In this document: piece after piece, positions 1 through 45,627 of the stretch
Layout of the letters: each line of letters starts with the position of its first letter
Numbering within the stretch: position 1 is the first letter of the stretch
Source: Acidobacteriota bacterium
GTDB taxonomy: Bacteria > Acidobacteriota > JAAYUB01
Length of the DNA stretch: 45,627 bases
Assembly (NCBI GenBank): GCA_012517875.1
Contig: JAAYUB010000032.1
Span: 1 to 45,627 of the forward strand
Direction: 5' to 3'
Position numbers and translations under genes: made by a program
The notes under the pieces: generated by a model
Database searches by the model: none
What the model was told of the DNA's origin: nothing
The model's input: the letters and a program-made list of their open reading frames with translations, nothing else

Positions 1-672
1 GCCCAGGTGCTCATCCCCATCAAGCGCTACCCGGAGCGGTTCTTCCGCAACATCGTGCTGATGGGCATGGGCGAGCCGCTGCTCAACTACGACGCGGTGA
101 TGGCCGCCTTCCGGCTGTTCGTCGATCCGGACGGCATCGCCCTGTCGCGGCGCGGCATCACTCTGTCCACGTCCGGCCTGGTGGACGGCATCCGGCGTCT
201 GGGCGCCGAGCCGCTCCGCCCGAAGCTGGCGATCTCCCTCAACGCCGCCACCGACGAGATCCGCGAGCGGTTGATGCCGGTGAACCGCCGCCATCCGCTG
301 GCGGAGCTTCTCGGCGCCTGCCGCGACTTCCCCCTGGCCCCGGGCGAGCGCATCACCTTCGAGTACGTCCTGATTCGCGGCGTGAACGACACGCCGGCGG
401 ACGCTCGGCGGCTGGCGCGCCTGCTTAAGCCCATCCGCTGCAAGATCAACCTGATCCCGTACAACGAGGTCCCCGGCCTCCCCTTCGCCGCGCCGGCCGA
501 AGCGGCGGTCCTCGCCTTCCAGCAGGTGCTCCTCGACGCCCGGTTCACCGCCATGATCCGCAAGTCACGGGGCCGCGAGATCCAGGCGGCGTGCGGCCAG
601 CTGGCCGCCGTCGGCCGGCCGGCGACAGCCGGCCCGGCTGCCCCACTCGAACCCGGAGGATGCCATGCCTGA
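1..672 (+). CDS. rlmN: 23S rRNA (adenine2503-C2)-methyltransferase RlmN, 5'-truncated
   Basis: Radical-SAM enzyme that methylates C2 of A2503 in 23S rRNA and A37 of some tRNAs. The frame is open from base 1, so the N-terminal part with the CxxxC cluster cysteines lies outside the window; 223 residues remain. Family marks seen are MGMGEPLLN, STSGLV, LAISLNAATDEIR, RLMPVNRR, EYVLIRGVND and RGREIQAACGQLA. The Cys of the last motif matches the C-terminal Cys that is transiently methylated in catalysis. About 25 Ala/Pro-rich residues follow the usual family end. The stop overlaps the next start by 8 bases, which suggests translational coupling. Confidence 0.96.
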   Translation, partial: AQVLIPIKRYPERFFRNIVLMGMGEPLLNYDAVMAAFRLFVDPDGIALSRRGITLSTSGLVDGIRRLGAEPLRPKLAISLNAATDEIRERLMPVNRRHPLAELLGACRDFPLAPGERITFEYVLIRGVNDTPADARRLARLLKPIRCKINLIPYNEVPGLPFAAPAEAAVLAFQQVLLDARFTAMIRKSRGREIQAACGQLAAVGRPATAGPAAPLEPGGCHA

Positions 673-943
673 CGACGATGAACGGGTGAACGGCGCAATC
701 GACGCAGTGGGCTTCCACAAGACGACGGATCCCGAAGCCATCGCCGAGCTGCAGGACATGCAGCGGATGTACGAGCGCATCGCCGACGCCATCCGCGACC
801 GGAAGAACGTCCCGTTCACGCGCGTCCTGCAAAACGCCCGGGCCAAGGCCGCGGAAGCCGCGGCGGTCGCCGCCACCGGGCCGGACGCGGAATCGACCGA
901 CGCGACAGATGCAGACGATGCTGCCACCGATACCACCGGCTGA
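665..943 (+). CDS. Small acidic hypothetical protein
   Basis: A 92-residue protein I do not recognise. It starts at an ATG inside the end of rlmN with a good GGAGG site at 656-660. The first 60 residues are charged and probably helical (EAIAELQDMQRMYERIADAI); the rest is a low-complexity Ala/Asp/Thr tail with no cysteines, signal peptide or membrane segment. It overlaps the following peptidase gene by 35 bases, so rlmN, this gene and the peptidase look co-transcribed. The overlap and the Shine-Dalgarno site support it as real, but no function can be assigned from sequence. Confidence 0.6.
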   Translation: MPDDDERVNGAIDAVGFHKTTDPEAIAELQDMQRMYERIADAIRDRKNVPFTRVLQNARAKAAEAAAVAATGPDAESTDATDADDAATDTTG

Positions 944-1358
944 GCAGGTGGCCGAGCTGGAACTGCGCGCCGGCCGCCCGGTGTGCTGCCGCGCCGCCGG
1001 CTCCAGCATGAAGCCGCTCATCTTTCCCGGCGCCGACCTGGAGGTCCGGCCGGTCCCGGCGGGGGAGCTGCGGCCCGGCGACGTGCTGCTCTTCCATGAC
1101 GGCACGCGCCTCGTGGCGCACCGGCTGGTGCGCCGCGTCGACGATCCCGATCGGGGGCGGCTGTTCTACGTCCAGGGGGACAATCGGCACGACGTGGAGG
1201 GACCCGTTCCGGCCGACGCCATCCTCGGCCGCATCGAAGGGGTGCGCGCCGGCTGGATCCGCTTCCGCCCACAGTCCTGCTGGATCCGCGCCGCCTACCC
1301 GCCCCTGCGATGGGGATACCGGTTCGCCGCCCGGATCAAGCGGGCGTTGTTCGACTGA
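909..1358 (+). CDS. S24/S26 family peptidase, signal-peptidase-like with Ser/His dyad
   Basis: 149-residue protein of the signal peptidase I / LexA fold. GSSMKP (residues 31-36) carries the nucleophilic Ser before Met. LRPGDVLLF (54-62), VAHRLV (69-74) and YVQGDN (87-92) are the following boxes. The second dyad position is His71 rather than Lys, as in SipW and archaeal or ER-type signal peptidases. No transmembrane anchor is visible at the N-terminus, and the C-terminus is only amphipathic and basic, so it may be soluble. ATG 909 lacks a clear Shine-Dalgarno; a second ATG at 918 is possible. It is the last gene before a convergent minus-strand operon. The substrate is unknown. Confidence 0.75.
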   Translation: MQTMLPPIPPAEQVAELELRAGRPVCCRAAGSSMKPLIFPGADLEVRPVPAGELRPGDVLLFHDGTRLVAHRLVRRVDDPDRGRLFYVQGDNRHDVEGPVPADAILGRIEGVRAGWIRFRPQSCWIRAAYPPLRWGYRFAARIKRALFD

Positions 1359-1405
1359 GCGTTGCGACGGGGGGATCGGGGGTTGGGTCCGGCGTCGGGC
1401 GCCGC

Positions 1406-1810
1406 TCACGGTCCGGAATACTCAAAGCTGTTGGTGTCGGTCTCCTGGAGGGTGATCGTCGCGAGCCGCCCCGGCGCCGCCGGCTGCAGGGCCGACCAGA
1501 TCCACCGGCACAAGTTCTCCGACGTGGGCACCTGGTCGCGGAAGTCGGGGATTTCGTCGTTGATGAAGCGGTGATCCAGCCGGTCCACGACCTGGCGGCG
1601 CACCACCCGGTCCAGCTCGGCCAGGTCCGCGATCATCCCGCTGGCGGGGTCCACCTCGCCGGCGATTGCCACCCAGAGCGTGTAGTTGTGGCCGTGGCCG
1701 TGGGGATTGGCGCAGCGGCCGTAGACGCGGCGGTTCCGCTCCGGGTCCCACTGGGTCCGGCTCAGGCGGTGGCCCGCCGAGAAGGTGTAACGCCGGATCA
1801 GGCGGAGCAT
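1406..1810 (-). CDS. 6-pyruvoyl-tetrahydropterin synthase / QueD family protein (paralogue A)
   Basis: 134-residue T-fold enzyme of the PTPS/QueD family, which converts 7,8-dihydroneopterin triphosphate to 6-pyruvoyl- or 6-carboxy-tetrahydropterin. Zinc ligands are His14 (FSAGH) and the histidines of NPHGHGHNY (about 37-43). Catalytic Cys33 is in GRCANPHG, with LDHRFIND and an LQETD glutamate later. ATG at 1810 gives the family N-terminus; an upstream in-frame start adds only unrelated residues. It overlaps the end of paralogue B by 13 bases. Cys-x3-His-Gly-His and Cys-x5-His-Gly-His both read in this motif, so QueD and eukaryote-like PTPS cannot be told apart here. Confidence 0.88.
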   Translation of the reverse strand: MLRLIRRYTFSAGHRLSRTQWDPERNRRVYGRCANPHGHGHNYTLWVAIAGEVDPASGMIADLAELDRVVRRQVVDRLDHRFINDEIPDFRDQVPTSENLCRWIWSALQPAAPGRLATITLQETDTNSFEYSGP

Positions 1811-2220
1811 GGCGCCTCCGCGGTCCATTCCACGCCCAGGTCGTCGCTCTCCCACAGCCGGATGCGGTGGACCCGTGCGCCCCGGAAGACCGGCTGCAGG
1901 AGGTCGCGGATGTACAGCACCAGATTCTCGGTGGTGGGGATGGTGGTCTGGAAATGGGGGATGTCCTGGTTGAGAAACCGGTGGTCCAAGTGGTCCAGCA
2001 CCGTCTGTTCCAGGATGGCCTTGACGTCCTTCAGGTCGATGATCATGCCGGTTTCGGGGTTCGGCTCACCCGCCAGCGACAGCTCCAGGCGGTAGTTGTG
2101 CCCGTGGCCGTGCGGATTGGCGCACGGCCCGAACACGGCACGGTTCTTCGCCTCGTCCCAAGCCGCCTGCCAGTAACGGTGGGCGGCGCAGAAGGTCACG
2201 GTCTTGGTGATGAGGATCAT
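1798..2220 (-). CDS. 6-pyruvoyl-tetrahydropterin synthase / QueD family protein (paralogue B)
   Basis: 140-residue second PTPS/QueD paralogue, upstream of and overlapping paralogue A. His14 (FCAAH), Cys33 (GPCANPHGHGHNY), LDHRFLNQD, PTTENL and the late LWESDD acid are all kept, so both copies look catalytically complete. The ATG at 2220 has AGGAGA about six bases upstream; an in-frame start seven codons earlier has none. The two copies align along their length but differ at many positions, which suggests an old tandem duplication with divergence rather than a recent copy. It follows an SDR gene by 40 bases on the same strand. Confidence 0.88.
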   Translation of the reverse strand: MILITKTVTFCAAHRYWQAAWDEAKNRAVFGPCANPHGHGHNYRLELSLAGEPNPETGMIIDLKDVKAILEQTVLDHLDHRFLNQDIPHFQTTIPTTENLVLYIRDLLQPVFRGARVHRIRLWESDDLGVEWTAEAPCSA

Positions 2221-2260
2221 CTCGTTCTCCTTGCCCGGCACGGCGGTTCCGCAGCCGCGG

Positions 2261-3022
2261 TCACGTGAGCGATATCCCGCCGTCCACCGGCAGGTTCACC
2301 CCCGTGATCCAGGCCGCCTCGTCGGAAGCCAGGAACACGGCGGCGCGGGCGATGTCCGCCGGCTCGCCCACGCGGCCCAGGGGATGGGCAGGCGCCATCC
2401 GCGCCAGGTGCGCGCGGATCTCCTCGGGAGACATGATTGCCTCGAAGATGGGCGTACGCACCACCCCCGGCGAGATCGCGTTGCACCGGATGCCGCGCCC
2501 GGCGTGTTCCAACGCCATGCTCCGGGTGAACATCAGCACCCCCGCCTTCGCCGCCGAGTACGCGCTGCAGCCCGGCACGGGCATGTAGCCGAGGGTCGAG
2601 GCGATGTTGACGATCGACCCGCCGCCGGCGGCCGCCAGCAGCGGGATCAGACCCTGGGTGAGGACGAACACCGCCTCGAGGTTCACCCGCATGACCCGCG
2701 TGTAATCCCCCCGGGGGTCATCTTTCGAGTGAGCGTTCCGGTAGAAGCCGGCACCGTTCACCAGGACATGGACCGCCTCGCCGGCTTCGATCCGGCCGCG
2801 CACCCACGTCTGCACCGCGTCGAGATCCTCCAGGTCCAGGTTGTGGATCCGCACCCGGCCCGGGTCCGTGCAACCGACCCGGGTTTCCTCGAGGCGGCCG
2901 CGGTTGCGCCCGATGATCTCGACGGCCGCTCCCTCCGCGACGAACTGCCGGCAGATTTCCCGGCCGATCCCGCTGCTGCCTCCGGTGACGATGGCCCGCT
3001 TGCCTGCCAGCCGTTGCGCCAT
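2261..3022 (-). CDS. Short-chain dehydrogenase/reductase (SDR) family oxidoreductase
   Basis: 253-residue classical SDR. The NAD(P)-binding TGGSSGIG is at 13-20, NGAG at 89-92, the catalytic Ser at about 142 (NIASTLGYMP), the YSAAK Tyr/Lys pair at 155/159, and a typical C-terminal ITGVNLPVDGG. Strong Shine-Dalgarno AGGAGG upstream of ATG 3022. It sits just upstream of the two pterin synthase paralogues and downstream of a DHH phosphoesterase on the same strand. From sequence alone it resembles FabG-type 3-oxoacyl or alcohol dehydrogenases. A sepiapterin-reductase-like role with the pterin synthases is an inference from position only. Confidence 0.85.
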   Translation of the reverse strand: MAQRLAGKRAIVTGGSSGIGREICRQFVAEGAAVEIIGRNRGRLEETRVGCTDPGRVRIHNLDLEDLDAVQTWVRGRIEAGEAVHVLVNGAGFYRNAHSKDDPRGDYTRVMRVNLEAVFVLTQGLIPLLAAAGGGSIVNIASTLGYMPVPGCSAYSAAKAGVLMFTRSMALEHAGRGIRCNAISPGVVRTPIFEAIMSPEEIRAHLARMAPAHPLGRVGEPADIARAAVFLASDEAAWITGVNLPVDGGISLT

Positions 3023-3093
3023 ACCGGACCTCCTGCCTCGGGTTTGATGATGCGGCCCGCGCCCGGATGCGCCGCTCCGCCCGCGGTCTCCGG

Positions 3094-4125
3094 TCAGCTG
3101 GTGCGCCCCTGCCGCTCAAACAGTTCGTCCAGCCGGGCCCGGACTGCGGCGATCACCGACTCCACGGTGCCCGGCAGCATGCAGCCGGAGGCGCGGGGAT
3201 GACCGCCCCCGAGCGGCGTCAGGCTGCGGGCGAACTCGCCCACGTTCACGGCGCCCCGCGAGCGGAACGAGATGCGGACGTTGCCGCCCGGCTGCTCCAC
3301 GAAGAGCAGGCTCACCTCGACGCCGTTGATGAAGCAGATCTCGTCGATGATGTCGCCGGTGTCCTCGGTGGTGGCGCCCGTGCGACGGATCATCTCCAGA
3401 TCCATCACCGACCAGATGTAGCGTCCGTGCGGGTCGCGCTCCATCCGGTTCAGCACCAGACCCAGCAGCTTCTTCATCGCGTAACTGCGCACCAGGTGCA
3501 CCCGCTCGGCGGTGTCGGGGAAATTGAAGCCGGTTTCCAGCAGCCGGGCCGCCACCCGGTGCGATGACGGCCGGGTCAGGTCGTACTGGAAGGCGCCGGT
3601 GTCGCACAGGATGCCCACGTAGATGAGGTCGGCCAGCCGGACGTCCAGGGGAATCCGCCACGTGGGATCGTCGACGAAAGCGAACAGCACCTCCGTGGTG
3701 GAAGCGACCTGACTGCTGCAGATCTCGATGTCGTAGGTGCCGGCGTTGCCGAACGCGTGGTGGTCGATCTTCACCCGCACCGGGCACGCCATGAACAGCG
3801 GCCGGACCCGCCCCGCGCGGTCGGCGCCGCAGTCGACCACGATCCCCAGGTCGTAGCCCGTTGCGGCCGCCTCGGCCCGGTCCACCGGGACGATCTCCGG
3901 GGCGCCGTGCAGGAACAGGAAACGGGCCGGACAGGGGCGCTCGTTGACGACGTGGATGACCTTACCGCTGCCGGGAAATGCCTGCTCCAGCATGTACTTG
4001 ACGGCCAGCTCGGCCGCAACGGAGTCGCCGTCCTCCCGTTCGGTGGCCGTGATCAGGACCCGGTCGGCCTGCCGCGCGGCGTCATGGAGGCGCTTCAATT
4101 CCGGTTCGAACATGAGATGCCCCAT
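3094..4125 (-). CDS. DHH family phosphoesterase, NrnA-like (oligoribonuclease / pAp phosphatase family)
   Basis: 343-residue DHH-DHHA1 protein. Family members degrade nano-RNA or 3'-phosphoadenosine 5'-phosphate with Mn2+. Seen: EDGDSVAAELA (31-41, motif I), VVDCG (97-101), KIDHHAFGN (119-127, motif III), an S-x3-T-E segment (ASTTEVLF), and GGGHPRASG near residue 310 for the DHHA1 domain. The usual His of motif I (H-x-N-P-D-G-D) is replaced by Thr in TATEREDGD, while both Asp are kept. Neither ATG 4125 nor ATG 4113 has a strong Shine-Dalgarno. First gene of a probable operon with the SDR and pterin genes. Confidence 0.82.
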   Translation of the reverse strand: MGHLMFEPELKRLHDAARQADRVLITATEREDGDSVAAELAVKYMLEQAFPGSGKVIHVVNERPCPARFLFLHGAPEIVPVDRAEAAATGYDLGIVVDCGADRAGRVRPLFMACPVRVKIDHHAFGNAGTYDIEICSSQVASTTEVLFAFVDDPTWRIPLDVRLADLIYVGILCDTGAFQYDLTRPSSHRVAARLLETGFNFPDTAERVHLVRSYAMKKLLGLVLNRMERDPHGRYIWSVMDLEMIRRTGATTEDTGDIIDEICFINGVEVSLLFVEQPGGNVRISFRSRGAVNVGEFARSLTPLGGGHPRASGCMLPGTVESVIAAVRARLDELFERQGRTS

Positions 4126-4170
4126 CCGACGGAGAAATAACTGGTCATGTTACCAAAGGGCACGGCCGAT

Positions 4171-4208
4171 TGAAAACAAAAAAGGGACCAACCCCATGGG
4201 CCGGTCCC
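4171..4208 (-). terminator. Intrinsic terminator after the DUF7662-SHOCT gene
   Basis: On the minus strand GGGACCGGCCC (4208-4198) pairs, with two G-U pairs, with GGGTTGGTCCC around an ATG loop. TTTTTTGTTTTCA follows at 4183-4171. It sits about 45 bases after the stop at 4255 and just before the next minus-strand gene. Confidence 0.85.
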
Positions 4209-4254
4209 AATCCTGTTGCAGTCGCAGTACTCGCTTCGGCAGCCGCCGGTCTTT

Positions 4255-4677
4255 TTAGAGCAGGGCCAGCAGCCGGCTCTTTTTCTCTTCGAATTCGTCT
4301 GCGGTGATCAGCCCCTCCACCATCAGGGCCTGCAGATCCTTGATGATCCCCGGAATGTCGGCGACATCCAGCGACATCATGATCTCGAACAGGTCCCCCA
4401 CCTCCACGGCCTCCTTAACCCTCTTGCGCGGTTTCGGCTTGTCCTCACCGCGACGGAAGGACACCGATTCGCCCAGCTTGACGGCGTCCACCAGCCAGTT
4501 CACGCGCAGCCAGAACTTGGAGCCGCCTCTCTTGCCGTTGGACCACCAGGCCCGGTGCTTGTAGGCGGAATCCGGCAGCTTGAACGTGGCCAGTTCTTCC
4601 ATCTGGTCGTAGGTCAGGCTGACGGCGCTCTCTTTCAATGCGGCCAAATACTTCTCGATCGGTTCGTACTTGCTCAC
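4255..4677 (-). CDS. DUF7662 domain protein with C-terminal SHOCT domain
   Basis: 140-residue cytoplasmic protein. Residues 4-60 resemble a DUF7662-type domain (YEPIEKYLAAL, KLPDSAYKHRAWWSN), whose function I do not know. Residues 70-90 are a basic Lys/Arg/Pro linker. The end (IIKDLQALMVEGLITADEF) is a SHOCT domain, a short helical oligomerisation module. Translation starts at GTG 4677 behind a strong AGGAGG, 42 nt below a near-consensus promoter. It is monocistronic, with its own promoter and terminator, in a stretch otherwise rich in core genes. The adjoining AT-rich DNA hints at later acquisition. Confidence 0.8.
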   Translation of the reverse strand: MSKYEPIEKYLAALKESAVSLTYDQMEELATFKLPDSAYKHRAWWSNGKRGGSKFWLRVNWLVDAVKLGESVSFRRGEDKPKPRKRVKEAVEVGDLFEIMMSLDVADIPGIIKDLQALMVEGLITADEFEEKKSRLLALL

Positions 4678-4689
4678 GTTCGGAACCTC

Positions 4690-4885
4690 CTGTTGAAAAC
4701 AATTTCTGATATGAATGCAAAAGTGATTATAATTCGACTAATTACATTTATCAATAATTTTTACCCAAAAATCATTTATTTTCAATGTATTTTTCCAGCC
4801 AGATCCATAATCTACTCTAGAATAAGACGTTACGAATACACTCCAAACGCTCAATACATATATAATCATAATTAAGATTGGGGCG
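4690..4885. other. AT-rich intergenic stretch
   Basis: About 200 bases of strikingly AT-rich DNA in a strongly GC-rich window, between the divergent DUF7662-SHOCT and def genes. It holds the minus-strand promoter at 4726-4754 and several TATAAT-like words, such as 4861-4866 on the plus strand, without a matching -35. No ORF, tRNA or clear inverted repeat is visible. The rest of the gap, 4886-4983, contains the def ribosome-binding site and nothing else I can support. Confidence 0.7.
4726..4754 (-). promoter_or_regulatory. Sigma70-type promoter of the DUF7662-SHOCT gene
   Basis: Minus-strand TTGATA (4754-4749), a 17-base spacer and TATAAT (4731-4726) give a near-consensus housekeeping promoter. 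The expected transcript start is about 40 nt upstream of GTG 4677. Confidence 0.8.
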
Positions 4886-4983
4886 GTGTCCGAACAGAAT
4901 CTTGTGGCGGACATCTGCTCATTTTTGTATCATATTCATCGTCCGGTGCATCTCACTTGGCGAGAGTGCGTGGGAGTACTTCC

Positions 4984-5517
4984 ATGATATTGCCCATCAA
5001 GGTGTACGGCGATCCGGTGCTTCGGCGCAAAGCCGCTCCCGTCAACGCCTTCGATGACGCGCTGACCCGCCTGGCGGCGGACATGGCCGAGACCATGTAC
5101 CATGCGCCCGGCATCGGTCTGGCGGCGCCGCAGGTGGGCGTGAGCCTGCGGCTCATCGTCGTGGATATCTCCCATGGCGACTTCAAGGACCGCCTCTATG
5201 TGATGGCCAACCCGGAAGTGATCGAGACAGCCGCCGAAACCGATCGCTGCGAGGAGGGGTGCCTGAGCGTGCCCGATTTCACGGAATCGGTGGTCCGCCC
5301 GCGCTGGGCCCGCATCCGCGGCCAGGACCTGCAGGGCAACACCTACGAGGTGGACGCCCATGACCTGCTGGCCCGCTGTTTTCTCCACGAGATCGACCAC
5401 CTCGACGGGGTGCTGTTCGTCGACCGGATCATGGCGTTCCGCCGCCGGCTGGCCCGGCAGCGTCTCAAGAAACACTTCGGCACCGTTTCTCTCCCCGACG
5501 CCACATTGGCCCTCTGA
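4984..5517 (+). CDS. def: Peptide deformylase
   Basis: 177-residue Fe2+/Zn2+ hydrolase that removes the N-formyl group from nascent proteins. All three motifs are intact: GIGLAAPQVG (43-52), EEGCLS (90-95, metal ligand Cys93) and HEIDHLDG (135-142, ligands His135/His139, catalytic Glu136). The ATG at 4984 has GGGAG seven bases upstream; a TTG nine codons earlier has no ribosome site. First gene of def-fmt-rsmB, so the genes that add and remove the formyl group are adjacent. 63 bases separate it from fmt. Confidence 0.97.
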   Translation: MILPIKVYGDPVLRRKAAPVNAFDDALTRLAADMAETMYHAPGIGLAAPQVGVSLRLIVVDISHGDFKDRLYVMANPEVIETAAETDRCEEGCLSVPDFTESVVRPRWARIRGQDLQGNTYEVDAHDLLARCFLHEIDHLDGVLFVDRIMAFRRRLARQRLKKHFGTVSLPDATLAL

Positions 5518-5543
5518 ATCCCTTACGCGCAACGGCGGAAATC

Positions 5544-5552
5544 TGGGATAAT
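5544..5552 (+). promoter_or_regulatory. Possible extended -10 promoter before fmt
   Basis: TGGGATAAT is an extended -10 (TGn then GATAAT) in the def-fmt gap. It has no convincing -35 and lies about 30 bases before the fmt start. Confidence 0.35.
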
Positions 5553-5580
5553 AGCGCAGCCCCACCCGGGCGGAGGCCGT

Positions 5581-6522
5581 ATGCGCATCGCGTTCATGGG
5601 TTCCAGCGAATTTTCCGTCACTTCGCTGGCCGCGCTCGTCGACACCGGCGAGACGGTGGCCGCGGTGATCACCCAGCCCGACCGGCCGGCGGGCCGCGGT
5701 CTCAGGGTAACGCCGTCACCGGTGAAGCAGTTCGCGACGGCGCAGGGTCTGCCGGTGTTTCAGTACGCGTCCATGAAGAGCGCGGAGGCGCACGCGGGGC
5801 TGGTCGCCCTGCAGCCCGACCTCCTGGTGGTGGCCGCCTACGGCCAGATTCTGCCCCAGCGGATCCTCGACGTGCCGCGGATCGCGCCTCTGAACGTCCA
5901 TGCCTCGCTGCTGCCCCGCTACCGCGGCGCCGCGCCCATCGCCTGGGCGATCCTGCAGGGGGAGACCCGCACAGGCGTCTCCATCATGCGGATCGTCCGC
6001 CGGCTCGACGCCGGCGACGTCCTGGTGCAGCGGCCGGAGCCGATCCGGCCCGACGACACGGCCGCCACCCTCCACGACCGGCTCAAGGAGCTGGGCGCCC
6101 GCTGCCTGCTGGAGGCGTTGGAGCTGATCCGGGCCGGCCGGGCCACCTACACGCCGCAGGACGAATCGGCCGCCACCTACGCCCCGTCGCTGGGCCGGGA
6201 GATGGCCCGGCTCGACTGGACCCAACCGGCGCGCGAGACTCTGAACCGGATCCGCGGCCTCAATCCCTGGCCGGTGGCCCAGACCACCTTCCGCGGCCAG
6301 ACCTGCAAGATCTGGCTCGCCGAACCGGCGGAGGCGCCTGACGGCGATTCGCGGACGGTTCAGCCAGGCCGGCTCCGGCTCGCCGGCCGGCGCCTGGCGG
6401 TCCAGGCCGGCGACGGCGCCTGGCTGCATCTGCTCGAATTGCAACTGCCGGGCCGCGCCGCCGTGGACGGCGAGGCGTTCGCCCGAGGCGCCCGGATCGC
6501 CGAGGGGGACGCGTTTGCCTAG
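5581..6522 (+). CDS. fmt: Methionyl-tRNA formyltransferase
   Basis: 313 residues, the usual length. It formylates Met-tRNAi using 10-formyltetrahydrofolate. The N-terminal hydrolase domain has QPDRPAGRG (32-40), NVHASLLPRYRGAAPI (105-120, catalytic Asn105/His107) and LDAGDVL (142-148, Asp143). The C-terminal OB-like tRNA-binding domain follows from about residue 205 (IRGLNPWP). GGAGG sits just upstream of the ATG. Its TAG overlaps the TTG start of rsmB by 8 bases. Confidence 0.97.
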   Translation: MRIAFMGSSEFSVTSLAALVDTGETVAAVITQPDRPAGRGLRVTPSPVKQFATAQGLPVFQYASMKSAEAHAGLVALQPDLLVVAAYGQILPQRILDVPRIAPLNVHASLLPRYRGAAPIAWAILQGETRTGVSIMRIVRRLDAGDVLVQRPEPIRPDDTAATLHDRLKELGARCLLEALELIRAGRATYTPQDESAATYAPSLGREMARLDWTQPARETLNRIRGLNPWPVAQTTFRGQTCKIWLAEPAEAPDGDSRTVQPGRLRLAGRRLAVQAGDGAWLHLLELQLPGRAAVDGEAFARGARIAEGDAFA

Positions 6523-7870
6523 CCGCGCGTTCCACCCGTCGCCGCGGCGGCTGGCAGCCGAGCACCTGGGCCGGGTGCTGGCCCGGCGCAGCTGCACGCC
6601 CGAGGGACTGGCCGATGAGCCCGCCTACCGGAGCCTGGACGACGCCGACCGCCGGCTCTGCTTCGAGCTGCTGCTCGGCACCCTGCGCCACCTTGCTCTC
6701 GTGGACGCAGTCCTGGAGCGGCTGTGCCGCCGGCCGCCGCGCTTCCAGCCGCCGCTGGTGCGCAACATCCTCCGCACCGCCCTCTACCAGTTGTTCTACC
6801 TCGAGCGGGTGCCCGACTATGCCGCGGTTGACGAGGCCGTTGGGGAGATCCGCCGCTCGCCGTACCGGGGCATGGGCGGGTTCGCCAACGGGGTGCTGCG
6901 CGCCGCGGCGCGCCAGGGCCGGCCGGAGGCGGTCCTGGACGCCGATCCCGCCACGCCGGCCGGCCTGGCCCTGCTCCATTCGCACCCCCAGTTTCTGGTG
7001 GAGCGCTGGCTGGAGCGGCATCCTCGCGAGGCGATCGAGGCCTGGCTTCGGCGGGCCAACCGGCCGCCGGCGCACTACCTGGTGGCCAACACGCAGCGCA
7101 CCGACGCCGCGGCGCTGGCCGCCGCCTGGGCGGCCCGGGGCATCGCCGTCAGGCCGGCCCGGCCGGGGTGGCCGGTGCTCGCCGTAGCCGGCTCTCTGCG
7201 CGACGTGGACGGAGAGCTGAACGCGGGGTTGTGCTACCCGCAGGATCTGTGGTCATTCGCCATCAGCCGGCTCGTGCCCGAGCGGCCCTACCGGGCTGTG
7301 GCCGACCTCTGCGCAGCGCCGGGCGGCAAGAGCTTCGCCCTTTCCCTGCGTTTTCCGGACACGCGCTTGACGGCCATGGACAGCCACCCCGCCCGGCTGG
7401 CGGTGCTGGCCCGCCGCGCTGCCGCGCTGGGCCTGGACCGGATCGCCACCGTGGTCGGCGACGCCGCCGCTCCGCCGCTGCCGTCCGCTGGCTACGATTT
7501 GGTGCTCGTGGACGCCCCCTGCTCCGGCACGGGCACGCTCCAGCACAATCCCGACCTGCGCTGGAAACTCAAACCCGAAGACATCCTCCGCCTGAGCCGC
7601 CTGCAGCGCCCCATCCTGGCGGCGGCCGCCGGTCTGGTGGCCCCCGGCGGCATCCTGATCTACGCCACCTGCTCCACCGAGCCGGAGGAGAACGAGGCGG
7701 TGGTGAGCGATTTTCTGGAGCGTGAAGTCGGCGCCTTCCGCCCGCTCTCCCCCGACGCCGCCGGAACACAGTTCATCACCCCGGACGGATATTTCCGAAC
7801 ATTCCCCGCCGCCACTGAAGGCGAAGGCTTCTTCGCCGCGGTGATGGAGCGGCAGACAACCGCCGAGTGA
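6515..7870 (+). CDS. rsmB: 16S rRNA (cytosine967-C5)-methyltransferase RsmB
   Basis: 451-residue SAM-dependent m5C967 methyltransferase (Sun/Fmu). The N-terminal NusB-like domain covers about 10-140. The Rossmann domain has CAAPGGKS (266-273), DAPCSGTGTL (333-342) and YATCSTEPEENE (383-394); Cys386 is the expected nucleophile and Cys336 the releasing Cys. The start is TTG 6515 with GAGGGGG upstream, overlapping the end of fmt. Arg/Ala enrichment in the NusB-like half follows the high GC of the genome. Confidence 0.95.
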   Translation: MPSRAFHPSPRRLAAEHLGRVLARRSCTPEGLADEPAYRSLDDADRRLCFELLLGTLRHLALVDAVLERLCRRPPRFQPPLVRNILRTALYQLFYLERVPDYAAVDEAVGEIRRSPYRGMGGFANGVLRAAARQGRPEAVLDADPATPAGLALLHSHPQFLVERWLERHPREAIEAWLRRANRPPAHYLVANTQRTDAAALAAAWAARGIAVRPARPGWPVLAVAGSLRDVDGELNAGLCYPQDLWSFAISRLVPERPYRAVADLCAAPGGKSFALSLRFPDTRLTAMDSHPARLAVLARRAAALGLDRIATVVGDAAAPPLPSAGYDLVLVDAPCSGTGTLQHNPDLRWKLKPEDILRLSRLQRPILAAAAGLVAPGGILIYATCSTEPEENEAVVSDFLEREVGAFRPLSPDAAGTQFITPDGYFRTFPAATEGEGFFAAVMERQTTAE

Positions 7871-8202
7871 TCTGCCGAAGCACCTCGCGTGCTCGGTGCG
7901 CGTGGTCGACCCCGGCAGGATCAAAAGTCCCTTACGCTGCCGCCGCACGCGAGTTCGAGCCCGGCACGATCAACCGATCCGCCCGATCAGTTGTCGCGAA
8001 TCATCCAGAAACAAGTGATGAGAAATTCGAGTAGAGACTCCCGAAGCCCGAACCGCAAGACCTGAAATCCAAATGGTGGGAAAGCGTATCGAGTGTCGAT
8101 GACGATGACAATTTCGATCCTCGATTACGATCACGATTACGAATCACGAGCATGAAGAGCCATCAACTCCTAGCACCTGTCTCCTAACTGCTCACTGTTC
8201 AC
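7871..8202. other. Gene-free gap with repeat-like DNA
   Basis: No credible gene, tRNA or promoter is seen between rsmB and the terminator at 8203. The second half is low-complexity DNA built of GATTACGA / CACGATTACGA words plus a short AGCACCTGT stretch; both recur, inverted, near 45.2 kb. Confidence 0.6.
8041..8180 (+). repeat. Dispersed intergenic repeat, copy A
   Basis: Ordered blocks CCGAAGCCCG (8041-8050), TCGATGACGATGAC (about 8096-8109), CCTCGATTACGATCACGATT (8119-8138) and AGCACCTGT (8172-8180). Reverse-complemented versions of the same words occur at 45152-45265. The match is imperfect and the block order partly differs, so it is a degenerate family rather than a clean duplication. 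Confidence 0.55.
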
Positions 8203-8233
8203 CAACAAAAAAAACCGGGCATGCGCCCGGTTT
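8203..8233 (-). terminator. Intrinsic terminator of the FGE-like lipoprotein gene
   Basis: On the minus strand AAACCGGGC pairs with GCCCGGTTT around a short loop, followed by an eight-T run (8214-8207). It lies 27 bases after the stop at 8260. Confidence 0.9.
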
Positions 8234-8259
8234 GAAATTTCCGACGGGTCCGATCGGGT

Positions 8260-9099
8260 TTACTTGTACAGGTCCTTGTACTTGGCCTCGTCTTCTGGGG
8301 TGGCGTCCTTGGCACAGCGGAAGCCCACGCCCAGCTGGTAGTTGTTGGGGAAGGCGGCGCGGGCCGCCAGTGGGTACTTCGTCCCGTCGATGTACAGCGA
8401 CGCCCCCTTGACCACCATCAGCTTGATGCCGTAGTTCCGGTCCTTGGCCTTGGTGCCGGGATACGGATCGTAGTAGCTGGAGGTCCATTCGAAGATGTTG
8501 CCCAGCATGTCGTGGGCGCCGTAGAAGCTCACGTCGCCCTTGCTCTCGCCGATGTTCATCAGCACGCGGCTGCCGCTGTTGGCGGCGCCGTCAATCCATT
8601 CGTCGCCCCAGGGAAATTTGCGCGGCTTCTGGGTCTTCTCGTCCCACAGCGCGGCCTTCTCCCACTCCTCCTGGGTGGGCAACCGTTTCTTGGCCCACTT
8701 GGCGTACGCCTCGGCGTCGGAGTAGATGACGTTGTAGATGGGGTGCAGCGGCTTGTTCGGGTCGCAGACGCGCCAGTTGCCCTTGGTGGCGTAGCCGGAT
8801 TCGGCCACGAACTGGAGGAATTGCTCGTACGTCACCTCATATTTGTCGAGCCAGAACGCCTTGAGATCCACCTCGTGCGGCGGCGAACTGGTCCTGGTGA
8901 CCGCGTCCTCAAACGGCCCGCCGATGATGCACTTGCCGGCAGGGACGAACACCATCTCGTTGTAGTCGATCTCCGGCGCGGCGGGTTCCACCGGCGTCGG
9001 TTCCGACGTCGGCTCCGGCTGCGTCCCGCAGCCCATGGACAGGAATAGAAAAACGACGGTCAACAGGAGCATGAAAAACCAAACAAACTGTTTGCTCAT
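8260..9099 (-). CDS. SUMF1 / formylglycine-generating-enzyme-like lipoprotein
   Basis: 279-residue predicted lipoprotein. ATG 9099 has GGGAGG upstream, then a basic-hydrophobic signal peptide ending in the lipobox LSMGC (Cys about 24) and a Pro/Glu/Thr linker. The rest is an FGE-sulfatase domain: MVFVPAGKCIIGG, WLDKYEVTYEQFLQF, RLPTQEEWEKAA, FPWGDEW, GAHDMLGNIFEWT, and a C-terminal GVGFRCAKD. True FGEs oxidise a sulfatase Cys using paired Cys or copper; many bacterial relatives are structural or ligand-binding. No sulfatase gene is nearby. It has its own promoter and terminator and probably sits on a periplasm-facing membrane. Confidence 0.88.
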   Translation of the reverse strand: MSKQFVWFFMLLLTVVFLFLSMGCGTQPEPTSEPTPVEPAAPEIDYNEMVFVPAGKCIIGGPFEDAVTRTSSPPHEVDLKAFWLDKYEVTYEQFLQFVAESGYATKGNWRVCDPNKPLHPIYNVIYSDAEAYAKWAKKRLPTQEEWEKAALWDEKTQKPRKFPWGDEWIDGAANSGSRVLMNIGESKGDVSFYGAHDMLGNIFEWTSSYYDPYPGTKAKDRNYGIKLMVVKGASLYIDGTKYPLAARAAFPNNYQLGVGFRCAKDATPEDEAKYKDLYK

Positions 9100-9184
9100 T
9101 ATGCCTCCCAAAGCTGACTGATGATCAGAATTGATTGCGACCCGGACTGGTTCCACGATGCAGCATCCTTGAACACGGGTTTTT

Positions 9185-9213
9185 ATTATAGATGGTTCGC
9201 CCGGCGTCCACAA
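9185..9213 (-). promoter_or_regulatory. Promoter of the FGE-like lipoprotein gene
   Basis: Minus-strand TTGTGG (9213-9208), 17-base spacer, perfect TATAAT (9190-9185). The start is expected about 80 nt upstream of ATG 9099. The -35 is weak (TTG only). Confidence 0.55.
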
Positions 9214-9253
9214 CAAAATTCATCGGCCGGCGCGCACCCGTCCGGCGGCCGAC
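9211..9253 (-). terminator. Possible terminator after hypD
   Basis: Minus-strand GC-rich inverted repeat with arms TCGGCC (9252-9247) and GGCCGA (9228-9223), followed by the imperfect T-rich ATTTTGTTG. It runs into the -35 of the next promoter. Confidence 0.4.
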
Positions 9254-9259
9254 GGCGGT

Positions 9260-10348
9260 TCAGTCCCGCCGATACTTGTACCAGGCGGCGCAGGTGCCTT
9301 CCGACGATACCATGCACGCCCCGATGGGCGCCTCCGGCACGCAGGCGGTTCCGAACAGTGCGCAATCCGGCGGCTGGCAGATGCCCTTGAGGATGTCACC
9401 GCACCGGCAGCCGGCCGGCTCCGCGGCCGGCTCCAAGGAAACCGGGAACCGCACGGCGGCGTCGAACTCCTGGAACTCGTCTCGCAACGCCAGGCCGCTC
9501 CCCGGCAGGAGGCCGATCCCCCGCCAGCGGTCGTCGCACGGCTGAAAGGTCTCCGCCAGCAGGCACTGGGCGGCCCGGTTCCCCTCGGGCCGGACCACGC
9601 GGGCATATTCATTGTCCACCGTCGGCGCGCCGCGGATGATCTGCTCCGCCAGCAGTCGAACGCCCTGTAGGATGTCCAGCGGCTCGAAGCCCACCACCGC
9701 GCAGGCGACGCCGAAGCGCTGCGGCAGAAATTCGTAGGCCCGCGCGCCGATGACGGCGCTCACGTGGGCGGGGCACAGGTAGCCGTGAACCCCGACGGCC
9801 GGGTCGCGGGCCAGCACGTCCATCGCCGGCGGGATGAGCTTGTGCGCCACGAGCACGGAGAAATTGCCCAGCCGCTCCCGCCGGGCCTGCTGCACCGCCG
9901 CTGCGACGGTGGGGGCGGTGGTCTCGAAGCCTACGCCCAGGAAGACCACCTGGCGCTCGGGCAGGCGGCGGGCCACCTCGAGTGCGTCGAGGGTCGAGTA
10001 GACGACCCGGATGTCCCGCCCGGCCGCCCGCTCGTGGCTGAGTGTGGTGTGCGCGCCGGGCACCTTCATCATGTCGCCGAAGGTGGTCAGCACCACCCCC
10101 GGAAGCCGGCCGATGGCGACGGCCCGGTCGATGTAGGCCATCTCGGTCACGCAGACCGGACACCCCGGGCCGGAGATCAGGTTCACCGTTTCGGGCAGCA
10201 GGTCGCGGATCCCAAAGCGGTGGATCGCCATGGTGTGAGAGCCGCACACTTCCATGAGGGTGATCCGGCGCCTCAGCGGGAGGCCGCGGATCGTATCCGA
10301 GAGGCGGCGGGCATCGTCCCGGCCGCGGAATTCCTGGATGTACTTCAT
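9260..10348 (-). CDS. hypD: Hydrogenase expression/formation protein HypD
   Basis: 362-residue iron-sulfur scaffold that, with HypC and HypE, builds the Fe(CN)2CO unit of [NiFe]-hydrogenases. Conserved marks: MEVCGSHTMAIHRFGI (Cys35), GPGCPVCVT (Cys63, Cys66), FGDMMKVPG, GFETTAPT, and a cysteine-rich C-terminus (CRCGDILKG, CQPPDC, GTACVPEAPIGACMVSSEG) that holds the [4Fe-4S] cluster. Length and motifs are complete. None of hypA, B, C, E or F and no hydrogenase subunit lies in the window. Third in a row after hsp20 and a secreted unknown on the same strand, 22 bases apart. The ribosome site is weak. Confidence 0.96.
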   Translation of the reverse strand: MKYIQEFRGRDDARRLSDTIRGLPLRRRITLMEVCGSHTMAIHRFGIRDLLPETVNLISGPGCPVCVTEMAYIDRAVAIGRLPGVVLTTFGDMMKVPGAHTTLSHERAAGRDIRVVYSTLDALEVARRLPERQVVFLGVGFETTAPTVAAAVQQARRERLGNFSVLVAHKLIPPAMDVLARDPAVGVHGYLCPAHVSAVIGARAYEFLPQRFGVACAVVGFEPLDILQGVRLLAEQIIRGAPTVDNEYARVVRPEGNRAAQCLLAETFQPCDDRWRGIGLLPGSGLALRDEFQEFDAAVRFPVSLEPAAEPAGCRCGDILKGICQPPDCALFGTACVPEAPIGACMVSSEGTCAAWYKYRRD

Positions 10349-10370
10349 GGGAAGCCCGGCCGGCGGCGCG

Positions 10371-11138
10371 TCACTGGGCGGCGGGTGCGGCCGGCAGCGC
10401 CTGTTTCATGTCATAGGCGAGGTCGCGGACCAGGGTGAGTTCCTGCCGCGTGATGGTCATCTCCATCAGCTGGTTGCGCTCGTTGACGCCGACGGCCACC
10501 CCCTGGAATCCGCCTACGTCGATGAAGAACCGGCGCAGAGTCATCTCGCCGAGCGGCGTGGTCACTTTCTGCTCGCCCGAAAAGCTGATCTTGCCGCCAA
10601 GTTCCTGGGCGATCTTGGGGATGTACAGGCGGATGGGCACGTTCGGTTCCCGAGAGTGGCCGTACTTGCGTAGGATCAGCGCATACTGGCTGAAGACCGC
10701 CTCCTCCAGGATTCGGAAGTCGGCGCTCACCTTGGCCGTCCGGCTCAGCGCCTGCCCGCCCATGATGGCGCTGTCGTTGGCCTTGCCTCCGGAAAAGGTG
10801 ACGTAGACGTTGCTGGGCCGGTCGTTGACCGTGAAATTGTCGGTGTACTCGATGGGGTTGAACTTGTCGTCCATGATCTCCTTCGTCTGGTAGGCGAAGA
10901 AGGTGTTGCCGGCGCCTCGCGGGAGCACGAGCTCGCTCTCGGTTTCCATCACCATCCGGCCGTCCGGCTGACGGGCCAGGACGTACTTTTCAAATCCGAC
11001 TTCGGCGTTCCGGAAGTAGATGATCAGGCGCCCCTCCTCCAGCACCGTCCGGCCGGCCGGGCCGGCGGAGCCGGTCTGGCCGACGGCCAGCCCCGCCAGG
11101 AGAATGGCCCACGCTGCGATCCACATTCTGTGCCCCAT
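10371..11138 (-). CDS. Secreted protein of unknown function
   Basis: 255-residue protein with a Sec signal peptide (MWIAAWAILLAGLAVGQTGSA, cleavage probably after Ala near 25). The mature part is predicted beta-rich without cysteines: RLIIYFRNAEVGFEKYVL, YTDNFTVND, VTTPLGEMTLRRFFIDVGG. Its style resembles periplasmic beta proteins that share DUF6134-like or outer-membrane-associated folds, but I cannot place it in a family. ATG 11138 has GGGAG upstream. It lies between hsp20 (29-base gap) and hypD (22-base gap) and is probably co-transcribed with them. Confidence 0.75.
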   Translation of the reverse strand: MGHRMWIAAWAILLAGLAVGQTGSAGPAGRTVLEEGRLIIYFRNAEVGFEKYVLARQPDGRMVMETESELVLPRGAGNTFFAYQTKEIMDDKFNPIEYTDNFTVNDRPSNVYVTFSGGKANDSAIMGGQALSRTAKVSADFRILEEAVFSQYALILRKYGHSREPNVPIRLYIPKIAQELGGKISFSGEQKVTTPLGEMTLRRFFIDVGGFQGVAVGVNERNQLMEMTITRQELTLVRDLAYDMKQALPAAPAAQ

Positions 11139-11167
11139 GACCGCTCCCTCTCATGCCGAATAGGGTA

Positions 11168-11596
11168 TCACTCGCCGCCCACCGGGATGGCCTTCCGCGT
11201 CTGCTGCTTGCCCACCTCGATGGTGAGCACACCGTCGCGGATGCTGGCGGTGACGCTGTCGGGCCGGATGGGGGTTTCAAACCGGAACACCCGGTAGCAT
11301 TCGCCGAATTCCCGGCCCAACTGGTGGAAATGTTCCTGGGCGGCGTCCGGATACGGCTTCTTGAATCCCTTGACCTTGACGGCGTCCGCTTCCACGACCA
11401 GCTCGATCTCATCCCGCCGAACGCCGGGGATCTCGAGCAGAATGATGAACCGGTTTTCGGTTTCGAAGATGTCGCTCAAGGGTGTCCAGACCATCGCGTC
11501 GGCCGGGAAGCAGTTGCGCTTCTCCCGGATCAGCCGCTGCATCCGGTTCTGGAGGTGGAACAGATCCTCGAAGTCGTCGAACGGTTTGATTTTCAT
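11168..11596 (-). CDS. Hsp20 / alpha-crystallin small heat shock protein
   Basis: 142-residue ATP-independent holdase. The alpha-crystallin domain spans about 38-135: [32 protein letters not shown], and the late [12 protein letters not shown] motif. The C-terminal tail has no clear I-x-I; it ends AIPVGGE. ATG 11596 has AAGGTGA upstream, while the in-frame GTG at 11620 has no ribosome site. It follows the ribosomal terminator by about 45 bases on the same strand. No convincing promoter or CIRCE element (TTAGCACTC repeat) is seen in that gap, so its regulation is open. Confidence 0.92.
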
Positions 11597-11637
11597 TGCG
11601 TCACCTTGCACAACCACCACCTATCTTACAATCTCCC

Positions 11638-11665
11638 AATAAAAAAGCCAAGGTTCACCTTGGCT
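11638..11665 (-). terminator. Intrinsic terminator of the S10-spc-alpha ribosomal operon
   Basis: On the minus strand AGCCAAGG, TGAA loop, CCTTGGCT, then TTTTTTATT (11646-11638). A perfect eight-pair stem 32 bases after the rplQ stop ends the ribosomal protein cluster. Confidence 0.92.
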
Positions 11666-11697
11666 TTGGTATGTCGATCGTCAGGCGGCCGGAAGAA

Positions 11698-12225
11698 TCA
11701 GGATTCGGGCGTTTCCTCCGCCTTCGGCTTGCGGGCGCGGGGCGCCCGGGGCTTGGTTTCCTTCGGCTCTTTGGCCTTGGCACCCTTGGTGTCCTTTGTC
11801 TCGGCGGGCTCGGCGGTTTTCTTGGTCCGGCCCTTCCCCTTGGCGGGTTTCTTTTCGGCCGCTGCAAACTCGCTGCCCAGCAGCTCGAGCAGGGCGATCT
11901 CAGCCTTGTCGCCGGTGCGGTACCCCAGCTTGATGATGCGGGTGTAGCCGCCGTTGCGGTCCGCAAATCGTGGGGCGATCTCCTCGAAGAGCTTGTGGGC
12001 GACTTCCTTTGTCTGGATGTAGGCCAGAATCTTCCGCCGGTCATGCAGCGTGCCCCGCTTCCCGTCGGTGATCAGCTTCTCCACCACCGGGCGCAGCTCC
12101 TTGGCCTTGGGCAGGGTGGTGATGATCCGCTCCCGCTGGAAAAAGTCCGTGGCCAGGTTGCGCAGGAGGGCTCGGCGGTGCGACGTGGTTCGTCCCAGTT
12201 TGCGGCCTTCTTTACGGTGACGCAT
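11698..12225 (-). CDS. rplQ: 50S ribosomal protein L17
   Basis: L17 sits near the polypeptide exit of the 50S subunit. The core is typical ([61 protein letters not shown]). At 175 residues it is longer than the usual 115-130 because of a Lys/Ala/Glu/Pro-rich tail from about residue 122 ([22 protein letters not shown]) that should be disordered. Last gene of the cluster, 20 bases after rpoA, with the terminator behind it. Confidence 0.97.
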
Positions 12226-12245
12226 GGTGCAGCTCCTTCACTCCG

Positions 12246-13238
12246 TCATTTATCCATGGGTTTACGGACGATCCGTCCGTTCTTGTCCAGGGTCATGCCG
12301 AGGGCGAGGCCCATCTCGGTGAGCACTTCCTTGATCTCGTTGAGCGACTTCCGGCCGAAGTTCTTCGTCTTGAGCATCTCGGCTTCCGTCTTCTGGACCA
12401 GATCGGAGATCGACTTGATCTCGGCGTTGCGCAGGCAGTTCTGCGCCCGCACGGAGAGCTCCAGTTCTTCGACGGACTTCTGCAGGTACTCGTTGAGAAC
12501 GTTCTCTTCCTCGGTGACCTCAACCTCGGTCTCCTCCGGCTCCTCCTCGAAGTTGATGAAGAGCATCAGCTGGTCCTTCAGAATCTTGGCGGCCTGGCCG
12601 ACGGCGTCGGCCGGCGTGACGGCCCCGTTGGTCCACACTTCCAGGACCAGTTTGTCGTAGTCGGTCGCCTGCCCGAGGCGGGCGGCCTCCACCTGGTAGT
12701 TCACCTTCTTGATCGGGGAATGAACCGAGTCGAGGGGGATGTAGCCGATTTCCAGCTCCTCCTCGAAGTTGGCCTCCGCCGGCAGGTAGCCGCGGCTCAT
12801 CTTGACGCGCAGCTCCATCTTGAGGCGACCGCCCTCGCCCAGCGTGGCGATGTGGACGCCCGGATCCAGGATGACCACCTCGGGGTCGGTCTTGATATCG
12901 GCGGAAGTGACCGTGGCGGGCCCCTCCACGTCGACGTAGACCGTCTTCACGTTCTGGGTGTGCATCTGGATGGGGATCTGCTTCAGGTTCAGGATGATGT
13001 CGGTGACGTCCTCCAGCACCCCCCGCATCGAGGAAAACTCATGCAGCACGCCGTCGATCTTGACGGCGGTGATGGCCGCACCCGGGATCGAGGACATCAG
13101 AATCCGCCGCAGGGAGTGGCCGATGGTGGTGCCGAAGCCCCGCTCAAACGGCTGGGCATAGAACTTGGTGTACGTCGCCGTAGCGGACTCGGCTTCGTGC
13201 ATCAGCCGTTTCGGCTTTTGCAGTTTCGGTATCGTCAT
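12246..13238 (-). CDS. rpoA: DNA-directed RNA polymerase subunit alpha
   Basis: 330 residues, standard length. The N-terminal domain (assembly with alpha, beta, beta') has [20 protein letters not shown] near 33-53. The C-terminal domain, which contacts UP elements and activators, starts at about 255 ([20 protein letters not shown]) with [16 protein letters not shown]. The conserved Arg and Asn of the DNA-contact surface in RAQNCLRNA are present, fitting the A-tract seen upstream of the ribosomal promoter. ATG 13238 has GGGAGGG upstream. Confidence 0.98.
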
Positions 13239-13255
13239 GAATCAGGCCCTCCCGC

Positions 13256-13885
13256 TTATTTGGAGTACAGCTCGACGATGAGCTGCTCGTTGATCTCCAG
13301 GTCGACGTTTTCCCGCTTGGGCAGTTCCAGCACCCGGACCTGGACATTGTCCTTGTCCACGGACAGCCAGGACGGCACACCCCGGCTCACGGCCGTTTCG
13401 AGATTGTTGAGCAGGAAGGCGTTTTTCCGAAAGCCCTCCGCCACGCCGATGACATCGTCTTTCTTGATCTGGAAGGAGGGGATGCTCACGCGCTTGCCAT
13501 TGACCTGCACGAGACCGTGACGCACGAACTGGCGGCCCTGGGCCCGCGACGCGGCGAAGCCGCACCGGTAGACCACGTTGTCGAGCCGCCGCTCCAGCAG
13601 GGTGAGGAGCACCTCGCCGGTGACCCCTTTCTGCCGTTCGGCCTCCTGGAAATAGCGGCGGAACTGGGCCTCCAGCACGCCGTAGATCCGCTTCACCTTC
13701 TGCTTCTCGCGAAGCTGCAGGCCGTAGCCCACGATCTTCGACTTGCGGGTCCGGCCATGCTCGCCGGGCGGATAGGGCCGGCGGGCGACGGCGCAGGTGT
13801 CCTTGAAGCAGCGGTCTCCCTTCAGGAAAAGCTTGGTGCCCTCACGGCGGCACAGCCTGCATACGGATTCTTTATATCTGGCCAC
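13256..13885 (-). CDS. rpsD: 30S ribosomal protein S4, zinc-binding (C+) form
   Basis: 209-residue primary binder of 16S rRNA 5' domain. The N-terminus keeps four zinc cysteines (CRLCRREG, then GDRCFKDTC). The S4 RNA-binding domain ([20 protein letters not shown]) is at about 94-155. It starts at GTG 13885 with AGGAGA upstream. In many bacteria S4 represses its own alpha operon; no such target structure can be confirmed here. Confidence 0.97.
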
Positions 13886-13910
13886 GGCTGATCTCCTTCA
13901 CAAAGTTAGG

Positions 13911-14318
13911 TTAGACTCTCCGGCGCTTCTTGGGCCGGCATCCGTTATGGGGGATGGGCGTCACGTCGCGGATGGTGCGGATCCGCAGGCCGGCGATGCT
14001 CAGGGCCCGGATAGCCGACTCACGGCCGGGGCCGGGGCCTTTTACTTCCACATCCACTTCCCGCATGCCGTTGTCGTACGCCAGCTTGGCCGCGGCTTCC
14101 GCCGCCTGCTGGGCCGCGAACGGCGTGCCCTTGCGCGAGCCCTTGAACCAGATGGAACCACCGCTCGCGCACGCGACGGTATTGCCCACGGGATCCGTCA
14201 GTGTCACGATGGTGTTGTTGAACGTCGAATTGACGTGCGCCACGCCCTGGGCGACGACCTTCTTCACCTTCTTCCGGAGCGTCTTCTTACCGGTGGGGGC
14301 TTTTGTTTCCTTCGCCAT
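13911..14318 (-). CDS. rpsK: 30S ribosomal protein S11
   Basis: 135-residue 30S platform protein contacting 16S rRNA near the E site. Marks: [48 protein letters not shown] and the C-terminal [18 protein letters not shown]. The N-terminal 20 residues are very Lys-rich. ATG 14318 lies 24 bases after the end of rpsM. Confidence 0.98.
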
Positions 14319-14342
14319 GTCTCACTCCTGTCGTCCCTGCAA

Positions 14343-14699
14343 TTACTTCTTTTTCCGCCGCGGGCCCTTGCGGGTCCGGGCGTTGGTGTGGGTGCGCTGG
14401 CCGCGGACCGGCAGGCCCTTGCGGTGGCGCAGTCCCCGGTAGCAGCCGATGTCCATCAGGCGCTTAATGTTCATCGACGTTTCCTTGCGCAAGTCGCCCT
14501 CGTAGCCGCCCTCCTCGAGGAGGATGGCCCGGATCCGGGCGATCTCATCCGCGCTCAGGTCTTTCACCTTTTTGGTATGATCGATGCCCGCACGTTCCAG
14601 GATCTCCATGGAACGGGACCTTCCGATCCCGAAAATGTGGGTCAGACCGATGAAGACATTCTTCTGGTCCGGCAGGTTGACACCTTCGATTCTAGCCAA
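14343..14699 (-). CDS. rpsM: 30S ribosomal protein S13
   Basis: 118-residue 30S head protein that forms the B1 bridges with L5. Marks: [32 protein letters not shown], and the basic C-terminal tail [20 protein letters not shown] that reaches the P-site tRNA. The frame begins with TTG 14699, which gives the standard (M)ARIEGV start with GGAGG upstream; no ATG or GTG fits. Confidence 0.97.
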
Positions 14700-14724
14700 G
14701 TTCGTCCTCCATCACTCCGGAATA

Positions 14725-14838
14725 CTAGCCCTGTCTCTGCTTGTGCCGCTTGTTTTCACAAATGACACGCAGGACACCCTTCCGCTTGATTATTTTGCAC
14801 TTCGGGCAAATCTTTTTTACCGACGCTCGCACCTTCAT
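14725..14838 (-). CDS. rpmJ: 50S ribosomal protein L36, zinc-binding form
   Basis: 37-residue protein too short for ordinary gene calling, read by hand between infA and rpsM. It begins [15 protein letters not shown] and continues with [13 protein letters not shown] before TAG. CPKC, the later Cys and His32 or His33 form the usual L36 zinc ribbon that stabilises 23S rRNA. Spacing of 17 and 25 bases to its neighbours matches the infA-rpmJ-rpsM order of other genomes. Confidence 0.96.
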
Positions 14839-14855
14839 GGATATTTCTCCCAAAA

Positions 14856-15074
14856 TTACTTGAAACGGTAAATGATCCGGCCGCGGCTCAGGTCGTACGG
14901 CGACAATTCCACCAGCACCTTGTCGCCGGGCAGGATCCGGATGAAGTTCTTCCGCATCTTCCCGGACACGTGGGCCAGCACCACGTGCTTGTTTTCCAAC
15001 TCCACCCGAAACATGGCGTTGGGCAACGTCTCAATGATCGATCCATTCAGTTCAAACGCGTCTTCTTTGGGCAT
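14856..15074 (-). CDS. infA: Translation initiation factor IF-1
   Basis: 72-residue OB-fold factor that occupies the 30S A site during initiation. Sequence is canonical: [60 protein letters not shown]. It lies between map and rpmJ in the classical order. Confidence 0.98.
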
Positions 15075-15086
15075 GAACTCCTCGAA

Positions 15087-15836
15087 TTACTCACCCAGCC
15101 GAGTCAGGATCTCCGGCCCATCGTCGGTGACCAAGATCGTGTGCTCGAAGTGGGCCGAGTAGCCGCCGTCCACCGTCACCGCCGTCCACCGGTCGGATAG
15201 TATGCGCACGTGGGGCGTGTACTCGTTCACCATCGGCTCCAGCGCCAGCAGCATGCCGGCCTTGAGCAGCGGCCCCTGGCCCGGCGGCCCAAAGTTGGGC
15301 AGCTGCGGCTCCTCGTGGAGCTGGGCGCCGATGCCGTGCCCAACAAAATCCCGCACCACGGCGAAACCGAACCGTTCCACGTGGCTCTGGACCGCATGGG
15401 AGATGTCGCTCAGCCGATTGCCGGCGCGGGCCTGGGCGATGCCCTTGTAGAGCGATCCCTCGGTCACCTCGGCCAGCAGGCGGTGCTTCTCGGACACCTC
15501 GCCCATGAGCAGCGTGACCGCTCCGTCGCCGTAGAAGCCGTCGTACACGGCCCCCACATCCACGCTCAGCAGGTCGCCGCTCTTGAGCACGTACCCGGAC
15601 GGGATGCCGTGGACGATCTGGTCGTTGACCGACGTGCAGAGCGTCTTGGGGTACCCCTGGTAGCCCTTGAACGCAGGCAGACAGCCCTGCGCGCGGATGT
15701 ACGCCTCGGCCAGAACGTCCAGCTCGCCGGTGGTCGCGCCGGGCCGGGCGTGCTCGCGAAGCTGCTGCAGAACCTCGGCGACCACCCTGCAGGCCCGTCG
15801 AACCTTTTCGATCTGGGCGGCCGACTTGATCATCAT
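15087..15836 (-). CDS. map: Type I methionine aminopeptidase
   Basis: 249-residue dinuclear metalloenzyme that removes the initiator Met after deformylation. Metal and active-site residues are visible: VNDQIVHGIP (His), SVDVGAVYDGFYGD (two Asp), FVGHGIGAQLHEEP (two His), LEPMV (Glu) and SAHFEHT. No N-terminal zinc-finger extension, so it is the short bacterial type. Start ATG 15836 or the adjacent ATG 15833. The adk stop overlaps it as ATGA. Confidence 0.97.
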   Translation of the reverse strand: MMIKSAAQIEKVRRACRVVAEVLQQLREHARPGATTGELDVLAEAYIRAQGCLPAFKGYQGYPKTLCTSVNDQIVHGIPSGYVLKSGDLLSVDVGAVYDGFYGDGAVTLLMGEVSEKHRLLAEVTEGSLYKGIAQARAGNRLSDISHAVQSHVERFGFAVVRDFVGHGIGAQLHEEPQLPNFGPPGQGPLLKAGMLLALEPMVNEYTPHVRILSDRWTAVTVDGGYSAHFEHTILVTDDGPEILTRLGE

Positions 15837-16474
15837 CCCGCCAGCACCCGCCGGATTTGCTCAAAGAGCGGATCAATGTCCAGGCTGCCGTCCAGGCGGA
15901 CCAGCGTCCCCTGCGCGGCGTAGTGCGCCGTCAGCGGTTCCGTGTGCTGCCGGTAGACCGCCAGCCGGTTCCGCACCACGTCCTCGCGGTCGTCGTCCCG
16001 TTGGACCAGGGCGCCGCCGCACCGATCACATCGGCTTTCCTCGGCGGGGGGTGTGAAAAATACGTTGTAGATCGCCCCGCACACCACGCAGTTCCGCCGG
16101 CCGGTCAGCCGCCGGATCAGCAGCTCGTCGGACACATCAAAGAACAAAACCGTTTCCCGGAACGCTCCGGCCAGTCCGGCCAGCGCCCGGGCCTGCGCCA
16201 CCGTCCGGGGGAATCCGTCCAGGGTGCAACCTCCGGCGCAATCGGACTCCTGGATCCGCTCCCGGATGATGCCGATGACCACGTCATCGGGCACCAGCGC
16301 CCCCCGGTCCATGGCCGCCTTGGCCGCCAGGCCTAGCGGAGTGCCGCGGCGCACCGCGTCCCGGAGGATGTCTCCGGTGGAGATCTGTGGATAGCCATAC
16401 GCCTCGGCGATCCGTTTCGCCTGGGTGCCTTTCCCGGAACCGGGGGCACCGAGCAGTATGACCATCCGCGCCAT
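15833..16474 (-). CDS. adk: Adenylate kinase with zinc LID
   Basis: 213-residue enzyme interconverting ATP + AMP and 2 ADP. P-loop GAPGSGKGTQ at 9-18, ISTGDILRDAVRRGT for AMP, LDGFPRTVAQA, and RLTGRRNC at the LID. The LID has four cysteines (NCVVCG and ESRCDRCGG), the structural zinc form common in Gram-positive and many other bacteria but absent in E. coli. It lies 1 base after secY and is coupled to map. Confidence 0.97.
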   Translation of the reverse strand: MARMVILLGAPGSGKGTQAKRIAEAYGYPQISTGDILRDAVRRGTPLGLAAKAAMDRGALVPDDVVIGIIRERIQESDCAGGCTLDGFPRTVAQARALAGLAGAFRETVLFFDVSDELLIRRLTGRRNCVVCGAIYNVFFTPPAEESRCDRCGGALVQRDDDREDVVRNRLAVYRQHTEPLTAHYAAQGTLVRLDGSLDIDPLFEQIRRVLAG

Positions 16475-16475
16475 C

Positions 16476-17876
16476 TTATCCTCGCCGGCCCCGGATCCGG
16501 CCGCGCTTCAGGAACCCGTCGTAGTGGCGCATGATGAGCTGGGACTCGATCTGGTTGACCGTGTCCATGGCCACGCCGACGACGATCAGCAGCGACGTGC
16601 CGCCGAAGTAGAACGTCACGCCAAGACCCTGGGTGATGAACTCGGGCAGCGAGTCGTGCAGCCAGTCGCCCACCCAGGGGAACGCCGCCACCCGGATGCC
16701 GCTGATGAGAAAGTCGGGGAGCAGCGACACCACCACCAGGTAGATGCCGGCGGCGAAGGTCATCCGGGTCATGATCTTGTCGATGAGCTCGGCGGTGGGT
16801 TTACCCGGCCGGATGCCGGGGATGGAGCCGCCGAACTTGCGGATGTTGTCCGCCACCTCGTTCGGGTTGTAAATGATGCCCACGTAGAAGAAGGTGAAGA
16901 AGATGATCCCCAGGGCGTAGAACAGGATGTAGAGCGGGTAGCCGTGGGAGAGCTGCTCGGAGATCTTCTCCATCCACGACGCCTTGACCATGAACTTAAG
17001 CGTCTGGGGGAGCGCCAGGAGCGATGCGGCGAAGATGATCGGAATGACCCCGCCCGCGTTGACCCGCAGGGGCAGGAAGGTGCTCTGGCCGCCGTACACC
17101 TTGCGGCCCACCATCCGCTTGGCGTATTGGATGGGGATTTTGCGCTGGCCGCGCTCCACGAAGACCACAAATGCGATCACCACGACCATCAGGGCGACAA
17201 GCACCAGCACCTGGATCAAGGCGCCGTCGGTGACCTTTTTGATCATCCAGGCCACGCCGTCGGGCAGGCCGGCCACGATGCCGGCGAAAATGATGAGTGA
17301 GATGCCGTTGCCGATGCCGCGCTCGGAGATCTGCTCGCCCAGCCACATGATGAACGCCGTGCCGGTGGTCAGGGTCAGGATGGTGAGCAGCTTGAACCCG
17401 AGGCCGGGATTCAGGACGATGGGCTGGTTGGCCGAGATGCTGGTCTGTTCCAGGAAGAAGGCCGTGGCCAGCGACTGGAAGACGCTGAGCACGATGGTGA
17501 GATACCGCGTGTACTGGGTGATCTTCTTGCGACCCAGCTCCCCTTCCTTCGACAGGCGCTCCAAGTACGGCCAGACGATGGTCAGCAACTGGAGGATGAT
17601 GGAGGCCGTGATGTAGGGCATGATGCCCTGGGCGAAAATCGAGAAGCGCCGCAGATTGCCGCCCGTGAACAGGTCAAGAAAGCCCACCAGCGAGCCGCCG
17701 GCCTGGGAGGTGAAAAACTCCTCCAGGGCGGTGGCATCGACGCCGGGAGTCGGGATCCAGGATCCGACGCGGTAGACGGCCAGCATGGCCAGCATGAACA
17801 GGATCCGGTTCCGCAACTCCGGGATGGCGAAGATGTTCTTGAAAGACTCGAGGATGCGAGTCTCGCCGTTAGCCAT
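16476..17876 (-). CDS. secY: Protein translocase subunit SecY
   Basis: 466-residue ten-helix core of the Sec channel in the inner membrane. Ten hydrophobic segments can be traced between residues 20 and 440. Family marks include the plug region after [50 protein letters not shown] and LRKFGG-like [15 protein letters not shown] before the last helices. The ATG at 17876 has GAGGTC upstream; a GTG seven codons earlier would overlap rplO further and lacks a better site. It overlaps the rplO stop by 8 bases. Confidence 0.96.
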
Positions 17877-18321
17877 TGATGACCTCGACTTTGCCACCGG
17901 CCGCCGCGATGCTCTCGGCAGCGGTGCGGCTGAATTTGTGTGCCCGGACGGTGAGTTTCTTCTGGATCTTCCCGTTGCCCAGCACCTTGACGTCGTGCTT
18001 CAAATTGCGGATCAGCCCCGCCTCGGCGAGCAGCTCGGGGGTCACTACCGTGCCGGCATCGAATCGGTTCAGCGCCGCCAGGTTGATGATGGCGTATTCC
18101 TTTTTGAAGATGTTGGTGAATCCCACCTTCGGCAGGCGGCGGTACAGGGGCATCTGGCCACCTTCAAAGCCGATCTTGTGCGAGTAGCCGGAACGTGACC
18201 GCTGGCCCTTGTAGCCGCGGCCGGCGGTCTTGCCGTTGCCGGACCCGGGCCCCTGGCCCCGCCGCTTGCTTGGCCGGTTGGCGCCGGCGTTCCGTTTCAG
18301 GTTATGCAAGCCGATTCCCAT
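17869..18321 (-). CDS. rplO: 50S ribosomal protein L15
   Basis: 150-residue late-assembly 50S protein. Marks: [20 protein letters not shown], the Gly-rich [20 protein letters not shown] stretch, [17 protein letters not shown] and the C-terminal [10 protein letters not shown]. The frame stays open upstream of 18321, but the ATG at 18321 with GGTGAGATC before it gives the family start; the extra 50 residues overlap rpmD and have no similarity. Confidence 0.96.
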
Positions 18322-18331
18322 GATCTCACCT

Positions 18332-18541
18332 TCAACCAATGATTTTGACCAGGTGGGGGATCTTGGCCACCATCCCCCGGATCGCGGGCGTATCGTCCCG
18401 CTCGACCACCTGGTTGAGTTTGCGCAGGCCCAGACTCTTGAGCACAAGCCGCTGGCTCTTGGGAGTCCCAATCATGCTCCGCACGTACTGGACACGGATG
18501 GTTTTCTTGGCTTCGGCCTTCTTGGCGGTTCGGGCGCTCAT
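18332..18541 (-). CDS. rpmD: 50S ribosomal protein L30
   Basis: 69-residue small 50S protein. After a Lys/Ala-rich start of about 13 residues comes the core: [40 protein letters not shown] and [11 protein letters not shown]. The ATG overlaps the rpsE stop by 4 bases (ATGA). Confidence 0.95.
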
Positions 18542-19050
18542 GACATGAACTCCTCGACGGACTTGCCGCGCTTGCGGGCGACGTGCTCCACCTTCTTCAG
18601 GCTGTTCAGGCCCTGGATCGCGGCACGGATGACGTTGTGCGGGTTCTTGGTGCCCAGCGACTTGGTCAGGATGTTGTGGATGCCCGCGGCCTCCATGACC
18701 GCCCGCACCCCGCCGCCGGCGATCACGCCGGTGCCCGGGCCCGCCTGCTTCAGGACCACCAGCGCCGAACCGAACCGTCCCATGATGGCATGGGGGATGG
18801 AGGTGCCCTTCATCGGAACCTGGACCATGTGCCGCTTGGCCTGCTCGATCCCCTTCCGGATGGCCTGGGGAACTTCCTTGGCCTTGCCCTTACCGAAGCC
18901 CACGCTGCCGCGGCCGTCGCCGACCACGACCAGGGCGCTGAAGCTCAGGTTCTTGCCGCCCTTCACGACTTTTGTCACGCGGTTGATGGAAACCACCCGC
19001 TCGATGAATTCGGCTTCTTCGGTGTTGAATTGGTTGTCCTTGATAGTCAC
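18538..19050 (-). CDS. rpsE: 30S ribosomal protein S5
   Basis: 170-residue decoding-fidelity protein with the double-stranded-RNA-binding fold: [48 protein letters not shown], and [19 protein letters not shown] in the C-terminal half. No ATG fits the start. GTG 19050 has GGGGTGG upstream and is preferred; GTG 19065 is in frame but has no ribosome site. Confidence 0.95.
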
Positions 19051-19066
19051 GGCATTCCACCCCACG

Positions 19067-19435
19067 TTAGAATTTCAGCCCCGCCTCGCGGGCGGCTTCG
19101 GCCAGGTTCTTCACCCGGCCGTGGTAGATGTACCCGCCCCGGTCGAACACGACCCGGGCCACACCCTTGGCCAGGGCCCGCTGGGCGACCAGCTGCCCCA
19201 CTTTTTTGGCGGCATCGATGTTGCTGCCCTTGGCCACCGCTGCGCGGAGTTCCTTGTCGACGGTCGAGGCCGACACGATGGTCTGGCCGTTCGAATCGTC
19301 GATGACCTGGGCGTAGATATGCTTCAGGCTCCGGAAGACACACAGGCGGGGCCGGTCGGTGGTGCCGCTGACCTTGGTCCGCACCCTGACGTGCTTCTTG
19401 AGATGGCGTTCCATTCGCGATTTGACTTTAAACAT
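19067..19435 (-). CDS. rplR: 50S ribosomal protein L18
   Basis: 122-residue 5S rRNA-binding protein. Marks: [72 protein letters not shown]. The basic N-terminus ([19 protein letters not shown]) matches the 5S contact. It starts at ATG 19435, 24 bases after rplF. Confidence 0.97.
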
Positions 19436-19459
19436 GCTGTCACCCGCTGGTTAGTAGTC

Positions 19460-20020
19460 TTAAGCCGTCTTCTTGCTTTCCTTGAGCTTGATGGTCTCGT
19501 CGGCATACCGGATCCCCTTCCCCTTGTAGGAGTCGGGTTTGCGGAAGCCGCGGATCTCCGAGGCCACCTGACCGACCTGCTGCTTGTCGATCCCCTCGAC
19601 GGTGATGGTCGCAACGTAATTGTTCAGCTTCTTCGCGCTCTTCTCCGCCTTGATCTGGATCCCGGTGGGGATGGGGTACTCGATCAGGTGGGAGTAGCCG
19701 AGGGTCAACACCAGTTTCTTGCCCTGGACCTCGGCCTTGTACCCGATGCCGATCACGTCCAGCTCGCGGCGGAAACCGGCGGACGTGCCGGTGACCATGT
19801 TGTTGACGAGGCTGCGGACCAGTCCGTGAAGGGTGCGTTGCTGCTTGGAGTCATCGCGGCGGGCGACATGGATCGCGCCGTCCTTGACTTCACAGGTGAT
19901 CCCGTCCGGGCAGGCCTGGTGCAAGGTGCCCTTGGGCCCCTTGACCTCGATCATGCCGCCCTTGATCTGGAAGGATACGCCGGACGGCAACTTGATGGGT
20001 TTTTTTCCGATTCTCGACAT
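19460..20020 (-). CDS. rplF: 50S ribosomal protein L6
   Basis: 186-residue protein near the sarcin-ricin loop with two repeated alpha/beta domains. Start MSRIGKKPIKLPSGVSF at ATG 20020 (an upstream in-frame start eight codons earlier adds unrelated residues). The second half has GIGYKAEVQGKKLVLTLGYS and VTVEGIDKQQVGQVASEIR, ending in PDSYKGKGIRYADE. Confidence 0.97.
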   Translation of the reverse strand: MSRIGKKPIKLPSGVSFQIKGGMIEVKGPKGTLHQACPDGITCEVKDGAIHVARRDDSKQQRTLHGLVRSLVNNMVTGTSAGFRRELDVIGIGYKAEVQGKKLVLTLGYSHLIEYPIPTGIQIKAEKSAKKLNNYVATITVEGIDKQQVGQVASEIRGFRKPDSYKGKGIRYADETIKLKESKKTA

Positions 20021-20043
20021 GGTATGAACCACTCCATCCGTCA

Positions 20044-20442
20044 TCAGTACACGGTGCAGATCACTTCGCCACCCACGCCCTGCTTGCGGGCGTCCGCGGC
20101 GGTCATGATCCCCTTGGACGTCGACACAATGGCCACGCCCAGTCCGCCGAGCACTTCGGGCAGCTCGTCCGAAGCCTTGTAGACGCGGCGGCCGGGAGTG
20201 CTCACCCGTTTGATCTCTTCGATGACGGGCGTGCCATCCGTATCATATTTCAAGGCGATGTGGATGTCTTCCATCTTGCCGCGCCGCTTGGTGATGAAAT
20301 CCTCGACATACCCTTCCTGCTTGAGGATCTCCACCAGGCGGTGAACCAGCTTCGACTTCGGCAACACCACGACAAAATGCTTCGCCTGGAGCGCATTCCG
20401 GATCTTGGTCAGGGCGTTGGCAATGGGGTCCGACACACTCAT
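20044..20442 (-). CDS. rpsH: 30S ribosomal protein S8
   Basis: 132-residue central-domain 16S binder: [50 protein letters not shown] and the C-terminal [20 protein letters not shown] followed by GEVICTVY. S8 is the feedback repressor of the spc operon in E. coli; the cognate RNA hairpin was not identified around rplE here. Confidence 0.97.
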
Positions 20443-20464
20443 GGCATTACTCCCAGATCAGTGA

Positions 20465-20650
20465 TCACCAGCTGGCCTTGATGACGCCGGGGATTTCGCC
20501 ACCCAGCGCCAGGTCGCGAAGGCACAACCGGCAGAGTTCAAATTTGCGAAAGTACGCCCGCGGACGGCCGCAGCGTTTGCAGCGGTTCCGGGTGCGCACC
20601 TGAAATTTCGGCTTGCGTTGCGATTTGACAATCAGACATTTCCGTGCCAC
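20465..20650 (-). CDS. rpsN: 30S ribosomal protein S14, type Z (zinc)
   Basis: 61-residue short S14. It keeps all four zinc cysteines, [20 protein letters not shown] followed by CLRDLA, and ends [11 protein letters not shown]. The long, cysteine-free S14 of enterobacteria is about 100 residues. It starts at GTG 20650 with AGGAG upstream, giving (M)[10 protein letters not shown]. Confidence 0.97.
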
Positions 20651-20665
20651 GGCAAAGCTCCTCGT

Positions 20666-21217
20666 CTAGTTTTTGCTGAACGGCATGCCCATGAGCCGCA
20701 ACAGCTCGCGGGCCTCTTCATCCGAACGGGCGGTGGTGACGATGGTGATGTTCATCCCGCGGGCCTTGTCCACCTTGCCATAATCGATCTCGGGGAAGAT
20801 CAACTGATCCTTCAGGCCCAGGGTGTAGTTGCCCCGGCCGTCGAAGGAGCGGGGGCTGACCCCCTTGAAGTCACGCACCCGCGGCAGGGCGACGTTGACC
20901 AGGCGGTCGAGAAACTCGAACATCCGGTCGCGCCGGAGCGTGACGCAGCAGCCGATGGGCATCCCCTTGCGCAGCTTGAAGCTGGAGATGGGTTTCTTGG
21001 CCTTGGTGATAACAGGCTTCTGGCCGGCGATGCCGGTGAGCTCATCCACCGCCACGTCCATGACCTTGGGGTTCTTGATGGTTTCGCCCATCCCCATATT
21101 GATGACGATTTTTTCAAGGCGGGGGACGGCCATCACGTTCGAGTACTCGAAGCGCTTGCGGAGGGCGTCCACCACTTCGGTGCGGTACTTTTCTTTCAAA
21201 CGGCTAGTGTATTTCAT
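20666..21217 (-). CDS. rplE: 50S ribosomal protein L5
   Basis: 183-residue 5S rRNA-binding protein that bridges to S13. Marks: [26 protein letters not shown]-like [59 protein letters not shown]. Two in-frame ATGs exist, 21223 and 21217. GTGAGG lies directly against the first but six bases before the second, so 21217 is the better start. The frame stays open further upstream through rplX, but that extension has no similarity. Confidence 0.96.
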
Positions 21218-21225
21218 ATCCATCC

Positions 21226-21552
21226 TCACGATTCGATCGTGGTGTTGCACTTCTTGCACACCCGCGCGGACTTGCCGTCGCCGAGACGGGTCCGGCCGAC
21301 ACGGGTGGGTTTGTTGCAGGCGGGGCATACCAGCTGGACCTTCGACACGGGCATGGCCCCTTCCTTCTGCACGATCCCGCCCTTGATCTGCTTCTGCGGG
21401 TTGGGCCGGACGTGCTCATACAGCTGGTTGAGCTTTTCTACAATGATCTGTCCCTTGTCGGGGTCCACATGGATCACTCGGCCGGTCTTGCCTTTATCCT
21501 TGCCGGTGCGGACATACACGGTGTCATTGCGGCGAATGTTGAGCTTGGGCAT
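21226..21552 (-). CDS. rplX: 50S ribosomal protein L24 with C-terminal zinc ribbon-like pairs
   Basis: 108-residue assembly initiator of the 50S subunit with a KOW motif ([20 protein letters not shown]) near 8-28. The C-terminal part has two CxxC pairs, [12 protein letters not shown] and [12 protein letters not shown]. This four-Cys ribbon occurs in a subset of bacterial L24 proteins. Gaps of 13 and 8 bases to rplN and rplE. Confidence 0.97.
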
Positions 21553-21565
21553 GACGCTATCCTCG

Positions 21566-21934
21566 TTACAGAACTTCGGGCGCGAGCGACACGATCTTCA
21601 TGAATTTGCGGTCGCGCAGCTCGCGGGCGATGGGGCCGAACACGCGGGTGCCCACCGGCTCGCCCTGGTTGTTGATGATCACAGCCGCGTTCTCGTCGAA
21701 CCGGATGTAGGTCCCGTCGCGGCGCCGGAATTCCTTCCGCACCCGGACGATCACCGCCTTGACCACCTGGCCCTTCTTCACCGTGCCGTCCGGGCTGGCC
21801 AGCTTGACGGTCGCCGAGATCACGTCGCCAAGGGTCGCCCGGGTCTGGGCGGCGCCGTGCTGGGGTGTGATGGCCATGATCTCCTTGGCCCCTGAGTTAT
21901 CGGCCACTTTCAGCATGGTCCGCATCTGAATCAT
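21566..21934 (-). CDS. rplN: 50S ribosomal protein L14
   Basis: 122-residue highly conserved 50S protein contacting 16S helix 44 through bridge B8. Marks: [94 protein letters not shown] 21934 with AGGAGA eight bases upstream. Confidence 0.98.
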
Positions 21935-21946
21935 GATGGCTTCTCC

Positions 21947-22210
21947 TTACTTGGCCTTCTCGATGATCTCGATGACTCTCCAGCGTTTCCGCCGGCTGAG
22001 CGGCCGGCATTCCATGATCCGGACCTTGTCGCCCACGTTACAGGCGCCCGCTTCGTCATGAGCCATGAACTTGCTGGTCCGGCGGACGATCTTTTTGACC
22101 GCCGGGTGCTGGTAGAACCGGTCCACCGAAACCACCACGGTTTTCTGCATGGCGTTGCTGGTGACGGTGCCGATCTTCTCGTTCTTCCGGGTTACACTCT
22201 GGTTTTCCAT
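21947..22210 (-). CDS. rpsQ: 30S ribosomal protein S17
   Basis: 87-residue OB-fold 16S binder: [60 protein letters not shown] and [16 protein letters not shown] at the end. Standard length. GGAAGTG precedes ATG 22210. Confidence 0.97.
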
Positions 22211-22225
22211 TGCCGCACTTCCGCT

Positions 22226-22423
22226 CTACTGTTGATTGGATTTCTCACGGATGAGAGTCTTCACCCGCGCCAGCTCGCGCTTGGTCACGGACAGGACTCT
22301 CACATTGGTCAGCTGGCCGGCGGCCAGCTCCATCCGGTTTTTAAACACCTGCTGGGCGAGGCGTCGCTCTTCTTCACGCAGCTCATCCAGCGTCTTGTCT
22401 CTGAGTTCAGACGTTTTCGCCAT
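22226..22423 (-). CDS. rpmC: 50S ribosomal protein L29
   Basis: 65-residue two-helix protein at the peptide exit, part of the SRP and trigger-factor docking site. It reads MAKTSELRDKTLDELREEER and ends KRELARVKTLIREKSNQQ. The reading frame continues upstream through rplP, but ATG 22423, with GGAG about seven bases before, gives the family start. An ATG two codons earlier is less likely. Two bases separate it from rplP. Confidence 0.95.
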   Translation of the reverse strand: MAKTSELRDKTLDELREEERRLAQQVFKNRMELAAGQLTNVRVLSVTKRELARVKTLIREKSNQQ

Positions 22424-22425
22424 GG

Positions 22426-22839
22426 TCATTCTCCGTAACGGCTGACGAATTTGGTCTTGAGGGGCAGCTTGTGGGCGGCCAGGCGGAAGGCCTCCTGGGC
22501 CGTGGCGAGGTCGACGCCCTCCAGTTCGTACAGCATCCGGCCGGGGCGAACTACCGCCACCCAGCCCTCCGGCGCGCCCTTGCCCTTGCCCATGCGGGTT
22601 TCCGCCGGCTTCTTGGTGATGGGTTTGTCGGGGAAAATGCGGATCCAGATCTTGCCGCCGCGCTTGATGTAGCGGGTCATCGCGATACGGGCGGCTTCGA
22701 TCTGGCGGTCGGAGATCCAGCCGCCCTCGATCGACTTGAGCCCGTAGTCGCCGAACGCCACCGTGTGGCCGCGCTGGGCGGAGCCTTTCATCCGTCCCTT
22801 TTGCGTCTTGCGATATTTGACCTTCTTGGGCTGTAGCAT
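22426..22839 (-). CDS. rplP: 50S ribosomal protein L16
   Basis: 137-residue protein next to the A and P sites and peptidyl transferase centre. Marks: [80 protein letters not shown] and [20 protein letters not shown]. Full length, three bases after rpsC. Confidence 0.98.
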
Positions 22840-22842
22840 GAC

Positions 22843-23496
22843 TTACTTCTCCACGGCGGGGAGGTGATCCTTCTTCAGTCGCTCCCCTTTGTAGATCCAG
22901 ACCTTGATGCCGATGGTGCCGTAGGTGGTGAACGCCTGGGCGAAGCCGTAGTCGATGTCCGCCTTGAGGGTGTGCAACGGCAGCTGGCCGGTGAGGTACC
23001 ACTCGGAGCGGGCGATCTCCACGCCGTTCAGCCGTCCGGAGCAGCGGATCTTGACGCCCAGAGCCCCGTTCTTGGTGGCGGAGTCGACGGCCCGCTTCAT
23101 GGCCCGGCGGAAGGCGATGCGCTTCTCGAGCTGGAGCCCGATGGCCTCGGCCACGAGCTGGGAATCGAGTTCGGGATTCTTGACCTCGACGGCTTTGATG
23201 TCCACGTCATGGCCGGTGGACTTGCTGAGCTCGCCCCGCAGCTTGTCGATTTCCTTGCCCTTCTTGCCGATCAGGATGCCCGGCCGGGCGGCGTAGATGA
23301 ACACGTTGAGCTTGTCCGCCGCGCGCTCGATCTCGATCCGGCTGATTCCGGCGTGGTAGAACTTCGCCTTCAGGGCTTTCTTGATCTTGAGATCCTCGTT
23401 GAGTAGCTTGCCGAAGCTCTTCTTCTCGTACCACCGGGACTTCCAAGTCTTGTTGTAGCCCAGCCGGAAACCATATGGGTGTACTTTCTGGCCCAA
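22843..23496 (-). CDS. rpsC: 30S ribosomal protein S3
   Basis: 217-residue mRNA-entry protein. Start [20 protein letters not shown] domain around 38-106 with [18 protein letters not shown]-terminal domain with [20 protein letters not shown] and [20 protein letters not shown]. The frame begins with TTG 23496 behind an excellent AGGAGG, and no other start fits. Gaps of 3 bases on both sides. Confidence 0.97.
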
Positions 23497-23499
23497 GGT

Positions 23500-23847
23500 C
23501 TACCTCCTGCTGTCCGAAACGTAAATGGTGACGTGGCAGCCGTGCCGGCGCTCGCGGTACGCGCGGCCCATGGGGGCGGGGCGGACCCGCCGGCGCCACT
23601 TGGTCGGACCCATGTCGACAAACGCCTGGGAGACCACCAGATCGTCCAGGCTGATGGATTCGTCTGCGTACTCGACGTTGGCGATGGCCGACTTGAGTAC
23701 CTTCTCGATGTGCTTGGCCGACCGCTTCGTGGAGAAGCGCAGCCGGTTGAGGGCGTCCTCCACCGGCAGGCCGCGGATCTGGTCGATGACCAGCCGGGCC
23801 TTTTGGGCCGAACCGCGCACGTATTTCCCTACGGCTCGTTTTTCCAT
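23500..23847 (-). CDS. rplV: 50S ribosomal protein L22
   Basis: 115-residue protein lining the nascent-peptide tunnel opposite L4. Marks: RGSAQKARLVIDQIRGLPVE, STKRSAKHIEKVLKSAIANV, FVDMGPTKWRRRVRPAPMGR, and the C-terminal HVTIYVSD. Standard length. Confidence 0.97.
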   Translation of the reverse strand: MEKRAVGKYVRGSAQKARLVIDQIRGLPVEDALNRLRFSTKRSAKHIEKVLKSAIANVEYADESISLDDLVVSQAFVDMGPTKWRRRVRPAPMGRAYRERRHGCHVTIYVSDSRR

Positions 23848-23866
23848 GGCAGCATCCTCTCGCTCG

Positions 23867-24151
23867 CTACTTGGCCGCCAGCTTCTTGGCGGACTTGGAG
23901 GTGTGGCCCTTGAAATAGCGGGTCGGCGCGAACTCGCCCAGCTTGTGCCCCACCATATTTTCCATGACGTACACCGGGATGAACTTTTTCCCGTTGTGGA
24001 CCGCGATGGTCAGTCCCACCATGTCGGGGATGACGACGGACCGGCGGGACCACGTCTTGATGACCTGTTTCTTGTCGGTATCCCGGTTGGCGTCCACCTT
24101 CTTTGCCAGGTGCACATCCACGAACGGGCCTTTCTTGATTGAGCGGGTCAT
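23867..24151 (-). CDS. rpsS: 30S ribosomal protein S19
   Basis: 94-residue 30S head protein that pairs with S13. It reads [20 protein letters not shown], then [40 protein letters not shown] and [13 protein letters not shown]. The frame continues open upstream through rplB without similarity, so the ATG at 24151 marks the true start. 17 bases after rplB. Confidence 0.97.
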
Positions 24152-24168
24152 GACGAACTTCCTCCTGC

Positions 24169-24990
24169 TTACTTCCGCCGTCTGATGATGACGTTGTCGG
24201 TCCGCTTGCTGTTCCGGGTCTTGTAGCCCTTGGTGGGCTGGCCCCAAGGCGTGACCGGATGGCGGCCGCCCTTGGTGCGGCCCTCGCCGCCGCCGTGCGG
24301 GTGGTCGATCGGGTTCATGGCCGTGCCGCGGACGGTGGGCCGCACGCCCAGCCAGCGGGTCCGACCAGCCTTGCCCGTGGTGATGTTGCTGTGGTCCAGA
24401 TTGCCCACCTGGCCCAGGGTGGCCCGGCATTCGATCAGGATCCGGCGCAACTCGCCGCTGGGCAGCCGGATGACGGCATACTTCCCTTCCTTGGCCTGGA
24501 GCTGCGCAGCGCAACCGGCGCTGCGGACCAGTTGGCCGCCTTTGCCGGGGCGCATCTCCAGGTTGTGGATGAAGGTGCCTACCGGGATGGACCGCAGCGG
24601 CAGGCAGTTCCCGACCTGCACGTCGGCCTTCTCGCCACTCATGACGGTGTCGCCCACCTTCAGCGTGTCCGGAGCCAGGATGTAGCTCTTGGCACCGTTG
24701 CTGTATTGAAGCCGCGCGATGTTGGCCGACCGGTTCGGGTCGTACTCAATGGCGACCACCTTGGCCGGAATGTCGTCAATGTTGCGCTTGAAATCCACCA
24801 CGCGGTAGCGCCGCTTGTGGCCGCCGCCCTTGTGGCGGACGGTGACCCGGCCGATGTTGTTCCGGCCGTTGGTCCGCTGCTGGGGCTCCAGGAGCGACTT
24901 CAAGGGCTTGATCGGAGTCAGCTCCTCGAAATCCAGGGTGGTGATGTACCGGCGGCTGGGTGTGACTGGTTTATGCGTCTTGATGCCCAT
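24169..24990 (-). CDS. rplB: 50S ribosomal protein L2
   Basis: 273-residue protein close to the peptidyl transferase centre and essential for its activity. Marks: [78 protein letters not shown], and [20 protein letters not shown] with the functionally important His in [10 protein letters not shown]. Full length. Confidence 0.98.
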
Positions 24991-25014
24991 CGCTATCTTT
25001 CCTGTTTCCCGAGA

Positions 25015-25308
25015 TTAAATGTTGTCGAAATACTCGATCATTTTTTCGCCCGGCTTCAGCTTGACCAGGGCTTTCTTGTACGCCGGCTTGTGGCCCTCGT
25101 AACGGCCCATGCGCCGCTTCTTCTGGGGCATATTCAAGATCCGGATCGATTCGACCTTGACGTTGAACAGGCGCTCGATGGCTGCGGCGATCTCCGGCTT
25201 GTTGGCGTCGGGATGCACCCGGAAGGCCACGAAACCAGCGTCGTTCTTCAGCGTGACCGATTTTTCGGTCAGATGGGGCTTCCTCAGGATCTGATAGATG
25301 TCTTTCAT
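25015..25308 (-). CDS. rplW: 50S ribosomal protein L23
   Basis: 97-residue exit-site protein and main docking point for trigger factor and SRP. Marks: DIYQILRKPHLTEKSVTLKN, FRVHPDANKPEIAAAIERLF, VKVESIRILNMPQKKRRMGR. The start overlaps the rplD stop by 4 bases (ATGA). Confidence 0.97.
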   Translation of the reverse strand: MKDIYQILRKPHLTEKSVTLKNDAGFVAFRVHPDANKPEIAAAIERLFNVKVESIRILNMPQKKRRMGRYEGHKPAYKKALVKLKPGEKMIEYFDNI

Positions 25309-25931
25309 TTTCCAAGGACCTCCTGGACCTGGAGGATGGCGTCCTTCGAGAAGAGCACCTTCTCGTGGTTGAGCAGATCGACGATGTTGAGTCCCGAGCC
25401 CGTCACGTACTTGACCTTGGGCAGGTTACGCGCGGACAGGATCGCGTTGGTGTTGTCCAGCGAGTCCACCACCAGCAGGTTGCGCGCCAGCTCCAGCGCG
25501 CCCATCACGCCAAGGAACTCTTTCGTCTTGGGGGCTGGGATCTCCAGCCGGTCCACGATCACCAGCTGGTTCTGGCGCAGTTTCTCGGACAGGACGGAGC
25601 ACATCGCCCCCTGGCGTTTGCGCTTCGGGAAGGCGTAGCCGTAATCGCGCGGCTGCGGGCCGAATACGGTGCCGCCTTTCCGCCAGATCGGGTTGCGGGT
25701 CTGGCCGGCGCGGGCGCGGCCGGTGCCCTTCTGCCGCCACGGCTTGCGGTTGCTGCCGCTGACCTCGCCCCGGGTCTTGGTGGCGTGCGTGCCCCGGCGG
25801 CCGTTGGCCTGGTAGTGCCGGACCGCTTCCCAGATGAGCGTCTCCTTCAGGGGCACCCCGAAGACGTTTTCATTGAGCTCCAATTGCTCAACGGTTTCGT
25901 TCTGCAGATTTTTGACTTCCACGACTGGCAT
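25305..25931 (-). CDS. rplD: 50S ribosomal protein L4
   Basis: 208-residue protein whose loop lines the exit tunnel with L22. Marks: [60 protein letters not shown], and the globular C-terminus [20 protein letters not shown]. In gamma-proteobacteria L4 represses the S10 operon through its leader; that mechanism is not established for other phyla. Confidence 0.97.
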
Positions 25932-25944
25932 GGCTGCACTCCGC

Positions 25945-26574
25945 TTAGTTCTTCTTGATCGTGACGTAGCTGCCGGAGTAGCCCGGCACCGCGCCCTTGA
26001 TCAGGATGATGTTCTTCTCCGGCAGAATCCGGACCACTTCCAGGTTCTTCACCGTCACCCGGCTGTCGCCGAGGTGGCCGGCCATCCGCATGCCCTTGAT
26101 GACGCGGGACGGATAGGCCGAGGCGCCGATGGAGCCGGGCGCCCGGTGGAACATGGAGCCGTGGCTCGCGCCGCCGCCGGCGAAATTGTGTCGCTTGATG
26201 ACGCCCTGGAAACCGCGGCCCTTGCTCTGGCCGATGACGACCACCTTCTCGTTGATCTGGAAGACGTCGTCGGCCTTGATCTCCTGGCCCAGCTCGATCT
26301 CCGCCATCGCCTTGGTGGGGCGGAATTCCCGCAGCATCCGGGTCGGCGCGGTGTTGGCCTTCAGGAAATGGCCGCGGAGCGGTTTGGTCACGTTCTTCAC
26401 CGGCCGCTCCTCCATCAGACCCAGCTGGACGGCTTCGTAACCGTCTTTCTCCAGCGATTTCTTCTGGACGACCACGCAGGGGCCCAGCTGTATCACCGTC
26501 ACGGGAATGACCCGTCCATCTTCGTGAAAGATCTGAGTCATGCCAAGCTTTTTGCCAATCAGTCCTTCAACCAT
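25945..26574 (-). CDS. rplC: 50S ribosomal protein L3
   Basis: 209-residue early-assembly 50S protein. Marks: [100 protein letters not shown]. The Gln in GFQGVIKRH is the position methylated by PrmB where that enzyme exists. 20 bases after rpsJ. Confidence 0.97.
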
Positions 26575-26594
26575 CGGTCACTCCAGCTGTTGAT

Positions 26595-26921
26595 TTATTT
26601 ATGATCGGAGCCGAACGCCTTGATCTCGACGTCGATAGCCGCCGGGAGATCCATCTTCATCAACTGTTCCAGCGTTTCGGGAGTGGGTTCCAGGATGTCG
26701 ATCAGCCGTTTGTGGGTCCGGATCTCGAACTGCTCGCGCGATTTCTTGTCGACGTGGGGCGAGCGGTTGACGGTGAACCGGTTGACGGTCGTGGGGAGGG
26801 GGATGGGGCCCGACACCCTGGCCCCGGTCCGGAGCGTGATGTCCACGATCTCGGCGATGGACTGGTCCAAGACCCGGTAATCGTACGCCTTCAGACGAAT
26901 CCTGATGATTTCGTTGATCAT
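26595..26921 (-). CDS. rpsJ: 30S ribosomal protein S10
   Basis: 108-residue first gene of the cluster; also NusE, the NusB and NusG partner in antitermination. Marks: [60 protein letters not shown] and [14 protein letters not shown]. The ATG at 26921 has GGTGAGG upstream. No tuf or fusA precedes it; the region upstream is a 245-nt leader and promoter, then mgtE on the same strand. Confidence 0.97.
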
Positions 26922-27166
26922 ATCCTCACCAGCTCAACAAAGTTGTCGTTGTCCGTCCGACAGCCACTGCAGCCGCCATCTCAAGCGAGCCGCGATCGGT
27001 CTCGTGCTGGCACGGGGATGCCCGCCGGACCGTGCGTCAAAGTGCCCAAGGTGTGCCGCGCTGCAGTCTAACTGCCGCTTGTCAGGCCTGAAATTGGAAC
27101 CGGGGGCGGTTCGTAACAGACCTATAGTTCAAATTAGGAGGTCCGAAACCTCACCTCAAAGAAAGA
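26922..27166 (-). promoter_or_regulatory. Long 5' leader of the ribosomal protein operon
   Basis: From the predicted transcript start near 27166 to rpsJ, about 245 nt with no ORF of note. Potential hairpins on the minus strand include GAGGT-loop-ACCTC (27152-27138) and GCACGG/CCGTGC (27035-27030 with 27015-27010). Such length suggests autoregulation by a ribosomal protein, but no known leader class is recognised. Confidence 0.45.
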
Positions 27167-27172
27167 ACCGCG

Positions 27173-27220
27173 ATTATACCCATCGCGAAACAGAATGCAA
27201 GTGTTTTTTTAACTTTTTTG
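27173..27220 (-). promoter_or_regulatory. Promoter of the S10-spc-alpha operon with UP-like A-tracts
   Basis: Minus strand: A-tracts AAAAAAGTTAAAAAAA (27219-27204), then TTGCAT (27200-27195), 16-base spacer, perfect TATAAT (27178-27173). The A-tracts lie about -40 to -60, where the RNA polymerase alpha C-terminal domain binds UP elements. Confidence 0.85.
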
Positions 27221-27270
27221 TGCCGGCCCGCGGCGACCGGCGGTCGGGCACCCGGCCCGGCGGCGGACGC

Positions 27271-28620
27271 CTACAGGAAGAACTGCGCCAGGCCTAGAAA
27301 AACCACGAAGCCGGCGATGTTCGCGGCCGTGGTGGTCACGATGCTGGATCCCTGCGCCGGGTCCAGCTTCAGCCAGTTGAGCACCAGCGGGACCAGGGCG
27401 CCGAACAGGTTCGCCGTCAGGGTGCTGAGCAGCAGGCTGACCCCCGCCAACAGCGCCAGCGGGAGCTGGCCCGACCAGACCAGAACCACGCCGGCCAAGA
27501 CCAGACCGCAGACCAGCCCGAGCAGCAGCCCCACGGCCAGCTCCTTGGCCAGAACCGGCAGCTCTTTCCGGTACTCCAGCTCGCCGAGAACCAGCCCGCG
27601 GACCACCACGGTGAGCGTCTGGGTGGAGGTGGTGGCGGTCATCGTCGTCAGCACAGGGATGAGCACGGCCAGCCAAACCCAGCGGTCCAGCGCCTCCCAG
27701 AAGAGGGCCACCACCACGGCTCCCAGGATCGCCGTGACCAGCGTCGCGGCCACCCAGTTGAAGCGCAGTCGGACCGTCCGCAGCAGCGGGGTGAGCACGT
27801 TCTCCTCGGAATGGATCTTGGCCAGGTGGTACATGTCCTCGGTGGCCTCCTCCTCGATGACGTCGATGACGTCGTCCACCGTGACCACCCCGAGCAGCTT
27901 GTTGTTCTCGTCCACCACCGGCACGGCCAGCAGGTCGTAGTTGGCCACGAGCTTGGCCACCTCCTCCTGCGCGGTGCCGGTGGACACCCGCACCGGGTCC
28001 GGGAGCATGATGTCCTTGAGCTGGACGGCCGGCTCGGCGAACACCAGCCGGCGGAAGGAGAGCACGCCGATCAGGTTGTTGTGCTCGTCGGTGACATATA
28101 CATAGAGATAGTACTCCGACCGGAACCGGGTCCGGATGATGCGCAGCGCCTCCTCCACCGACAGGTCCTGGTCCAGCGCCAGGTAGTCGGTGTTCATCAG
28201 ACCGCCGGCGGTGTCCTCCTCGTAGAGCAGCATCTTCTCGAAAAACAGCCGCTTGCCCGGCGGCAGGCTGGCCAGCACCGCCGCCTTCTTCTCGTCGGTC
28301 AGGTAGCCGAGAAAGTCGGTGGCATCATCGGCCGACAGCCGCAGGACCATCGTGGCGATCCGCTCCTCGGCGATGTCGGCCAGCAGGTCCCGGGCCATCT
28401 CGTCGGGCAGGTAGGTGATGACGCTCGCGGCGAGTCCCTCTTCGAACAGCACGCCGAGGAACTCCTCCTGCTCCTGGAAGTTGAGCCGGTGAAACACCCC
28501 GGCCAGGTCGGAGGGATGGAGTTTGCGGACCACGTTCTTCATGTTGTCCCACGCTTTCATCATGAAGAAGCGCAGGAGGATCTTCTGGGGATGGCTCAGT
28601 TCTTCTTCGGGCTTCTTCAT
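27271..28620 (-). CDS. mgtE: MgtE-family transporter, divergent in the pore motifs
   Basis: 449 residues with the MgtE layout: N-domain of helical repeats (about 20-135), two CBS domains (about 140-262, TDYLALDQDLSVEEALR and LLAVPVVDENNKLLGVV), then five membrane helices (285-449). MgtE proteins are dimeric Mg2+ channels gated by the cytoplasmic domains. The conserved GGN-x-G-x-Q segment of the first helices reads TATTSTQ (328-334) and the pore Asp (Asp432 of the Thermus protein) aligns with Asn434 in TTTAANIAG. The family is clear but Mg2+ selectivity is not. GGGGAGG precedes the ATG. No terminator is seen before the ribosomal promoter. Confidence 0.88.
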   Translation of the reverse strand: MKKPEEELSHPQKILLRFFMMKAWDNMKNVVRKLHPSDLAGVFHRLNFQEQEEFLGVLFEEGLAASVITYLPDEMARDLLADIAEERIATMVLRLSADDATDFLGYLTDEKKAAVLASLPPGKRLFFEKMLLYEEDTAGGLMNTDYLALDQDLSVEEALRIIRTRFRSEYYLYVYVTDEHNNLIGVLSFRRLVFAEPAVQLKDIMLPDPVRVSTGTAQEEVAKLVANYDLLAVPVVDENNKLLGVVTVDDVIDVIEEEATEDMYHLAKIHSEENVLTPLLRTVRLRFNWVAATLVTAILGAVVVALFWEALDRWVWLAVLIPVLTTMTATTSTQTLTVVVRGLVLGELEYRKELPVLAKELAVGLLLGLVCGLVLAGVVLVWSGQLPLALLAGVSLLLSTLTANLFGALVPLVLNWLKLDPAQGSSIVTTTAANIAGFVVFLGLAQFFL

Positions 28621-28632
28621 CGCCGCCTCCCC

Positions 28633-29973
28633 TCACGGTTTGTTCGCTGGCCGCGGGAACGAGCGCATGCCGCCGTCGGCCCCGCGCACCGCCCAATCCA
28701 CCACATCCGTCTCGGCGCAGCGGATCCGGTCGCCTGCCGCGAGCGACCGGGTGAGCACCGGCTGGCTGACCACCTGGATGTCCAGGCCGCCGTCGGGCCA
28801 GCCCACCACCTGGGCCCACAGCAGCTCGACACCGGCGCCGGGCGCCTCCCGCCGGAACTGGACGAAACAGGCCGAACCGGCGGGCAGGCCGGCCCGGAAT
28901 TCGTCCCGCAGGGCGGGCAGCGACGCCTGAACGGCCTGGAGGATGTCCGGCTGGAGCGGCTGGTTCTGCTGAATGTCGAGCTGCTGACCGAAGCCGATCA
29001 GTTGCCGCGACAACTCCGCCGTCCACCGGCCAAGATCGCCGTCCGGCTCCACCGGAGCGAGCCGGACCACGGCCTCCTGCGGATCGCCCTTATCCGCTTC
29101 GCCGGCGGCCACCGACACGCGCACCCGCTCGCCACCGCGGGCGGCGGCCTCGCGCACCGACACGCTCTGCGATCCCGCCGCCCGGAGGAACGCGGCGGGC
29201 AGATCCAGCGTCCGGGGAAATTCACTCGGTCCGGCCGCAGCCAGGCTGCGCGCGATCAGCGCCCCGGCGGCGCCGGCCAGGAGGCTGCGCACGGCAATGG
29301 CGTTCTCGGACGGGTAGTCCCGCACCTCGAGTTCCGGACAGGCAAACTTGGCCATCCCCAGCGTGACCATCCGCAGACGGCCCGGCTGGTAGGGATACTG
29401 CTGGATGAGCACGTGGCGAGGCAGGTCGCACGCCGCCGGATCGAAGCGCCATCCGGCGTAGGCGGCGGGCGTCACGGGCAGCTTTGCGCTGACGTCGTAC
29501 ACGTAGCCGCCCCACGCCTCGGCTGCCGCCAGGGCCACGGCCTGCAGCGCCGGGTAGGCGGACGCCACCTCGTGCGGCGCCACCATGGCCACCAGGGTGA
29601 GGGCGCGCTCGGCGGAAGCCGCGGCGATCAGCTCCGATTCGTTGAACCCCTGGCCAAACCGCAGCAGGTACTCCCCGTCGGGGAACACGAGGGTGTCGCG
29701 GGTCTGGATTTCGAGCTTGACTGCGCCCGACCTGGACAACATCCGGCGGCCGGCGGCGACCGCCGACGCCCAGTCCGGCCGGCACCGGGCCAGTTCATCG
29801 AGTGGCGGCAGCAGGCTGCCGGCGACCGCTTCCGGCAGCTTCGCTCCGGCGGGGACGGCCACGGCTAGATACAGCATGGACTGGGAGTGATACCGAGGCG
29901 CGGGTCCGCCGCCGCAGCCCGCGACCGCCAGAACCGTCAGCGCCAGCGCCCAGCGTGTGCGAGTCCAGCTCAT
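28633..29973 (-). CDS. Lipoprotein with C-terminal DUF2314-like domain
   Basis: 446-residue predicted lipoprotein. ATG 29973 with a strong AGGAGGTGG; signal peptide ALALTVLAVAGCGGG with lipobox Cys at about 20. The long middle part is Ala/Leu-rich without a family I know. The last 90 residues (LLWAQVVGWPDGGLDIQVV, then AAGDRIRCAETDVVDWAVRG) resemble DUF2314, a small domain of unknown function found alone or in lipoproteins such as YegJ. It lies 12 bases upstream of mgtE and is probably co-transcribed with it, which hints at an envelope or metal-stress context, but this is position only. Confidence 0.75.
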   Translation of the reverse strand: MSWTRTRWALALTVLAVAGCGGGPAPRYHSQSMLYLAVAVPAGAKLPEAVAGSLLPPLDELARCRPDWASAVAAGRRMLSRSGAVKLEIQTRDTLVFPDGEYLLRFGQGFNESELIAAASAERALTLVAMVAPHEVASAYPALQAVALAAAEAWGGYVYDVSAKLPVTPAAYAGWRFDPAACDLPRHVLIQQYPYQPGRLRMVTLGMAKFACPELEVRDYPSENAIAVRSLLAGAAGALIARSLAAAGPSEFPRTLDLPAAFLRAAGSQSVSVREAAARGGERVRVSVAAGEADKGDPQEAVVRLAPVEPDGDLGRWTAELSRQLIGFGQQLDIQQNQPLQPDILQAVQASLPALRDEFRAGLPAGSACFVQFRREAPGAGVELLWAQVVGWPDGGLDIQVVSQPVLTRSLAAGDRIRCAETDVVDWAVRGADGGMRSFPRPANKP

Positions 29974-30078
29974 CGCCACCTCCTGTCCGTGTTCGACCAG
30001 CGGCACTATAGCATAAATCACACCGGTGCCGGTTCAATTTGCCTGCCCCGCAAAAAATCACTTCATCACAAATAATTT

Positions 30079-30087
30079 TGATATAAT
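30079..30087 (+). promoter_or_regulatory. Extended -10 promoter of buk-ptb-aminotransferase
   Basis: TGATATAAT (TGn plus perfect TATAAT, 30082-30087) lies about 50 bases before the buk ATG in an AT-rich stretch. There is no good -35, as is usual for extended -10 promoters. Confidence 0.65.
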
Positions 30088-30139
30088 GCTTCTCCCTCTT
30101 TTACTTTTATAAATATATTGTACCGGCAGGAGCGACGTG

Positions 30140-31219
30140 ATGGCGGAAACATCCCAACGGATACTGGCGATCAACCCCGGCTCCACCTCGACAAAGATCG
30201 CGGTGTTCGAGGGCCGCACCTTGCGCTGCGGTCAGACCCTGCGCCACGACGAGCACGTGATCGGACAGTACGCCACCATCACGGACCAGTACGCGTTCCG
30301 CCTGCAGGCGATCCTGGACTTTCTCGCGGTCGAGGCCATCCCCCTCGACTCCCTGCAGGCGATCGTCGGACGCGGCGGGCTCCTGCGCCCCATCGAGGGA
30401 GGAACCTACTCCGTCTCTGACGCGATGCTCAAGGACCTGCGCGAGAGCCAGATGGGTCAGCACGCCTCCAACCTCGGCGGCATCCTGGCCCACGAGCTGT
30501 CGCAGCGGTGCGGTGCGCCGGCGTTCATCGTCGATCAGGTGGTGGTGGACGAGCTCGAGCCCATCGCCCGGCTGTCCGGCCTGCCTGAGCTGCCCCGCGT
30601 CAGCATCTTTCACGCCCTCAACCACAAGGCGGTGGCTCACCGCGCCGCCCAGGACCTGGGGGGCAGGTATGCTGATTTCAATTTCATCATCGCCCACTTG
30701 GGCGGAGGGATATCCGTCGCCGCCCATCGGCGCGGGCGGGTCATCGACGTCAACAACGCCCTGAACGGCGAGGGGCCGTTCACTCCTGAGCGCAGCGGCA
30801 AGCTGCCCGTCGCCGCCCTGGCTCGCCTCTGTTTCTCCGGCCGCTTCACCCTGGCCCAGATCGAGAAGAAGATCACCGGACAGGGCGGCATCATGGCTTA
30901 CCTCGGCACCAACGACATGCGCAAAGTGGCACAGCGCATCGACGCGGGCGACGCGGAGGCGGGTCTCGTCTTCGAGGCGATGATCTACCAGGTCGCCAAG
31001 GAAATCGGGGCGGTCAGCGTCGTGCTGTTGGGCCAGGTGGACGCCATCATCCTGACCGGCGGCATCGCCCACGACACCGCCTTCGTCGCCGGCGTGGAGC
31101 GGCGCGTCCGGCACATCGCCCCGGTGCGCGTCTACCCCGGTGAGGAGGAGATGATCGCGCTGGCCGAGGGGGCGCTTCGCGTCCTGAATGGGGAGGAGCC
31201 GGCGCGCGTTTATGCGTAG
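30140..31219 (+). CDS. buk: Butyrate kinase
   Basis: 359-residue ASKHA kinase converting butyryl-phosphate (or a branched acyl-phosphate) + ADP to acid + ATP. Marks: ILAINPGSTSTKIAVFEG (phosphate 1), GRGGLLRPIEGGTY, SNLGGILAHEL, FHALNHKAVAHRAA, FIIAHLGGGISVAAH, DVNNALNGEGPFTPERSG and LTGGIAHD. Length and motifs fit butyrate rather than acetate kinase (about 400). ATG 30140 is seven bases after AGGAG; a GTG just before is too close. The order buk-ptb is the reverse of the clostridial ptb-buk operon. Confidence 0.95.
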   Translation: MAETSQRILAINPGSTSTKIAVFEGRTLRCGQTLRHDEHVIGQYATITDQYAFRLQAILDFLAVEAIPLDSLQAIVGRGGLLRPIEGGTYSVSDAMLKDLRESQMGQHASNLGGILAHELSQRCGAPAFIVDQVVVDELEPIARLSGLPELPRVSIFHALNHKAVAHRAAQDLGGRYADFNFIIAHLGGGISVAAHRRGRVIDVNNALNGEGPFTPERSGKLPVAALARLCFSGRFTLAQIEKKITGQGGIMAYLGTNDMRKVAQRIDAGDAEAGLVFEAMIYQVAKEIGAVSVVLLGQVDAIILTGGIAHDTAFVAGVERRVRHIAPVRVYPGEEEMIALAEGALRVLNGEEPARVYA

Positions 31220-31277
31220 TCCCGTTCATGCCGGTTCCCGCGGGAACCGGACGATACTCATTTAGAAGGAAGGTCCC

Positions 31278-32177
31278 ATGATCCGAACATTCGACGAGAT
31301 GGTGGCGGACGTCAAGAAGAATCCGACCAAGGTTGTCGCCGTGGCGTATGCCCACGACCCCGATGTGCTGGAGGCACTGCAGACCGCCCAGCGCGAGGAC
31401 ATCGCCCGGGGCGTGCTGGTGGGTCCGAAGGCCCAGATCGAGAAGGCGGCCGCTTCGGTGAAAGTATCCCTGGCACCCTTTGAAATCGTGGACATCGACG
31501 ACGAGAAGGAAGCCACCAAGGCCGCCGTGAACCTGGTGCGGGAAGGTCAGGCCGACGTGCTGATGAAGGGTCTCTGCTCCACCTCCACCATCCTCGGCGC
31601 GGTGCTGGACAAACAGACCGGCCTGCGCGAGTCCAAGCTGCTGAGCCACGTGTCCGCGTTCCAGGTGCCTGCCTACCATAAGCTGATCATTGTCAGCGAC
31701 GTCGCCATGAACATCGCTCCGACCCTCGAGGACAAGGTCGCCATCACCGAGAACGCCATCGCCGTCGCCCACCGGCTGGGCATCGAGACGCCCAAGGTGG
31801 CGATCATCGCCGCGGTGGAGAAGGTCAATCCGGAGAGCATGCCCTGCACCGCCGACGCCGCCATCCTGACGCAGATGGGCGTCCGCGGTCAGATCAAGAA
31901 GGCGATCATCGACGGCCCGTTGGCCGTGGACAACGCCTTTTCCAGGAAGGCGTGCGAGATCAAGGGCATCGTCACGCCGGTCGGCGGGGACGCCGACATC
32001 GCCATCACCCCCGACATCGAGGCCGGCAACGTATTTTACAAGGTGATGGGTTACCTGGCCATGGCCAAGACCGCCGGCATCATCGTGGGCGCGCGCAAAC
32101 CCATCGTGCTCACCTCGCGGGCCGACTCCGACGAGACGAAGTTCCTGTCCATCGTCTTCGCGATGAAGGTCTGCTGA
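31278..32177 (+). CDS. ptb: Phosphate butyryltransferase
   Basis: 299-residue enzyme exchanging CoA for phosphate on butyryl-CoA or branched acyl-CoAs; with buk it yields ATP. Marks: DVLMKGLCSTSTILGAVLDK, LLSHVSAFQVPAYHKLIIVS, DVAMNIAPTLEDKVAITENA, VNPESMPCTADAAILTQMG, DGPLAVDNAFSRKACEIKGI and KVMGYLAMAKTAGIIVGA. Short family length (about 300) distinguishes it from phosphate acetyltransferase. AAGGAAGG upstream of the ATG; 58 bases after buk. Confidence 0.95.
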   Translation: MIRTFDEMVADVKKNPTKVVAVAYAHDPDVLEALQTAQREDIARGVLVGPKAQIEKAAASVKVSLAPFEIVDIDDEKEATKAAVNLVREGQADVLMKGLCSTSTILGAVLDKQTGLRESKLLSHVSAFQVPAYHKLIIVSDVAMNIAPTLEDKVAITENAIAVAHRLGIETPKVAIIAAVEKVNPESMPCTADAAILTQMGVRGQIKKAIIDGPLAVDNAFSRKACEIKGIVTPVGGDADIAITPDIEAGNVFYKVMGYLAMAKTAGIIVGARKPIVLTSRADSDETKFLSIVFAMKVC

Positions 32178-32199
32178 CCGCCGCCTGAGGAGGAAACCC

Positions 32200-33441
32200 A
32201 TGCCGAAACGCTCCGCTCCGAACGCCCCCCGCCCGCCGGACTCCCGCCGGCCGACGCCCGTGGTCCCCGCCGCGCGCACACGGGACATCGAGTACGCCAT
32301 CCGGGACATCGCCGTCGAGGCCGACAAGCTGCGCAAACAGGGGGCCAAGATTCTGCCGCTGAACATCGGCGACCCGCTCAAGTACGATTTCGCCACCCCT
32401 CGGCACATGATTGAAGCGACTTACAAGGCGATGCTGGCCCAGCAGAACGGCTACTCCCCCTCGACCGGGATCGACGCCGCCGTCGCGGCCATCCGGCGGG
32501 AGGCCGAACGGAAGGGCATCCGCAACATCCTGTCCCTGTTCGTGGCCCACGGGGCCAGCGAAGCGATCGAGCTGTGCCTCAGCGCCCTGGCCGATCCGGG
32601 CGACAACGTCCTGATGCCCTACCCCGGCTATCCGCTCTACACCGCCGTCATGCAGAAGATCCAGTCGGAGATCCGGCCATATTACCTCGACGAGGCCAAC
32701 GACTGGCAACCCGACGTGGCCGACATCGAGGCCAAGATCGACGCCCGCACGAAGGCCATCTGCCTGATCAATCCCAACAACCCCACCGGCGCCCTCTACC
32801 GCCGGGACGTCCTGCTGCAGGTCATCGAGCTGGCCCGCCGGCACAACCTGGTGGTGTTCTCCGATGAGATCTACGACAAGCTGGTCTTCGACGGCAAGGA
32901 GCACATCTCCACGGCGTCGCTCGCCGACGACGTGGGCTTCGTGACGTTCAACGGACTGTCGAAATCCTATCTTGTGCCGGGCTGGCGCGTGGGCTGGGCC
33001 GTCATCAGCGGCCCGCGGGAGATCATGGGCGACTTCGACGAGGCTGTGCACAAGTTCGTCCGGGCGCGCCTGTGCGCCAACCACCCGGAGCAGTTCGCGA
33101 TCCAGCCGGCGCTCGAGGGTCCGCAGGACCATCTCGCCGACGTCAACGCCCGCCTCACCGAGCGGCGCGATTACACCATCGACCGGCTCAACGCCATCCC
33201 GGGCATCTCCTGCGTCAAGCCGGAAGGCGCGTTCTACGCCTTCCCCAGCATCAACGTGCCCATGGACGACAAGACCTTCACCCTCCGAGTGCTCAACGAG
33301 TGCCACGTACTGGTGGTTCACGGTTCCGGCTTCGGCCAGAAACCCGGCACCCAGCACTTCCGGGTAGTGACCCTGCCGGACCGGCCCACCCTCGAGGCCG
33401 CCTACGACAAGCTGGAAGCGTTCATGAAACGGATCCGCTGA
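32200..33441 (+). CDS. PLP-dependent aminotransferase class I/II, AlaA-like
   Basis: 413-residue fold-type I aminotransferase. LPLNIGDP, NGYSPSTGIDAAV, GASEAIELCLSALADPGDNV, PYPGYPLYT, NPNNPTGALYRRD, FSDEIYDKLVFDG, and the PLP lysine in NGLSKSYLVPGWRVGW are all present, with FRVVTLPD near the end. The pattern matches the AlaA branch (glutamate-pyruvate and branched substrates). About 27 N-terminal residues rich in Pro/Arg are extra. GAGGAGG before ATG 32200; 22 bases after ptb, so one operon. It could supply 2-oxo acids for an acyl-CoA route ending in ptb/buk. Confidence 0.9.
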   Translation: MPKRSAPNAPRPPDSRRPTPVVPAARTRDIEYAIRDIAVEADKLRKQGAKILPLNIGDPLKYDFATPRHMIEATYKAMLAQQNGYSPSTGIDAAVAAIRREAERKGIRNILSLFVAHGASEAIELCLSALADPGDNVLMPYPGYPLYTAVMQKIQSEIRPYYLDEANDWQPDVADIEAKIDARTKAICLINPNNPTGALYRRDVLLQVIELARRHNLVVFSDEIYDKLVFDGKEHISTASLADDVGFVTFNGLSKSYLVPGWRVGWAVISGPREIMGDFDEAVHKFVRARLCANHPEQFAIQPALEGPQDHLADVNARLTERRDYTIDRLNAIPGISCVKPEGAFYAFPSINVPMDDKTFTLRVLNECHVLVVHGSGFGQKPGTQHFRVVTLPDRPTLEAAYDKLEAFMKRIR

Positions 33442-33468
33442 GCGCGGAACGCCGACGGGATTTCGGAG

Positions 33469-33502
33469 ACGGCGGCCGGACGGCCGCCGTTCTCATTTCT
33501 TC
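33469..33502 (+). terminator. Probable terminator after the aminotransferase gene
   Basis: ACGGCGGCC, GGAC loop, GGCCGCCGT (33469-33490) forms a nine-pair stem followed by TTCTCATTTCTT. It lies between two convergent genes and ends within the last codons of surE on the other strand. Confidence 0.65.
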
Positions 33503-34353
33503 GGTAGCTCCAGGCCGCGGGCCAAGGCGTCCAGATCGATGCCGTGGTCATAGCTCCAAGTCATGGGCGTGACGGAGATGTACCCGGCCTGCATGGCCCC
33601 CCAATCCGTGTCTTCCGGATAGCTGCGGGGGTCGAGCACACCCTTCACCCAGTACAGATCCCGGCCCCGGATGTTGGTCACCCGTTCGTACTGCCACATC
33701 AATTCCACCCGGCTGGCTTTGGTGACGAGGAGCCCCTTGGGATACGCCGCCAGGGCCGGCCCGTTCACGTTGAGAAACGTCTCGGCGGGAAGCGCCGCCG
33801 TCAGCAGCCGGACGATCAGCGGCTTGACCGCTGCGGCGAACGCATCGTAATTGGGCGGATCCGTCACGTCCACCGACAGCGCGATCGCCTTGATCCCCCG
33901 CAGCGCGGCCTGGCGGGCCGCCGCCACCGTACCCGACAGCAACGACACGGCTCCCGGGTTCGATCCGCGGTTGATCCCCGAGACCACTAGGTCCGGCGTG
34001 CGCGGCAGGAACACCTCCAGTCCCATGATCACGCAGGTGGCCGGAGTGGTCGCCACCGAGCATCCCACCGACTGACCGTCGATGACGTATGGCGTCACAT
34101 AGATCGGATCGTAGGTGGCCAGCCGGTGGCTGACAGCACTCTGGTTTTCCGCCGGGGCCACCACGTAGATGTCGGCGACATCCTTGAGTTGGTGATAAAT
34201 CGCCTCCAGGCCCGGCGCCCCGATACCATCGTCGTTGGTCAGCAGGATGAGCGGTCGGCACTGGGCGCCGACGGCGGTAGCGGCCAGCACCAACAGCACC
34301 AACAGCAGGATCAGGCGATCGGGCTTGCAGTCGGGGCGGGTGAGTGTCGACAT
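33493..34353 (-). CDS. surE: Exported SurE-type 5'/3'-nucleotidase
   Basis: 286-residue SurE phosphatase with an unusual N-terminal signal peptide: residues 14-33 (LILLLVLLVLAATAVGA) are hydrophobic with a likely cleavage after AVGA. The catalytic core follows: LILLTNDDGIGAPGLEAI (metal-binding Asp pair), APAENQSAVSH, SGINRGSNPG and LLSGTVAAARQAALRG. Ordinary SurE is a cytoplasmic nucleoside-monophosphate phosphatase of about 250 residues; this copy should act in the periplasm. ATG 34353 has AAGGAGAG. The frame continues open upstream across lpd with no meaning. 68 bases after the lpd stop. Confidence 0.9.
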   Translation of the reverse strand: MSTLTRPDCKPDRLILLLVLLVLAATAVGAQCRPLILLTNDDGIGAPGLEAIYHQLKDVADIYVVAPAENQSAVSHRLATYDPIYVTPYVIDGQSVGCSVATTPATCVIMGLEVFLPRTPDLVVSGINRGSNPGAVSLLSGTVAAARQAALRGIKAIALSVDVTDPPNYDAFAAAVKPLIVRLLTAALPAETFLNVNGPALAAYPKGLLVTKASRVELMWQYERVTNIRGRDLYWVKGVLDPRSYPEDTDWGAMQAGYISVTPMTWSYDHGIDLDALARGLELPKK

Positions 34354-34421
34354 GGAACGTCTCTCCTTGTCAGCGATGTGGCGTGCGGCCGGCGGCGGAC
34401 CGCCCGAGCACGCGCCCGGCG

Positions 34422-35819
34422 TCACATGTGGATCGCCGCGTCGTGGGCCGCGTGCGCGGCTTCCATCATGGCCTCCGAAATGGTCGGGTGCGGGTGGATG
34501 ACCGCGGCCAGTTCCTCGGCGGTGCACTCCAGATGAAGGGCCAGCACGGTCTCGGCCACCAGCTCGGTGGCAATGGCGCCGATCATGTGCACGCCGAGGA
34601 TCTCGCCGGTCTTGGCGTCGGTGACGATCTTGATGAACCCCTCGGTCATGTCCTCGATCTTGCTCTTGCCGATGCCGGAGAAGGGGAACTTCCCCACCTT
34701 GACCTCGGGGTAAAGCTCCCGGGCTTTCTTCTCGGTCAGACCGGTGGAGGCCACCTGCGGGGCGGAATAGGTGCAGCCGGGAATGTTGCGGTAGTTGATG
34801 GGCTGCGCCGGTCGGCCGGCGATGTGCCGGGCGGCCAGGATTCCTTCGGCCGACGCCACGTGCGCCAGCTGGGGCGTGTCGATCACGTCGCCGATGGCAT
34901 AGATGTGGGGCACGCGGGTCCGGCCGAACGCGTCCACCGGGATGAACCCGCGGGCCGATTAGAGGCCCGCCTTGTCGAGCCCCAGGCCGGCGGTGTAGGG
35001 CGCCCGGCCCACGGCCAGCAGCACCTTGGCGAAGGCGGTTTCCGTCACCTTGCCGGCGACGTCCTTGACGGACAGCACCGCGCCGTCGGGACCCGGTTTC
35101 AGGGCTTCCACCAGCGCGCCCACCTGGAATCGGATCTTCCGTTTCTTGAACGCCTTTTCCAACTCCATCGACACTTCCTCGTCCTCGATGGGGAGCAGGT
35201 GGGGCAGCATCTCGATCACCGTGACCTCGCTGCCGAGGGCGGCGTAGATCGAGGCGAACTCTACGCCCACCGCCCCGGCTCCGATCACCGCCAGTGACTT
35301 CGGCGGCTCCGGCAGGCGGAGCATGTCGGTGCTGGAAAGCACCACCCGGCCGTCGAAGCGGATATGGGGAAGCTGCTTCGGCTCCGAGCCCGTGGCGATG
35401 ATGACGTACCGGGCCTCGATCGTCTGGGCGGTGCCGTCGGCAGCCTCCAGCCGCAGGGTGTGGGGGTTCTCGAACGAGCCGTGCGCCCGGAACGCTGTCA
35501 CGTTGTTTTTCTTGAGCAGGAAGGCCACGCCCTTGGTCAATCCGGTCACCACCTTGTCCTTGCGCTGGTGCATGCGGCCCATGTCGAAACGGTAGCCGTC
35601 GACGACGATTCCGTGGTCGCCCAAATGAGCCATGTGGGCGTACAGCTCCGCGCTGTGGATCATGGCTTTCGTGGGGATGCAGCCCACGTTCAGGCACGTG
35701 CCCCCGAAGGTGGCGTCCTTTTCCACGATGGCGGTCTTGAGGCCGAGCTGAGCGGCCTTGATCGCCGCCACATACCCCCCGGGACCGCTGCCGACGACAA
35801 CAACATCAAACGCATCCAT
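34422..35819 (-). pseudogene. lpdA: Dihydrolipoamide dehydrogenase, interrupted by an in-frame TAA
   Basis: FAD disulfide oxidoreductase, the E3 of 2-oxoacid dehydrogenases. The 5' part (35819-34962) has VVVGSGPGGY, the redox CLNVGC pair in GGTCLNVGCIPTKAM, IIATGSEP, the NAD site IGAGAVGVEFASIY and VGRAPYTAGLG. After LDKAGL a TAA (34961-34959) interrupts; the same frame resumes SARGFIPVDAFGRTRVPHIY, then AIGDV, and runs to the intact His-Glu end HPHPTISEAMMEAA. Both sides are well preserved, so the lesion is young, a base error, or read through. Alignment with normal E3 suggests a few codons may be missing there. ATG 35819 has GAGG six bases upstream. Confidence 0.85.
34951..34969. repeat. 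Inverted repeat around the lpd stop codon
   Basis: CGGGCC (34951-34956) and GGCCCG (34964-34969) flank a 7-base loop that contains the stop, a possible slippage or small-deletion site. Confidence 0.6.
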
Positions 35820-35899
35820 GGCTGCCTCGCTAATCGGTAGATAGTTCTCCCGGCGGCGCCCCGCGACCGGTGGCGGACACGGGCCCGGCGAGAAACCCA

Positions 35900-35905
35900 A
35901 TTGTA
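35900..35905 (-). promoter_or_regulatory. Possible extended -10 of lpd
   Basis: Minus-strand TGCTACAAT carries an extended -10 (TACAAT at 35905-35900) about 80 bases before ATG 35819. No good -35. Confidence 0.4.
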
Positions 35906-35957
35906 GCAGAATTCACCGGACGCCAGCATTTTTCCTTCAATCACCCGCCGTTTCCGA

Positions 35958-35963
35958 TATAAT
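35958..35963 (+). promoter_or_regulatory. -10 element of the PilZ gene
   Basis: Perfect TATAAT, with the gene's ATG only 11 bases after its end. The -35 is weak. A transcript starting about seven bases downstream would be nearly leaderless. Confidence 0.5.
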
Positions 35964-35974
35964 AGACGACTGGT

Positions 35975-36343
35975 ATGGACGATGATCTGATGAGTTCCGA
36001 TTTTGTGAACGACGCGCTCGACGAGAAGCGCGGCTACCCCCGATACGTGCTCAACGTGCCACTGCGGATGCGCGGACTGAATTCCCGCGGCGAGGACATC
36101 GACACCGATATCGAGGTGGTCGATATCAGTGTGGCCGGCATCGGCTTTCGCTCCCATCGCCGATTCGAGGACGGCGACATCCTCTACGTCTCGCTCAAAG
36201 GCAAGGACTACACCTCCGACGTCAGCATCCAGATCGTCTGGAAAGAGGGACAGCAGAACCGGTACGGTGCGCGCATCCTCGCCGTCTCGTCCGTGGCGGC
36301 GTCCGGCGGGCCGCCATCCCCCAAAGCGCCGCAACCCAGTTGA
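35975..36343 (+). CDS. PilZ domain protein
   Basis: 122-residue single PilZ domain, a c-di-GMP receptor module. Both ligand motifs are present: R-x3-R in KRGYPRYVL (about 19-27) and D-x-S-x2-G in VVDISVAGIGF (about 48-58). The core ends near NRYGARILAV, then a Ser/Pro tail. No partner domain is attached, so it likely acts on another protein (motility, secretion or polysaccharide output). Start ATG 35975 has no Shine-Dalgarno and may be leaderless; ATG 35990 is an alternative. Confidence 0.85.
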   Translation: MDDDLMSSDFVNDALDEKRGYPRYVLNVPLRMRGLNSRGEDIDTDIEVVDISVAGIGFRSHRRFEDGDILYVSLKGKDYTSDVSIQIVWKEGQQNRYGARILAVSSVAASGGPPSPKAPQPS

Positions 36344-36445
36344 TCTCCCGCCCGGCGCCTCCCGCGCTGCGGCCTCTGTTCAGAACGGGTGGCCCGACGA
36401 CCCGATTTGCGCGATGTGGTGAATTTGATCCCGTCAAGGCAACGA

Positions 36446-37630
36446 ATGACTAAAAGCGTTCTCAAGCCCATGATCGGCTCCGTATTGCTTCTGATCGCCC
36501 TGTCGGCGCTGTGGGCGCTCACCGGCAGCCCGTTCCGAAAACCCCCTCGCCACGTCATCCTCATGATCGGTGACGGAATGGGCATCAACTCCTGGGTGCA
36601 CGCCCACTATTTCCGGTTCGGGGCCACGGCCGATTCGCAGGACGACCGCTTGGCCATGGAATCCCTCCCGGTCACCGGCCTGGCCTACACGCACTCGGCC
36701 GACAACCTGACGACCGATTCCGCAGCCTCGGCCTCCGCGCTGTGCACCGGACGGAAGGTGCTCAACGGCGATCTCTCGGTGGCTCCGGACGGCGCAGTGC
36801 TTCCGACGGTCTTCGAAGAAGCCGCCCACGAGGGGCTTGCTGTCGGGCTGGTGACTACCGGACCGGTCACGCACGCCACCCCCGCGGCGGCGTACGCCCA
36901 CGTACCCGAGCGGAACAACTACCACCAGATCTTCGACTGGCTGCTCCGCACCAGACCGGACCTGGTGTTGGGCAGTGGCACCACCGCCCGCTGGCGGCAT
37001 CTGCCGTCCGACTTCGCCCGACGGGCCCGCGCTGCCGGCTACACGGTCTGCACGAGCGCCGAAGCGCTCCAATCCGCCCGGTCGCTGCCGCTGCTGGGCG
37101 TGTTCGGCGGCGAGCGCCTCCCTTACGAGTGGGACTGGGGCAAAGACACCATGGCTTTGCCGCACCTTTCCGATCTTGTATCAGCGGCTCTGGACCGGCT
37201 TGGTTCGGATCCGGACGGTTTCATCCTCATGATCGAAGGCGGCTCCATCGACACGGCCAACCACGACAATTCGCTGGAACGGGCGGTGGGCGAGGTGCTG
37301 GAGTTCGACCGCTGCGTGGGACTGGTTCAGGAATGGGTGAAGGCCCACAGCTCCTGGAACAACGCGCTGCTCGTCGTGACCGCCGACCACGAAACGGGCG
37401 AGCTGTCGGTGCGCCAACCCGGCAAGCCGTCTCCCCGCGGTCCGGCCCCTTCCTTCAGCCCCGGCGTCGCCCTGCCGGCGAACACGTTTGCGGGCGGCGG
37501 CTACGGCTCGGACGATCATTCGGCCGCGGTGGTGGCGGTTTTCGCCCAGGGCGCGGGCAGCAGCGACCTGAGCGGCGTGATGGACAACACCCGAATCCAC
37601 AAAGTGCTGCGCCAAGCAGTCAAACCGTGA
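36446..37630 (+). CDS. Alkaline phosphatase, exported
   Basis: 394-residue phosphomonoesterase of the PhoA superfamily with an N-terminal signal peptide or anchor (about 8-27). Metal and catalytic residues seen: LMIGDGMG (Asp43), TTDSAASASALCTG (Asp91-Ser92 nucleophile), VTHATPAA (His143), IEGGSIDTANHDN (Glu264, Asp269, His273), TADHETG (Asp314, His315) and a late GSDDHSA His. All are intact, so it should release phosphate in the periplasm. ATG 36446 gives the short N-terminus; an upstream in-frame start at 36389 adds 19 unrelated residues. Confidence 0.92.
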   Translation: MTKSVLKPMIGSVLLLIALSALWALTGSPFRKPPRHVILMIGDGMGINSWVHAHYFRFGATADSQDDRLAMESLPVTGLAYTHSADNLTTDSAASASALCTGRKVLNGDLSVAPDGAVLPTVFEEAAHEGLAVGLVTTGPVTHATPAAAYAHVPERNNYHQIFDWLLRTRPDLVLGSGTTARWRHLPSDFARRARAAGYTVCTSAEALQSARSLPLLGVFGGERLPYEWDWGKDTMALPHLSDLVSAALDRLGSDPDGFILMIEGGSIDTANHDNSLERAVGEVLEFDRCVGLVQEWVKAHSSWNNALLVVTADHETGELSVRQPGKPSPRGPAPSFSPGVALPANTFAGGGYGSDDHSAAVVAVFAQGAGSSDLSGVMDNTRIHKVLRQAVKP

Positions 37631-37664
37631 GCCCGTTGCCAAGAGGCTGTTCCCGCGACTGACT

Positions 37665-38135
37665 ATGACACCACCGCGTCTGTACACCCGTCACCTCATC
37701 GAAGCACTCGTCGAGCCGGGGCTGGACGATCTCTACGCCGGACTGGTCATCGGCCGGCGCACCCGCCGGGTGGATCTCCCCGGCCGGGTATGCCGGGCCG
37801 GAATCATGAAGACCCTGCTCGGCTACGAGGTCAAGTTCGGCAGCTGCCGCAAGAGCTGCCCCGACGAGGTGACCGCCCGCTACCTGGCGATCTTCGGCAG
37901 CCTGGGTCTCAACTCGGTTCTCATCCCGTACAACCCGGTGGAGACGGCTGCGGTCCTGCCCGTGATGGAGCGCGCCTACGCTGCGCTGGAGCCGGCGGTC
38001 CGAACGTTCGCCGCACAGCACGGGCAACCGGAGCGGACCGCCGCCCTGCGGCGCCGCCTGTTCCGGCGGCTGGCCCAGCGGATCCATACGCTGTCGACCG
38101 GCGCGGTGCTCGCCGGCGAGGACGGCGCCCCATGA
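37665..38135 (+). CDS. Hypothetical protein coupled to an Fe-S protein gene
   Basis: 156-residue protein that I do not recognise. The central block looks conserved-like: CRAGIMKTLLGYEVKFGSCR, then KSCPDEVTARYLAIF and LGLNSVLIPYNPVE. It has three cysteines (about 43, 60, 64), two in a C-x3-C spacing that could bind a cluster or form a disulfide. Predicted helical, no signal peptide or membrane span. The last codons overlap the ATG of the next gene (ATGA), a sign that the two products work together. Its own start has no clear ribosome site, and it follows the phosphatase by 34 bases. Confidence 0.6.
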   Translation: MTPPRLYTRHLIEALVEPGLDDLYAGLVIGRRTRRVDLPGRVCRAGIMKTLLGYEVKFGSCRKSCPDEVTARYLAIFGSLGLNSVLIPYNPVETAAVLPVMERAYAALEPAVRTFAAQHGQPERTAALRRRLFRRLAQRIHTLSTGAVLAGEDGAP

Positions 38136-39271
38136 GCCGTCGGCGCCGCACGGCGCCAACCACTCGGCCGCCGGCCGTACCCGCCGGCGACGCCTCGTGG
38201 ACATCCCTGCGGGAGTCGCTGGCCGGCTGTGTCAACTGCGGCAAATGTCTGCCGGACTGTCCGCTGTACCAGCTCTCCCGCCGTGAAGAAGACGGTGTCC
38301 GCGGCAAGCTCAACGTCCTGCGCTGGCAGATGGACGCAGGGCTCCCCCCGTCGCCCGCCGCCACGCGCCTGTTCTGGCGCTGCCTGCTGTGCCTGCGCTG
38401 TCAGGACGCCTGCCCCTCGGGCCTCGAGCTGGTGCGGATCCTGGATGCCGCGCGGACCGCTCTGCACGCCCGCGGCCTGGCGCCCGTCCCCGGCCGGCCG
38501 GGCGCGCGGAGGGCCGCCCTCATCGTCCGCGCCGTCCGGCGGAACCGGGCCGCTCCGGTGCGCCTGCCTCTGCGGCCGCGGACGTCCTTACTACCCTTGC
38601 CGCCGGTCGGCGACGGCCGTCCGGCGCCGCTGCTGGTAAGCCCTCTGGGCCGCGTGGTGTGGGGAGGAGCGCTGGTCGCCGCGGCGGCGCTCTTCCGTCG
38701 GGGCGGCTTCGATCCGGTCGTCCAGGTGCTGCGCGGCCCCAGTCCCGTCCGGCTGCACTGGCGAGGTGACGCCGACGGGTTGCGGACCGTTCTGGCCGCC
38801 GCGTTCACCGGCGCCCCGAAGCCGACGACGCTGCTCTTTCTGGAACCGGAGCTGGCGGCTCTGTGGCGGGCGCACGGCGCGCCGGCCCAGGTGATCGATC
38901 TGGAGGACTGGCTCCTCAGCGGCGGCGCAGCGGTCCGACTGGATGCCCCACCCGTCACCGCGCTGCCGGCGCCCGTGCCCATGGCCGCTGCCGGCTGGCG
39001 GGACTGGCTGGCGCAGTGGCGCGGACTGGCCCCGGCCGCATGGCGGCCGCCGCCGGCCGAAAGCCAGGGGCTACGCGCCGAGCAGCTGGTATCCATTGAT
39101 CCGCCCGTCGCGCGCGATCTGGCGCGGCGCTGGTTGCGGCTGGCCGGCGCGACCGGCGCCGAGGCGGTGGCGCTCACCTCGCCGCGCACCCAGAGCTGGC
39201 TCCGGAGCGGCGGCGACGCCGGCCTCCCGCTGCGACCGCTCGCCATCCTCGCCGCGGGCGGCCCAGCTTGA
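38132..39271 (+). CDS. Iron-sulfur protein, GlcF/LutA-like N-terminus, without CCG cysteines
   Basis: 379 residues. After a Pro/Arg start, two 4Fe-4S motifs appear: CVNCGKCLPDCP (about 31-42) and CLLCLRCQDACPSG (about 88-101), as in GlcF, LutA and HdrD-type electron-transfer subunits. Those proteins continue with one or two cysteine-rich CCG domains. Here the remaining 275 residues have no cysteine at all, although stretches such as GALVAAAALFRRGGFDPV keep the CCG-domain pattern. ATG 38132 overlaps the previous stop. It may be an electron carrier that lost the catalytic CCG site; its partner and substrate are unknown. The frame is open further upstream but without similarity. Confidence 0.75.
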   Translation: MSRRRRTAPTTRPPAVPAGDASWTSLRESLAGCVNCGKCLPDCPLYQLSRREEDGVRGKLNVLRWQMDAGLPPSPAATRLFWRCLLCLRCQDACPSGLELVRILDAARTALHARGLAPVPGRPGARRAALIVRAVRRNRAAPVRLPLRPRTSLLPLPPVGDGRPAPLLVSPLGRVVWGGALVAAAALFRRGGFDPVVQVLRGPSPVRLHWRGDADGLRTVLAAAFTGAPKPTTLLFLEPELAALWRAHGAPAQVIDLEDWLLSGGAAVRLDAPPVTALPAPVPMAAAGWRDWLAQWRGLAPAAWRPPPAESQGLRAEQLVSIDPPVARDLARRWLRLAGATGAEAVALTSPRTQSWLRSGGDAGLPLRPLAILAAGGPA

Positions 39272-39334
39272 AATACCTTGAAGCCGCAGGCCAGATGTGC
39301 TAATGAATACGGGGCGTTCGTGGACGGGCAATCC

Positions 39335-40066
39335 ATGTCCAGAATCAAACAATTCCTGCTGAAAGTCACTAAGGCGGCCATCTTGACCGCTCTGCCTCTC
39401 GCGCTGCTGTTCGTCGGGGCCTTTGTGACCATGCTGATCACCATCCGCGGCCGCGAGGTGATCGTGCCCAACCTGACGGGCATCGAGAAGGATGTGGCCT
39501 TGGACCTGCTCAGGAAGAACCGCCTCGGCGGTGTGATCACGGGCTCGCGCTTCTCGTCCGATTTCCCGGCCGGCCAGGTGATCCAGCAGATGCCCGAAGC
39601 GAGCAGCCGGGTGAAGGCGGGCAAACAGGTCAAGCTCGTTCTCAGCGAGGGCCGCAAGCAGGTGGAGGTGCCCCGCCTGGTGGGCATGACCCTGCGGGAA
39701 GCGCAGGCGGTGCTGGGGCAGGTGGGCCTGCGGATCGGGCTGATCAGTCGCGCGGCCCTGTTGGCTTCGCCCCGCGAGCAGATCGTCGAACAGATCCCGG
39801 TGGCCGGCGAGCGGAACATCGCCACGCCCTACGTGAACCTGCTGGTCAACGTCCCGTCCGGCGACTTCAACTACGTCATGCCGGACTTCCGTGGTCTCGA
39901 AGCCCACGATGTGACGTCGTTCCTGAACCGGAACGGCTTCCTGCTGCGTCCCACCGAGCACGAGGTCTCCTTCACGCAGCGGCCGGGCTTGGTCCTGATG
40001 CACTATCCCGAACCCGGCTATCCGTTCAGCCGGAGTTCACCCATTACGCTGGTGGTGTCCCGATGA
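39335..40066 (+). CDS. PASTA domain membrane protein
   Basis: 243 residues: a short cytoplasmic N-terminus, one membrane helix (14-36), then three PASTA repeats outside (about 41-106, 107-172, 178-243: VIVPNLTGIEKDVALDLL, VEVPRLVGMTLREAQAVLG, YVMPDFRGLEAHDVTSFL). PASTA modules bind peptidoglycan fragments. No kinase or penicillin-binding domain is attached, so it is a stand-alone wall sensor or scaffold. ATG 39335 is chosen; a TTG at 39278 adds 19 residues before the helix. It overlaps rpe by 4 bases. Confidence 0.88.
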   Translation: MSRIKQFLLKVTKAAILTALPLALLFVGAFVTMLITIRGREVIVPNLTGIEKDVALDLLRKNRLGGVITGSRFSSDFPAGQVIQQMPEASSRVKAGKQVKLVLSEGRKQVEVPRLVGMTLREAQAVLGQVGLRIGLISRAALLASPREQIVEQIPVAGERNIATPYVNLLVNVPSGDFNYVMPDFRGLEAHDVTSFLNRNGFLLRPTEHEVSFTQRPGLVLMHYPEPGYPFSRSSPITLVVSR

Positions 40067-40725
40067 GCCGTACACGTTACTTGGCCCCCTCCCTGCTGTC
40101 CGCCGATTTCGCCAACCTGGAATCAGCCGTTCGCCTGGTCGAAGCCAGCGGCGCTGCCCTCATCCACCTGGACGTCATGGACGGCCATTTCGTTCCCAAT
40201 CTGACCATCGGCCCACCGGTGATCCGCGCCCTGCGCCGGATCACCTCCCTCCGTCTCGACGTCCACTTGATGATCGCCAACCCGGAGCGGAGCCTGGACA
40301 ACTACATCGCCGCGGGCGCCGACATGCTCAGCGTTCACGTCGAGGCCGATCCCCATCTGCACCGCACCATCACCCGGATCCGCGACGCCGGCCGACGCGC
40401 CGGCGTGGCGCTCAATCCGGCCACCCCCGCCGCCGCCGTGCAGGAGATTCTGCCCTGGCTGGATTTCATCCTGGTCATGACGGTCAATCCGGGCTTCGGC
40501 GGTCAGACGTTCATCCCCACGGTACTGCCCAAAATCCGGGCCCTGCGCGATGCCATCGACCGCCAGGGCCTCAACGTGGACATCTCGGTGGATGGCGGCG
40601 TCGGCCCCGACACGCTCCCCCGGCTCGTCGAAGCCGGCGTGACCATCGCCGTGGCGGGCGCGGCCGTGTTCGGGGCGCCCGATCCCGCTGCCGCTATCCG
40701 GGACTTGCAGGCTATGCTACAATAG
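40063..40725 (+). CDS. rpe: Ribulose-phosphate 3-epimerase
   Basis: 220-residue TIM-barrel enzyme interconverting ribulose-5-P and xylulose-5-P in the pentose phosphate pathway. Marks: PSLLSADFANLESAV, IHLDVMDGHFVPNLTIGPPV, LDVHLMIANPE, VMTVNPGFGGQTFI, ISVDGGVGPDT and VAGAAVFGAPD. The His and Asp metal ligands in LDVMDGHF, DVHLM and VDGG are present. Start ATG overlaps the PASTA gene stop. Confidence 0.97.
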   Translation: MSRTRYLAPSLLSADFANLESAVRLVEASGAALIHLDVMDGHFVPNLTIGPPVIRALRRITSLRLDVHLMIANPERSLDNYIAAGADMLSVHVEADPHLHRTITRIRDAGRRAGVALNPATPAAAVQEILPWLDFILVMTVNPGFGGQTFIPTVLPKIRALRDAIDRQGLNVDISVDGGVGPDTLPRLVEAGVTIAVAGAAVFGAPDPAAAIRDLQAMLQ

Positions 40726-40760
40726 TCGGCCGTTGCCATTCGCCCTGTGGAGGTCCTGCA

Positions 40761-41756
40761 TTGTCCTGGAAGAAATGGTTGTTTGCAGCCGGATTGACCG
40801 GCTTGATCCTGCTCACCGCCTGCGGCGGCAAAAAGGCAGGCCTCCAGGAACAGGCGGTCCTGCCGGACAAGACCCTCCACGAAAACGGGCTGGAATTCCT
40901 TACCAAGAGCCAGTTCATCAAGGCGCGGCTGTCGTTTCAGACGCTGATCAACACCTACGACGAATCCCCTTACCTGGAGAAAGCCAAATACTACATCGCC
41001 TACTCCTACCTGCGTGAGGGGGGCATCGAGAACCTCATCCAGGCGGAGCAGGCGTTCAAGGACTTCAAGCTCTTTTTCCCCGCCTCCGATCTGGCCGACG
41101 ACGCCCAGGCTCACGTGATCAAGATCAACATGCACATGATGAAGGAACCGAACCGCGACACCACTTACGCCCTGCGGTCCCGGGTTGAAGTGCAGAATTT
41201 CCTCAACGAATTTCCAGACTCGCCGCTGGTGAACGAGATGCGGGCGCGCCTGCAATACATCGAGGACACGTTGGCAATGAGCAATTTCCTCAAGGCCAAG
41301 TTCTATCATCGCAAAAACTTCTCCAAGGCCTCCGCCTCTCGGCTGCGCGAATGTGTCGCCCAGTACCCGCATTTCCGCTATCGTGACGAGGCGCTCTTCC
41401 TGCTGGCGGACTCCCTCGACAAGCTCAAGAACTTCGACGAGAGCACCATTTACTACGCTCAGCTTGCCCGTGGCTTCCCGTTCAGCAAGTACTTTGAAGA
41501 GGCGCGCGACCGCCTGCGCAAGCTCGAGAAGCCGGTGCCCGAGGTGGACCAGCGGCTGGCCGAAGAGAACAAGAAGTATTATGAGGAAGGCAAGTCGCTG
41601 TTCGGCGGATCCCGGGAGGCCGTCTTCGGCTCCTTCGGCCTCGGTAAGGATGAGCCGTGGCGTCAGATGGAAAAGCAGCGCGACAGGGAAGAGCGGGAGC
41701 GTCTGAAGATTGAGGCCGGCAAGACCGAGAAATCGGCTGCCAAGAAGTCCAAATAG
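40761..41756 (+). CDS. bamD: BamD-like outer membrane assembly lipoprotein
   Basis: 331-residue TPR lipoprotein (YfiO/BamD family). Signal peptide KKWLFAAGLTGLILLTACGG with lipobox Cys at 21. Helical repeats follow: LHENGLEFLTKSQFIKARLS, YLEKAKYYIAYSYLREGG, FPDSPLVNEMRARLQYIEDT, LAKAKFYHRK-like FLKAKFYHRKNFSKASA, FRYRDEALFLLADSLDKL. The C-terminus is a charged Lys/Glu coiled tail of about 90 residues. BamD is the essential partner of BamA. Starts at TTG 40761 with GGAGG seven bases before. It supports a Gram-negative cell plan. Confidence 0.85.
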   Translation: MSWKKWLFAAGLTGLILLTACGGKKAGLQEQAVLPDKTLHENGLEFLTKSQFIKARLSFQTLINTYDESPYLEKAKYYIAYSYLREGGIENLIQAEQAFKDFKLFFPASDLADDAQAHVIKINMHMMKEPNRDTTYALRSRVEVQNFLNEFPDSPLVNEMRARLQYIEDTLAMSNFLKAKFYHRKNFSKASASRLRECVAQYPHFRYRDEALFLLADSLDKLKNFDESTIYYAQLARGFPFSKYFEEARDRLRKLEKPVPEVDQRLAEENKKYYEEGKSLFGGSREAVFGSFGLGKDEPWRQMEKQRDREERERLKIEAGKTEKSAAKKSK

Positions 41757-41828
41757 GCTGATCCCACCGACCGCCGCCGGCCCGCATCCGGGGAGATTTC
41801 CCCTAACTGTATGTATCCGCAAATTTAC

Positions 41829-41857
41829 TTGAGTGACTTTTCGAGTTGTGATGTAAT
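41829..41857 (+). promoter_or_regulatory. Promoter of the receiver-domain gene
   Basis: TTGAGT (41829-41834), 17-base spacer, TGTAAT (41852-41857), about 37 bases before ATG 41894, whose ribosome site is GAGGAGG. Confidence 0.65.
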
Positions 41858-41893
41858 AGATGAAAGTCCGCCAATCCGGATGAGGAGGCGCTG

Positions 41894-43105
41894 ATGGCCC
41901 ACAAACTGCTGCTCGCCGACGACAGCATCACCATCCAGAAGGTGGTCAGCCTGACCTTCGCCGAGGAGGACTTCGAGGTCATTTGTGTCGGCAACGGCGA
42001 GATCGCGATCGAAAAAATCGGCGAGATCCGGCCTGACGTCGTCCTGGCCGACATCTTCATGCCCCGGAAAACCGGTTACGAGGTGTGCGAGTTTGTCAAG
42101 CGCACACCCCATTTGCGCCATATTCCGGTCATTCTGCTCGTGGGAACGTTTGAACCGTTCGACAAGAACGAAGCGGCCCGTGTGGGTGCCAACGCCCACG
42201 TCACCAAGCCGTTTGAGACCACATCGCTCATCCGGCTGGTGCGGCAGTCGGTATCCAACGCGCCCAAGCCCGAGGCGGCGCCCGCCAAGACGGTGACGCC
42301 GCCTGCCCTCGACGCCGATCGGACATTCCAGATCCAGCTCTCGGAGATGGACGAGCGGCTCGGGCGCACCCAGCCCCCCAAGCCGGCCGCTCCCCCTGAG
42401 ATTTTGGACATCCCGGCCCGGAAAACCCGGGAGCCGGCGCCTCAGGATCTGGAGCGCACCCTGCTCTCCGCGCCCGTCTCGCCGGCAGCTGCACTGGGTC
42501 CCGACGAAGTGATCCTGGAGCCCGAAGAGGAACTCATCGTCCCGCCTGCGTCGCCGCAAGCGATGGAAGAGGAGCTGTTCATCCCGGAGGCTCCTGCCAT
42601 GCCCCCCCCGCCCGCCGCCGAGGCTGAGCTGCTGGCGGTGCCGCCTCTGGCCCGACGCATCCAGCGTCCTCCCGACGAGGACATTCTGGGCATCTTCGAG
42701 CTCATCGGCCTAGACCGTCTCATCGCGCGGCAGCACAGCCTCGAGGAGGCAGTGCGTCGTGAGCGTGAGGCCGCCGCGGCCCCGCGGGTCGCCGCCGTGG
42801 CCGAGCCCGAACCGGCGGCGCCACCCGTCGAGGCCGAACTCGAGGAAGTCGTGGCGGCTGCTGCTCCCGTGGTCGGCTTCTCCGCCGCGGCGCCCGTCGA
42901 GCCCGCCTTCGCCCCGGCCGAGGCACCGACCCCGACCGCCGCGACCGAGTTGACCGAAGACCTGGTCACCCGAATCGCCCGGATGGTCATCGAGCGCCTG
43001 AGTGAGAAAGTGGTCCGGGAGATCGCCTGGGAGGTGGTGCCGGATCTGTCCGAGACCATCATCCGCAATGAATTGAAGCGGCTGAAGGACGAGGGCAAGT
43101 TCTGA
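41894..43105 (+). CDS. Response regulator receiver protein with Ala/Pro-rich linker and conserved C-terminal helix
   Basis: 403 residues. Receiver domain at 1-122: acidic pair Asp9-Asp10, phospho-acceptor Asp53 in VVLADIFMP, and Lys105 in VTKPF. It is followed by about 220 residues of Ala/Pro/Glu-rich low complexity. A final helical segment of about 50 residues (LVTRIARMVIERLSEKVVRE, IAWEVVPDLSETIIRNEL) resembles the tail of receiver proteins in Acidobacteriota and Myxococcota. No DNA-binding or enzyme domain, so the output is probably protein-protein contact. No histidine kinase is adjacent. Confidence 0.88.
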   Translation: MAHKLLLADDSITIQKVVSLTFAEEDFEVICVGNGEIAIEKIGEIRPDVVLADIFMPRKTGYEVCEFVKRTPHLRHIPVILLVGTFEPFDKNEAARVGANAHVTKPFETTSLIRLVRQSVSNAPKPEAAPAKTVTPPALDADRTFQIQLSEMDERLGRTQPPKPAAPPEILDIPARKTREPAPQDLERTLLSAPVSPAAALGPDEVILEPEEELIVPPASPQAMEEELFIPEAPAMPPPPAAEAELLAVPPLARRIQRPPDEDILGIFELIGLDRLIARQHSLEEAVRREREAAAAPRVAAVAEPEPAAPPVEAELEEVVAAAAPVVGFSAAAPVEPAFAPAEAPTPTAATELTEDLVTRIARMVIERLSEKVVREIAWEVVPDLSETIIRNELKRLKDEGKF

Positions 43106-43230
43106 CCCGGCCGGCCGCGGCGCGCGGCGGCGACCCGGACGGCCACATCCCCGCGCATCCACCGATGCAATCCGTCCCTCACAGCATCATCCATTGACGG
43201 ACTGTTGGTTGGCCCACGACCGAGCCGCGG

Positions 43231-43259
43231 CTGGACGCGTCGCCGATTTTAGGTATAAT
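43231..43259 (+). promoter_or_regulatory. Promoter of birA-ftsY
   Basis: Perfect TATAAT (43254-43259) with a poor -35 (CTGGAC, 43231-43236) at 17 bases. The transcript should start about 23 bases before ATG 43289. Confidence 0.5.
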
Positions 43260-43288
43260 GTGGTGTTTTCGCCGCATTCCGGCGAGAC

Positions 43289-44167
43289 ATGGCAACCATG
43301 AATCGCAAACCACATTCACCGCAATCCAGCGCCCCTGCGGGCGCCGAATCGTCCCGGGCCCCCGGCAGCCCGGGCGGCTGCCCCTATGCGCCCATGGCGT
43401 GTGAACTGGAAATGTTCCGCCACATCCACCACGTCCGCGGCTTTGGAGAGGTGGACTCCACCAACTCCACGGCCCGCGCGCTCGGGGAGGCCGGCGACAT
43501 TCCGCCGGGCACCCTGGTGGTGGCCAACGCCCAGCGCGCCGGGCGGGGCCGCCTGGACCACACCTGGTACTCTCCGGCCGGCCAGGGGATCTATGCCTCG
43601 CTGTTTCTGGCACCCATGGTGACGCTGGCGCAGGCGCACTGCGTGACCCTGGTGACAGGGCTGTCGGTGGCCCAGGCCCTGTCCCTGGCCCACCCGACGC
43701 TGGCCCGCCACCTCGACATCAAGTGGCCCAACGACGTCCTGTGGCAGGGCCGCAAGCTGGGCGGCATTCTCGTGGAGTCCAGCCTCCAGGACAACACCCT
43801 CCGGCACCTTGTGGTGGGAATCGGGATCAACGTGGCGCAGACGGCTTTCCCCGAGGACATCCGAACCCGCGCCGTCTCGGTGGCTCAGGCCGCCGGCACC
43901 ATCGTCTCCCGGCACGATCTGCTGGTGCGCGTTCTGGGCTGTCTCGACGCAAACCTCGGCCGCTTGGGCGACGGCGCCTGGCCGGACCTGCGCCGGCAGT
44001 GGGAGGAGTCCTCCTCGTTTGCCCGCGGCCGCAAGGTCAAGTTCTTCGAACGGGGCCGACCGCTCCTGGGCACCACCTGCGGTCTGATGGACGACGGGGC
44101 GCTCGGCGTGCAGCTGCGGGACGGTGAGCGCAAGGCGCTCTACCACGGCGAAATATTCGAATACTGA
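43289..44167 (+). CDS. birA: Biotin--[acetyl-CoA-carboxylase] ligase
   Basis: 292-residue enzyme that makes biotinyl-AMP and biotinylates the carboxyl carrier protein. Seen: GEVDSTNSTARAL, QRAGRGRLDHTWYSPAGQGI (the ATP/biotin loop, normally GRGR-x-GR), DIKWPNDVLWQGRKLGGILV, and HLVVGIGINVAQ. The N-terminal HTH repressor domain of E. coli BirA is absent, so this is the monofunctional type. About 38 N-terminal residues rich in Ser/Pro/Ala precede the catalytic domain; ATG 43289 has only a weak ribosome site and a later start is possible. Confidence 0.93.
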   Translation: MATMNRKPHSPQSSAPAGAESSRAPGSPGGCPYAPMACELEMFRHIHHVRGFGEVDSTNSTARALGEAGDIPPGTLVVANAQRAGRGRLDHTWYSPAGQGIYASLFLAPMVTLAQAHCVTLVTGLSVAQALSLAHPTLARHLDIKWPNDVLWQGRKLGGILVESSLQDNTLRHLVVGIGINVAQTAFPEDIRTRAVSVAQAAGTIVSRHDLLVRVLGCLDANLGRLGDGAWPDLRRQWEESSSFARGRKVKFFERGRPLLGTTCGLMDDGALGVQLRDGERKALYHGEIFEY

Positions 44168-44182
44168 ACGGGATGTGACATC

Positions 44183-45145
44183 ATGGTGACCGGCTTCTTC
44201 AACAAGCTCAAACACGCGGTCAAGAACACCAAGGACCAGTTGGTGGGCCGCATCGAGAACCTGATCCTGGGCGAGAAGCAGTTCAGCGCCTCGACGCTGG
44301 AGCAGCTCGAGACCATCCTCATCGGCGCCGACATCGGGGTCAAGACCACCGAGGAGATCCTGGACCGCGTCCGGCAGGCGGTCTCCCGCGACGCCCTGCA
44401 CGATTTCGACACTCTGGCCGGCCTGATCAAGGGCACCCTGCTCGAGATCCTCTCCCAGCCCGCCGCGGCGCCGGCGGGCCCGGCCAAGCCGGGGCCGGCC
44501 AAACCGATGCCGGTCGCCCCGCTGGACGGTCAGCCGCGGGTGGTGTTCATCGTGGGCGTCAACGGCGTGGGCAAGACCACCACCATCGGCAAGCTGGCGC
44601 ACCGGCTCAGCCAAGCCGGCCGGAAGGTGGTCATCTGCGCCTCCGACACTTTCCGCGCCGCGGCCATCGAGCAGGTGGAGATCTGGGCCCAGCGCTCCGG
44701 CGCGTCGCTGATCAAGAAGAGCCAGGGCGCCGACCCCGCTGCGGTGCTGCACGATTCGCTGGACGTCGCCGCGCGGGACCGCGCCGACGTGGTCATCGTG
44801 GACACCGCCGGCCGGCTCCACACCAAAACCAACCTGATGAAGGAGTTGGAAAAGATGCACCGCCTGGCCGCCAAGCGGGTGCCGGGAGCCCCCCACGATG
44901 TCTACCTCATCATCGACGCCACCACCGGCCAAAACGGCCTGGTCCAGGCCCGCGAATTTCTCAAGACCACGGGCGTCACGGGACTCATCGTGACGAAGCT
45001 CGACGGCACCGCCAAGGGGGGGGTCGTCGTGGCGATCGCCCGCGAGCTCCGGCTGCCCATCCGCTACGTGGGCGTAGGCGAGAAAATGGAAGATCTCATC
45101 GACTTCAGTCCCGAGGACTTCGTCGAATCCCTCTTCGCTTCTTAG
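44183..45145 (+). CDS. ftsY: Signal recognition particle receptor FtsY
   Basis: 320-residue SRP GTPase that docks ribosome-SRP complexes at the membrane. The N domain (1-90) includes LETILIGADIGVKTTEEILD. After a short Ala/Pro linker comes the G domain: GVNGVGKTTTIGKLA (125-139), SDTFRAAAIEQ (insertion box), DTAGRLHTKTNLM, DATTGQN, TKLDGTAKGG and GVGEKMEDL. The long acidic A domain of E. coli FtsY is missing, as in many bacteria. 15 bases after birA. Confidence 0.97.
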   Translation: MVTGFFNKLKHAVKNTKDQLVGRIENLILGEKQFSASTLEQLETILIGADIGVKTTEEILDRVRQAVSRDALHDFDTLAGLIKGTLLEILSQPAAAPAGPAKPGPAKPMPVAPLDGQPRVVFIVGVNGVGKTTTIGKLAHRLSQAGRKVVICASDTFRAAAIEQVEIWAQRSGASLIKKSQGADPAAVLHDSLDVAARDRADVVIVDTAGRLHTKTNLMKELEKMHRLAAKRVPGAPHDVYLIIDATTGQNGLVQAREFLKTTGVTGLIVTKLDGTAKGGVVVAIARELRLPIRYVGVGEKMEDLIDFSPEDFVESLFAS

Positions 45146-45151
45146 TCTCTT

Positions 45152-45265
45152 TCGTAATCATGATTTGTAATCGCAATCGTGCTCGTAATCGTCATCGAGG
45201 CTCGGGGCTCGATGCTCAGTAGCGTTTCACGGGCTTCGGAAACAGGTGCTGGGACCTGGGTGCTG
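45152..45265 (-). repeat. Dispersed intergenic repeat, copy B (inverted)
   Basis: Reverse complement reads AGCACCTGT, CCGAAGCCCG (45239-45230), CCTCGATGACGATTACGAGC (45201-45182), CACGATTGCGATTAC and so on, the same words as the copy at 8041-8180 in opposite orientation. Confidence 0.55.
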
Positions 45266-45291
45266 GATCCCAGAACCCAGATCATAGTAAC

Positions 45292-45339
45292 CATTCACCC
45301 GTTCACTCATTCACCGACTCACCGATTCACCGATTCCCT
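45292..45339. repeat. Tandem octamer repeat, six units
   Basis: Six 8-base units on the plus strand: CATTCACC, CGTTCACT, CATTCACC, GACTCACC, GATTCACC, GATTCCCT. The tract begins outside and runs into the 3' end of the pyruvate-kinase-like gene, coding its last residues. Confidence 0.75.
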
Positions 45340-45627
45340 CTTCCTCCCACGCTTCGACGATTGCGCGCAGCTCCGCCACCGCCGCCACCGGCGCCGGCCC
45401 CACTGCCGTCTCTTCAGACAGGATGAAGCCGGTGGCGCCATGCATCAGGGCGTAGTGGAGCGCCGCCCGCTCCGCCCGGGTCACCGCCTGGCCTGCGGCG
45501 CCCGACGGCAGGAGACCGCCGGCCAGGAACATGCCCTTGCCCGCCGCGCGCGCCGCCTCGAGCAGCCGCCGCTCGATCCCCGGCAGCCGGGCCGGCGGCA
45601 CCTGGGTGCCCAGATCGCCGCGGGCAA
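45311..45627 (-). CDS. Degenerate pyruvate-kinase-like protein, 3' end (gene continues off the window)
   Basis: About 105 residues, open to the right edge. ARGDLGTQVP, LLEAARAAGKGMFLAGGLLP and ILSEETAVGPAPVAAVAEL match the end of the pyruvate kinase barrel (ARGDLG with its Mg2+ Asp; S-x-E-T-A-x-G). The usual ATQML-E-S-M reads AGGLLPSG, so the catalytic Thr is lost, and the protein stops soon after VEAWEEE without the C-terminal regulatory domain. It is probably not a functional pyruvate kinase. The last residues derive from the octamer tract. Confidence 0.75.
   Translation of the reverse strand, partial: ARGDLGTQVPPARLPGIERRLLEAARAAGKGMFLAGGLLPSGAAGQAVTRAERAALHYALMHGATGFILSEETAVGPAPVAAVAELRAIVEAWEEEGIGESVSR

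Follow-up and report, generated by a model that had tools for sequence, protein, structure and literature searches.

What does a protein do when it carries a GlcF-like iron-sulfur head and not a single cysteine beyond it? The question is raised by two overlapping genes, p1 and p2, in a 45,627-nucleotide stretch of DNA from an Acidobacteriota bacterium, referred to here as the window. A first-pass annotation, made from the sequence alone, described p1 as a protein of no recognised family with a C-x3-C pair, and p2 as a GlcF-like protein that had kept both 4Fe-4S motifs and the outline of a CCG domain while losing all CCG cysteines.

Anatomy of p1 and p2

The p2 protein contains exactly eight cysteines, at positions 33, 36, 39 and 43 and at positions 84, 87, 90 and 94, which form two CxxCxxCxxxC motifs, and its last 285 residues contain none; on both counts the initial description was accurate. 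Pfam and NCBIfam recognise the Fe-S head only, through a match to Fer4_8 (4.3e-12) in Pfam and, as the best NCBIfam model, to GlcF (NF008434, E 2.4e-15), the latter at 56 bits and hence below the equivalog cut-off of 333 bits. The PF02754 matches of genome G000 do not include the p2 locus. The p1 protein matches nothing in Pfam or NCBIfam, as had been anticipated, and contains the C61-x3-C65 pair together with C43.

The two genes are flanked on one side by an alkaline-phosphatase-like gene (36389-37630) and on the other by a gene for a PASTA-domain protein followed by rpe. Neither the FAD subunits GlcD/GlcE nor any other flavoprotein, nor lactate or glycolate genes, neighbour p2 here. Because cysteine has a frequency of 1.08% in 27 other window genes, a run of 285 residues free of it has a probability of about 0.05. 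The cysteine-free run alone is a weak signal; p2 is odd relative to its GlcF-type relatives, not in absolute terms.

Table 1. Features of the p1-p2 locus, in window coordinates.
Feature	Coordinates	Strand	Description
p1	37665..38135	+	156 aa; stand-alone homologue of the C-terminal domain of an Eco57I-type N6-methyltransferase; mostly single-copy acidobacterial family that no Pfam or NCBIfam model describes
p2	38132..39271	+	379 aa; dicluster [4Fe-4S] protein with a cysteine-free C-terminal tail
p1/p2 start/stop overlap, ATGA	38132..38135	+	contains the p2 ATG; same in two congeners
p2 Fe-S head, residues 26-118	38207..38485	+	both CxxCxxCxxxC motifs; GlcF-like; most constrained part of p2
p2 cysteine-free tail, residues 119-379	38486..39268	+	CCG homology not demonstrable

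Distribution of the cysteine-free tail

G004 and G005, two genomes from another family of the same order, encode p2 orthologues of 276 and 279 residues, which have both Fe-S motifs and tails free of cysteine. A tree was built from the heads of the p2 proteins and of 52 further dicluster proteins; it draws on only 97 columns, and its p2 branches are long. In it the five p2 proteins (those of the window genus and of G004 and G005) form one clade with support of 95/91, recovered in 96% of bootstrap trees. The orthologues in the four genomes other than that of the window have zero tail cysteines, one of these proteins having a single stray cysteine. The full-length GlcF/CCG-type relatives that we inspected have at least 7 tail cysteines, usually 8-12 with CCG motifs, of which most have two, and the exceptions among inspected matches are HdrC-like proteins that have no tail or fragments that end at contig ends.

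In the inspected matches from 386 genomes of acidobacteria, no cysteine-free p2 relative came from outside the order, p2 was not found in G003, a genome of the window's own family, and a search with the p2 tail over 297 genomes gave confident matches in the window genus only. As the cysteine-free tails recovered all fall in one p2 clade of the order, a single origin, at the base of the order or earlier, is probable.

Similarity of the tail to CCG domains

The secondary-structure outline of the p2 tail can be read by eye as a CCG domain, as the first-pass annotation did, and our tests give this reading no backing. A profile of 44 CCG tails scores the p2 tail at about -1 bit in hmmsearch. In hhalign the tail scores 21.0 against CCG, where 100 column shuffles reach at most 18.7 and 2 of 600 further shuffles reach 21; unrelated 260-residue pieces of window proteins score up to 21.3, whereas five real CCG tails with their cysteines changed to alanine still score 629. 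Profile alignment compared with shuffles gives a z of 3.0 for the window tail and of 0.4-1.1 for the other four. The AlphaFold model of p2, computed with five sequences, has a pLDDT of 36 and is too poor to judge the fold. A CCG ancestry of the tail thus yields no usable signal, its profile scores being no better than those of unrelated proteins, and such descent cannot be shown from sequence. The accompanying premise that GlcF, LutA and HdrD relatives need CCG clusters went too far, since in FadF and DgcB one of the two CCG-domain clusters is without its cysteines (PMC13083937).

Two further groups of Fe-S proteins were seen in these genomes. An Fe-S protein of this lineage, encoded in G003, G002 and G001 (L040, L041 and L043) and on contig C93 of G000 (L042), is EtfD/FadF-like by eye, and its first CCG domain apparently lacks the CC pair while the second keeps CCG. 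In the acidobacterial family f28 (L206-L210) there are dicluster proteins of ~318 residues with 12-15 further cysteines and an Fe-S architecture unlike that of GlcF.

Conservation and constraint within the genus

Two other species of the genus, both known from public MAGs of acidobacteria (one is named Go_SlDig, apparently after a sludge digester), carry the same overlapping p1-p2 pair without gaps, at 81-84% identity for p2 and 94% for p1. The ATGA overlap, the p2 reading frame and all eight ligand cysteines are intact in the three species. By the NG86 method, dN/dS among these species is 0.09-0.22 for p1, 0.35-0.44 for p2 as a whole and 0.08-0.12 for the neighbouring genes compared. With no gaps among the three species and a p2 dN/dS below 1, the coding of the pair is real. 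Rather than homologues with normal CCG cysteines and a frameshift in the window, the comparison returned gapless orthologues in the two congeners and cysteine-free tails in all five genomes with p2, and a frameshifted or pseudogene p2 was rejected.

Constraint is distributed unevenly along p2. The Fe-S head has an omega of 0.17-0.21, residues 166-283 are moderately constrained (0.23-0.37), and the other tail segments lie mostly at 0.5-0.85, short segments being noisy (0.27-1.52). These values indicate a maintained head and a tail that is relaxed over much of its length. The last quarter of p2 shows no third-position excess, which likewise speaks for weak constraint in that part.

p1 belongs to a widespread acidobacterial family

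Of 396 acidobacterial genomes, 82 encode a member of the p1 family, essentially in a single copy each; they represent 45 of the 210 genera of the phylum. The genes beside p1, compared at 69 loci, vary with the lineage (nuoN, dnaK/dnaJ and others), so p1 is not specific to p2, next to which it was found in the window genus only. The ATGA overlap had been taken to imply a working pair; the pair is indeed conserved in the three species of the genus, but p1 is no dedicated partner of p2, as elsewhere its neighbours are others. The C-x3-C pair is likewise a feature of the genus, and only C65 (in 'CPD') is widely kept. An association of the family with redox functions was considered and rejected, its neighbourhoods being lineage-specific. 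In many genomes of the acidobacterial family f21 (L020, L021, L023 and others) p1 lies directly after or near nuoN; once, in L022, it follows etfBA-like genes, and elsewhere it stands beside dnaK/dnaJ.

The AlphaFold model of p1 is good (pLDDT 86), and a Foldseek comparison with the PDB and viral libraries gave no match with an E-value of 0.001 or below. Its relationship emerged from sequence profiles. The protein is homologous to residues 624-751 of a 756-residue Eco57I-type methyltransferase in G026 (L025:85-2355), which the p1 profile detects at an E-value of 2.6e-14, or of 1.2e-12 when the member L024 is left out. The reverse search from the methyltransferase domain recovers p1 proteins in tens of genomes, with E-values significant in both directions. 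Only the C-terminal domain of such an enzyme has a counterpart in p1, which lacks the N6-methyltransferase catalytic domain. No p1 domain was found in plasmids, phages or viral contigs. In the G026 enzyme, the p1-homologous C-terminal domain is covered by no Pfam model.

A fused dehydratase/activator ATPase adjoins p1 or p2 in relatives

The flavoprotein partner that the first-pass annotation had suggested looking for does not adjoin p2. The context points instead to a fused dehydratase/ATPase that is present in relatives and absent here, a dehydratase/activator-type protein combining HGD-D (2-hydroxyglutaryl-CoA dehydratase D component) and a BadF/BcrA ATPase, which we term HgdBC. In G004 a 600-residue HGD-D and BcrAD_BadFG fusion lies directly upstream of p2 with an ATGA overlap (HgdBC at 3893-5695 and p2 at 5692-6522 of L078), and in G005 the ATPase part of HgdBC, at a contig end, overlaps p2. 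In G003 HgdBC directly follows p1, also with an ATGA overlap; it is orthologous, with 42% identity in the HGD-D part, and is followed by tuf and secE/nusG-like genes with no p2 remnant. HgdBC matches the acyl-CoA dehydratase activase model TIGR00241 above its cut-off, and the G004 protein matches the double-cubane reductase model NF040772 below cut-off. The HGD-D and ATPase parts have three conserved cysteines each, a pattern that would fit one [4Fe-4S] cluster in the dehydratase domain and a bridging activator cluster.

A complete HgdBC was found in G003 and G004 only, that of G005 being cut, and any relative of the HGD-D part in 14 of 396 genomes. No HGD-D domain (PF06050) was found in the three genomes of the window genus, all of them MAGs, so that this absence is not final; only a distant activase-type protein of 1043 residues is present. 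No single genome was found to carry p1, HgdBC and p2 together, and in G004 and G005 no p1 is linked to p2. The adjacency of p1 and HgdBC is seen in one genome and that of HgdBC and p2 in two genomes of one genus. Given the rarity of HgdBC and the essentially single copy of p1 in each genome, chance is an unlikely cause of the three adjacencies. They are separate, and all are consistent with the order p1-fusion-p2, which suggests an ancestral p1-HgdBC-p2 gene order as the simplest reading.

Two observations concern the surroundings of these genes. In the window, BirA-FtsY (43289-45145) follows p1-p2 at a distance of ~4 kb, and in G004 (L078:1966-3883) it lies directly upstream of HgdBC-p2, a hint that the two loci share a chromosomal neighbourhood. 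In other families of acidobacteria, HGD-D-like genes that stand alone (L157-L161) adjoin lipoate/biotin-ligase-like and metallo-beta-lactamase-like genes.

A possible electron donor to HgdBC, and its alternatives

In known systems, the activator cluster takes its electron from a ferredoxin, and the hydrolysis of ATP then drives this electron on to the cluster of the dehydratase (PMC8473912; for the wider family, PMC11971306). A two-cluster, ferredoxin-like p2 coupled by an ATGA overlap to HgdBC would most simply be the donor of HgdBC. Of the marks of such a donor, p2 has the two [4Fe-4S] motifs throughout and linkage to an activator/dehydratase gene in G004 and G005, with none in the window genus. 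Our preferred reading, held tentatively and with slightly less than even confidence, is that p2 was a dedicated electron carrier that served HgdBC in the ancestor of the order, and that HgdBC was later lost from the window genus, leaving p1 and p2.

On this account p2 would assemble and bind two [4Fe-4S] clusters in a ferredoxin-like head of GlcF ancestry, joined to a tail without Fe-S clusters whose role is presumably docking or folding. In the ancestor, p2 most likely gave low-potential electrons to HgdBC, which would spend ATP to drive a single electron into its own dehydratase-type Fe-S domain, and the three genes probably stood consecutively as p1-HgdBC-p2. Loss of HgdBC in the window genus would have left p1 and p2 in direct ATGA overlap. 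With no HGD-D gene in the genus, the p1-p2 pair has the look of a remnant with a constrained Fe-S head (omega about 0.2) and a mostly relaxed tail, and because the head is still under purifying selection p2 probably serves another acceptor.

How much function remains can be put more pessimistically: the pair may be a decaying leftover, with p2 drifting and of little present use since HgdBC was lost. The missing HGD-D and the omega of p2, high overall and higher in most tail segments when set against the neighbouring genes, would suit this, but drift does not sit well with eight ligand cysteines and a reading frame intact in three species, nor with the low omega of the p2 head and of p1, and we consider it unlikely. 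It is also improbable that p2 is a GlcF/FadF-like protein that lost all CCG cysteines and kept the CCG fold as a scaffold, its two cubanes passing electrons that come from an ETF or a flavoprotein dehydrogenase on to some other carrier. GlcF is the closest match of the head, the length of p2 resembles that of shorter acidobacterial CCG proteins (365-385 residues), the best weak tail match sits at the matching end of the CCG profile, and FadF and DgcB provide a precedent for partial loss. Against these stand a tail similarity at background where the cysteine-to-alanine control remains unmistakable, the lack of an adjoining flavoprotein in the stretches read, and the pairing of p2 with HgdBC in relatives.

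The overlap conserved in three species and the homology of p1 to a domain of a DNA-modifying enzyme could alternatively mean that p1 and p2 are a functional pair by themselves, for example a redox-sensing regulator in which p1, with its domain common to DNA methyltransferases, is governed by the p2 clusters. This we regard as very doubtful: nearly all p1-bearing genomes have p1 without p2 and in unrelated neighbourhoods, G004 and G005 have p2 without a linked p1, and the p1 C-x3-C pair is not conserved. A bolder extension of the donor reading, and a rather unlikely one, would make p1, the HGD-D-activator ATPase fusion and the cysteine-free-tail dicluster ferredoxin an undescribed ATP-driven low-potential redox module, whose donor arose when a GlcF-like protein exchanged the CCG part for a docking tail without metal, and in which p1 plays an accessory role as a relative of a methyltransferase domain.

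Should the preferred donor reading be right, p2 would be a probable dedicated electron donor for ATP-driven enzymes of the 2-hydroxyacyl-CoA-dehydratase type, and selection would be seen to maintain a GlcF-type Fe-S head in a protein devoid of CCG cysteines. The homology of p1 also links this acidobacterial protein, which is widespread and unannotated and whose model resembles no solved fold, to a domain of DNA methyltransferases.

Comparison with known systems

Overall, p2 is a lineage-restricted variant of known parts, and a GlcF-like donor for an HGD-D/activator fusion was not found in the literature searched. With the dicluster CCG proteins of the GlcF/LutA/HdrD type, for which NF008434 is the best match, p2 shares two N-terminal [4Fe-4S] motifs that are similarly spaced and flanked, but it differs in having no tail cysteine, no CCG sequence signal and no neighbouring flavoprotein or lactate/glycolate genes. 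The ETF-linked CCG proteins FadF, DgcB and EtfD offer a parallel for cysteine loss, which in FadF and DgcB affects one CCG cluster; there the other is kept, whereas p2 has neither CCG cysteines nor an ETF neighbour. The p1 protein matches the C-terminal domain of Eco57I-type N6-adenine methyltransferases but is free-standing, without a methyltransferase domain.

Like the ferredoxin that reduces the activator of 2-hydroxyacyl-CoA dehydratases, p2 has two [4Fe-4S] motifs, and in the relatives G004 and G005 its gene is linked to an activator/dehydratase gene. Unlike that ferredoxin, p2 has an extra tail of 200-285 residues and would be a dedicated gene product with a fused HGD-D-activator as its putative partner. 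Like the double-cubane cluster protein with its reductase and the BzdNO benzoyl-CoA reductase, the HgdBC of the relatives has HGD-D and activator domains; in contrast to them it is one fused chain, scores below the NF040772 cut-off and has only three conserved cysteines in its HGD-D part, which would fit a single [4Fe-4S] cluster better than an [8Fe-9S] cluster.
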